Source: Sphingomonadaceae bacterium
Lineage (GTDB): Bacteria > Pseudomonadota > Alphaproteobacteria > Sphingomonadales > Sphingomonadaceae
Reading direction: 5' to 3'
DNA length: 38,918 nucleotides
Assembly (NCBI GenBank): GCA_021741065.1
Contig: JAIOYN010000008.1
Coordinates: forward strand, 1 to 38,918
Both the position numbers and the translations under genes were made by a program. The notes beneath the pieces were generated by a model that searched no databases, was not told where the DNA came from, and worked only from the letters and a program-made list of their open reading frames with translations. Shown here one piece after another: positions 1 to 38,918 of this stretch; the stretch's first letter is position 1, and each line of letters starts with the position of its first letter.

Positions 1-420
1 GACAACGGCACAAAAGCTGGCTTGGGCAGCACCCGCCGCCCGCGCCGATGCCTCCCGCGCGTCGAAAAATTGATGGCCGATGCCCTGCCCGTGATACTCA
101 GGCAGCAAAACCGACTCCCCGAAATAGAAGATCCGCGCAACATCCAACCCGCGTGCCCGCAAGGGTAACTGAAATTCGACCTTCTGTCCCGCCATTGGCG
201 ACGCGGTTGCCGCACCGACCACCACATCATCATCGGTTGCGACGACCAGCACCGCGCCGGTCTCGTCGATGAATTCAGCAAGATACTCAGCTTCATAATC
301 CGCCGTCCCGTCATACAGATAGGGCCAGCCGCGAAAGATGCGGATCCGCAGATCGGACAGTGCCGGAATCGCCGCATGGCGCTCCTGCTTATCTGTCAAA
401 CTGCGGACGCGTATGGTCAT
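1..420 (-). CDS. GNAT-family N-acetyltransferase (3' end cut by window)
   Basis: The minus strand is open from an ATG at 420 to the left edge, giving 140 residues without a stop. The C-terminus lies outside the window. The protein starts MTIRVRSLTDKQE, and near residues 107-125 it has an acetyl-CoA-binding type segment (LLPEYHGQGIGHQFFD) that matches the GNAT Q/RxxGxG/A loop. A VVVGAATASP strand precedes it, as in GNAT motif A neighbours. The start overlaps the stop of the upstream NTF2-like gene as ATGA, so the two are probably translationally coupled. GNAT enzymes move an acetyl group from acetyl-CoA to an amine; the substrate cannot be told from sequence. The fold call is firm, the substrate unknown. 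Confidence 0.75.
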   Translation of the reverse strand, partial: MTIRVRSLTDKQERHAAIPALSDLRIRIFRGWPYLYDGTADYEAEYLAEFIDETGAVLVVATDDDVVVGAATASPMAGQKVEFQLPLRARGLDVARIFYFGESVLLPEYHGQGIGHQFFDAREASARAAGAAQASFCAVV

Positions 421-830
421 GAAACCTGCGCGATCCAGTCGGCCAGATTATAATAGACCGATACGCGCGCAATCTTGCCATCTTTTAAATCGAAAAAGCC
501 GCCAGCCGGCAAAACATAGCTTTGGCCATGGGCTGGTGGGAAGCCTTCGTCGGCGACCTTATACACGCCGTGCACCATGAATTCGGCAGCAGCGCGGGCA
601 CCATCCGTGCTCGTCATGATGATAATGTCGCGCAACTGCTCGCTATAGGCATGGTCCATCCGGCCCAGAAACGCGCGGAACGCATCCTTGCCGGTTTCGC
701 GTTCGCCCTGATTAATATCATGCGCCACATCGTCGGTCAGACAGGCCAAAATAGCGTCAATGTCCATGGCGTTAAACGCGGCATAATAACGCGCGATTAG
801 GGCCATAGTATTTTCACGAACATCCGGCAT
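417..830 (-). CDS. SnoaL/NTF2-like protein, ketosteroid-isomerase-related
   Basis: This 137-residue protein has the size and pattern of the NTF2-like superfamily. An N-terminal helix (ALIARYYAAFNAMDIDAIL) is followed by LTDDVAHDINQGE, FRAFLGRMDHAY and a C-terminal strand (FFDLKDGKIARVSVYYNLADW), typical of the steroid delta-isomerase-related subgroup. No member-specific catalytic assignment is possible by eye; many relatives have no known reaction. The start at 830 has AGGAGC a few bases upstream. A second Met at residue 9 is possible but lacks such a site. It is the first gene of a two-gene operon with the GNAT protein, and it is divergent from rplJ. Confidence 0.8.
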   Translation of the reverse strand: MPDVRENTMALIARYYAAFNAMDIDAILACLTDDVAHDINQGERETGKDAFRAFLGRMDHAYSEQLRDIIIMTSTDGARAAAEFMVHGVYKVADEGFPPAHGQSYVLPAGGFFDLKDGKIARVSVYYNLADWIAQVS

Positions 831-972
831 ATTTGCTCCTATCTTGCTTCAAATCTGGAGAAAGCGGATTAAGTCAGCGCAGCGAAGCTTGTCCAGTAAG
901 ATAAATTGTCCAAAGCCACACAAGTTTTCAAACAAGCAGCGACCTTGTAAAGCGCAGTTTTCCGCAACGCCC

Positions 973-1000
973 TTGACTCTGGCCCTAACCCTGCTAGTTG
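973..1000 (+). promoter_or_regulatory. Candidate promoter of rplJ-rplL
   Basis: TTGACT at 973-978 is separated by 16 bases from TAGTTG at 995-1000. The -35 is a five-of-six match to the sigma-70 consensus; the -10 is weak. This would give a leader of about 260 bases, which fits an autoregulated ribosomal protein operon. Confidence 0.45.
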
Positions 1001-1176
1001 CACCCCTGTTCGGTGGAGCGACGGCTTCACCGGCAACCGTCCGAGACAGTTGGTGATGGGAATTTGCTCATCTTAATGTCCAGCCTAGACGGGGATAGAG
1101 ATTTCAGGATTGGCTTTGCCATCCTTCGCCACTGCTCCGACAAACTGTCGTGTGCGTTCGGCATGAAACTTCCCCA

Positions 1177-1254
1177 CGGACTAAGTCAGCGCAGGCGCCC
1201 AGCCGGGTGCTTCGCTTTTCGTGTTGGGCTGATCCGGTTCGCCGGGAAAGTCCG
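1177..1254 (+). promoter_or_regulatory. L10-type ribosomal protein leader
   Basis: Three nested elements are visible just before rplJ. A closing stem pairs CGGACT (1177-1182) with AGTCCG (1249-1254). Inside it GCCCAGC (1197-1203) pairs with GTTGGGC (1223-1229), including one G-U pair, and CCGG (1234-1237) pairs with CCGG (1242-1245) across a TTCG loop. A structured leader immediately before rplJ matches the known L10 leader, where L10(L12)4 binds its own mRNA and represses translation. Assignment to the Rfam family is from position and architecture, not from a model search. Confidence 0.65.
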
Positions 1255-1269
1255 AATAAGGAGTAATGC

Positions 1270-1785
1270 ATGAACCGTTCTGAAAAGACCGAAACAGTTG
1301 CATCGCTGAATGCCACTTTTAATGAAGCGGCGGTTGTTGTTGTTACCCGTAATCTCGGGCTGACAGTTGCACAATCGACCGATCTTCGTTTGAAGATGCG
1401 CGATGCGGGCGCAACATATAAGGTTGCCAAGAACCGTCTTGCCAAAATCGCCCTTGAGGGAACGCAATATGGTGCGGTAGCAGAATTGCTTACCGGACCT
1501 ACGGCGCTCGCCACATCGTCGGACCCGGTCGCCGCTGCAAAGGTTGCGGTCGAGTTCGCCAAGACCAATGACAAGCTTGAAATTGTCGGCGGTGCGATGG
1601 GTGACACGTTCCTCGATGTAAACGGTGTAAAGGCGCTGGCTTCATTGCCATCGCTCGACGAACTGCGCGCGAAGGTTATCGGGCTTGTACAAGCGCCGGC
1701 AACGAAACTCGCTCAGCTTTCGACCGCACCGGCTGCGAAATTGGCACGGGTATTTGGTGCCTATGCTGATCAAAAGGCAGCGTAA
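1270..1785 (+). CDS. rplJ: 50S ribosomal protein L10
   Basis: This 171-residue protein is typical of bacterial L10. It has an N-terminal rRNA-binding domain ([37 protein letters not shown]) and a C-terminal helix ([23 protein letters not shown]) that carries the L7/L12 dimers. L10 anchors the stalk at the GTPase centre of the 50S subunit and is the repressor of its own operon. AAGGAG at 1258-1263 sits six bases before the ATG. rplL follows after 73 bases. The operon is not preceded by rplKA, and rpoBC does not follow. Confidence 0.97.
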
Positions 1786-1858
1786 CTTTTTAAAGAAACC
1801 GGCTGCGTCCATTTGGGCGAGCCCTACAGATATGACAGAAAATCGGAGTGTTATTTAA

Positions 1859-2230
1859 ATGGCTGATATTGAAAAGCTTGTAGACCAACTTTCGGCTTTG
1901 ACCGTTCTTGAAGCGGCTGACCTTGCAAAGGCTTTGGAAGAAAAGTGGGGCGTTAGCGCCGCTGCTGCTGTTGCTGTTGCTGGCCCTGCGGCCGCTGCTG
2001 CACCAGCTGCTGAAGAGCAGACTGAATTCGACGTTATCCTGACCGGCGACGGCGGAAACAAGATTGCCGTCATCAAGGAAGTCCGCGCAATCACGAACCT
2101 GGGTCTGACCGAAGCAAAGGCTCTTGTTGAGTCCGCGCCAAAGGCGATCAAGGAAGGCGTAAACAAGGCAGAAGCCGAAGACATCAAGGCGAAGATCCTT
2201 GCTGCTGGCGGAACCGTAGAACTGAAGTAA
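1859..2230 (+). CDS. rplL: 50S ribosomal protein L7/L12
   Basis: The 123-residue protein has the full L7/L12 plan: an N-terminal dimerisation domain ([20 protein letters not shown]), an Ala-rich hinge near residues 38-55, and a C-terminal factor-binding domain ([21 protein letters not shown], then [11 protein letters not shown] and [11 protein letters not shown]). It forms the mobile stalk that recruits IF2, EF-Tu and EF-G. It is co-transcribed with rplJ, and a strong terminator follows 24 bases after the stop, so the transcript ends here. Confidence 0.97.
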
Positions 2231-2254
2231 TTCAGTCTCCCTTTCGGGATATAC

Positions 2255-2288
2255 AAAAGGGCGGTCTAGCAATAGGCCGCCCTTTTTT
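2255..2288 (+). terminator. Intrinsic terminator after rplL
   Basis: A 12-bp stem pairs 2255-2266 with 2275-2286 (AAAAGGGCGGTC with GGCCGCCCTTTT, one G-U pair) around an 8-base loop. The T run is at 2283-2288. It separates rplJL from apt. Confidence 0.9.
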
Positions 2289-2359
2289 GTGCGATCCGGG
2301 TGCACTATTCTGGCGTGCCGGAACTTCTTGAAATCATGCCCGGCAACAGGCAGATATCG

Positions 2360-2899
2360 ATGATGACCAAAAACGCAGACCTCGCGGTGCTGATCCGCAA
2401 CATTCCGGATTATCCAAAACCGGGGATCATGTTCCGCGATGTGTCCAGTCTGCTGCTCAATGCAGATGGCTATCGCATGACCATTGACCGGCTCGCGGCC
2501 TTGGTAGATCCAGATACCGAGCTGGTGGCGGGCATTGAGGCGCGCGGCTTTATCGTCGCCTCGGCGCTGGCCTATGTCCTTGGCTTAGGGCAATTGATGC
2601 TGCGCAAGCCCGGGAAGTTGCCGGGTGAAAAAATCGGCACCGATTACACGCTCGAATATGGCACCGACCGCATCGAAATGCATATCGGCCAACTAAAGGT
2701 GGGCCAGAAAGTCCTGCTGGTGGATGATTTGATCGCCACCGGCGGCACGGCTTTGGCTGGCGTTGACCTCATCCGTCAGGGCGGCGGCAATGTGGAACAA
2801 GCCTTGTTCATTGTCGATTTGCCAGACCTCGGCGGCGCCAACAAATTGCGCGCGCAAAACATCCGTGTCGGCGCCCTCATCGATTTCGACGGCGACTAA
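2360..2899 (+). CDS. apt: Adenine phosphoribosyltransferase
   Basis: Apt converts adenine and PRPP to AMP in purine salvage, in the cytoplasm. The PRPP-binding motif VLLVDDLIATGGTALAG is near residues 124-140, and the family segments RNIPDYPKPGIMFRDVSSLL and VAGIEARGFI are present. I place the start at the ATG at 2360 (179 residues, the usual Apt length); an ATG directly after it at 2363 is equally possible. An open frame extends upstream to 2300, but those residues overlap the terminator edge and are not part of the family. Ribosome binding is weak (ACAGG). It converges with the methyltransferase gene, with no visible terminator between. Confidence 0.93.
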   Translation: MMTKNADLAVLIRNIPDYPKPGIMFRDVSSLLLNADGYRMTIDRLAALVDPDTELVAGIEARGFIVASALAYVLGLGQLMLRKPGKLPGEKIGTDYTLEYGTDRIEMHIGQLKVGQKVLLVDDLIATGGTALAGVDLIRQGGGNVEQALFIVDLPDLGGANKLRAQNIRVGALIDFDGD

Positions 2900-2905
2900 G
2901 AAACC

Positions 2906-3631
2906 TCAGGATTGCGGGTAACGGCTGGCGCAGGTCCGTATGGCCGATGGTTCAGGCCGCTTGCCACTCACTTCAAACCGGGCGATATAGCCACCTAGCG
3001 CCAATTGCTCGGTAAAGCCCGTCAGGCGATAACCGACCGCCTCAAATTCACAGAATAACAGCTTTGGCGGGATGCCGTGCTGGTGCGTCGATCGGTCGCG
3101 GTCGACGACAATCACTTGCCCGCCTTTTGCCAGCGCAGGCCGCATCCGCCACAGAAACGCATAAGGCTCTTCAATCTCATGATACATATGCACCATGAAA
3201 ATCCGGTCAAAGCTGTTCTCCGGCAGACGGGGATCATCCACGGCCCCTTCTTTGATGGCGACATTGTCGAGCTGTTCGCGGGTGACGCGCTCCCCAAGCC
3301 GGTTCAGCGCGCCGCGATTAATGTCCTGCGCCAAGACGCGGCCTTTGGGACCAACGCGCTCGGCTAAGCGGATGGTATAATAACCCTCTCCTGCGCCAAT
3401 GTCGGCCACAGTAGTCTCCAACTGAATGCCCGCCCAATCCATGACATAGTCAGCTTCGCCCGCCTCGTCACGGGCAGCCTCCGTCGAAAATTCTGTGTCG
3501 CCAATCGCCGATACCGTGCGATCAGGGCGCGGAAATTCCATCGCGGTTGCGCTTTGCGTTTCCGACGCGCTTTGTTGGCAGCCGCCGATAAGCAGCATCG
3601 CAAGCGTTAGCGCCATCATCTTAGCAGTCAT
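2906..3631 (-). CDS. Class I SAM-dependent methyltransferase with lipoprotein signal
   Basis: The 241-residue protein begins with a lipoprotein signal peptide (MTAKMMALTLAMLLIGGC), with the lipobox LIGGC and modified Cys at residue 18. A Rossmann methyltransferase domain follows: motif I VADIGAGEGYYTIRLAE, then GRVLAQDIN (acidic motif II), FDRIFMVHMYHEIE and GGQVIVVDRD. By family it would transfer a methyl group from S-adenosylmethionine, but the substrate is unknown. SAM is cytoplasmic, so export of such a domain is puzzling (see findings). It is the last gene of a minus-strand group with the aminotransferase and thioesterase, 18 bases after the thioesterase stop. Confidence 0.8.
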   Translation of the reverse strand: MTAKMMALTLAMLLIGGCQQSASETQSATAMEFPRPDRTVSAIGDTEFSTEAARDEAGEADYVMDWAGIQLETTVADIGAGEGYYTIRLAERVGPKGRVLAQDINRGALNRLGERVTREQLDNVAIKEGAVDDPRLPENSFDRIFMVHMYHEIEEPYAFLWRMRPALAKGGQVIVVDRDRSTHQHGIPPKLLFCEFEAVGYRLTGFTEQLALGGYIARFEVSGKRPEPSAIRTCASRYPQS

Positions 3632-3649
3632 GGCTGATGGTCCAATGCC

Positions 3650-4114
3650 TCAAGCCTCGGCCAGCGCAGATGGCTTGTTGGTTGCTTGGCTGTCGAACGC
3701 GGTAAAGACGTCCTTCACCCAATCGGGCAAGGGGATGGGACGATGCACGTCAAGGTCCACATGCACGCTAACCAAGTCTACCGTTGCGCGCAAATCGTCC
3801 GAACCATCTTCGGTGAGGCCGTGAATTTCAACGAGCTGAGTCACGCTTGTGCGCCCCGTTGCGATGGTCCGCGCCATGACTTCAATCATCTCATCGGGCT
3901 TGATCGGTGCAAACCATGTGACGGTGGCTTTCTTGACATGAAATTCCATCGGCGCATTATCGGCATATTCGCGAAACTTCACGGCGCGCCAATATTCGGT
4001 AACCGCCACGTCAGCATAATCGAGATAGCGGGCGTTAAACACCACGCCTTGTGCATCTGTTTCCGACCAGCGCACGCGCAGGCTATGATGAAAAGCAAAG
4101 TCGCCACGTGCCAT
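3650..4114 (-). CDS. Acyl-CoA thioesterase, hotdog fold (4HBT/YbgC type)
   Basis: The 154-residue protein has the 4-hydroxybenzoyl-CoA thioesterase pattern. The segment RVRWSETDAQGVVFNARYLDYADVAVTEYW holds the catalytic Asp (about residue 20) and the Tyr/Asn-rich helix. ATVTWFAPIKPDEMIEVMART follows. It would hydrolyse an acyl-CoA, probably in the cytoplasm; the acyl group is unknown. Its start lies one base after the aminotransferase stop on the same strand, so the two are likely translationally coupled. The C-terminal tail (ATNKPSALAEA) looks unstructured. Confidence 0.85.
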   Translation of the reverse strand: MARGDFAFHHSLRVRWSETDAQGVVFNARYLDYADVAVTEYWRAVKFREYADNAPMEFHVKKATVTWFAPIKPDEMIEVMARTIATGRTSVTQLVEIHGLTEDGSDDLRATVDLVSVHVDLDVHRPIPLPDWVKDVFTAFDSQATNKPSALAEA

Positions 4115-4115
4115 G

Positions 4116-5327
4116 TCAGATCGCCTTGGACTGCGCAGGGGTGTTGACGCCCATGGATTGCAAATAGCGTTTCACATTGCGCGCAGCCTGCCGCAACCGG
4201 TGTTCATTCTCGACCATGGCAATGCGGACATAACCTTCACCATCTTCGCCATAGCCAACGCCCGGGGCGACAGCGACTTTCGCCTCGGTCAGCAATTGTT
4301 TGGAAAATTCAAGGCTGCCCAAATGCGCAAGCGCGGGCGGCAAGGGTGCCCATGCAAACATCGATGCGCGCGGCGGCGGAATATCCCAACCGGCACGTCC
4401 GAACGCCTCCACAAGGATATCGCGGCGTTTGTGGTAAAGATGGCGGTTCTGCTCAACAATATCCTGCGGTCCGTTCAGCGCGGCGCAGGCCGCTGCCTGA
4501 ATTGGGGTAAAGGCACCATAATCGAGATAGCTTTTCACCCGCGTCATCGCCGCAATCAAGTCGCGGTTGCCGACAGCAAAACCAACGCGCCATCCGGCCA
4601 TCGAATATGTTTTGGACAAGGACGTGAATTCAACGGCAACATCCTTGCCGCCTTTGACTTGCAAAATCGATGGTGTCGGATTGCCGTCAAAATAAAGTTC
4701 GGAATAAGCGAGGTCAGACAATATCCAGACCTTATTGTGTTTCGCCCATGCAACCAGCCTTTCGTAAAAGGCCAGATCAACGGTCTCGGCGGTCGGATTT
4801 GACGGATAGTTTACAACCAATATCGACGGACGCGGCACTGTAAAGGCCATGGCACGCTCCAGCGAGCGGAAGTAATTTTCGTCGGGCGTGGTCGGCACCG
4901 AACGGATAGTCGCGCCTGCAATTATGAAACCGAAGGTGTGAATGGGGTAGCTCGGGTTCGGCGCCAGAACGACATCGCCCGGCGCGGTAATGGCCGTAGC
5001 AAGGCTCGCCAGCCCCTCCTTCGACCCCATGGTGACAACGACTTCATGTTCGGGATCAACATCGACCCCAAAACGGCGCCCATAATAATTCGCCTGTGCT
5101 TTGCGCAGACCGGGAATGCCTTTAGACGCGGAATAGCCATGGGCATCGGGCTTCTGCGCCACTTCGCACAGTTTTTCGATCACATGCGGCGGCGGCGGCA
5201 AATCAGGATTGCCCATGCCAAGATCGATGATATCCTCACCCGCGCCGCGCGCCGCCGCACGCATCGCATTGACCTCAGCGATGACATAAGGTGGCAAGCG
5301 TTTGATGCGGTAGAATTCTTCGGACAT
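4116..5327 (-). CDS. alaC: Class I/II aminotransferase, AlaC-like (alanine/glutamate-pyruvate type)
   Basis: This PLP-dependent fold-type I aminotransferase is 403 residues from the chosen start. The N-terminus (FYRIKRLPPYVIAEVNAMRAAAR) and DLGMGNPDLPPPPHVIEKL are typical of the AlaC/YfdZ branch, related to LL-diaminopimelate aminotransferase. The PLP lysine is in SLSKTYSMAGWRVGF, with NYPSNPTAETV and SDLAYSELYFDG ahead of it. I chose the ATG at 5327 because GGGAG precedes it; an upstream in-frame ATG at 5384 would add 19 residues foreign to the family. A role in alanine formation from pyruvate and glutamate is inferred from family. It heads the operon with the thioesterase and the methyltransferase. 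Confidence 0.8.
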   Translation of the reverse strand: MSEEFYRIKRLPPYVIAEVNAMRAAARGAGEDIIDLGMGNPDLPPPPHVIEKLCEVAQKPDAHGYSASKGIPGLRKAQANYYGRRFGVDVDPEHEVVVTMGSKEGLASLATAITAPGDVVLAPNPSYPIHTFGFIIAGATIRSVPTTPDENYFRSLERAMAFTVPRPSILVVNYPSNPTAETVDLAFYERLVAWAKHNKVWILSDLAYSELYFDGNPTPSILQVKGGKDVAVEFTSLSKTYSMAGWRVGFAVGNRDLIAAMTRVKSYLDYGAFTPIQAAACAALNGPQDIVEQNRHLYHKRRDILVEAFGRAGWDIPPPRASMFAWAPLPPALAHLGSLEFSKQLLTEAKVAVAPGVGYGEDGEGYVRIAMVENEHRLRQAARNVKRYLQSMGVNTPAQSKAI

Positions 5328-5414
5328 TGGCTCCCGTTTCCGGTTAGTTAATTGCAGAACCGCACTCATGCGCGAAGTTTTCATGCATTTCCAGAAAAAC
5401 TATAGGCTCATCAA

Positions 5415-7259
5415 TCAACGCGGACGGTTGCCCTTTGCCTTGTGCTTGACCCCATGCTTGGACGGGGGCGGGCCATCCTTACGGAAAGGACGTGCGCCGT
5501 CGCGGCTTGAACCACCGCCACGTGGTCCGTCTCCGCGGAAATTGCCGCCACGGGGTGGACCGTCACCACTTGGTGGGCCATCGCTCCGTGAATTAACACC
5601 AAGCTTCGCACGTTGCGGACGATCGCCATCGCGGCCCCTGCGCTTGTTTTCGCGTGCGGCTTCCCTTGGCGGACCATTAGCTTGGACAATTTCGACGTCA
5701 TTGTCCTCCTCATGTCCCGGTTGTGCAATCGACTTAGCGAACTTGGCGACCGCAGCTGCCGCAATTCCAACATGGGTTTCATTTGCGGCAATGCGTATGG
5801 CACCAATGTCGTTCTTCGTCACACCGCCACGGCGACACAATAATGGCAATATCCATTTAGGATCGGCATTGTTACGGCGACCCACGTTCAGTTTAAACCA
5901 CACGGAATCGTCAAACCCTGCGCGATGGTCGTCACGTTGACGTTCACGACTGCCGTCATCCAGCAAATCTTCAGCTTGCGGCATCTTGGCACGATGCACG
6001 CGCACCAAAGCGGCCGCTATGTCCTCGGCCGACATAGTTTCGAGCAAGCGGGCGCCCAGCGCGCGGTCTTCGTCCTCAACTTCTACAGGCGTGAGAAGCG
6101 TTTCAAGCAGGCGCTCATGGTCCTTGGCCCGAATATCCGCAGCGGTAGGAACCTTGATCCAGTCCGCCTCAATCTTTGCCCCGCGCAGCATGGATTCCAC
6201 GCGCTTGCGGCGCTGATAGGGCACGATCAATACGGCAGTACCCTTGCGGCCTGCACGACCCGTACGGCCCGATCTGTGCTGAAGCCCTTCTGCATCGCGC
6301 GGCAGTTCAACATGCACAACCAACGATAGGTTGGGCAAATCGATCCCGCGTGCGGCAACGTCGGTTGCTACGCAAACGCGCGCCCGCTGGTCACGCAAAG
6401 CCTGAAGCGCGTGGTTGCGTTCAGACTGCGAATGCTCACCCGACAAAGCCACGACGTTAAAGCCGCGCTCGGTCAGGCTGGCATGCAAGCGGCGAACATT
6501 TTCGCGCGTGGCGCAAAACAGAATAGCGGTTTCCGCCTCATGCAAACGCAGCAAGTTCACGACAGCGTTTTCGATATCCGGTGGAGCAACCGTGACTACT
6601 TGATAGCTGATGTCGCCATGGCCGCGGTCTTCGCCAATGGTTGAAATGCGCAAAGCGTCGCGCTGATATCGTTTTGCCAGCGAAACAATCGGCTTCGGCA
6701 TCGTAGCCGAGAACAGCAATGTCCGCCGGCCTTCAGGCGTAGCGTTCAATATCTCTTCAAGCTCTTCACGAAAGCCCATGTCGAGCATTTCGTCCGCTTC
6801 ATCCAAGATGGCGACTTTCAACGCCGACAGATCAAGCGCACCGCGCTCCAAATGGTCGCGAAGCCGTCCGGGGGTACCGACAACAATCTGCGCGCCTTGG
6901 TTCAATGTGCGGCGCTCTTTCGACGCATCCATTCCACCGACGCAGGTCGCAATACGTACGCCTGCTTTGCTATAGAGCCACATCAATTCGCGGCTCACTT
7001 GTAAGGCAAGCTCGCGGGTCGGCGCGATGATGAGCGCAGCAGGCTCTCGGGCGAGGCTAACAATTCCACCATCAAGGATTTGGGGTGCCATAGCGAGGCC
7101 AAAGGCCACGGTCTTGCCCGAGCCGGTTTGCGCTGACACGACGAGGTCGCGTCCGACGGCTTCCTCAGTAATTACAGCGTCTTGAACAGGGGTTAGCGTG
7201 GTATATCCACGCGCGGTGAGCGCTTCATCGAGAAGCGGGGGAATGTTTTCGAATGTCAT
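5415..7259 (-). CDS. DEAD-box ATP-dependent RNA helicase with DbpA-type RNA-binding domain and basic tail
   Basis: The 614-residue protein carries all helicase motifs: Q motif (TLTPVQDAVI), I (AQTGSGKT, 43-50), Ia (PTRELALQ), II (DEAD, 153-156), III (SAT), and VI (HRSGRTGRAGRKG). A DbpA-type RRM domain follows near 450-515 (VWFKLNVGRRNNADPKWILPLL, then GAIRIAANETHVGI). The last 60 or so residues are Gly/Arg/Pro-rich and unstructured, ending in a Lys/Arg cluster. This is the plan of DeaD/CsdA helicases, which unwind structured RNA in ribosome assembly and mRNA decay at low temperature. It is transcribed divergently from phaC. The exact paralogue (deaD or other) is not settled. Confidence 0.93.
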   Translation of the reverse strand: MTFENIPPLLDEALTARGYTTLTPVQDAVITEEAVGRDLVVSAQTGSGKTVAFGLAMAPQILDGGIVSLAREPAALIIAPTRELALQVSRELMWLYSKAGVRIATCVGGMDASKERRTLNQGAQIVVGTPGRLRDHLERGALDLSALKVAILDEADEMLDMGFREELEEILNATPEGRRTLLFSATMPKPIVSLAKRYQRDALRISTIGEDRGHGDISYQVVTVAPPDIENAVVNLLRLHEAETAILFCATRENVRRLHASLTERGFNVVALSGEHSQSERNHALQALRDQRARVCVATDVAARGIDLPNLSLVVHVELPRDAEGLQHRSGRTGRAGRKGTAVLIVPYQRRKRVESMLRGAKIEADWIKVPTAADIRAKDHERLLETLLTPVEVEDEDRALGARLLETMSAEDIAAALVRVHRAKMPQAEDLLDDGSRERQRDDHRAGFDDSVWFKLNVGRRNNADPKWILPLLCRRGGVTKNDIGAIRIAANETHVGIAAAAVAKFAKSIAQPGHEEDNDVEIVQANGPPREAARENKRRGRDGDRPQRAKLGVNSRSDGPPSGDGPPRGGNFRGDGPRGGGSSRDGARPFRKDGPPPSKHGVKHKAKGNRPR

Positions 7260-7297
7260 TATGCCGCGCCTTTGCGCTCTTTTTTACGCAATGTCCA

Positions 7298-7312
7298 TGC
7301 TGCGCCGCACAA
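7298..7312. promoter_or_regulatory. Candidate PHA-regulator (PhaR-type) palindrome upstream of phaC
   Basis: TGCTGCGCCGCACAA, read on the other strand as TTGTGCGGCGCAGCA, fits TTGTGC-N3-GCA(A/G)CA and the PhaR-like core CTGC-N3-GCA(C/G). The same pattern occurs at the phasin promoter. It lies about 45 bases before the phaC start. That PhaR binds here is inference; no phaR gene is in the window. Confidence 0.4.
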
Positions 7313-7358
7313 CAAAACAATCTTCGACAATTTCATTTCCTTTGATATGCCTGTCTAA

Positions 7359-8999
7359 ATGGCCGACTCATCCGAAATCCCGCCTTTTATGGACCCCACT
7401 CAGTTCATAAAGTTGTTCGTGCCAACCGGTGCAACGACAACTGACCCCTTAAAGGCCTATCGCGCGGCGTTGGATGCCTGGGGAACCTTGTTGGAACCCC
7501 TAGCCAAAGCTGGCCGGGACAAGGTCGATACCACAGATCGCCGTTTTGCCGCGCCGCAATGGGAGCACCCCGTATTCGACTTGGTCCGTCAAAGCTATCA
7601 GGTCATGTCCGAACATATGTTGACCGCAGCTGACCAATTGGATGGCTTGTCCGAAAATGATAGAGCAAAAATGGGCTTTGCTCTGCGTAGCATCATTGAA
7701 GCGATGAGCCCTGCAAATTCGCCCTTTACTAATCCGGTTGCACTCGAACGCGCCCTAGAATCCAACGGCGCGAGCCTGATGTCCGGGTTGCAGCACCTGA
7801 TGCAGGACATGCAGCGCGGGCAGTTGACCCATACCGATTCAAGCGCATTTACCCTTGGTGAAAACATTGCGGCAACACCGGGCAAGGTTGTGCACCAAAC
7901 GCCTTTATATCAGCTCATTCAATATGACCCGACCACGGAAAATGTGCTGGAAACGCCGCTCATCATTTTCCCGCCATGGATCAACCGTTTTTATATTCTC
8001 GATCTGACGGCGGAAAAAAGCTTCATTAAATATTGCGTCGACCATGGCATCACGGTTTTTGTCGTGTCGTGGAAATCGGCAGACGCTTCGATGAAGGACA
8101 TTATTTGGGACGATTATGTCGCGGCGCAGATTGACGCAATTGATACAGTGCGCAGTGCCCTTGATGTGCTAGATGTCCATACGATTGGCTATTGTGTTGC
8201 GGGCACGACCTTGGCCGCAACGCTCGCGGTCCTCGCGGCAACGGACGCTGCTGACAAAGTGTGCAGCGCGACCTTTTTTACAGCACAGGTCGATTTTAGT
8301 TCCAGCGGCGAACTTTTGCATTTTATCGATGATCAGCAAATTGCAATGACGGAGGCGCTGAGTGCACCGCAAGGTTATTTGGATGGCCGTTTTCTTGCAC
8401 TGACCTTCAACATGTTGCGCGGTAAGGATTTGATATGGTCCACCGTCGTCAAAAATTATCTGCTAGGTGAAGACTATCCTGCGTTCGATTTGCTGCACTG
8501 GAATGGCGACGTCACCAACCTGCCCGCCAAATGGCACCGCAACTATCTCGTCGACCTTTATCGCGATAACCGGCTCGTGAAGCCAAATGATTTGTCGGTA
8601 CTCGGTACCCCAATTGACCTGCGCCGCGTAAAAACACCGACCTATATTCAGGCCGGCCGCGAGGATCATATTGCACCCGCCGAAAGCGTTTGGAAACTGC
8701 AGGAGAATTTCACTGGCCCGACCAAATTCTTATTGGCGGGCAGCGGCCATATTGCGGGTGTCGTTAACCCGCCTGCGCAGATGAAATATCAATACTGGAC
8801 CAATGACACATCGCCGCCCTCACTCGCGGCCTTCATTGCGGGCGCCACGGAGACGAAGGGTAGCTGGTGGCCCGATTGGCTCGCCTGGCTCACAGAGAAG
8901 AATGCCAAGCGAGTGCCAGCGACCGGGCCGCGACAACCAGGCCAAGGCACCCTGAAGGCGCTGGAATCGGCTCCAGGAAGCTATGTGAAGGCACGATGA
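7359..8999 (+). CDS. phaC: Class I poly(3-hydroxyalkanoate) synthase
   Basis: PhaC polymerises (R)-3-hydroxyacyl-CoA into PHA at the granule surface. The 546-residue protein has a PhaC N-terminal domain (MSGLQHLMQDMQRGQ) and the signature PPWINRFYILDLTAEKSFIKYCVD. The lipase-like box is GYCVAGT with catalytic Cys at 279; the usual form is GFCVGGT, so one Gly is Ala here. The general-base His is in AGSGHIAGVVNPP, and an Asp candidate is in GREDHIAPAESVW. Length fits class I. The start lacks a Shine-Dalgarno; TCGACA (7324-7329) and TATGCC (7346-7351) may be a weak promoter giving a leaderless message. phasin and phaB are elsewhere in the window. Confidence 0.93.
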   Translation: MADSSEIPPFMDPTQFIKLFVPTGATTTDPLKAYRAALDAWGTLLEPLAKAGRDKVDTTDRRFAAPQWEHPVFDLVRQSYQVMSEHMLTAADQLDGLSENDRAKMGFALRSIIEAMSPANSPFTNPVALERALESNGASLMSGLQHLMQDMQRGQLTHTDSSAFTLGENIAATPGKVVHQTPLYQLIQYDPTTENVLETPLIIFPPWINRFYILDLTAEKSFIKYCVDHGITVFVVSWKSADASMKDIIWDDYVAAQIDAIDTVRSALDVLDVHTIGYCVAGTTLAATLAVLAATDAADKVCSATFFTAQVDFSSSGELLHFIDDQQIAMTEALSAPQGYLDGRFLALTFNMLRGKDLIWSTVVKNYLLGEDYPAFDLLHWNGDVTNLPAKWHRNYLVDLYRDNRLVKPNDLSVLGTPIDLRRVKTPTYIQAGREDHIAPAESVWKLQENFTGPTKFLLAGSGHIAGVVNPPAQMKYQYWTNDTSPPSLAAFIAGATETKGSWWPDWLAWLTEKNAKRVPATGPRQPGQGTLKALESAPGSYVKAR

Positions 9000-9008
9000 G
9001 ATTCAATT

Positions 9009-9026
9009 GACGTTTACGTAAACGTC
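9009..9026. promoter_or_regulatory. Perfect 18-bp palindrome upstream of the acyl-CoA dehydrogenase pair
   Basis: GACGTTTACGTAAACGTC is a perfect inverted repeat, ten bases after the phaC stop and about 35 bases before the dehydrogenase start. Its ACGTTTACGTAAACG core resembles operators of MerR-family regulators of acyl-CoA and branched-chain catabolism (LiuR type). It is probably an operator; the regulator is not in the window. Confidence 0.6.
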
Positions 9027-9061
9027 GACTAGTCCAGTGTCAGCTTTTTAGGAGAATCGTG

Positions 9062-10255
9062 ATGCAACTCGAATTCAGCCCCGCAGAAATCGCCTTCCAG
9101 AAGGAAGTGCGGACATTCATCGCCGACAATTACCCCGAAAATCTCCGTTCTGTTCAAGACGAAGGGCATGATCTTTCGAAGGAAGATTTTCTGTCATGGC
9201 ATCGCATTCTCGCCCAAAAGGGCTGGATCGCACCTGCATGGCCCGTCGAATATGGCGGTACTGGTTGGACCGCGACGGAGCGTTTCATCTGGTCCGAAGA
9301 ACTGGCATCTGCCGACTGCGTAGGAACGATGCCATTTGGTCTGTCGATGGTTGGTCCGGTGATCTACACTTTCGGCACGCCTGAGCAGAAAGCCAAATTC
9401 CTCCCAGGTATCTTGTCGGGCGATGATTGGTGGTGTCAGGGATATTCCGAACCCGGCGCTGGTTCCGACCTTGCATCTTTGCGTACCAAGGCCGTTCGTG
9501 ACGGCGACCATTATGTGGTTAATGGTCAGAAAACTTGGACAACCATGGCGCAGCATGCCGACTGGGGCTTTTTCCTGGTGCGCACCGATACCGATGCCAA
9601 AGCGCAAGAGGGCATCAGCTTCCTATTGATTGACATGAAGTCGCCTGGCGTGACAGTCCGTCCGATCATCACCTTGGGCGGCGAGCATGAGGTCAACGAA
9701 GTTTGGCTAGAAGACGTTCGCGTACCTGTGGAAAATCGCGTTTACGAAGAAAACAAGGGTTGGACCTGCGCCAAGTTCTTGCTGGCGCACGAGCGCACCG
9801 GTATTGCCGCCGTTGCGCGTTCAAAGCGCGGCGTGGAAAAGATAAAGGCGATTGCCCGTACCGAACAGGATGGCGACCGCCCGTTAATTGCCAACCCGTT
9901 CTTCAAACGCAAGATTTCGGAACTTGAAATTGATCTCACGGCGCTTGAATTTACCGAATTGCGTAGCCTTGCCGGTGAAGCAGCAGGCAAGGGCCCTGGC
10001 CCTGAATCGAGCTTGCTGAAAATCAAAGGGTCCGAAATCCAGCAACGGATTACCGAACTCGCGCTGGAAGCGGTCGGCCATTATGGTGCGCCCTATTTCC
10101 GCGGCTTTGGCGAAGGCGACAATGAACACCCCATTGGTCCAGATTACGCACACCGCGCTGCACCGACCTATTTCAACACCCGCAAGACGACGATTTACGG
10201 CGGATCGAACGAGATCCAACGCAACATCATCGCCAAGATGGTATTGGGGATTTAA
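9062..10255 (+). CDS. Acyl-CoA dehydrogenase, PimC-like large subunit
   Basis: This FAD-dependent acyl-CoA dehydrogenase has 397 residues. It has the N-terminal helical domain (LEFSPAEIAFQKEVRTFI), APAWPVEYGGTGWT, the FAD/substrate loop YSEPGAGSDLASL, NGQKTWTT, and the C-terminal TTIYGGSNEIQRNIIAKMVLG. The start is the ATG at 9062, seven bases after AGGAG; the GTG one codon upstream is unlikely. Where medium-chain enzymes have YEG(T/S), this has YGGS, so the standard catalytic Glu is absent at that site. The sequence is like the large subunit of pimeloyl-CoA dehydrogenase (PimC), and the next gene is like PimD. A two-subunit enzyme oxidising a dicarboxylyl- or bulky acyl-CoA is inferred. The substrate is unknown. 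Confidence 0.85.
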   Translation: MQLEFSPAEIAFQKEVRTFIADNYPENLRSVQDEGHDLSKEDFLSWHRILAQKGWIAPAWPVEYGGTGWTATERFIWSEELASADCVGTMPFGLSMVGPVIYTFGTPEQKAKFLPGILSGDDWWCQGYSEPGAGSDLASLRTKAVRDGDHYVVNGQKTWTTMAQHADWGFFLVRTDTDAKAQEGISFLLIDMKSPGVTVRPIITLGGEHEVNEVWLEDVRVPVENRVYEENKGWTCAKFLLAHERTGIAAVARSKRGVEKIKAIARTEQDGDRPLIANPFFKRKISELEIDLTALEFTELRSLAGEAAGKGPGPESSLLKIKGSEIQQRITELALEAVGHYGAPYFRGFGEGDNEHPIGPDYAHRAAPTYFNTRKTTIYGGSNEIQRNIIAKMVLGI

Positions 10256-10267
10256 GCTAACATTGCA

Positions 10268-10345
10268 CCGTCACCCTGAACTTGTTTCAGGGTCTTAATT
10301 CGCAACGCCGAAAGTAAGATGCTGAAACAAGGTCAGCATGACGGG
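10268..10345. repeat. Interspersed palindromic repeat, copy 1 (two hairpins, inverted relative to each other)
   Basis: The first hairpin is ACCCTGAA (10273-10280), loop CTTGT, TTCAGGGT (10286-10293). The second is ATGCTGA (10319-10325), loop AACAAGG, TCAGCAT (10333-10339). The second unit read on the other strand (CGTCATGCTGACCTTGTTTC) is homologous to the first (CGTCACCCTGAACTTGTTTC), so the element is an inverted pair of REP-like units. It sits in the gap between the two dehydrogenase subunit genes. A related copy is at 32132-32220. Confidence 0.8.
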
Positions 10346-10366
10346 TTATTAGACGGGATAACTATA

Positions 10367-11506
10367 ATGGATTTCAGCTACACCGAAACGCAGGACATGA
10401 TCCGCGAAACCCTAAGCCGTTTTTTGGCGGACACCTATGACTTCGATAGCCGCAACAAGATGATCGCCAGCGGCACGGGACGTGACCCCGCTATTTGGAA
10501 GGCATTGGCCCAAGATTTGGGCATGTTGGGTGCGTCATTCAGCGAAGAGCATGGCGGGCTTGGCGGCGGACATCTCGAAAATGCGCTTATCATGGAAGAA
10601 TTGGGCAAAGTCATCGCGGTTGAGCCTTATCTCCAGACTGTGGTGCTCGGCGGCGGCGCGTTAAAGGCAGTGGGCGGTGCCGTTGCGAATGCTGTCATCC
10701 CTGAAATCATCAATGGCAACGTCATCATCGCTTTTGCCTATGCGGAGCCTCAGGGCCGCTATAACCTCGCCAATATCCGCACGACCGCGAAGAAGGACGG
10801 CGCGGGTTATGTCCTGAACGGCCATAAAGGGGTCGTGTACGCAGCGCCATGGGCCACGCATTTGCTCGTCACCGCACGGACAGGCGGCGCGGCCACCGAT
10901 GTAAACGGCGTGTCATTGTTCCTGATTGACGCCAATGCAAAGGGCATTGTTCGCCGCGATTACCCGACTGTGGATGGTTTTCAGGCGTCTGAAATCTATT
11001 TTGAAAACGCTGCAATCCCTGCGGATGCTTTATTGGGTAACGAAGGCGCGGGCCTGCCCCTTATTGAACGTATCGTTGATGAAGCAACAGTTGCCGTCTG
11101 CGCAGAATCGTGCGGCGTGACGGCCAAGCTGCATCAGGGTACGTTGGAATATGCGCGTCAGCGCAACCAATTTGGTCAGCCAATCTCGCGCTTCCAAGTG
11201 CTTCAGCATCGTATGGTCGACATGTTCATGGAGGTTGAGCAATCAAAGTCCATGACCACAATGGCGACGCTTAAACTCGATCTACCCGCGGCCGAACGTA
11301 TGGCGGCAGTATCGGCATGCAAGGCAAAGGTGTCGCGCTCGGCAAAGTTTGTTGGGCAAAGTGCCATTCAAACGCATGGCGGCATTGGGATCACGCAAGA
11401 GTTGGCCATTGGTCACTTCTTTAAGCGGGCAACGATGATCGAGAACCAGTTTGGCTCTGCGGATCACCATTATGAACGTTTTGAACGGCTGACTTTGGCG
11501 GATTAA
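10367..11506 (+). CDS. Acyl-CoA dehydrogenase, PimD-like small subunit
   Basis: The 379-residue protein is a second acyl-CoA dehydrogenase homologue, of the smaller-subunit type. It has MDFSYTETQDMIRETLSRFL, GASFSEEHGGLGGG, VEPYLQTVVLGGGALK, and the C-terminal IQTHGGIGITQELAIGHFFKRA in place of the YGGS/YEGT motif. Such partners pair with a large subunit to build one active site, as in PimCD and the mycobacterial FadE heterotetramers. The start at 10367 begins exactly where family similarity begins; an in-frame ATG at 10319 would translate the second hairpin of the repeat. Ribosome binding is modest (GGGATAA). A 110-base gap with the repeat separates it from the large subunit. Confidence 0.83.
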   Translation: MDFSYTETQDMIRETLSRFLADTYDFDSRNKMIASGTGRDPAIWKALAQDLGMLGASFSEEHGGLGGGHLENALIMEELGKVIAVEPYLQTVVLGGGALKAVGGAVANAVIPEIINGNVIIAFAYAEPQGRYNLANIRTTAKKDGAGYVLNGHKGVVYAAPWATHLLVTARTGGAATDVNGVSLFLIDANAKGIVRRDYPTVDGFQASEIYFENAAIPADALLGNEGAGLPLIERIVDEATVAVCAESCGVTAKLHQGTLEYARQRNQFGQPISRFQVLQHRMVDMFMEVEQSKSMTTMATLKLDLPAAERMAAVSACKAKVSRSAKFVGQSAIQTHGGIGITQELAIGHFFKRATMIENQFGSADHHYERFERLTLAD

Positions 11507-11523
11507 AGCGCCAGAAATCACTT

Positions 11524-11538
11524 TTGTGCACTGCACCA
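11524..11538. promoter_or_regulatory. Candidate PhaR-type site 1 at the phasin promoter
   Basis: TTGTGCACTGCACCA contains TGC-ACT-GCA, an inverted form of the TGC-AGT-GCA at site 2. It lies just upstream of the -35 box of the phasin promoter. PhaR is known in alphaproteobacteria to repress phasin genes through TGC-N3-GCA-type palindromes. Confidence 0.5.
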
Positions 11539-11545
11539 TTTTTTG

Positions 11546-11574
11546 TTGACATAGTTTGCATTTGCATTTATTGT
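11546..11574 (+). promoter_or_regulatory. Promoter of the phasin gene
   Basis: A consensus TTGACA (11546-11551) and TATTGT (11569-11574) are separated by exactly 17 bases. Predicted start of transcription is near 11581, about 26 bases before the first usable ATG. A palindromic site overlaps the -10 box. Confidence 0.75.
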
Positions 11575-11585
11575 GCAGTGCAACA
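11571..11585. promoter_or_regulatory. Candidate PhaR-type site 2 overlapping the phasin -10 box
   Basis: TTGTGCAGTGCAACA holds TGC-AGT-GCA and covers the end of the -10 box and the predicted transcription start. This is where a repressor would block transcription. PHA granule accumulation would relieve it if the regulator is PhaR (inference). Confidence 0.5.
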
Positions 11586-11606
11586 CAACAGAAATGGTGC
11601 GTACAC

Positions 11607-12227
11607 ATGGCTCGCAAAACACAGATCAATGCCCCGGCAAAAACTGCAAAAGTTGCAGCGCCAAAGGTCATCGCTGCGAAAAATGCTCCAAACACCACTG
11701 GGAAGACTAAGGTGGAAACATCTGCTGCTTCGTCGGATCCTCAATCCGTGTCTGTTGAAACAACATCGATTGCTCAAGGAGTATCAAACATGACTGACAC
11801 TGTTAAAACGACTGCAGAAAAGGCGACTGAGTTTTTCGCTGACGTCCGTGAAAAGGCAAACGAAGCTTCGGAAAAGGGCAAGAAGTTTGCTGCTGAAGCC
11901 GTTGAATTCAACAAGGCAAATGTTGAAGCCGTAGTTGAAGCTGGCAAGATTGTTGCTAAGGGCGCTCAGGAAATCGGCAAGACCAACATGGAATTCGCAA
12001 AGAAGAATTTCGAAGAAGTTCAGGTTGCCGTCAAGGAATTGACTTCGGTCAAGTCGCCAACGGATTTCGTTAAGCTTCAGGGCGAATTGGCCCGCAAGGG
12101 TTTCGACACCGCCGTTGCTCAGGGCTCGAAAAACACGGAAGCGATGGTCAAGTTGGTCAGCGAAATGTTCCAGCCAATCTCGAACCGCATCGCGGCGACG
12201 ACAGAACTTTTCAAGAAAGCTGCATAA
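11607..12227 (+). CDS. Phasin family protein (PHA granule-associated)
   Basis: Phasins coat PHA granules and control their size. The 206-residue protein has an Ala/Lys/Pro-rich flexible N-terminus (residues 1-55 or so), then an amphipathic helical phasin domain ([60 protein letters not shown]). The first ATG after the predicted transcription start is 11607, with no clear ribosome site. A second in-frame ATG at 11790 has AAGGAG eight bases upstream and would give a 145-residue protein that begins [11 protein letters not shown]. Both may be used. The gene has its own promoter with two operator-like palindromes and is followed by a structured 3' region. Confidence 0.88.
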
Positions 12228-12240
12228 GCTCTCGAACGAT

Positions 12241-12367
12241 ATTGTACCGGTGGGTCATGCACCTGCCACCCTCTCTCTCCTCCTTTTGGCGGCAGGACGT
12301 CGAGATCACCCGGTACAATTCCACAGAGCAACCGTCCTTTCCGGTCAGGAAAGGGCGGTTTCTTTTT
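12241..12367 (+). ncRNA. Candidate small RNA in the phasin 3' region
   Basis: Between the phasin stop and the terminator lies a closed fold. ATTGTACCGG (12241-12250) pairs with CCGGTACAAT (12310-12319), and CCTGCC (12262-12267) pairs with GGCAGG (12291-12296). The loop is a 19-base unbroken pyrimidine run (12269-12287) that includes TCCTCCTTTT, the complement of a Shine-Dalgarno. The terminator at 12330-12367 would form the 3' end. Alphaproteobacterial trans-acting RNAs often carry CU-rich anti-Shine-Dalgarno loops. No dedicated promoter is clear, so it may be released from the phasin mRNA. Not matched to a known family. Confidence 0.45.
12330..12367 (+). terminator. Intrinsic terminator after the phasin gene
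   Basis: A 13-bp stem pairs AACCGTCCTTTCC (12330-12342) with GGAAAGGGCGGTT (12348-12360), with one G-U pair and a 5-base loop. TCTTTTT follows at 12361-12367. Confidence 0.9.
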
Positions 12368-12396
12368 GGTGTAGCAGAATAGATGACGAACGGGGG

Positions 12397-12426
12397 TTGC
12401 AGACTCCCCCTGCTCTGACCTATTTC
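12397..12426 (+). promoter_or_regulatory. Weak candidate promoter of clpS with overlapping GC hairpin
   Basis: TTGCAG (12397-12402) and TATTTC (12421-12426) are 18 bases apart and would start transcription at the clpS ATG. A hairpin GGGGG (12392-12396) / CCCCC (12406-12410) overlaps the -35 region. Both matches are weak. Confidence 0.28.
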
Positions 12427-12432
12427 AGTCCG

Positions 12433-12774
12433 ATGAAGATTTTCATGGCGCAAGATGATGATGACAAAAATGGCGGCAGACCCGGGGTCGGCCTGGCTAC
12501 GCGCACGCGCCCAAAAACCCAAAAACCAAGCCTCTATAAAGTGCTGCTGCTGAACGACGATTACACGCCGATGGAATTTGTTGTGCATGTCCTCAAGGCG
12601 TTTTTTCAGATGGATACCGATCAGGCGACTCGTGTGATGCTGCATGTCCACCAAAAAGGGGTCGGCGTGTGCGGCATTTTCACCTATGAAGTGGCCGAAA
12701 CCAAAGTTACGCAAGTGATGGACTTCGCGCAGAAGAACCAGCATCCGCTGCAATGCACGCTGGAGAAAGATTGA
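12433..12774 (+). CDS. clpS: ATP-dependent Clp protease adaptor ClpS
   Basis: ClpS binds N-end-rule substrates and delivers them to ClpA. The 113-residue protein has a disordered N-terminus ([23 protein letters not shown]) and the ClpS core: [21 protein letters not shown], which carries the Asn/Asp-Asp binding pocket, then [35 protein letters not shown]. Start at 12433 or 12445; neither has a Shine-Dalgarno. clpA is not next door, unlike in many bacteria. Its stop codon lies inside the start region of the next gene. Confidence 0.95.
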
Positions 12775-13499
12775 GTAAGGCGGCCCTGATCGTCGGTGCC
12801 GGTGACGCCACAGGCGGGGCAATCGCGAGGGCCTTTGCGCGCGAAGGCTATGTCGTCTGCGTCAACCGCCGCGCGCGAAACGCCGATCAGTTGGAAGCAC
12901 TTGCACAATCGATACGCGATGAGGGATATGAAGCCCGCGCTTACCCCGCGGACGCCCGGATCGAAGACGAAGTCGTGGCGATGGTCGATGCGATTGAACG
13001 CGACGTCGGGCCAATTGAAGTTGCCGTTTTCAATATCGGCGCGAACGTCAATTTTTCCATACTCGATATGACCTCGCAAGTGTATCGCAAGGTATGGGAA
13101 ATGGCGGCATTTGCTGGCTTTCTGATGGGGCGTGAGGCCGCACGCCGAATGGTCGTGCGCCAATCGGGCACTATCATCTTCACAGGCGCAACGGCGAGTA
13201 TACGTGGCGGCAAAGGTTTCTCCGCCTTTGCTGGCGCAAAGGGCGCGCTGCGGATGCTGGCGCAATCCATGGCGCGTGAGCTGGGTCCGCAAGACATTCA
13301 TGTCGCGCACGTTCTAATCGATGGTGGCATCGATACGGCTTTCATACGCGGTATCCGTCCGGATTTCGATGCCGCAAAGGCAGCAGACGGCATATTGTCG
13401 CCAGACGCGATTGCGCTGCAATATGTTGCCCTGCACAAGCAACATCGCAGCGCATGGACACACGAAATGGACTTGCGCCCCTGGACGGAGAGTTTCTAA
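12771..13499 (+). CDS. Atypical short-chain dehydrogenase/reductase, catalytic Tyr replaced
   Basis: This SDR-fold protein has 242 residues from a TTG start at 12771. GGAG at 12762-12765 fits that start, and the start overlaps the clpS stop. An ATG at 12753 is the alternative. The cofactor loop is GAGDATGG (9-16). The usual NNAG is NIGAN (88-92). The YxxxK motif reads FAGAK (153-157), and the position of the catalytic Ser is Gly or Ala, so the proton-relay triad appears lost while Lys157 is kept. It may bind a nucleotide without classical redox chemistry, or use different residues. Coupled to clpS and the downstream HCCA-isomerase-like gene. Function not recognised. Confidence 0.75.
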
Positions 13500-14101
13500 T
13501 GACAAAGCGCTTTGAGTTTCTTTTCGATTTTGGCGGACCGAATAGCTATTTGGCATACAAAATGTTGCCGGATCTTTGTGAAAGAACCGGTGCAGAAGTC
13601 GTGTATGTGCCTATCCTGCTCGGTGGCTTGTTCAAGCTTACCAATAATCAGGCGCCAATGATGCGCTATGCCGAAACGCCCGCCAAACAGAAATATGAGA
13701 TGCTGGAATTTCAACGCTTCGTGAATACGCACGCGATACCGTTTAAGATGAATCCACGTTTTCCTATCAACACGCTACACGTGATGCGCGGCGCAGTTGC
13801 GGCCCAGAGGCTCGGCTGCTTTGCGTCTTATGTGGACGCGGTCATGGCGGCGATGTGGCATGACGGAGCGGACCTGAGCGATGTTGATGTTGTGCGCGAT
13901 GTTCTCGACAAGACTGGCTTAGACAGCGGCGCATTGCTGGCTCTGGCGGATGATCCGGAAGTGAAGGCCCAGCTTATAGCCAATACCGAAGCCGCCGCAA
14001 AGCGCGGCGCATTTGGCGTGCCGACCTTCTTTGTGGGTGAAGAGATGTTCTGGGGAAAGGAGAGGCTTGGGCAGGTTGAGGCGGCGCTCACCAAATCCTA
14101 A
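13499..14101 (+). CDS. 2-hydroxychromene-2-carboxylate isomerase family protein (DsbA-like fold)
   Basis: The 200-residue protein has the kappa-GST/HCCA isomerase plan. It has an N-terminal thioredoxin strand and Ser loop (FEFLFDFGGPNSYLAYK), a helical insertion (EFQRFVNTHAIPFKMNPRFPINT), and the cis-Pro turn FGVPTFFVGEEMFWGKERL near residues 170-190. In naphthalene degradation such enzymes use glutathione to isomerise a chromene. No other aromatic-degradation genes are here, so the true substrate is open. The ATG shares one base with the upstream stop (TAATG), so it is translationally coupled with the SDR, with GGAG eight bases upstream. Confidence 0.85.
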   Translation: MTKRFEFLFDFGGPNSYLAYKMLPDLCERTGAEVVYVPILLGGLFKLTNNQAPMMRYAETPAKQKYEMLEFQRFVNTHAIPFKMNPRFPINTLHVMRGAVAAQRLGCFASYVDAVMAAMWHDGADLSDVDVVRDVLDKTGLDSGALLALADDPEVKAQLIANTEAAAKRGAFGVPTFFVGEEMFWGKERLGQVEAALTKS

Positions 14102-14137
14102 GTTGCGCCTTATCCAATTCCCGCTAAATACGGTACG

Positions 14138-15418
14138 ATGGATAAGATAATCGTACGTGGCGGTAACGCACTCAAGGGCAAAATTCCGATTTCAGGTGCG
14201 AAGAACAGTGCATTGACACTGATCCCCTGCGCGCTGCTGACGGATGAACCGCTGACTTTGCGTAATTTGCCGCGCTTGGCCGACATTGACGGCTTTCAGC
14301 ATCTGATGAACCAGTTCGGCATTTCAACGACGGTTGCTGGGTCACGCCCTGAAGATTTCGGCCGTGTGATGACGTTGGAAGCCACACGGATCACCAGCAA
14401 CATCGCGCCTTACGACCTTGTTCGCAAAATGCGTGCTTCTATCCTTGTTCTTGGCCCAATGCTGGCGCGCGCTGGTGAAGCGACTGTTTCGCTACCGGGC
14501 GGATGCGCGATCGGCAACCGGCCGATTGACCTTCATCTAAAGGCGTTAGAGGCCTTTGGCGTCGAGATTGAAGTAGCAGCCGGCTATGTCAAAGCCATTG
14601 CCAAAAAGGGCATTCCGGGTGGGACATACACATTTCCTGTCGTGTCCGTCGGCGCGACCGAAAACGCCTTGATGGCGGCCAGTCTCGCCAAGGGCACATG
14701 CGTGCTGCACAATGCGGCGCGCGAGCCGGAAATTGTAGACCTCTGCAACCTGCTTGTCGCCATGGGAGCGCAAATTGAAGGCATAGGCACATCCGATTTG
14801 ATCATTCAAGGTCGAGACCGCCTACATGGCGCAACCTACCGCGTGATGAGCGACCGTATCGAGGCCGGCAGCTACGCCTGTGCCGCTGCTATCACGGGCG
14901 GCGATGTCGAGCTCGTCGGTGCAAAAGCCAGTGAGATGGACGCGACGCTGGATGCCTTGCGTCAAGCCGGTGCTAAGGTCGAAGATACAGGAGCTGGCAT
15001 TCGCGTATCTTCAGATGGCAGATTAAAGCCGCTTACCATTTCCACGGCACCCTATCCCGGTTTTGCGACCGATATGCAGGCGCAGTTCATGGCCATGCTG
15101 TGCATGGCAGACGGCGCTAGCGTGCTTACCGAGACCATATTTGAAAACCGCTATATGCATGTACCCGAACTTAATCGGATGGGGGCGCATATCGAGACAA
15201 AGGGCCGCACGGCAATTGTCCATGGGGTCAAAAAGCTTACTGGCGCGCCCGTCATGGCAACTGACTTGCGGGCGTCGATGAGCCTAGTGATCGCTGGATT
15301 GGTAGCAGAGGGCGAAACGCATGTTAGCCGGCTCTATCATCTTGATCGCGGTTATGAACGGCTTGAGGAGAAGCTTCAGCTGGTCGGGGCGGACGTCGAA
15401 CGTGTCGGTGCGGAGTAA
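14138..15418 (+). CDS. murA: UDP-N-acetylglucosamine 1-carboxyvinyltransferase
   Basis: MurA makes the first committed step of peptidoglycan synthesis, transferring enolpyruvate from PEP to UDP-GlcNAc. The 426-residue protein has the N-terminal [20 protein letters not shown] with the catalytic Lys, and [18 protein letters not shown]. The active-site Cys is in [20 protein letters not shown] at residue 123, so fosfomycin sensitivity is expected. The C-terminal half has [13 protein letters not shown] and [19 protein letters not shown]. Length is normal. There is no Shine-Dalgarno; TTGCGC (14103-14108) and TAAATA (14125-14130) could place the transcript start at the ATG. Confidence 0.97.
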
Positions 15419-15458
15419 TACACAACGCTGCATATTGACCTATGGCGCGAAGGAAAGG

Positions 15459-15487
15459 TTGCCAGTTTTGGATTTTTACAGTATTAA
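15459..15487 (+). promoter_or_regulatory. Promoter of the LOV-HTH gene (leaderless type)
   Basis: TTGCCA (15459-15464) and TATTAA (15482-15487) are separated by exactly 17 bases. The -10 ends seven bases before the GTG start codon, so transcription should begin at or next to the start codon, and no ribosome site precedes it. Confidence 0.6.
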
Positions 15488-15494
15488 TCCCTAA

Positions 15495-16127
15495 GTGACA
15501 GACGAACTTTTCTCAAAAAACAGCGTGTCCAGCAGCCATCCGGTTTTGGATTCGATTCTTTTTAGCCCGATTGCAACAGTCGTCAGCGACCCCACACAGC
15601 CTGACAATCCCCTGATTGCTGTGAATGCTGCCTTCTGCGCGCTGACCGGATATTCCGAAGCGGAATCGATTGGACGTAACTGCAGGTTCCTTCGTGGTCC
15701 CGACACCGAAAACGGTCAGACCGAAAAATTGCGCTCGGCGGTTTATGGACAACGCCCAGCCTTGGCTGAGCTTATCAACTACCGCAAAGACGGGTCCCCC
15801 TTTCGCAACGCGGTAATGATTGCGCCATTATTTGATGATGAAGGAAAGCTTGAGCTTTTCGTCGGATCTCAAATTGAGGTTCTGCCAGAAGAAGAGAGCA
15901 TTGGACTCGTTCGGCAACAAAAAGCGGCACAAATTGTTGACCGCCTATCGCCACGCCAACGCGAAATACTACAGCAAATGGCGCGCGGTTTCCGCACAAA
16001 GCAAATCGCCTACCGCCTGTCACTGAGTGAAAAAACGGTTCAAATGCACCGCATGTTAATGTTTAAAAAGCTTTCAACTTCAAACGCCGCAGATGCGGTG
16101 AGAATTGCCGTCGAAGCGGGTCTTTGA
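15495..16127 (+). CDS. Blue-light photoreceptor transcription factor, LOV domain plus LuxR-type HTH
   Basis: The 210-residue protein joins a LOV sensor (about 20-128) to a LuxR-type DNA-binding domain (150-210). The photoactive motif is GRNCRFLRG with Cys63. The flavin-contacting Asn residues are in NYRKDG (Asn95) and PFRN (Asn105), and the Gln that senses adduct formation is in VGSQIEV (Gln126). All are conserved, so light-driven Cys-FMN adduct chemistry is expected. The HTH is LSPRQREILQQMARGFRTKQIA and LSEKTVQMHRMLMFKKL. The plan and size match the one-component light-activated factor EL222 of Erythrobacter. The start is GTG with no ribosome site and a promoter ending seven bases before it. 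It lies between murA and the convergent ribbon-helix-helix/phaB genes. Its targets are unknown. Confidence 0.93.
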   Translation: MTDELFSKNSVSSSHPVLDSILFSPIATVVSDPTQPDNPLIAVNAAFCALTGYSEAESIGRNCRFLRGPDTENGQTEKLRSAVYGQRPALAELINYRKDGSPFRNAVMIAPLFDDEGKLELFVGSQIEVLPEEESIGLVRQQKAAQIVDRLSPRQREILQQMARGFRTKQIAYRLSLSEKTVQMHRMLMFKKLSTSNAADAVRIAVEAGL

Positions 16128-16160
16128 TCCGACCTTAGGGTTGCAAACTACCAGCCATAT

Positions 16161-16196
16161 CTGGGCCAGCAGCGGAGCCTTGAAGGCCCAGTGTTT
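16161..16196 (+). terminator. Possible terminator after the LOV-HTH gene
   Basis: CTGGGCC (16161-16167) and GGCCCAG (16185-16191) form a 7-bp stem with a 17-base loop, followed by TGTTTT. The loop is long and the T run short, so this is weak. Confidence 0.35.
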
Positions 16197-16228
16197 TCAA
16201 CCCGTGACATCACACATGTGGCGGTTCT

Positions 16229-16456
16229 TTATGCCCGCGCCATTAGCCAGAGCCGAATGGCGCTTGCAAGGCCACAGGGCGTTCGCGATTCAAGTCGCGC
16301 GACATCAATCTGCGCCACCAAAGCATTGACCGGCAGGCCATCTGCCTCCGCAATTGCCCGAAGCCGATCCCAAAATAACGGTTCAAGACTGATTGACGTC
16401 TGATGCCCGGCTACGGTCATGCTGCGTTTCACAGGCGGGTGATAGATGTCGCTCAA
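16229..16456 (-). CDS. Small ribbon-helix-helix domain protein
   Basis: The protein reads SDIYHPPVKRSMTVAGHQTSISLE, then PLFWDRLRAIAEADGLPVNALVAQID. This matches the RHH_4-type ribbon-helix-helix family found in many alphaproteobacteria, with the beta strand KRSMTVAGHQTSISL and two helices. I place the start at a TTG at 16456 (75 residues), where family similarity begins. A GTG at 16489 would overlap the phaB 3' end by 20 bases. It is downstream of phaB on the same strand and likely co-transcribed. DNA binding and a regulatory role are inferred from fold; its target is not known. Confidence 0.75.
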   Translation of the reverse strand: MSDIYHPPVKRSMTVAGHQTSISLEPLFWDRLRAIAEADGLPVNALVAQIDVARLESRTPCGLASAIRLWLMARA

Positions 16457-16469
16457 GATCGGATGCCCA

Positions 16470-17192
16470 TCAATACATGTGCTGGCCACCGTTGATCGAC
16501 AAAGTCGATCCGGTTATAAACCCTGCGTTATCGCTGGTGAGAAATTCGACGCCACGCGCAATTTCTTCAGGCTGCCCAAGGCGGCCGACAGGAATCTGGG
16601 CAACAATCTTCTCCATAACATTGTCAGGAATAGTCGACAGCATTTCTGTACCAATATATCCTGGCGCGATGGCATTGGCGGTCACGCCATGTCGTGCGCC
16701 CTCCGCCGCAAGGGATTTTGTAAAGCCATGAATGCCCGATTTGGCGGCGGCATAGTTCACCTGACCGATTTGTCCCCCTTGGCCGTTGACCGAGCCGATG
16801 TTGACAATTCGGCCCCATTTGCGCTCACGCATGCCCGCAAATACCGCCTTCGCCATGTTGAAGCAGCCCGTAAGGTCAACGCGGATTACCTCATCCCATT
16901 GTTCAAACGTCATTTTAATCATTGTGGCGTCCCGCGTTATGCCCGCATTGTTGACCATGATGTCGATCTGGCCATATTCGGCTTCAATGGCGGCGCAGGC
17001 ATCAATGCAACTTTTATGATCGCCTACGTCCCATTTCCGAACGGCGATGCCGGTACGCAGGGAGAAAGCCATTGCTGCAGCATCATTGCCGCCATAATTG
17101 GCGATTACCAGACGCCCCTTTTCTTGCAACTTTAGGCTAATCGCCTCCCCAATGCCTCTGGTACCGCCTGTAACCACTGCCACCTTTGTCAT
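16470..17192 (-). CDS. phaB: Acetoacetyl-CoA reductase
   Basis: PhaB reduces acetoacetyl-CoA to (R)-3-hydroxybutyryl-CoA with NADPH, feeding PhaC. This 240-residue SDR has VAVVTGGTRGIGEA (cofactor loop), NNAGITRDATM, the catalytic Ser in NIGSVNGQGGQIGQVNYAAAKSG and the Tyr-Lys pair in the same segment. It ends in STLSINGGQHMY, the characteristic PhaB C-terminus. I chose the ATG at 17192, preceded by AGGAGAG; an open frame continues upstream to 17249 without family similarity. phaA is not in the window. No TGC-N3-GCA site like those of phaC and the phasin gene is upstream. Confidence 0.9.
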   Translation of the reverse strand: MTKVAVVTGGTRGIGEAISLKLQEKGRLVIANYGGNDAAAMAFSLRTGIAVRKWDVGDHKSCIDACAAIEAEYGQIDIMVNNAGITRDATMIKMTFEQWDEVIRVDLTGCFNMAKAVFAGMRERKWGRIVNIGSVNGQGGQIGQVNYAAAKSGIHGFTKSLAAEGARHGVTANAIAPGYIGTEMLSTIPDNVMEKIVAQIPVGRLGQPEEIARGVEFLTSDNAGFITGSTLSINGGQHMY

Positions 17193-17298
17193 GCGCCGCT
17201 CTCCTCGCTCAATTTTGACGATGATTACCGTGCACGCACGCAAGCGCAAGTTGCCGTTAACGTTAGTCGGAAGAATTCATAAGCAGCTGTATCTAATG

Positions 17299-18300
17299 TT
17301 AAATCCAGCCAGCGAGTTCACGACGGATTATGCCTTCTACCATGTCCATGCCGACATCGCTGTCGTTCAGGCATGGCATATATGCGTAATGCGTGCCGCC
17401 TGCTTCTTCGAACTGCTCATGGCCCTGCATAGCCAATTCTTCGAGCGTTTCGAGGCAATCAACGGAAAAACCGGGCGCAAAAATTGCGACTTTTTTGGTG
17501 CCTTCGCGCGCCAACCGCATCAGCGTATCGTCCGTTGCGGGTTCAAGCCATTTGGCACGACCGAAACGTGACTGGAAACTGACAACCAATGCGCGCCCCA
17601 TTGCCTCAGACAGCAAACGCGCCGTTTTCTGGCAATGGCAATGATAAGGATCCCCCAATTGCAATGTGCGTTCGGGCATGCCGTGGAAGCTGATGACGAT
17701 AGCTTCGGGTTCGAAATCAAGTCCGGCAAGCGAAGCTTCAATCGACGTTTTCAGTGCGATAACATAGGCCGCGTCATCATGATAGGCAGGCAGCGTTCGT
17801 ATCGCGGGATGCCAGCGCATAGCGGTCAATGCGGCATAGGCCTCATCCAAAACAGTTCCCGTCGTTGCGCCAGAATATTGCGGATACATTGGCGCGATCA
17901 AAATACGGTTACAACCGGCGGTCTTCATGGCGGCGAGTTGATCAGCGACCGACGGGTTGCCATAGCGCATGGCGTAACGGACATCGGCGCTATCGCCCAT
18001 ACGCGCTTGCAGTGCGTCCGCCTGCCCAGCAGTGAAAAACGCGAGAGGCGAACCTTTGTCAGTCCACACTTTTTCATAAGCTTTCGCAGATTTCTGGGGA
18101 CGCGTATTCAAAATGATGCCACGCAAAATCGGTTGCCAGATGATCGGCGGAATTTCGACCACACGGCGGTCGGATAGAAACTGCTTGAGGTAGCGTTTCA
18201 CAGCAGACCTCGTCGGCGCATCCGGCGTCCCCAAATTTACTAATAGCACGCCAATCTTTGGTGTTGCTACGGGCGGGTGATCAATCGGTAATGTCATCAT
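17299..18300 (-). CDS. hemH: Ferrochelatase
   Basis: HemH inserts Fe2+ into protoporphyrin IX, the last step of haem synthesis. The 333-residue protein has KIGVLLVNLGTPDAPTRSAVKRYLKQFL, the catalytic His in ISFHGMPERTLQLGDPYHCHC, and FAPGFSVDCLETLEELA with the conserved Glu. Starts at 18300 or 18297; the latter has better spacing from AGAGGA. It overlaps the molybdopterin hydroxylase stop as ATGA, so it is the last gene of an operon with that gene and mrp. Confidence 0.95.
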   Translation of the reverse strand: MMTLPIDHPPVATPKIGVLLVNLGTPDAPTRSAVKRYLKQFLSDRRVVEIPPIIWQPILRGIILNTRPQKSAKAYEKVWTDKGSPLAFFTAGQADALQARMGDSADVRYAMRYGNPSVADQLAAMKTAGCNRILIAPMYPQYSGATTGTVLDEAYAALTAMRWHPAIRTLPAYHDDAAYVIALKTSIEASLAGLDFEPEAIVISFHGMPERTLQLGDPYHCHCQKTARLLSEAMGRALVVSFQSRFGRAKWLEPATDDTLMRLAREGTKKVAIFAPGFSVDCLETLEELAMQGHEQFEEAGGTHYAYMPCLNDSDVGMDMVEGIIRRELAGWI

Positions 18301-20573
18301 AGTCCTCTAGACAATAAAGGTAATTCGCGCAGCCTGATACCGGTTGCGGAGAAAATGGCATTAGCAATCGCAGGGGCGACAGCGGGAACACCCAATTCGG
18401 ACACGCCGCCAGGTGATTCATCATTACGAGCAAGTTCAACTGTAATTTCAGGTACATCAACCAATTTGGGTAAATCGATGTCGCGCAACCGCCGTGCAGT
18501 GGGAAGCCCGCTTTCAAAATCCGTAGCGGATCCCAATGCTTGCGCCAATCCAAACACGATGCCGCCTTCAATTTGCTGGCGCGCAAGGTCTGGGTTAATC
18601 AAACGACCACAATCAGCCATGGCATGAATGCGGTCCACGCGCACGCCGGTGTCGTTTTTGCGGGCGGTCACCATGACGGCAATATGGCTGCCGCGCATGC
18701 TGTGGCACGCAATGCCACGTCCGCTATCCGAAGCACCGCTATCCGAGCCAGCCATGATCGCTACCTCTGTCAGGCATCGCGCCAAACGTGACTGGCCAGC
18801 CAGCATTTGCATACGGAACGTCAAGGGTTCAACCCCTGCCTTATGCGCCAGTTCATCGATAAATCCTTCAACGAAGAAGCAATTATAGCTGTTGGCAAGG
18901 CCGCGCCATGGCCCCGTTGGCATGGGCATCGACACAGGGAAATGGTCAATGGTGATATTTGGTATGGCGTAAGGAATTTGCGCACCTTCCAGCGCAAGCA
19001 CATCATATTGGCCGGATGCCGATTTACGCGCCTTGTCGGGCTGCTGTCCTTCGATCCGGTGGGCCAACTCACGCATCGTGGAAGCTGCGGCGACACGAAC
19101 TGTTAAGCCCGTCACCGCGCCATCCGCATTCATGGCCGCAGAAAGCCTGCACAAAGCGGGACTACGGACGTGATCACGGACGAAATCTTCTGACCGGGAC
19201 CATGTTAATTGGACGGGCCTGCCCACTGCCTTGGCAATGACCGCCACTTGCGCGGCTATGCCATTGTCGAAATTGCGGTCAAAGCTGCCACCGGCTATCA
19301 CGGGGTGGTGCACAACATCATCCACGTTAATCCCAATGGCTTTCGCCACCGCCAGACGCGCGGCGTGCGGCGCTTGGGTCGCGAGCCACAATTGTAAGCG
19401 CCCATCCTTAAAGTTTGCAGTTGCGGAGCGTGTCTCAATCGGTGCGTGTACGGCCGCGCCGACGGTATAATCCGCCTTGAATATCCGTGCGCCTGCTTCC
19501 CGTGCCATGGCTGCATCAATATCGCCAACATTGGTGGCGCGAAAGCCGGGACCTTTGGCAATGGCATTGGACAAAGACTGCGCGATTGCGGTGCTGTCTG
19601 CCATCCGGCCCTTGGTGCGGAACACGGGTGCCATGGCATCAAGGGCATTGTTTGCCGCCCACCAGTTGCTTGCAACCGCCGCGACCCAGTTATCAGTCTT
19701 CACCACCTGCAGGACGCCAGGCATTTTCAGCGCAGCCTTCTCATCAGCCGACAACAGGCGGGTGTCACCCGCTGGCCCAGCGCGAACCGACGCAAACAAC
19801 ATGTCGGGCAAACGGACATCGCCGGCAAAACTTACGCTACCGTCAACCTTGGCTGACAGGTCAAGGCGCGGTGCATCGCGTCCGGACAGCCGGTTGCGTG
19901 CCGACGGGTTGAGCGGAATGGGCGACGGTACATCAAGCGCCGATGCCTCAACCACCAATTCTGCAAAGGACAAGCGCCGTTGGCCAGCAATGACAAAGCC
20001 ACGATCGGTCCGGCATTGCTCCCACGCGATGCCCCAACGCGCTGCTGCTGCCTGACATAACAAAGTCCGCGCCGCAGCGCCAGCTTCACGGCACGGTCTT
20101 TCAAATTGCCGGATCGAGGACGACCCGCCGGTCACGACGAACATGTCGCGGCGAGCGATTTCGTTGATGCTACTGGCAACGGGACCAACATGCACATTGA
20201 GCGCGATATTTTCTGGTAAGAACGCCGTCGCCCAATCGCGCGCCAACAGTGTGTTGGCAAAGATCGGACTAGCGGGAACCGGCTGCACCGCGACCGAGCG
20301 CCAGTCCGCCCCCAATTCACCGGCCACGATCTGCGCCAGCGCCGAATAAACACCTTGGCCAGAATCGCTCTGTGGGATGGCGACGATGACTTTGCCGTCC
20401 TCCGCAATTTTCAGCCATGGACCAAAAAGATGCTCCCCATCCGCCGCACGCATGTTTGGCGCATAGCGACGCGGCCATAGGCCCCATGCCACCAAAAGTC
20501 CGACGCCTACGCCGCCGCCAACCAGCAGTTTCCGGCGGCTTATGCCGTCCTTTGCTGCTGGCGCTTCATTCAT
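18297..20573 (-). CDS. Tat-exported molybdopterin-binding hydroxylase subunit (isoquinoline 1-oxidoreductase beta / xanthine dehydrogenase family)
   Basis: The 758-residue protein starts with a twin-arginine signal (SRRKLLVGGGVGVGLLVAWG, 12-31), so it should be folded with its cofactor and exported. The molybdenum-binding family segments are seen: SFAGDVRLPDMLFASV, GGSFDRNFDNGIAAQVAVIAK and PTGPWRGLANSYNCFFVEGFIDELAHKAG, with a C-terminal catalytic-Glu type motif GGVSELGVPAVAPAIANAIF. Family members hydroxylate N-heterocycles or oxidise aldehydes. The usual [2Fe-2S] small subunit is not adjacent. Genes overlap by 4 bp on both sides (mrp upstream, hemH downstream). Substrate unknown. Confidence 0.85.
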   Translation of the reverse strand: MNEAPAAKDGISRRKLLVGGGVGVGLLVAWGLWPRRYAPNMRAADGEHLFGPWLKIAEDGKVIVAIPQSDSGQGVYSALAQIVAGELGADWRSVAVQPVPASPIFANTLLARDWATAFLPENIALNVHVGPVASSINEIARRDMFVVTGGSSSIRQFERPCREAGAAARTLLCQAAAARWGIAWEQCRTDRGFVIAGQRRLSFAELVVEASALDVPSPIPLNPSARNRLSGRDAPRLDLSAKVDGSVSFAGDVRLPDMLFASVRAGPAGDTRLLSADEKAALKMPGVLQVVKTDNWVAAVASNWWAANNALDAMAPVFRTKGRMADSTAIAQSLSNAIAKGPGFRATNVGDIDAAMAREAGARIFKADYTVGAAVHAPIETRSATANFKDGRLQLWLATQAPHAARLAVAKAIGINVDDVVHHPVIAGGSFDRNFDNGIAAQVAVIAKAVGRPVQLTWSRSEDFVRDHVRSPALCRLSAAMNADGAVTGLTVRVAAASTMRELAHRIEGQQPDKARKSASGQYDVLALEGAQIPYAIPNITIDHFPVSMPMPTGPWRGLANSYNCFFVEGFIDELAHKAGVEPLTFRMQMLAGQSRLARCLTEVAIMAGSDSGASDSGRGIACHSMRGSHIAVMVTARKNDTGVRVDRIHAMADCGRLINPDLARQQIEGGIVFGLAQALGSATDFESGLPTARRLRDIDLPKLVDVPEITVELARNDESPGGVSELGVPAVAPAIANAIFSATGIRLRELPLLSRGL

Positions 20574-21544
20574 GCAGCGGTATCTTTCGACGAATCAATC
20601 CACGCGGAGACTTGCCGCGCTATCGCAGCATAAGCGTCGCTAATCGGTCCTTCACCTAATGCCGGTGGCGTGCCAGCGTCGCTTTCCATCCGGATTTTAA
20701 TGTCGAGTGGTATCCGTCCCAAGAACGGAATGCCCAATTCCTTCGCCGCTGCCTCTGCACCGCCCGAACCGAAAGGATCGCTCATTTCCCCGCAATGCGG
20801 ACAAAGATACCCAGCCATATTTTCAACAAGGCCAATGATCGGTACTTTTGCCGTATCGAAAAAGCTGATGGCGCGCATCGCGTCAATGAGGGCAAGGTCC
20901 TGTGGCGTGGAGATGATGACTGCGCCGATGGGCTTGTGCTTCTGGACCATCGACAATTGAATATCGCCTGTGCCAGGCGGCATATCGACCACGATGTCGC
21001 GGACATTGCCCCATTTGGCATCGACAAGTTGCGACAGCGCATTACCCGCCATCGGTCCGCGCCATGCAATGGCTTGCCCCGGGTTGACCAATTGCCCCAT
21101 GGACAGAAACGGCACGCCGCCTGCGCCCATCACGGGGATGATCATGTTGCCTTCCGCTTGGGGCTTCACGCCCTCCACACCCATCAATCTCGGTTGCGAC
21201 GGGCCATAGATATCTGCATCCACCAGACCAACCGAACGGCCAGCACATGCCATGGCGATGGCAAGGTTTGTCGACAGCGTAGATTTGCCGACGCCGCCTT
21301 TGCCACTCGCCACAGCAATCAGGCGCGGCGTGATGCGTTCGGCGGTCAACATCACACGCACCGATTGCGCGCCGGCCTGCGTGGCTGCCGTGCGGACATC
21401 GGCTTCGATTTCAGCGCGCTGCTCGGCATTTAAGCCGGACACGTCAAGCATCAGCGAGACCGCATTTTCGGTGACCTTCAAACCACTCGCGCGGTTCCCT
21501 ACAACCGCAAAAATGGCATCGGAAAATATAGCAAAATTGGACAT
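20570..21544 (-). CDS. mrp: Mrp/NBP35-type iron-sulfur cluster carrier ATPase
   Basis: The 324-residue protein has a DUF59-like N-terminal part (residues 1-60 or so) and a deviant Walker A LIAVASGKGGVGKSTLSTNLAIAM (GKGGVGKS at 81-88). DADIYGPSQPRLMG follows, then DMPPGTGDIQLSM. The Cys pair LCPHCGE that binds a bridging [4Fe-4S] cluster is near residues 245-250. Mrp proteins hold and transfer Fe-S clusters. Being first in the operon before a molybdopterin hydroxylase fits a cofactor-assembly role, although no Fe-S subunit is encoded nearby. Divergent from hflK. Confidence 0.93.
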   Translation of the reverse strand: MSNFAIFSDAIFAVVGNRASGLKVTENAVSLMLDVSGLNAEQRAEIEADVRTAATQAGAQSVRVMLTAERITPRLIAVASGKGGVGKSTLSTNLAIAMACAGRSVGLVDADIYGPSQPRLMGVEGVKPQAEGNMIIPVMGAGGVPFLSMGQLVNPGQAIAWRGPMAGNALSQLVDAKWGNVRDIVVDMPPGTGDIQLSMVQKHKPIGAVIISTPQDLALIDAMRAISFFDTAKVPIIGLVENMAGYLCPHCGEMSDPFGSGGAEAAAKELGIPFLGRIPLDIKIRMESDAGTPPALGEGPISDAYAAIARQVSAWIDSSKDTAA

Positions 21545-21603
21545 GACTTGCCGAATAGATTCAGAATTGCGGGATTGACACTGTTTTTCTGAAAAACCGT
21601 TCC

Positions 21604-21609
21604 TATAAA
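21604..21609 (+). promoter_or_regulatory. Candidate -10 box of hflK
   Basis: TATAAA ends six bases before the hflK ATG, which would give a leaderless transcript. TTGACA at 21575-21580 is 23 bases away, too far for a standard promoter, so the -35 is unresolved. Confidence 0.3.
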
Positions 21610-21615
21610 GGTTTT

Positions 21616-22734
21616 ATGAGCAGAAAATTTGACAAGCAAGGACCCGTGATTTTGGCAACAGATGGCAAAGGACCTTGGGATTCCTCCGATTCTGGGGAAA
21701 CAGGCGGCACAAGCAATTCAACCGGACGCGGAGGCGGATCGAAGCCCGACCCCGTGAATCCGTGGGACCCAACACCCGAACCTGCCGGACGCGCTCGTTC
21801 GCGCGGACCATCGCTTGAGGAACTGCTGCGCAGAAAAGGCGGTGGATTTGGTGGTTTGCCGCAACGCCCCGACGGTAAAAGCTGGTTCCCGCTTATCATT
21901 GGCGGCTTAGTGGCGCTATGGATTGTCTGGACGAGCATTCATCGCATTGGCCCCGAGCAAGAGGGTGTCGTGACGCAATTGGGCAAATATTCTGATACAT
22001 TGCCGCCTGGAATTCAATTCACTTTGCCTGCGCCACTGCAAAGCATCACGAAAATTGATACGCAGCAGATTCAGACGACATCCATAGGCTCGCCAAAGGC
22101 AAGCAGCGAGAATTTGGTGCTAACGAAGGACCAAAGTATCATCGACATGGCCTATGATGTCCGCTGGTCAATTAAAGATCCGGAGCTCTACCTGTTCCAA
22201 CTCGACAGCCCGCAGGAAACTGTCAAAGAAGTCGCGGAAAGTGCCATGCGCGCCGCGGTTGCTAATTTTGACCTAACACAAGCCATTGGCCCCGGTCGTG
22301 GCGCGATCGAACTTGAGGTGCGCCGCCGGATGCAACAGGTGCTCGATGAATATCGGGCTGGCGTGTTGATACAGAGTATCTCGATTCGCCAATCGGACCC
22401 GCCAGCTGAAGTCAATGACGCCTTCCGCGAAGTGAACGCGGCGCAGCAACGGCGCGAGAGCTATCTGAACGATGCCCGCGCTTATGCCAGCCGCGTGACC
22501 GAGCTTGCATTGGGTGAAACCGCCGAGTTCGATAAAATCTATGTGCAATATCGTGCCGCACCCGAGGTGACGAAGCGCCGGTTATACTATGAAACCATGG
22601 AGCAAGTGCTGGGTAAGGTCGACAAGACGATTGTCGAAACGGGCGGCGTAACGCCTTACCTTCCTATTCCCGAATTCCAGAAAAGATCGGCTCCAAAAGC
22701 CGAACCCTTGACCGTTACAGGGACAAAGCAATGA
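21616..22734 (+). CDS. hflK: FtsH-modulating membrane protein HflK
   Basis: HflK forms with HflC a large membrane cage around FtsH. The 372-residue protein has a Gly/Pro-rich cytoplasmic N-terminus, a membrane segment at about 92-112 (WFPLIIGGLVALWIVWTSI), and an SPFH domain (VTQLGKYSDTLPPGIQFTLP, DVRWSIKDPELYLFQL, VESAMRAAVANFDL-like region) with a coiled C-terminal part. AAAGG precedes the ATG at short spacing. The stop overlaps hflC by 4 bp. Confidence 0.95.
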   Translation: MSRKFDKQGPVILATDGKGPWDSSDSGETGGTSNSTGRGGGSKPDPVNPWDPTPEPAGRARSRGPSLEELLRRKGGGFGGLPQRPDGKSWFPLIIGGLVALWIVWTSIHRIGPEQEGVVTQLGKYSDTLPPGIQFTLPAPLQSITKIDTQQIQTTSIGSPKASSENLVLTKDQSIIDMAYDVRWSIKDPELYLFQLDSPQETVKEVAESAMRAAVANFDLTQAIGPGRGAIELEVRRRMQQVLDEYRAGVLIQSISIRQSDPPAEVNDAFREVNAAQQRRESYLNDARAYASRVTELALGETAEFDKIYVQYRAAPEVTKRRLYYETMEQVLGKVDKTIVETGGVTPYLPIPEFQKRSAPKAEPLTVTGTKQ

Positions 22735-23576
22735 CCAGCAGCCTCCTTCGCAACCCGATTTATCTCGCTTTTGGCGCAATAGGCGCGCTCATATTGATGA
22801 GCATGTCGGTGAATGTCGTTCCCGAAACTCAGCAGGCCATTATCAGCAGCTATGGTAAGGTCGACCGGATCGTGAACCCCTATAAGCCCGGCGAGAAATT
22901 CGGCGAGACACGCGCTGGACTTACCTTCCGCATTCCCTTTGTTGAACAGATCCAGATGATCGACAAGCGCGTCTTAAGCGTTCAGATGGAACAGCAGGAA
23001 GTGCTTTCCACCGACCAGTTGCGCTTGCAGGTGGATGCCTTTGCCCGGTTCCGCATTACCCAGCCCGCTGTAATGTACCGCACAATCCGAACCGAGGATC
23101 GCCTGCGTGACCAATTGCGGACGATTTTGGGTTCATCGCTGCGCAACGAGCTCGGCAAGCGGACCTTTGCCGCCTTGTTGAGCGCCGAACGCGGCGAAGT
23201 GATGGAGAATATCCAGACTGCGTTAAACCGCGAAGCGCGCAAATATGGAGCCGAAGTCATTGACGTGCGCATCAAGCGTGCCGACTTGCCAGCCGCAACA
23301 TTACAGTCGGCTTATAACCGTATGCGCAGCGCGAGAAACCAGGAGGCCATCGCCATCGACGCAGAAGGCCAAAAGGAAGCGCAAATTATCCGCGCTGACG
23401 CTGAAGCCGAAGCCGCCCGCATCTACGCCATAAGCTATGGCAAGGACCCGGGTTTCTATGATTTCTATCGCGCGATGCAGAGCTATCGTCAGACGTTCCA
23501 GAATGGTGAAGGTGCAAGCAATATCATCTTGTCACCGCAAAACGCCTATCTGGAAAAATTCCGTAAAGGCATTTAA
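22731..23576 (+). CDS. hflC: FtsH-modulating membrane protein HflC
   Basis: The 281-residue partner of HflK has an N-terminal membrane anchor (IYLAFGAIGALILMSMSVNVV) and an SPFH domain with VPETQQAIISSYGKVDR and GLTFRIPFVEQIQMIDKRVLS. A helical C-terminal region (AIDAEGQKEAQIIRADAEAEAARIYA) is typical of band-7 proteins. It restrains FtsH protease access to membrane substrates. Translationally coupled to hflK through ATGA. The htrA gene follows after 116 bases. Confidence 0.95.
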   Translation: MTSSLLRNPIYLAFGAIGALILMSMSVNVVPETQQAIISSYGKVDRIVNPYKPGEKFGETRAGLTFRIPFVEQIQMIDKRVLSVQMEQQEVLSTDQLRLQVDAFARFRITQPAVMYRTIRTEDRLRDQLRTILGSSLRNELGKRTFAALLSAERGEVMENIQTALNREARKYGAEVIDVRIKRADLPAATLQSAYNRMRSARNQEAIAIDAEGQKEAQIIRADAEAEAARIYAISYGKDPGFYDFYRAMQSYRQTFQNGEGASNIILSPQNAYLEKFRKGI

Positions 23577-23587
23577 TCGAAGGACAA

Positions 23588-23683
23588 ATGCTGTTGGTCG
23601 GAGGAATGGCATCCATTCAATCGGCGTTCAGCTTTACCGGGTCAAAGATGAACAGAATTTCTGGGCGTTGCCCAATTGAATAA
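23588..23683 (+). CDS. Possible 31-residue upstream peptide before htrA
   Basis: A short frame from ATG 23588 to a TAA at 23681-23683 has GAAGGA a few bases upstream. The peptide (MLLVGGMASIQSAFSFTGSK, then 11 more residues) has no recognised family. It fills most of the hflC-htrA gap. It may be a leader or a chance frame. Confidence 0.2.
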   Translation: MLLVGGMASIQSAFSFTGSKMNRISGRCPIE

Positions 23684-23692
23684 ACGAGAGGA

Positions 23693-25189
23693 ATGATATC
23701 CGTGCATTACGCTTATGCAGTTACCACCGCGCTTTTGATGGCTGGCGGAACAGTTGCTTTAGTCAACGGCAACCCTGTCACCGCGCAAACCGGACTATCG
23801 GTTTCGGAACAGGTTAACCTCGCCCCCGGCGGTGCGCCCTCCAGCTTTGCGGATCTTGCCGCACAATTGCAGCCAGCGGTGGTCAATATCGCCACACGGC
23901 AAAAGGTGCAGGTAGCCACCAGCCTGAACCCGATGACGGGCGAACGCCGCCCTGTGACTCAGGAACAAGCCAGTGGCGGCTCAGGCTTTCTGATCTCTGC
24001 CGACGGCTACATCGTCACGAATAATCATGTGGTGGCCGGTGGCCCGGCTGGCGACGCAGTGGACCGGGTGACCGTCACCCTTTTTGATGGTAAGGAATAT
24101 GAGGCCGAAATCATTGGCCGCGACCCATCATCGGATATTGCTTTGCTCAAGATCCGCGCTTCAGGCCTCCCTTTTGTGAAAATGGTAGAGGCGCAGAAAA
24201 GCCGTGTGGGTGATTGGGTTATCGCAATTGGCAACCCCCTGGGGCTCGGCAATACAGTGACCGCAGGTATCATCTCGGCACTTCAACGTAACATCGGCGC
24301 TGGTGGCGCTTATGACCGCTTCATTCAAACCGACACCGCAATTAACCCGGGTAATTCGGGTGGACCATTGTTCAACATGAAGGGTGAAGTCGTCGGCATC
24401 AACAACCGCCTAATTTCACCAGTCGGCGCGAATATTGGTGTTGGTTTTGCCATTCCGGCCGAAGAGGCCATTCCAGTTATTGAGTCCCTGAAAAAGGGTG
24501 TTCGGCCGGAACGTGGTTATCTTGGCATCAGCATTACGCCTGTGAGCGAAGATCTTGCCGACGCACTTGGTCTTGAAAAGAACCGTGGTGAATTTGTCGC
24601 GCGTGTCGTCGCCGGTGAGGCAGCAGACAAAGCTGGCCTGAAAGAAGGCGATATCGTTCTGCGCGTCAATAACCGCGAGGTCACGCCTGAAGTAACCTTG
24701 TCCTATATTGTCGCGAACATCAAACCTGGAACACGCATTCCTCTCGACATTTTGCGCGAAGGTAAGCCCATGACGCTGACAGCAACGGTTGGCGCGCGTC
24801 CACCGGAAGAGAAGTTGGCCCAACGCAATTTCAATCCAGAAGAAAATAAGGACTTCGACAAGCAAACCGATACACCGGATTCTAAGGTCATTCGCGACTC
24901 GATTGGCCTCAGCGTCATTCCGTTGGATGCGGAAATAGCCAGAGCGCTTGGTATGACCACAGACGTTAAAGGCGTGGTCATCGACGTTCCAGGTGCTGGC
25001 ACAGCTGCGCAGGTCGGTTTGCGGCGCGGTGATGTAATCGTGTCAGCCAATTACCGGAATCTGAGCACAGCTGCCGCACTCGCAGCTGCCATTAAAGACG
25101 CTCAGGCCGCAGGGCGCGGCGCCATCCTGCTTGGCGTAAAACGTCGCGGTGCGGCGACGCAATATGTGACCGTGCGTCTGGAGAAGTAA
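23693..25189 (+). CDS. Periplasmic serine endoprotease, DegP/HtrA family
   Basis: The 498-residue protein has an N-terminal export signal (YAYAVTTALLMAGGTVALV), a trypsin-like domain with His112 (VTNNHVV), Asp148 (SSDIALLK) and Ser222 (NPGNSGGPLF), and two PDZ domains (from about 275, GYLGISITPVSEDLADALG, and about 400-498, IGLSVIPLDAEIARALG). It degrades misfolded envelope proteins. The start may be the ATG at 23693 or a GTG at 23702 that is better spaced from AGAGG. hflK-hflC-htrA together form an envelope quality-control unit. Confidence 0.95.
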   Translation: MISVHYAYAVTTALLMAGGTVALVNGNPVTAQTGLSVSEQVNLAPGGAPSSFADLAAQLQPAVVNIATRQKVQVATSLNPMTGERRPVTQEQASGGSGFLISADGYIVTNNHVVAGGPAGDAVDRVTVTLFDGKEYEAEIIGRDPSSDIALLKIRASGLPFVKMVEAQKSRVGDWVIAIGNPLGLGNTVTAGIISALQRNIGAGGAYDRFIQTDTAINPGNSGGPLFNMKGEVVGINNRLISPVGANIGVGFAIPAEEAIPVIESLKKGVRPERGYLGISITPVSEDLADALGLEKNRGEFVARVVAGEAADKAGLKEGDIVLRVNNREVTPEVTLSYIVANIKPGTRIPLDILREGKPMTLTATVGARPPEEKLAQRNFNPEENKDFDKQTDTPDSKVIRDSIGLSVIPLDAEIARALGMTTDVKGVVIDVPGAGTAAQVGLRRGDVIVSANYRNLSTAAALAAAIKDAQAAGRGAILLGVKRRGAATQYVTVRLEK

Positions 25190-25229
25190 AGACGGTTGTC
25201 GGCAGCATCAGGCTAGTGCTAGTTAAGCT

Positions 25230-26435
25230 ATGGACTTAATCAGCACTGACTGGCGCGCCGACGCCGAACATATCCTTCCCGACCTTATTGACCTACGCCG
25301 GGCTATTCATGCCGAGCCGGAGCTGGGCCTGCAAAATCCCAAGACACTGGCAAAGATAAAGGCAGCGCTTGCTGGCCTTCCGCTTGAGTTTCGTGAGGGG
25401 CCATCAACGACGGGCCTTATTGCTACTCTTAAAGGCCCCGCCAATGGGCGTACGGTGCTTCTGCGTGGCGATATGGACGCCTTGCCACTGCATGAAGATA
25501 CGGGACTTGAATATAGCTCGCTGACTGAAGGCGCGATGCATGCCTGCGGCCATGATACCCATGTCGCGATGCTCGTTGGCGCGGCAAAGATGCTATGCGC
25601 CAAGCGCGACCAATTGCCGGGTACGGTGCAGTTCATGTTTCAACCAGGCGAGGAGGGCCATCATGGGGCGCGCTTCATGCTCGACGACGGTTTGATTGAC
25701 CCCCTACCCGATGCCGCCTTTGCCTTGCACATCATGCCCAACGCCCCGCGCGGGGTGTTTAGTGGGCGCAGTGGTCCATTATTGGCATCGTCCGATGTCC
25801 TGACGATCACCGTCAAGGGCGCTGGCGGCCACGCCTCGATGCCGCATGATGCGATTGACCCCATCCCTGTCGCTTGCGAAATTGTGTCGGCCATCCAAAC
25901 GATGGTGACGCGCAAGATTTCAGTGTTCAATCCGGCGGTCATCACCATCGCCAAAATATCGGCAGGCACCACCAACAATATCATTCCCGAAACAGCGCAT
26001 TTACTTGGCACAATCCGCACGCTTTCACCGCAGCAGCGGGCGCGGGTAGCCGAGGAATTGCACCGCCTCGCCCCTGGTATTGCCGCCGCCCATGGTTGCA
26101 GCGCGGATGTTCATATTGAACAAGGCTTTCCGGTAACCGTCTGCGATGACCGAGCTGTCCAATTCGGACAATCAGTGGTCGAGGACATGTTCGGCCCCGA
26201 AAGCTGGATCACGCTCGACACGCCTATTATGGGTGCAGAGGATTTTGCCTATGTCCTTGAAAAAGTTCCCGGCGCGATGTTCTTCCTTGGCGCATCGCAT
26301 GAAGGCGATGACTGGCGTACATGCTGTGGCTTGCACTCCAACCGCATGGTCCTCGACGACAGCGTCAGGGCGCGAGGCGCCGCCCTTCATGCCGCTATCG
26401 CCGAACGACATCTAGCCGACGGGTTTGCCGCCTAA
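25230..26435 (+). CDS. M20-family metallo-amidohydrolase (HipO/ILR1 type)
   Basis: The 401-residue protein has the M20D pattern: LRRAIHAEPELGLQNPKT, LLRGDMDALPLHEDTGLEYSS, AMHACGHDTHVAMLVGAAKML with metal and catalytic residues, and FQPGEEGHHGARFMLDDG. GAGGHASMPHDAIDP marks the lid domain, and PIMGAEDFAYVLEKVPG the C-terminal metal Glu. It should hydrolyse N-acyl amino acids such as hippurate or related amides. It has no export signal. Its stop is one base from the convergent dipeptidase stop, with no terminator visible. Confidence 0.9.
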   Translation: MDLISTDWRADAEHILPDLIDLRRAIHAEPELGLQNPKTLAKIKAALAGLPLEFREGPSTTGLIATLKGPANGRTVLLRGDMDALPLHEDTGLEYSSLTEGAMHACGHDTHVAMLVGAAKMLCAKRDQLPGTVQFMFQPGEEGHHGARFMLDDGLIDPLPDAAFALHIMPNAPRGVFSGRSGPLLASSDVLTITVKGAGGHASMPHDAIDPIPVACEIVSAIQTMVTRKISVFNPAVITIAKISAGTTNNIIPETAHLLGTIRTLSPQQRARVAEELHRLAPGIAAAHGCSADVHIEQGFPVTVCDDRAVQFGQSVVEDMFGPESWITLDTPIMGAEDFAYVLEKVPGAMFFLGASHEGDDWRTCCGLHSNRMVLDDSVRARGAALHAAIAERHLADGFAA

Positions 26436-26436
26436 A

Positions 26437-27678
26437 TTACTTACCCGCGGCCTTCTCCACTCCGCGCATCACGCGCAGGACATTGCCTTGAGCAATTTTG
26501 GCGAGGTCCGCCTTCGAATAACCGCGGCGGACGAGTTCGGCGAATAAGGCGGGATAGGTTGAAACATTTTCCAGGCCAACTGGCAGTTCGTCCACGCCAC
26601 CAAAGTCACCGCCAATACCGATATGGTCAACCCCTGCAACTTTGCGGATATGGTCGATATGATCGGCGACTTGCGCCAGCGTTGCCTTTGGTTGCGGGTT
26701 GGCAGCAATCCATGCGTCGACAGCGGCCTTTTCGCCAACTGGGTTTCCCGAAAATTCAGTCTTAGCGCGCCCTGCGACGGCCGAACGCTCAAATTCCCAC
26801 TGACGCCGCTCGGCCGAAGTAAATCCAGGTACGAACGTCACCATAACGACGCCGCCATTTTGCGGCAGGCGTTTCAAGACCGAATCGGGCACGTTGCGTG
26901 GGTGCGGCGTTACCGCCCGGGCGTTGCTGTGCGTGAACAAAACCGGCGCAGTGCTCTTATCCAGCACGTCATGCATGGTTGCCTCTGACACATGGCTGAT
27001 GTCGGCAATCATGCCCAATTTGTTCATTTCGGCGAGCACTTCAAAACCAAAGGACGACAATCCGTCATGCCTTGGCACGTCGGTTGCGCTGTCCGCCCAA
27101 TCGGTAGTCCGGCTGTGCGTGAGGGTCATGTAACGCGCGCCAAGGGCATAAGTCTGCCGCAGGATTTCGAGCGAACTGCCAATGGAATGGCCGCCTTCCA
27201 TGCCAATAAGCGAGGCGATTTTGCCCTTTTTCATCGCCGCCTCAACCTCTGCGGCCGTTCCAGCATAACTGAATGTTTCGGGGTATCGGGCCATCATCTG
27301 CCGCACGACGTCGATTTGCTGAATATTGCGGGTCACGGCCTCATGCTTGGCCAAAGCGGCATCGACGTAGACCGACCAATATTGTCCCCCCAGATATCCG
27401 GCGCGCGCGGTTTTTATGTCAGTGTGCGTTTTAGCAAGCACGTCCGCGGGTAACGCAGACAGATCGAACTTTGAAAAATCACGGTCGAACAACTCGGCAA
27501 TTTGGTGCGGTGTGTCATTATGGCCATCAACGATAGGCGATTTGGCCAGCACTTCGCGTGCGATTTCCTCGGGCGTCGCGGCGACCGCAGGCATCGCTAT
27601 GGCCCCCAGCAGCGCGAGGACAGACACATGCACGAATTTACGCAACTGAACAGCTGTGACTTGACATCGAACGTCCAT
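26437..27678 (-). CDS. Exported M19-family (renal-type) dipeptidase
   Basis: The 413-residue protein has a signal peptide (LRKFVHVSVLALLGAIAMPAVAA) and the M19 fold. The first zinc ligands are in IVDGHNDTPHQIAELF, then GMEGGHSIGSSLEILRQTYALGARYMTLTH, DISHVSEATMHDVL, FTHSNARAVTPHPRNVPD and IGGDFGGVDELPVGLE. It cleaves dipeptides, probably in the periplasm. The ATG at 27678 is preceded by GGAGAG; upstream in-frame codons extend the frame to 27723 but precede the natural signal peptide. It is the last gene after nadB. Confidence 0.9.
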   Translation of the reverse strand: MDVRCQVTAVQLRKFVHVSVLALLGAIAMPAVAATPEEIAREVLAKSPIVDGHNDTPHQIAELFDRDFSKFDLSALPADVLAKTHTDIKTARAGYLGGQYWSVYVDAALAKHEAVTRNIQQIDVVRQMMARYPETFSYAGTAAEVEAAMKKGKIASLIGMEGGHSIGSSLEILRQTYALGARYMTLTHSRTTDWADSATDVPRHDGLSSFGFEVLAEMNKLGMIADISHVSEATMHDVLDKSTAPVLFTHSNARAVTPHPRNVPDSVLKRLPQNGGVVMVTFVPGFTSAERRQWEFERSAVAGRAKTEFSGNPVGEKAAVDAWIAANPQPKATLAQVADHIDHIRKVAGVDHIGIGGDFGGVDELPVGLENVSTYPALFAELVRRGYSKADLAKIAQGNVLRVMRGVEKAAGK

Positions 27679-27744
27679 AATACTCTCCAAGTTACCAAAT
27701 GCGGTTCTGCCTGAAGTTACCATCGGCAGGAAAGCGTTTTGTGG

Positions 27745-29319
27745 CTATGGCATCAAAATCGTGTCGCGCGCTTCATCTGCCATTTCGGGATAATCGAGCG
27801 TATAGTGCAGCCCCCGGCTTTCATGCCGCGCCAGCGCAGACCGGATAATCAAGGCGGCAACCTCGACTAAGTTGCGTAGTTCGATTAGATCAGGGGTGAC
27901 TCGGAAATGGCTGTAATAATCCTCAACCTCGCTACGCAATAAATCAATCCGGTGCTGCGCCCGCTCCAACCGTTTGGTCGTGCGCACGATACCCACGAAA
28001 TTCCACATAAACTGCCGTATTTCGCGCCAGCATTGCGCGATAACTACCTCTTCATCGCTGTCGGTCACGCGGCTTTCATCCCATGACCGGATTGGTGGCG
28101 GAGGCGGCAGGCGGTCCCAATTGGCCTCAATATGCCGCGCACAGGCATCGCCAAAGACAAAGCACTCCAGCAAGGAATTCGACGCCAGACGGTTCGCGCC
28201 ATGCAGGCCACTTTGCGTCACCTCGCCAGCGGCATACAGGCCGGGCGCGTCGGTTCGGCCGTCCATATCCACAATCACACCGCCGCAGGTATAATGCTGC
28301 GCTGGCACCACCGGGATAGGCTCGCGCGTGATGTCGATGCCAAGGCCAAGCAACTTTTCATAAATGTTCGGGAAATGCGCTTTGACAAATTCTGGCGGCT
28401 TGTGGCTGATATCGAGGTGGACATAATCCAGACCATCGCGCTTGATTTCGGCGTCATTGGCTCGGGCGACAATATCACGCGGCGCAAGCTCTGCGCGATC
28501 GTCATAATCGGGCATATAACGATGCCCGGTTTTCGGATTTTTAAGGATCCCGCCCTCTCCGCGCACAGCTTCGGTTATCAGGAAATTTTTGACCTCAAGA
28601 TTGTAGAGGCAAGTCGGGTGGAATTGCATGAATTCCATATTCGACACGCGGCACCCCGCGCGCCACGCCATGGCAATGCCGTCACCCGTCGCACCGCGCG
28701 GCGCTGTGGAATATAGATAGGTCCGGCCAGCGCCGCCGCTCGCGAGAATGGTCGCACGCGCAGTGAAGGTCTCCACTTGGCCCGTTTTGCGGTTGAGTGC
28801 GTATACGCCGTGAATGCGGCCTGAGGTCGAAAAGCGTTCCTGATGCCGCCCCAGAATTAGGTCGACGGCGACCATATCCGGAACCAAACTGATATTCGGA
28901 TGCGCTCGGGCCGCGGCCTCTAGCGCTTGCTGCACAGCCCAGCCCGTGGCGTCGTCAACATGGACGATGCGCCGGTGGCTATGCCCGCCTTCGCGGGTCA
29001 GATGCCAGTCATTTCCTTCTAGATTGAACGGCACGCCAAGCTTTGCCAGCCGTTCAATCGCGAGCGGCGCATTCTCCACGACAAATTCAACCGTGGCGCG
29101 GTTATTCAGCCCTGCGCCGGCGACCATCGTATCTTCTATATGGTTCGCAAAATTGTCGCCAGGTTCAAGCACCGCAGCAATCCCGCCCTGCGCCCATGCC
29201 GTTGCGCCGTCGGAAATGGACCCCTTGGCCAGCACCACAACCTTGCGCGTCGCCGCCAATTGCAACGCCGCCGTCAACCCCGCAGCGCCCGACCCAATGA
29301 TCAGAACATCCGCTTCCAT
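27745..29319 (-). CDS. nadB: L-aspartate oxidase
   Basis: NadB oxidises L-aspartate to iminoaspartate, the first step of de novo NAD synthesis. The 524-residue flavoprotein has the FAD loop VLIIGSGAAGLTAALQLA, AWAQGGIAAVLEPGDN, EGGHSHRRIVHVDDATGW, and GLHGANRLASNSLLECFVFG. A succinate-dehydrogenase-like helical C-terminus follows (ESRGLHYTLDYPE). The ATG at 29319 shares one base with the ABC gene stop (TGATG). nadA and nadC are not in the window. Confidence 0.95.
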   Translation of the reverse strand: MEADVLIIGSGAAGLTAALQLAATRKVVVLAKGSISDGATAWAQGGIAAVLEPGDNFANHIEDTMVAGAGLNNRATVEFVVENAPLAIERLAKLGVPFNLEGNDWHLTREGGHSHRRIVHVDDATGWAVQQALEAAARAHPNISLVPDMVAVDLILGRHQERFSTSGRIHGVYALNRKTGQVETFTARATILASGGAGRTYLYSTAPRGATGDGIAMAWRAGCRVSNMEFMQFHPTCLYNLEVKNFLITEAVRGEGGILKNPKTGHRYMPDYDDRAELAPRDIVARANDAEIKRDGLDYVHLDISHKPPEFVKAHFPNIYEKLLGLGIDITREPIPVVPAQHYTCGGVIVDMDGRTDAPGLYAAGEVTQSGLHGANRLASNSLLECFVFGDACARHIEANWDRLPPPPPIRSWDESRVTDSDEEVVIAQCWREIRQFMWNFVGIVRTTKRLERAQHRIDLLRSEVEDYYSHFRVTPDLIELRNLVEVAALIIRSALARHESRGLHYTLDYPEMADEARDTILMP

Positions 29320-30236
29320 CAAGCAGCGCTTGTTAGGCGAAGGAATACGTCTTCGAGGTCCGCCTCCTTGGTGGTTACGTCGATGATGCCCAAGCCAAGG
29401 CCTTGAATGACGGAGAGCACTTCGCCTGCGTTCATGCGGTCTTTGTTGTAGGTAATCTCAACCGTGCGCTCGCCCACGAGCTCGGCCTTTTCAAAGGCTT
29501 CATGTGTAGGCGCAGCGGCTACATCGCGGTCCAGCGTTAATACTACTGCCTTTTCGCGCGCCATGCCGACCAGTTCGCGCGTCGGCTTGTTGGCAATCAA
29601 CTGCCCATGGTTGATGATCGCGATCCGGTCGCACAATTGCTCTGCTTCTTCGAGATAATGGGTGGTGAGCACGACCGTGACGCCTTGGCGGTTCAGTTCC
29701 TGCACATAATCCCATAGTTGCTGACGCAGTTCGATATCGACACCAGCCGTCGGTTCATCGAGCACGATGACGGGCGGTGCGTGGACCATTGCCTTGGCCA
29801 CCAGCAAACGGCGCTTCATCCCACCCGACAGGGTTCGCGCATAGGCATCAGCCTTGTCTTCAAGCCGCACAGCTTTCAACAATTCCATCGTCCGCCGTTT
29901 CGACTTGGGCACGCCATACAGACCCGCTTGCAACTCAAGCGCTTCTTTCGGTGTAAAGAACGGGTCGAACATAATTTCCTGCGGTACAATGCCAATGGAC
30001 GCCTTGGCGTTGCGCGGATGGGCGTCAATGTCGAACCCCCATATGGACGCGCTGCCCGATGTCTTCATCACCAGGCCCGCCAGGATGTTAATCAATGTGG
30101 ATTTGCCGGCGCCATTGGGCCCAAGAAGACCGAAAATCGAGCCTTGCGCAACGTCAAAGCTGACATCGTTTAGCGCTTGTTTTCCCCCTGCATATTTTTT
30201 GGACAGGTTATGGATCGAGATAGCTTGTTCGGACAT
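29319..30236 (-). CDS. ABC transporter ATP-binding protein (ABC-2 export type)
   Basis: The 305-residue protein has Walker A GLLGPNGAGKST (about 37-48), signature LSGGMKRRLLVAKAM, Walker B VIVLDEPTAGVD and the H-loop TTHYLEEAEQLCDR. A C-terminal tail (VEITYNKDR to EADLEDVFLRLTSA) is typical of ATPases paired with ABC-2 permeases. The start at 30236 is where similarity begins; an open frame runs upstream to 30332 without support. No permease gene is next to it, so the partner must be elsewhere. It is coupled to nadB. Substrate unknown. Confidence 0.87.
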   Translation of the reverse strand: MSEQAISIHNLSKKYAGGKQALNDVSFDVAQGSIFGLLGPNGAGKSTLINILAGLVMKTSGSASIWGFDIDAHPRNAKASIGIVPQEIMFDPFFTPKEALELQAGLYGVPKSKRRTMELLKAVRLEDKADAYARTLSGGMKRRLLVAKAMVHAPPVIVLDEPTAGVDIELRQQLWDYVQELNRQGVTVVLTTHYLEEAEQLCDRIAIINHGQLIANKPTRELVGMAREKAVVLTLDRDVAAAPTHEAFEKAELVGERTVEITYNKDRMNAGEVLSVIQGLGLGIIDVTTKEADLEDVFLRLTSAA

Positions 30237-30357
30237 GTTGTTGCGATAGCGAACGCATGATGTCAGCGCAATGATATGGAGGCTGCGGGCCCAATTATCG
30301 TCACCACATCGTGTCTCACCCGTTGCAGCCACGTTGCGGCTTTGCTAAGCGGCGCAC

Positions 30358-30552
30358 ATGAACAACAACGCCCCCGAAACAATCCGAGTCCGCGAACCGC
30401 GTGTTGCTTGCGACGGCAGTGGAGATATTCCCGCCGCATTGGGCCATCCCCGCGTCTGGCTTCAAATTGATGAAAAAGGCTATGTCGATTGCGGCTATTG
30501 CGACCGGCATTTTGTGCTCATTGGTGGCCCGGCGGATAACATTCCAGGCTAA
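30358..30552 (+). CDS. Zinc-finger domain protein (zf-CHCC type)
   Basis: The 64-residue protein has CDGSGDIPAALGHPRVWLQI, then a CGYCDRHFVL end, giving a Cys-X8-His-X15 or so-Cys-X2-Cys pattern of the zf-CHCC family. The family includes the NDUFS6-like subunit of complex I. In alphaproteobacteria it is usually a free-standing small protein. Function is not established here. It is divergent from the ABC gene and converges with the FNR-type gene. Confidence 0.8.
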   Translation: MNNNAPETIRVREPRVACDGSGDIPAALGHPRVWLQIDEKGYVDCGYCDRHFVLIGGPADNIPG

Positions 30553-30581
30553 GCTAAGCCCAAGCTTTGCTAAACCGCCCT

Positions 30582-31283
30582 TCAGGCAGCAGCCGAAAGA
30601 TCCTGAAGCCGCGCACGGTCGCGTATGGAAACAGTCCGACGATCCGGCAAATGGATAACGCCATCGGCCTTTAACTTAGAAAACTGACGGCTTACGGTTT
30701 CAATCGTTAGTCCCAGAACATCGCCAATTTGTCGGCGATCAAGCGGCAATTCAAATGTGTCCAATGCACCGTTATCAACCGTGCAGCCCGTTTCGCCGAG
30801 ACGAACAGACATTTCGAGTAACAAAGTCGCGATCCGTTCGGTCGCGGTTTTCTTTCCGAGCAGCAGCATCCATTCATGCGCACGATCCAGTTCATTCAAC
30901 GTCCGGCGCAACAACTTATGTTCTAGCTCAGGATGTTGGCGCGCGAAGCTGTCAAAGGTGGATCGCGGAAAAACACACAGTTCCGCATCGGTGAGCGCAG
31001 TGACGCTATAAGGGCTTTGCTGGCCAAAGGGCCGGCCAATAAAATCCGATGAAAAAACAATCCCGACAATCTGCTCGCGGCCATCGGACATACTCATCGA
31101 AACCTTCAGCACGCCCTCGATGACATTGGCGACAACGACGGCGTCATCACCCTCCCAAAACATAGTTTGCCCCTTAGAAACTTTGTGTTTTCGGCCCAGC
31201 CGTCCCAGTAGCTCAAGCTCGGCTGTTTCGAGCCCGGCGCAAATTGCACGGTTCCTTACAATGCATTGAGAGCAGTCTTTCAT
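30582..31283 (-). CDS. FNR/FixK-type oxygen-sensing transcription regulator
   Basis: The 233-residue protein has the cluster-ligand pattern CSQCIVRNRAIC (Cys4, Cys7, Cys15) and a fourth Cys in AELCVFPRS (Cys103), as in alphaproteobacterial FnrL. These would bind a [4Fe-4S] cluster that oxygen destroys. A cyclic-nucleotide-like domain and an FNR HTH follow (LPLDRRQIGDVLGLTIETVSRQFSKLK), with the Glu and Ser-Arg that read TTGAT-N4-ATCAA. I begin at the ATG at 31283; the frame is open up to 31412 but those residues do not fit the family. It likely controls microaerobic genes. I did not find a confident FNR box by eye in the window. Confidence 0.9.
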   Translation of the reverse strand: MKDCSQCIVRNRAICAGLETAELELLGRLGRKHKVSKGQTMFWEGDDAVVVANVIEGVLKVSMSMSDGREQIVGIVFSSDFIGRPFGQQSPYSVTALTDAELCVFPRSTFDSFARQHPELEHKLLRRTLNELDRAHEWMLLLGKKTATERIATLLLEMSVRLGETGCTVDNGALDTFELPLDRRQIGDVLGLTIETVSRQFSKLKADGVIHLPDRRTVSIRDRARLQDLSAAA

Positions 31284-31418
31284 ATACTTAACGTAGCCGA
31301 CGCAGCAAAGCACGGCAACCGCACAAAGCGCGGCGACAATAGGTTGGCCTGTTGCTCTGATATGGAGCGGACGGATCGCGCTGCCGTCAAGGCGCGCCCG
31401 AATTGCACACACGAAGAA

Positions 31419-31495
31419 TGGTAGCGAAGGAGGGACTTGAACCCCCGACCTATGGATTATGATTCCACCGCTCTAACCAGCTGAGCTACTTCGCC
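31419..31495 (-). tRNA. tRNA-Met (CAT), elongator type
   Basis: The cloverleaf reads with acceptor GGCGAAG/CTTCGCT, D-arm GCTCAGCTGGTTAGAGC, anticodon stem GTGGA/TCCAT and loop ATCATAA with anticodon CAT, and T-arm GGGGG TTCAAGT CCCTC. CCA is encoded at 31421-31419. The first acceptor pair is G1-U72 rather than G-C. The D-arm and overall form match elongator Met, not initiator; tRNA-Ile2 (CAT) was considered and is less likely. Confidence 0.93.
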
Positions 31496-31536
31496 ATCCA
31501 AGCGTGAATCCCAGCATTTGCGGGGAAGCACGCGGC

Positions 31537-31565
31537 GCTATAAGCGCGGGGGTTATACGGGTCAA
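31537..31565 (-). promoter_or_regulatory. Promoter of tRNA-Met
   Basis: On the minus strand TTGACC (31565-31560) and TATAGC (31542-31537) are 17 bases apart. A GC-rich discriminator follows, typical of stringently controlled stable RNA promoters. It lies directly after the stop of the 2H phosphoesterase gene. Confidence 0.7.
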
Positions 31566-31571
31566 GCATTG

Positions 31572-32078
31572 TCAGCCGCGAAATGACCATCTTCCGATAT
31601 GCTCCCACGGCCCGCCGCGATAATAATGCGCGGATAGGCCCGAAATGGCGAGCGGACGCGGGCGGAAGCTGCCCAATAATTGCGCATGGAGCGCCTTGGC
31701 AACGGGTGGCTCGACCTTGTTCTGGACCGTGATGTGCAATTTGGGCCGAGCCTGGTCTTGCGGGATCAATAGCCCACGAAACGTGTCGGCCAGTTCCTCC
31801 CGCAGGCTGAGCAGCTCGGTGCTATCCACGCGGAACGCCACGGCTTTGCCGAGCAACATCACATCACTGAGATACGCGGCTGGCGCAGGATAGTCCTTCA
31901 CCAACGCCGCCAGCCGCGATTTTATCTCTGGCAAATGACTTGGCGGCAAATGATGGAACAACGTGATATGCGCATCAACAAAATTGCGTTCGGCCGGAAA
32001 ATGCGCGCGGCGCAGACCGTTGGCCCATGCTTGGTCGGTCTTGCCCATGTCGGCAGTGATGATGATCGGCGCGGTCAT
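31572..32078 (-). CDS. 2H phosphoesterase, LigT-like (2'-5' RNA ligase family)
   Basis: The 168-residue protein has the two HxT motifs of the 2H superfamily: HITLFHHLP near residue 38 and HITVQNKVEPP near residue 119. ITADMGKTDQAWANGLRRAHF leads in. The superfamily includes RNA 2',3'-cyclic phosphodiesterases; its true substrate is open. I chose the ATG at 32078. A TTG at 32108 is not supported. There is no clear ribosome site. Confidence 0.85.
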   Translation of the reverse strand: MTAPIIITADMGKTDQAWANGLRRAHFPAERNFVDAHITLFHHLPPSHLPEIKSRLAALVKDYPAPAAYLSDVMLLGKAVAFRVDSTELLSLREELADTFRGLLIPQDQARPKLHITVQNKVEPPVAKALHAQLLGSFRPRPLAISGLSAHYYRGGPWEHIGRWSFRG

Positions 32079-32131
32079 GGGAAGGATGGTAGCACCTGTT
32101 CCTAGCAATGAAACAACACATTACCATCAGA

Positions 32132-32220
32132 CGTCACTCTGAACTTGTTTCAGAGTCCATCATGCCCAGCAGGCCGTCGTTTGATGCACATGCAGAAAAC
32201 AAGAAACAAGATCAGGATGC
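32132..32220. repeat. Interspersed palindromic repeat, copy 2
   Basis: The hairpin ACTCTGAA (32136-32143), loop CTTGT, TTCAGAGT (32149-32156) is homologous to copy 1 at 10273-10293, with a paired C-to-T and G-to-A change that keeps the stem. A second, more degraded unit is at about 32202-32220 (GAAACAAGATCAGGATGC), inverted relative to the first. Confidence 0.75.
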
Positions 32221-32235
32221 CTTGCAGAGGACAAA

Positions 32236-32271
32236 AAAAAGCCGCCCTGTCTTGCAACAAGGCGGCTTTTT
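32236..32271. terminator. Bidirectional intrinsic terminator after rplI
   Basis: AAAAAGCCGCC (32236-32246) pairs with GGCGGCTTTTT (32261-32271) around a 14-base loop. Runs of A/T on both flanks allow termination in both directions. It serves the minus-strand rpsF-rpsR-rplI operon. Confidence 0.9.
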
Positions 32272-32291
32272 GTATGTAGCAGTCGAAAGCT

Positions 32292-32969
32292 TTATGCTTC
32301 GTCGCTTGCCTCAGCCGAAAGGCCAGCTGGTTCAGCAGCAGCCTTGGCAGCAGCTTGCTCTTCGCGGCGCTTTGCATTGGCAGCCGCTTCGGCAGCATCG
32401 GCTGCGTCTGCTGCAACTTCAGCTTCAACTTGGGCTTCAATGGCTTCAGCAGCGATCTCGGCCTGTTCGTCTTCGAACATCTGGTCGAGAACGTTGACGC
32501 CGTCCTTCTGCAACTCGGCTTCGTCGTCCGAACGGGCCACATTGACCTGAACGTTGACGGAAACTTCAGGGTGCAGAACGACTTTGACACCGAAAATGCC
32601 GAGCGTTTTGATTGGGCGCTCAAGCACGATCATGCTCTTGGAAACCTTGGCGTCCTGGGCGACCAGACCGTCAACGATATCCTTGACCGACACCGAACCG
32701 TAAAGCTGGCCTGTTTGCGAAGCTGCGCGGATCAGGACGATCTGCTTGCCTTCAACACTGCCCGAAGCTTTTTGCGCTTCATCACGGCGGCTTGCGTTAT
32801 CGCTTTCAATTTTCGCGCGGTTGGCTTCGAAAACCTTACGGTTGGCTTCGTTTGCACGGAGCGCTTTTTTGTTTGGCAGCAAGAAGTTACGGGCATAGCC
32901 GTCCTTCACGGTGACAACATCACCAATTGCACCAAGCTTTTCAACGCGTTCGAGAAGTATGATATCCAT
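32292..32969 (-). CDS. rplI: 50S ribosomal protein L9 with long C-terminal extension
   Basis: L9 binds 23S rRNA and helps keep the reading frame. The N-terminal domain is MDIILLERVEKLGAIGDVVTVK and GYARNFLLPNKKALRANEAN; the C-terminal domain ends near residue 150 (LHPEVSVNVQVNVARS). After that about 65 residues are Ala/Glu-rich, with no known domain, giving 225 residues against about 150 in E. coli. AAGGAG precedes the start, overlapping the rpsR end. It is the last gene of rpsF-rpsR-rplI. Confidence 0.95.
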   Translation of the reverse strand: MDIILLERVEKLGAIGDVVTVKDGYARNFLLPNKKALRANEANRKVFEANRAKIESDNASRRDEAQKASGSVEGKQIVLIRAASQTGQLYGSVSVKDIVDGLVAQDAKVSKSMIVLERPIKTLGIFGVKVVLHPEVSVNVQVNVARSDDEAELQKDGVNVLDQMFEDEQAEIAAEAIEAQVEAEVAADAADAAEAAANAKRREEQAAAKAAAEPAGLSAEASDEA

Positions 32970-32980
32970 GTTTCGGCTCC

Positions 32981-33205
32981 TTACTTCACGATATACGGCA
33001 GAAGGCCGATGTGACGGGCGCGCTTGATAGCTTGGCCCAGCTCACGCTGCTTCTTTGCCGAAACGGCAGTGATGCGCGATGGGACAATCTTGCCGCGCTC
33101 TGAAATGTAACCTTGAAGCAGGCGTACATCTTTATAATCGATTTGCGGCGCATCTTTACCTTGGAATGGGCATGACTTGCGGCGACGGAAAAACGGACGT
33201 GCCAT
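32981..33205 (-). CDS. rpsR: 30S ribosomal protein S18
   Basis: The 74-residue protein is standard S18: [45 protein letters not shown] and [21 protein letters not shown]. It pairs with S6 on the 30S platform. It has the strong ribosome site AGGAGG and follows rpsF by three bases. Confidence 0.97.
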
Positions 33206-33208
33206 GTT

Positions 33209-33640
33209 TTAAGCCTCCTGCTCTGCGCGGTACGCGCGGTCTGGACGAGGTGCGCCACGATCACGGTCGCCGCCACCAAAACCGCCACGCTCACCGCGCT
33301 CGCTGCGCTCTGGACGGTCGCTCTTGCGCATCATGACCGATGGGCCCTTTTCATGCGCTTCCACGCGGACGGTCATGTAACGGATCACATCTTCGTTCAT
33401 GCGTGTCTGACGCTCAAGCTCAGCGATGGTGTCGCCCGAAGCTTCAATGTCGAGCATCACAAAATGCGCTTTGCGGTTCTTTTGAATTTTGTAGGTCAAT
33501 GTACGAAGACCCCAAGTTTCAGTCTTTACGACCTTACCCTTATTGTCTTCTACAATCTTGGTGGCAGTTTCTGCCAGCGCATCAACTTGGGCCTGTGAAA
33601 GGTCCTGACGCGCCAAAAATACATGCTCGTACAGCGGCAT
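33209..33640 (-). CDS. rpsF: 30S ribosomal protein S6 with Arg/Gly-rich tail
   Basis: S6 is 143 residues here. The core is [41 protein letters not shown], and [11 protein letters not shown]. From about residue 100 there is an Arg/Gly/Asp-rich tail ([20 protein letters not shown]). The start at 33640 has AAGGAAA upstream; the open frame to 33685 adds non-family residues. It leads the rpsF-rpsR-rplI operon. Confidence 0.95.
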
Positions 33641-33738
33641 GGGCGTTTCCTTGTTCCTACCGATCGCTGACGCAGCACCATGCATACGCCCCTCCGGCTT
33701 TCTTCTATTTCGAACAGGCGAACCTGAGCGAAGGAGCG

Positions 33739-33767
33739 CGGATAGGGGGGATTGGTGCGGAATGCAA
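33739..33767 (-). promoter_or_regulatory. Candidate promoter of rpsF-rpsR-rplI
   Basis: On the minus strand TTGCAT (33767-33762) and TATCCG (33744-33739) lie 17 bases apart. The leader would be roughly 90 bases and could hold an S6:S18-type control element, which I did not resolve. The -10 match is weak. Confidence 0.4.
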
Positions 33768-33804
33768 GCGATTCGCGGGTTTACGAAAATATGCGGACAG
33801 CCCC

Positions 33805-35199
33805 CTACAGCTTTAACCGCTGCAAGATGCCCGCCGCAAACGCACTCAGCGTATCGTCCCTTGCCCCCATGATGACAATCCGGTCGCCCGGCCTTGCCAG
33901 TTCGACCATGCGGTTGCCGCAGTCTTCGCGGCTGGGGATATATTCAGCGTTGCCGCCCGCTGCCGCCACTGCGTCGGTGATGCTTTGGCTGCCAATGCTT
34001 TTGTCCACGGTGCCGCCGAAATAGACGGGGTCACAGAGGATCAGATGGTCATCCGCGCCCAAGTTATCTGCAAAGACGCCTGCCAGTTCAGCCCCCATGA
34101 CGCGGATGGGGCCGTAGCCATGGGGTTGGAAGAAGGCGATGATGCGGCCGGGGAAGGCCTTGAGCGTGGCAACCGTCGCGGCGATCTTGTCCGGGTTGTG
34201 GCCAAAATCGTCGATGACCGTGATGTCATTGGCCGTGCCAACAATGTCGAAACGGCGGGCGAGGCCACAAAAGCTCTCTACGCTGCGCACCGCTTGCGCA
34301 ACGGACACGCCGAGTGCAACGCTTGCGGCAATCGCAGCAAGCGCATTGGCGATATTGTGCCGACCGGGGACAATCAAGGTCACGGGGTAAGCTTCGCCCA
34401 TCGCATGCAGCGTAAAGCGGCTGCCGAGTGGAAGATCAGTGATGTCGGTTGCACGGAAATTTGCTTCAGCGGAAAAGCCAAAGCTGACCGCGTCTTGCAA
34501 TGCCATTGGCACGACCAACGCCGCGGTCTCCGCATCATCGGCATTCCAGACACAGGCTTTCGCCTTTTTGGCAAAGTCGCCGAATAGCTGGCGCAATTCA
34601 TCAAGGCTTTTATGATCAAGGCTGACATTATTGAGCACTGCAACTTCGGGCGTGAATAGCGCGATGGAGCCATCGCTTTCGTCGACCTCCGAAACGAAAG
34701 CCTCTCCCTGCCCCACGCGCGCGCTGGCGAAGCGCGCATGATCAGCGACAAAATTCTTCATCACGGCGCCATTCATGATCGTCGGGTCGCGTCCAGCGTC
34801 GGTCAATATCCAGCCGATCATGCCTGTTACCGTGGATTTGCCGCTGGTGCCGCCAACCGCAACGCTGCGCGGGGCGGCGTTGAACAGATCAGCGAGGAGT
34901 TCGGCGCGGGTCATGCGGGTGCAGCCCAGCGCGTTGGCCTTTGCGACGTCCGGCACACTGTCCTCAATCGCAGCGGACGCAATCAGGATTTGATCGCCAC
35001 TGATAAGGCCGCTGCCGTCTTGCGGAAACAAGTCAATGCCAAGGCTTTGTAGCCATGCGAATTTCGGCCCCAACCGGCCTTGGTCCAGTGCGCGGTCGGA
35101 ACCGGCGACGCTTGCGCCTGCATCACGAACGATATTGGCCAAGGGCAACATGCCCGAGCCACCGACGCCACAGAAGAAATAGGATTTGTTTTTGTGCAT
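33805..35199 (-). CDS. Mur ligase family protein (MurC/Mpl-like)
   Basis: The 464-residue protein has the three-domain Mur ligase plan: an N-terminal nucleotide fold ([25 protein letters not shown]), the ATP loop [17 protein letters not shown] (116-123 core), and [35 protein letters not shown]. The C-terminal domain has [36 protein letters not shown]. The loop reads GGTSGKST, where MurC and Mpl have GTHGKTTT. The UDP-MurNAc type is clear, but whether it adds L-Ala (MurC) or a recycled tripeptide (Mpl) is not. It lies outside the division cluster and beside an LD-carboxypeptidase, which favours a recycling role. Confidence 0.8.
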
Positions 35200-35312
35200 C
35201 AGTGGCGGTTATGAGTTGGCGCGAGTTTTTGCAATGGGACGCTGAACGCTCTGTTCTAAAACCACGTCGCGTCAGCGAAAGCTGGGGTAACAAATGAGGG
35301 AAAGAGTGAAAC

Positions 35313-36149
35313 ATGCGGATAGCTATCTGCGCGCCATCAACGCCATTTACGCGCGAAGACGCTGCGCGCGTTTCAGCGCTTGCTGCAACGACGCATCCGA
35401 CCGCTGAACTCGTCTTTCACGACCAATGCTTTGCCGAAGCTGGCCATTTCGCTGGGCCCGACGATATGCGCTGCGCCGCGATTGTGGACGTTGCCAATGA
35501 CCCAAGCTTTGATGCGGTCTGGTTCGTGCGCGGCGGCTATGGCGCTTGCCGGATCGCACAAGACGCGGTCGCGGCGCTCAATTCAGCAGCGGCGGATAAA
35601 ATTTACATCGGATATAGCGACGCGGGCAATCTACTCGGCGCGCTTTATGGTGCCCAGATTGGCCGTGTCTGCTATGGGCCGATGCCAGCCGACATCCGGC
35701 GTGATGGTGGTGAGGCCGCCGTCCTGCGCGCACTCGACTGGATGCTGCATGAATCGCCGCAGGCGCTTGAGCCGCATATACAGTCAGGCACAAAATATGC
35801 GGCGTTCAACCTAATGACCTTGGCGATGATGGTCGGCACGCCGTTAATGCCTGATCTGAACGACCATGTGTTGATGGTCGAGGAAGTCAGCGAATATCTC
35901 TACGGCTACGACCGCGCCTTTTTCCACCTCACGAGCCATTTGCAAACTGCCGGGTTGGCTGGATTACGGCTTGGCCGCGTCAGCGATGTGCCTATCAATG
36001 ATCGCCCCTTTGGCGAAGATGCCGAGGAAATCGCACAACGCTGGTGCGCGAAAATGGGCATAAGTTATCTGGGTCGCGCGGATATTGGCCATGACGCCTA
36101 CAACCGGATTGTACCGTTCGGGCTTGCAACATGCAGCGGTGCGCCATAG
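35313..36149 (+). CDS. ldcA: LD-carboxypeptidase (S66 family)
   Basis: The 278-residue protein has IAICAPSTPFTREDAARV, FDAVWFVRGGYGACRI, and the nucleophile Ser102 in IYIGYSDAGNLLGALY. VEEVSEYLYGYDRAF gives the Glu and the C-terminal DIGHDAYNRIVPFG the His. LdcA removes the terminal D-Ala from murein tetrapeptides in the cytoplasm, yielding tripeptide for reuse. It is divergent from the Mur ligase. fabD follows after 36 bases on the same strand. Confidence 0.9.
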   Translation: MRIAICAPSTPFTREDAARVSALAATTHPTAELVFHDQCFAEAGHFAGPDDMRCAAIVDVANDPSFDAVWFVRGGYGACRIAQDAVAALNSAAADKIYIGYSDAGNLLGALYGAQIGRVCYGPMPADIRRDGGEAAVLRALDWMLHESPQALEPHIQSGTKYAAFNLMTLAMMVGTPLMPDLNDHVLMVEEVSEYLYGYDRAFFHLTSHLQTAGLAGLRLGRVSDVPINDRPFGEDAEEIAQRWCAKMGISYLGRADIGHDAYNRIVPFGLATCSGAP

Positions 36150-36185
36150 GCGAATTTGCACGAACACGGACCAACAGGAGCAGTT

Positions 36186-37124
36186 ATGCGCGCATTCATT
36201 TTCCCCGGGCAAGGCAGCCAAGCCGTTGGCATGGGCAAGGCACTCGCCGAAGCCAGCCCAATCGCGCGCGCAGTGTTTGAAGAGGTAGATGAAGCGCTTG
36301 GCCAGAATCTATTTCGCCTGATGTGCGAAGGCCCGGAAAGCGATCTAACACTGACCGAAAATGCACAGCCTGCGATCATGGCAAATGCTATCGCCACATT
36401 GCGCGTACTGGAAAAGGAAGGCGGTGTTCGGTTGTCAGAAAAATGCAATTTCGTCGCTGGCCATTCCTTGGGCGAATATACGGCTTTATGTGCCGCAGGC
36501 GCCTTGCCTTTGTCGGTGACGGCGGCATTGCTGAAGTTGCGTGGGCGCGCGATGCAGGCCGCCGTGCCTGTTGGCGTCGGCGCAATGGCCGCGTTGCTTG
36601 GCGCGGATATCGAAAAAGCTGAGAGCTTGGCCGCTGCTGCTGCAGAAGGCGAAACCTGCACCGTTGCCAATGACAATGACCCATCGCAGGTCGTTATCTC
36701 CGGTCATAAAGGCGCGATTGATCGTGCGATCGCCTTGGCGAAGGACCATGGCATCAAACGGGGCATATTGTTGCCCGTCTCTGCGCCCTTTCACTGTCCA
36801 TTGATGCAACCTGCCGCCGATGACATGGCAAGCGCGCTTGCAACAACGACTATCCAGGCGCCATTGGTGCCCTTGTTCGCCAATGTCACCGCTGCGCCGG
36901 TATCCGACCCTGCGACCATATCGGCTCAATTGGTGGAGCAAGTCACTGGCCGCGTGCGCTGGCGTGAGTCGGCAATTGCCATGGCAGAGGCCGGCGTCAC
37001 GCATTTCGTGGAATTTGGGGGGAAGGTGCTTTCGCCCATGGTAAAGCGCAGTGCAGGCGAAGACATTAACGCATCAACTGTCATCAGCATGGATGACATC
37101 GAAGCATTGTTGAAAGATATCTAA
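36186..37124 (+). CDS. fabD: Malonyl-CoA:ACP transacylase
   Basis: FabD loads malonyl groups from CoA onto ACP in fatty-acid synthesis. The 312-residue protein has RAFIFPGQGSQAVGMGKAL, the active-site GHSLGEY (Ser94), LLPVSAPFHCPLM with the catalytic His, and FVEFGGKVLSPMVKR. AGGAG sits six bases before the ATG. The stop overlaps the crotonase start as TAATG. Confidence 0.96.
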   Translation: MRAFIFPGQGSQAVGMGKALAEASPIARAVFEEVDEALGQNLFRLMCEGPESDLTLTENAQPAIMANAIATLRVLEKEGGVRLSEKCNFVAGHSLGEYTALCAAGALPLSVTAALLKLRGRAMQAAVPVGVGAMAALLGADIEKAESLAAAAAEGETCTVANDNDPSQVVISGHKGAIDRAIALAKDHGIKRGILLPVSAPFHCPLMQPAADDMASALATTTIQAPLVPLFANVTAAPVSDPATISAQLVEQVTGRVRWRESAIAMAEAGVTHFVEFGGKVLSPMVKRSAGEDINASTVISMDDIEALLKDI

Positions 37125-37927
37125 TGACCGACCAAATTCTCCAGTCGCGCGATGGCGGCATACTGACCATCACGTTGAATATGCCCGAAAAGCGTAACCC
37201 GATTTCCGATGTGTCTGTCGTGGAACAAATATGCGACGCGTTCATCGCGGCTGATCAGGATATGTCGGTACGCTGCGTCATACTGACGGGTGCAGGAACG
37301 GTGTTTTCCTCCGGCGGTGATCTTAAACAAATGCGTCCGGATAGCGGCGGCTTGCGGGCAGGATTGCCTGCCGAAACCCGCCGCAATTACAAATATGGTA
37401 TCCAGCGTCTGCCGTTGATGTTCCAAGCGCTTGAGGTTCCGGTCATCGCGGCGGTCAACGGCGCGGCCATAGGTGCAGGGCTTGACCTGACCACAATGTG
37501 CGACATTCGGATTGCCGCGTCTTCGGCTAAATTTGCCGAAAGCTTTGTGCGGTTGGGCATTACGCCGGGTGATGGCGGCGCATGGTTGTTGCCGCGCATC
37601 GTCGGTTTTTCAAAAGCAACCGAGCTCGCCCTGACGGGCGAAACAATCGATGCCGCAGAAGCCTTGCGTATCGGGCTGGTTACCCAAGTAGTGGATGATG
37701 CTGATTTGATGACCGCAGCACGCACGATTGCAGACAAAATCGCCGCAAACCCGACACATGCCGTCCGCATGACGAAACGCTTACTGCGCGAGGGGCAGAC
37801 CGCTGACCTCAAAAACATTCTCGAAATGTCCGCCGCGATGCAGAGCCTTGCGCATGCCACTGCGGACAATGATGAGGCCATAACTGCGTTTCTCGAAAAA
37901 CGCGCACCCGAATTTAAGGGGGAATGA
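37124..37927 (+). CDS. Crotonase-fold enoyl-CoA hydratase/isomerase family protein
   Basis: The 267-residue protein has the crotonase fold: ITLNMPEKRNPISD, CVILTGAGTVFSSGGDLKQM (oxyanion-hole strand), AAVNGAAIGAGLDLTTMCDIRIA, and FAESFVRLGITPGDGGAWLLPR. Where classical hydratases have two catalytic Glu, this has Asp in GLDLTTM and Phe in the second position (aligned by eye), with an Asp in PGDGG. A different reaction within the superfamily is likely. It is inserted between fabD and fabG and is translationally coupled to fabD. Its substrate is unknown. Confidence 0.85.
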   Translation: MTDQILQSRDGGILTITLNMPEKRNPISDVSVVEQICDAFIAADQDMSVRCVILTGAGTVFSSGGDLKQMRPDSGGLRAGLPAETRRNYKYGIQRLPLMFQALEVPVIAAVNGAAIGAGLDLTTMCDIRIAASSAKFAESFVRLGITPGDGGAWLLPRIVGFSKATELALTGETIDAAEALRIGLVTQVVDDADLMTAARTIADKIAANPTHAVRMTKRLLREGQTADLKNILEMSAAMQSLAHATADNDEAITAFLEKRAPEFKGE

Positions 37928-37928
37928 A

Positions 37929-38666
37929 ATGTTTGATCTAACCGGAATGACCGCGCTCGTTACAGGCGCATCGGGCGGGATCGGCAGTGCCATCTGCCAT
38001 GCGCTTGCAGCCCAAGGCGCGCGCCTTGCGGTATCCGGCTCCAACGAGGAAAAGCTGGAAGCATTTAGGGCATCCTTAGGCGGCTACCATGTTGCGATAC
38101 CCTGCAATTTGGGCGACAAGGATAGCGTTGAGGCGCTCGTTCCTGCTGCGCTGGAAAAACTGGGCCAGATCGACATTTTGGTAAACAACGCCGGCGTTAC
38201 GCGCGACAATTTAACGATGCGTATGAAGGATGAAGAATGGGATGACGTCATCCGCATCAATCTTGAGGCAACATTTCGCCTCATGCGCGCGGCCACGAAA
38301 CCCATGATGAAGGCGCGCTTTGGCCGTATCATAACCATCACCAGCGTTGTCGGCACCACGGGCAACCCGGGCCAGGCCAATTACGCCGCGTCCAAAGGCG
38401 GCCTCACGGCAATGACCAAAGCGATTGCACAAGAACTCGCCAGCCGCAATGTGACCGCCAATTGCGTCGCACCAGGCTTCATCGCAACCGCGATGACCGA
38501 AACCCTGCCTGACGCACAGAAAGAGGCGCTGAATGCGCGTATTCCGATGGGCCGCATGGGCGAAGGCGCCGACATTGGTGCTGCTGTGGCCTATCTCGCC
38601 TCGAGAGAAGCGGGCTATGTTACGGGCCAAACAATCCATGTAAATGGCGGCATGGCGATGCTTTAA
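37929..38666 (+). CDS. fabG: 3-oxoacyl-ACP reductase
   Basis: FabG reduces 3-oxoacyl-ACP with NADPH. The 245-residue SDR has TALVTGASGGIGSAI, VNNAGVTRDNLTMRM, the Ser in ITSVVGTTGNPGQANYAASKGG with Tyr and Lys, and VAPGFIATAMTETLPDAQ, ending in TGQTIHVNGGMAML. It follows the crotonase by one base. Confidence 0.95.
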   Translation: MFDLTGMTALVTGASGGIGSAICHALAAQGARLAVSGSNEEKLEAFRASLGGYHVAIPCNLGDKDSVEALVPAALEKLGQIDILVNNAGVTRDNLTMRMKDEEWDDVIRINLEATFRLMRAATKPMMKARFGRIITITSVVGTTGNPGQANYAASKGGLTAMTKAIAQELASRNVTANCVAPGFIATAMTETLPDAQKEALNARIPMGRMGEGADIGAAVAYLASREAGYVTGQTIHVNGGMAML

Positions 38667-38759
38667 TACATAAGCGTCGCTTGCCACTTGCCAGCGGCTA
38701 ATCTGCACATTAGGGCGATAGCTGAAATTCATCCTCCCAACCAATAAGGGGCACAAAAA

Positions 38760-38918
38760 ATGAGCGATACTGCGGAACGGGTCAAAAAGATCGTCGTTGA
38801 ACATCTGGGCGTTGAAGCCGACAAGGTCACGGAAGCGGCAAGCTTCATTGATGATCTGGGCGCAGACAGCCTTGATATCGTTGAACTCGTGATGGCGTTT
38901 GAAGAAGAATTCAACGTT
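38760..38918 (+). CDS. acpP: Acyl carrier protein (3' end cut by window)
   Basis: ACP carries growing acyl chains on a phosphopantetheine. The visible 53 residues are [20 protein letters not shown] onwards, with the modification site Ser in [27 protein letters not shown] lies eight bases before the ATG. The gap after fabG (93 bases) may hold a weak promoter (TTGCCA 38688-38693, TAGGGC 38711-38716). The order fabD-crotonase-fabG-acpP continues beyond the right edge. Confidence 0.96.

Follow-up and report, generated by a model that had tools for sequence, protein, structure and literature searches.

An EL222-type LOV-HTH protein of a freshwater Sphingorhabdus, and the predicted operators, hairpin RNAs and rhodopsin genes beside its relatives

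EL222 of Erythrobacter litoralis HTCC2594 (structures 3p7n and 8a5r), in which a LOV domain is joined through a linker to a LuxR-type helix-turn-helix (HTH), is a workhorse of optogenetics. Homologous LOV domains with other outputs are found in LovK-type LOV histidine kinases and in YtvA. Among the small RNAs of Alphaproteobacteria, those with CCUCC loops, such as ar14/NfeR1, carry exposed anti-Shine-Dalgarno-like loops. The consensus for DNA binding by EL222 is given as RGNCYWWRGNCY (PMC10521638), and a passage of a 2014 review gives its role as binding DNA consensus sequences only (PMC4844311).

We analyzed a 38,918-nucleotide stretch of DNA, here called the window, from a Sphingorhabdus-like genome (G000; 1.9 Mb, 84% complete) whose nearest named matches are Sphingorhabdus sp. 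EL138 (98%) and S. wooponensis (91%); the host is a freshwater Sphingorhabdus. We confirmed that the forward-strand frame at 15495..16127 is a real, intact EL222-type LOV-HTH gene. It encodes 210 residues from a GTG start, and its protein is named LOV-A in this work. Because orthologues with 71-98% identity are present in 34 of the 44 other genomes of the genus, the open reading frame is not a chance one. EL222 was the best PDB match (8a5r and 3p7n; E of about 1e-66 over residues 16-210), with the same plan over the full length and 55% identity over 194 residues. Pfam placed a PAS_9 match at residues 34-126 (5e-14), within a LOV domain of approximate limits 15576..15881, and a LuxR-type HTH (GerE, PF00196; 5e-18) at residues 150-205 (15942..16109), both on the forward strand. 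An earlier note on this DNA had described a complete LOV photochemistry set fused to a LuxR HTH as in EL222, and this description held: Cys63, which we take to be the adduct cysteine, and Asn95, Asn105 and Gln126, which we take to be the flavin-contacting polar residues, are shared with EL222 and kept in all 31 aligned sequences of the clade. The LovK-type kinases and YtvA share only the homologous LOV domain, and LOV-A missed their NCBIfam cut-offs (121 of 450 and 117 of 250 bits, respectively). The AlphaFold model of LOV-A was poor (pLDDT of 48.6).

Upstream of the gene, a -35-like TTGCCA (15459..15464, forward strand) and a -10-like TATTAA (15482..15487, forward strand; 17 bp past the -35 and 7 bp ahead of the GTG) form a putative promoter of its own. 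TTGC is present in 27 of 27 aligned upstream regions and TTGCCA in 24, and the GTG start occupies the same place in 21 of the 27 orthologous loci. Since TTGCCA-N17-TATTAA ends 7 nt before the GTG, the arrangement suggests a leaderless LOV-A mRNA transcribed from the gene's own promoter.

To compare residues, we aligned 87 sequences, with identical stretches entered once: 31 of the LOV-A clade (clade A), 11 of a paralogue termed LOV-B, 4 of group C, 12 rhodopsin-linked and 29 others. In an unrooted tree of these 87 rows, built with no outgroup, clade A forms one side of a branch with support of 91/93, and its neighbors are weakly supported (37/9). The LOV signature GRNCRFLRG begins at residue 60. 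It includes Arg67 (codon 15693..15695, forward strand), equivalent to Ala79 of EL222. The earlier note was right about this Arg, which is found in 31 of 31 clade A rows, but not about Gln being usual there: EL222 has Ala, the 56 rows outside the clade have Ala or Ser, and Gln was seen in a phototropin match. Residue 183 in the recognition helix (codon 16041..16043, forward strand) is Gln in all 31 clade A rows and Lys in EL222 and in 54 of the 56 others, the exceptions being L066 (Gln) and L144 (Glu). Residue 109 is Ile in LOV-A and in 27 of the 31 clade A rows (Leu in three, Val in one), where EL222 has Val121, a residue that we take to have a role in the AQTrip mutant. Ala79Gln is one of the changes of that mutant (PMC10300134). 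Judged from these positions, Arg67 probably alters the photocycle of LOV-A, and Gln183 probably alters its DNA preference.

LOV-A lies between murA (14138..15418, forward strand; assigned by TIGR01072 and synteny) and three genes on the opposite strand. These are a convergent gene for an RHH_4 ribbon-helix-helix protein (16229..16489; PF13467, 1.8e-25), a phaB-like acetoacetyl-CoA reductase gene (16470..17192; TIGR01829, 328.7 bits, above cut-off) and the ferrochelatase gene hemH (17299..18300; TIGR00109, 281.6 bits). The neighbors that had been named are all present, with phaB identified as phaB-like by TIGR01829; the stricter PhaB equivalog NF042966 was not reached (207 of 436 bits). It had also been proposed that LOV-A might regulate murA, phaB or hemH and so link light to carbon storage, heme or wall synthesis. 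This proposal gains from the conserved gene order, in which LOV-A lies between murA and RHH-phaB-hemH in 27 of 27 named loci, and from a related group of four loci (L064-L067) that also adjoins cell-wall genes, for an amidase and PBP1A. However, the order survives without the gene. We examined 13 genomes picked for having no LOV-A at the murA site; murA was found in 11, and 8 of these 11 loci kept the murA-RHH order (L159, L160, L163-L166, L168 and L169), with phaB also inside the 1.5-kb flank in four (L160 and L163-L165). RHH was not seen after murA in L161, L162 and L167. The gene order is therefore backbone. Moreover, no 10/10 EL222 site was present within 200 bp upstream of murA, LOV-A, RHH, phaB or hemH (26-27 loci scored), and sites of 9/10 were found upstream of these genes in 1, 1, 1, 1 and 0 loci, respectively, less often than in shuffles (22%). 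The promoter-like sequence of LOV-A and its strand, opposite to RHH-phaB-hemH, also speak against the proposed link. Because operators are absent and the murA-RHH synteny persists without LOV-A, we rejected regulation of the neighbors, which we consider very improbable; murA counts as a backbone neighbor. Since the recognition helix of clade A has Gln183 for Lys, its operator may differ from that of EL222.

Further upstream of LOV-A, the window carries acyl-CoA dehydrogenase-like genes and a phasin gene (TIGR01841) at 7359-12227, and their order is mostly conserved throughout the genus. Upstream of two acyl-CoA dehydrogenase genes, 10/10 EL222 sites were found in 4 of 25 loci for each gene, compared with 2.4% of shuffles, and upstream of hflK and of dsbA-like genes in one locus each; some of these positions are misplaced owing to poor start mapping. 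The only exact EL222 sites of the window, at 6119 and 7096, are not at acyl-CoA dehydrogenase, hflK or dsbA-like genes, and by our estimate about two are expected in the window.

The relatives of LOV-A present a different picture 3' of the gene. We scored the EL222 consensus within 70 nt after the stop codon in the 30 loci with the best EL222 matches, in a family with 117 EL222-type genomes. A 10/10 site was present in 12 of the 30 loci (shuffles, 0.5%) and a site of at least 9/10 in 23 (shuffles, 7.8%). Coding sequence gave 0/30, and the region further 3' gave 0/30 for 10/10 sites and 1/30 for at least 9/10. At G288, which encodes a protein 100% identical to EL222 and is for this reason presumably E. 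litoralis HTCC2594, GGGCCAAGGTCC lies at +47 after the gene. An EL222-type operator directly 3' of the gene is thus common in the family examined here, and it is not a published defining feature; its function as an operator is predicted. Among 11 rhodopsin-linked loci, four have a 10/10 3' site, two loci being in both sets (L145 and L150 correspond to the genes listed as L111 and L126 among the 30); four of the 11 were no better than shuffles just 3' of the LOV gene (p of 0.38-0.45), with a combined p of 2e-6. No 10/10 3' operator was found in the 7 LOV-B loci, the 4 group C loci or the 21 loci of the window's subclade, and one was found among 10 basal clade A loci. The window itself has a short 3' gap of 101 bp after LOV-A (16128..16228, forward strand), the place taken by the operator and structured RNA in relatives. 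Neither was seen there, and the best operator score was 8/10. L041 (genome G025), which belongs to the window's subclade, retains a site resembling the one in basal clade A; therefore, loss of the 3' operator is not subclade-wide.

Beginning about 50 nt past the start of the operator, we found a long hairpin 3' of EL222-type genes. Of the 13 loci aligned, 11 have an operator-to-hairpin spacing of 49-52 nt. In L112, the automated choice fell on another site, and the operator scores and hairpin positions give a 9/10 site at 50 nt; in L125, it fell on a site at 25 nt. Five loci outside the alignment gave 50 (EL222), 57, 45, 46 and 51 nt. The outer stem has 14 pairs, which form in 92.3% of alignment cells, and 6 pairs are changed on both sides compared with 3.0 in shuffles (5 of 500 shuffles as high). 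Stem covariation was 0.289 against 0.207 in shuffles (0 of 500 as high) and fell to 0.091 or less when the stem was slid, while further pair types in the stem were not above shuffles (128 of 500). Four basal clade A loci share a fold of 25 pairs, 8 of them with compensatory changes. Folding z scores were -4.2 to -7.0 in 9 of the 10 elements folded, the EL222 stretch giving -2.7.

We searched for the element with two RNA models. R1 matched 13 of 394 family genomes in 3 genera; 11 of the matches are training loci, and the new ones, G234 and G430, belong to a genus of the training set, of whose 13 genomes G467 and G469 were not among the matches. R2 matched 5 of 45 genus genomes, namely the four training loci and G032. 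By their coordinates, all R1 and R2 matches are located 3' of LOV-HTH genes. Few loci inform the ancestral state of clade A, because a 10/10 site occurs in only 1 of 10 basal loci and the RNA model matches 5 genomes. The window's 3' gap gave no RNA-model match, and neither model matched G000 in a genome search with strict filters. An RNA-model match at 20285-20334 of the window was taken as chance (E of 0.53). The hairpins of other genera may belong to the same RNA family.

The element is a predicted small RNA. That it is instead a terminator or a 3' untranslated structure of the LOV mRNA, and not separately transcribed, agrees with its position close behind the LOV gene. Against this, the loops are wide and C/U rich with CCUCC-like stretches in many loci (L099-L128 set), the U tract is weak or missing in most, and the hairpin is preceded by a -10-like sequence and by an operator at near-constant spacing. 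We regard the terminator as unlikely, though not strikingly so, and prefer the small RNA. Exposed anti-Shine-Dalgarno-like loops are a feature that the hairpin has in common with ar14/NfeR1-type RNAs. It differs from them in lacking any Rfam match across the 12 scanned sources (the sole match was a tRNA in the window), in being tied to LOV-HTH genes and in being absent from the window. Our literature search, largely without subscription papers, found no report of this RNA element with EL222 or Erythrobacter.

Since the window and most of its subclade show neither the adjacent operator nor the RNA, LOV-A could be a decaying or light-insensitive leftover. Its conservation argues against this. 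Median dN/dS in the window's subclade was 0.028 for LOV-A (172 pairs), 0.039 for the LOV part and 0.007 for the HTH, compared with 0.018 for murA and 0.061 for the RHH gene; these are rough values from a simple Nei-Gojobori calculation with high dS, from which saturated pairs and those whose dS was 0.1 or less had been removed. Purifying selection on the HTH is strong, and all photochemical residues are kept, so that a leftover is extremely unlikely. Because the 3' operator and RNA are absent, yet the HTH has a dN/dS of 0.007, the targets of LOV-A are probably elsewhere.

Twelve genomes of the genus encode a second LOV-HTH protein, LOV-B, with the same domain plan and 52-56% identity to LOV-A. 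It differs from LOV-A in having Ala in place of Arg67 and Lys in place of Gln183, the two residues diagnostic of clade A (11 of 11 rows), and by coordinates its gene is divergent to a rhodopsin gene (PF01036) in 12 of 12 genomes. One gene family comes next after rhodopsin in the seven loci read further; in L074 it is a beta-carotene dioxygenase (Pfam). A passage on a freshwater bacterium describes xanthorhodopsin and blh in one operon (PMC7762795), and the words LuxR, helix-turn-helix and transcriptional regulator are absent from the text of that paper. Titles and the starts of abstracts held nothing linking xanthorhodopsin, LOV and Sphingomonas, and our literature search found no work joining rhodopsin, LOV, LuxR and Sphingomonadales. 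In four Sphingorhabdus genomes, a third LOV-HTH group (L064-L067) adjoins genes for N-acetylmuramoyl-L-alanine amidase and PBP1A-like proteins.

In G000, LOV-B is truncated. Beside the rhodopsin gene (L094 on contig C20, about 2390-2789), the LOV core is gone, and what is left of LOV-B matches residues 6-58 and 146-213 alone. Because a frame of 93 codons that includes the HTH part is still open, an HTH-only product of this remnant is possible. Pieces of LOV-B also occur in L079, L083, L087 and L093. A further reading is that control of the rhodopsin-blh operon passed in trans to LOV-A once the G000 copy of LOV-B had lost its LOV core. The G000 rhodopsin gene is indeed adjoined by LOV-B pieces alone, and clade A was found in 26 of the 27 genomes with rhodopsin, compared with 9 of the 18 that lack it (raw counts, not corrected for kinship). 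We aligned 21 rhodopsin loci and set aside L084, whose upstream region is cut off, and L095 and L097, whose upstream regions are different. A TTGACA -35 was present at rhodopsin in all 7 loci without intact LOV-B (L079, L080, L083, L087, L091, L093 and L094) versus 3 of 11 with intact LOV-B (L081, L082 and L088), as if the promoter could now do without an activator. An 8/10 operator-like box upstream of rhodopsin is altered in 4 of the 7 loci without intact LOV-B, G000 included, although it also varies in distant loci with intact LOV-B (L090, L096 and L098). Both observations argue against a takeover, as do the persistence of LOV-A in genomes without rhodopsin and its different recognition helix, and we consider a takeover distinctly unlikely. 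In several Sphingorhabdus genomes, the last 50 bp before the rhodopsin start (L085, L094 and others) hold an inverted repeat of the GACATCC...GATGTC kind, varying on both sides, directly ahead of the Shine-Dalgarno sequence.

The rhodopsin linkage extends beyond the genus. Among 397 family genomes, an EL222-type protein was found in 117 (E up to 1e-45) and rhodopsin in 56, and in 16 of the 397, from ten genera, the coordinates place an EL222-type gene within 3 kb of rhodopsin. The rhodopsin-linked LOV-HTH proteins are spread over several branches of the unrooted 87-row tree. A scan of whole rhodopsin upstream regions with the EL222 operator gave best scores mostly at shuffle level; it was the stretch immediately behind the LOV gene that gave the signal. 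In L142, L147 and L150, long G+C-rich hairpins lie between co-directional LOV-HTH and rhodopsin genes; they are possibly related leaders or RNAs.

We looked for targets of LOV-A with an operator pattern of clade A. In 12 genomes it gave 14 matches, versus 56 for the reversed control. Only two kinds of match recurred: the LOV-A 3' sites of G022 and G025, and a match common to the close relatives G000 and G003, which falls inside an open reading frame in G000. Upstream regions of photolyase genes contained no usable LOV-A site, and an alignment upstream of crtB, in which two strands were mixed, gave nothing usable. Thus, no LOV-A target was found with the clade A pattern in 12 genomes, at the neighbor promoters or upstream of photolyase.

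We consider it reasonably likely that LOV-A is an EL222-type, one-component blue-light transcription factor that has lost its adjacent target and acts on distant ones. By analogy with EL222, blue light would produce a flavin-Cys63 adduct and free the LuxR HTH to dimerize, and the dimer would bind a two-half-site operator as an activator. In the wider family, the predicted operator often lies immediately behind the LOV-HTH gene, with the structured, C/U-loop RNA (a predicted small RNA) some 50 nt further on, or alternatively ahead of a xanthorhodopsin-like gene. In the window, the adjacent target appears to have been lost, while LOV-A was kept under strong constraint; it would most likely act on distant genes, probably with the altered DNA preference and photocycle ascribed above to Gln183 and Arg67.

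The relatives suggest that EL222-type switches normally drive a neighbor, either a structured small RNA or a proton pump powered by light. More broadly, and with slightly less than even confidence, we propose that EL222-type photoreceptors naturally serve to turn on a neighboring gene under blue light. In the ancestral state, this neighbor would have been a structured small RNA whose loops are anti-Shine-Dalgarno, and the xanthorhodopsin operon would have come in through redeployment; the LOV-A clade of Sphingorhabdus would have largely lost its local target, changed its recognition helix and a photocycle-tuning residue, and would now run a distant regulon. LOV-A is also a naturally occurring variant: it carries Arg at the position altered by engineering in slow EL222 mutants, in addition to its altered recognition helix. 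For the family as a whole, the conserved operator spacing, the covarying RNA and the repeated rhodopsin linkage make the natural targets directly testable.
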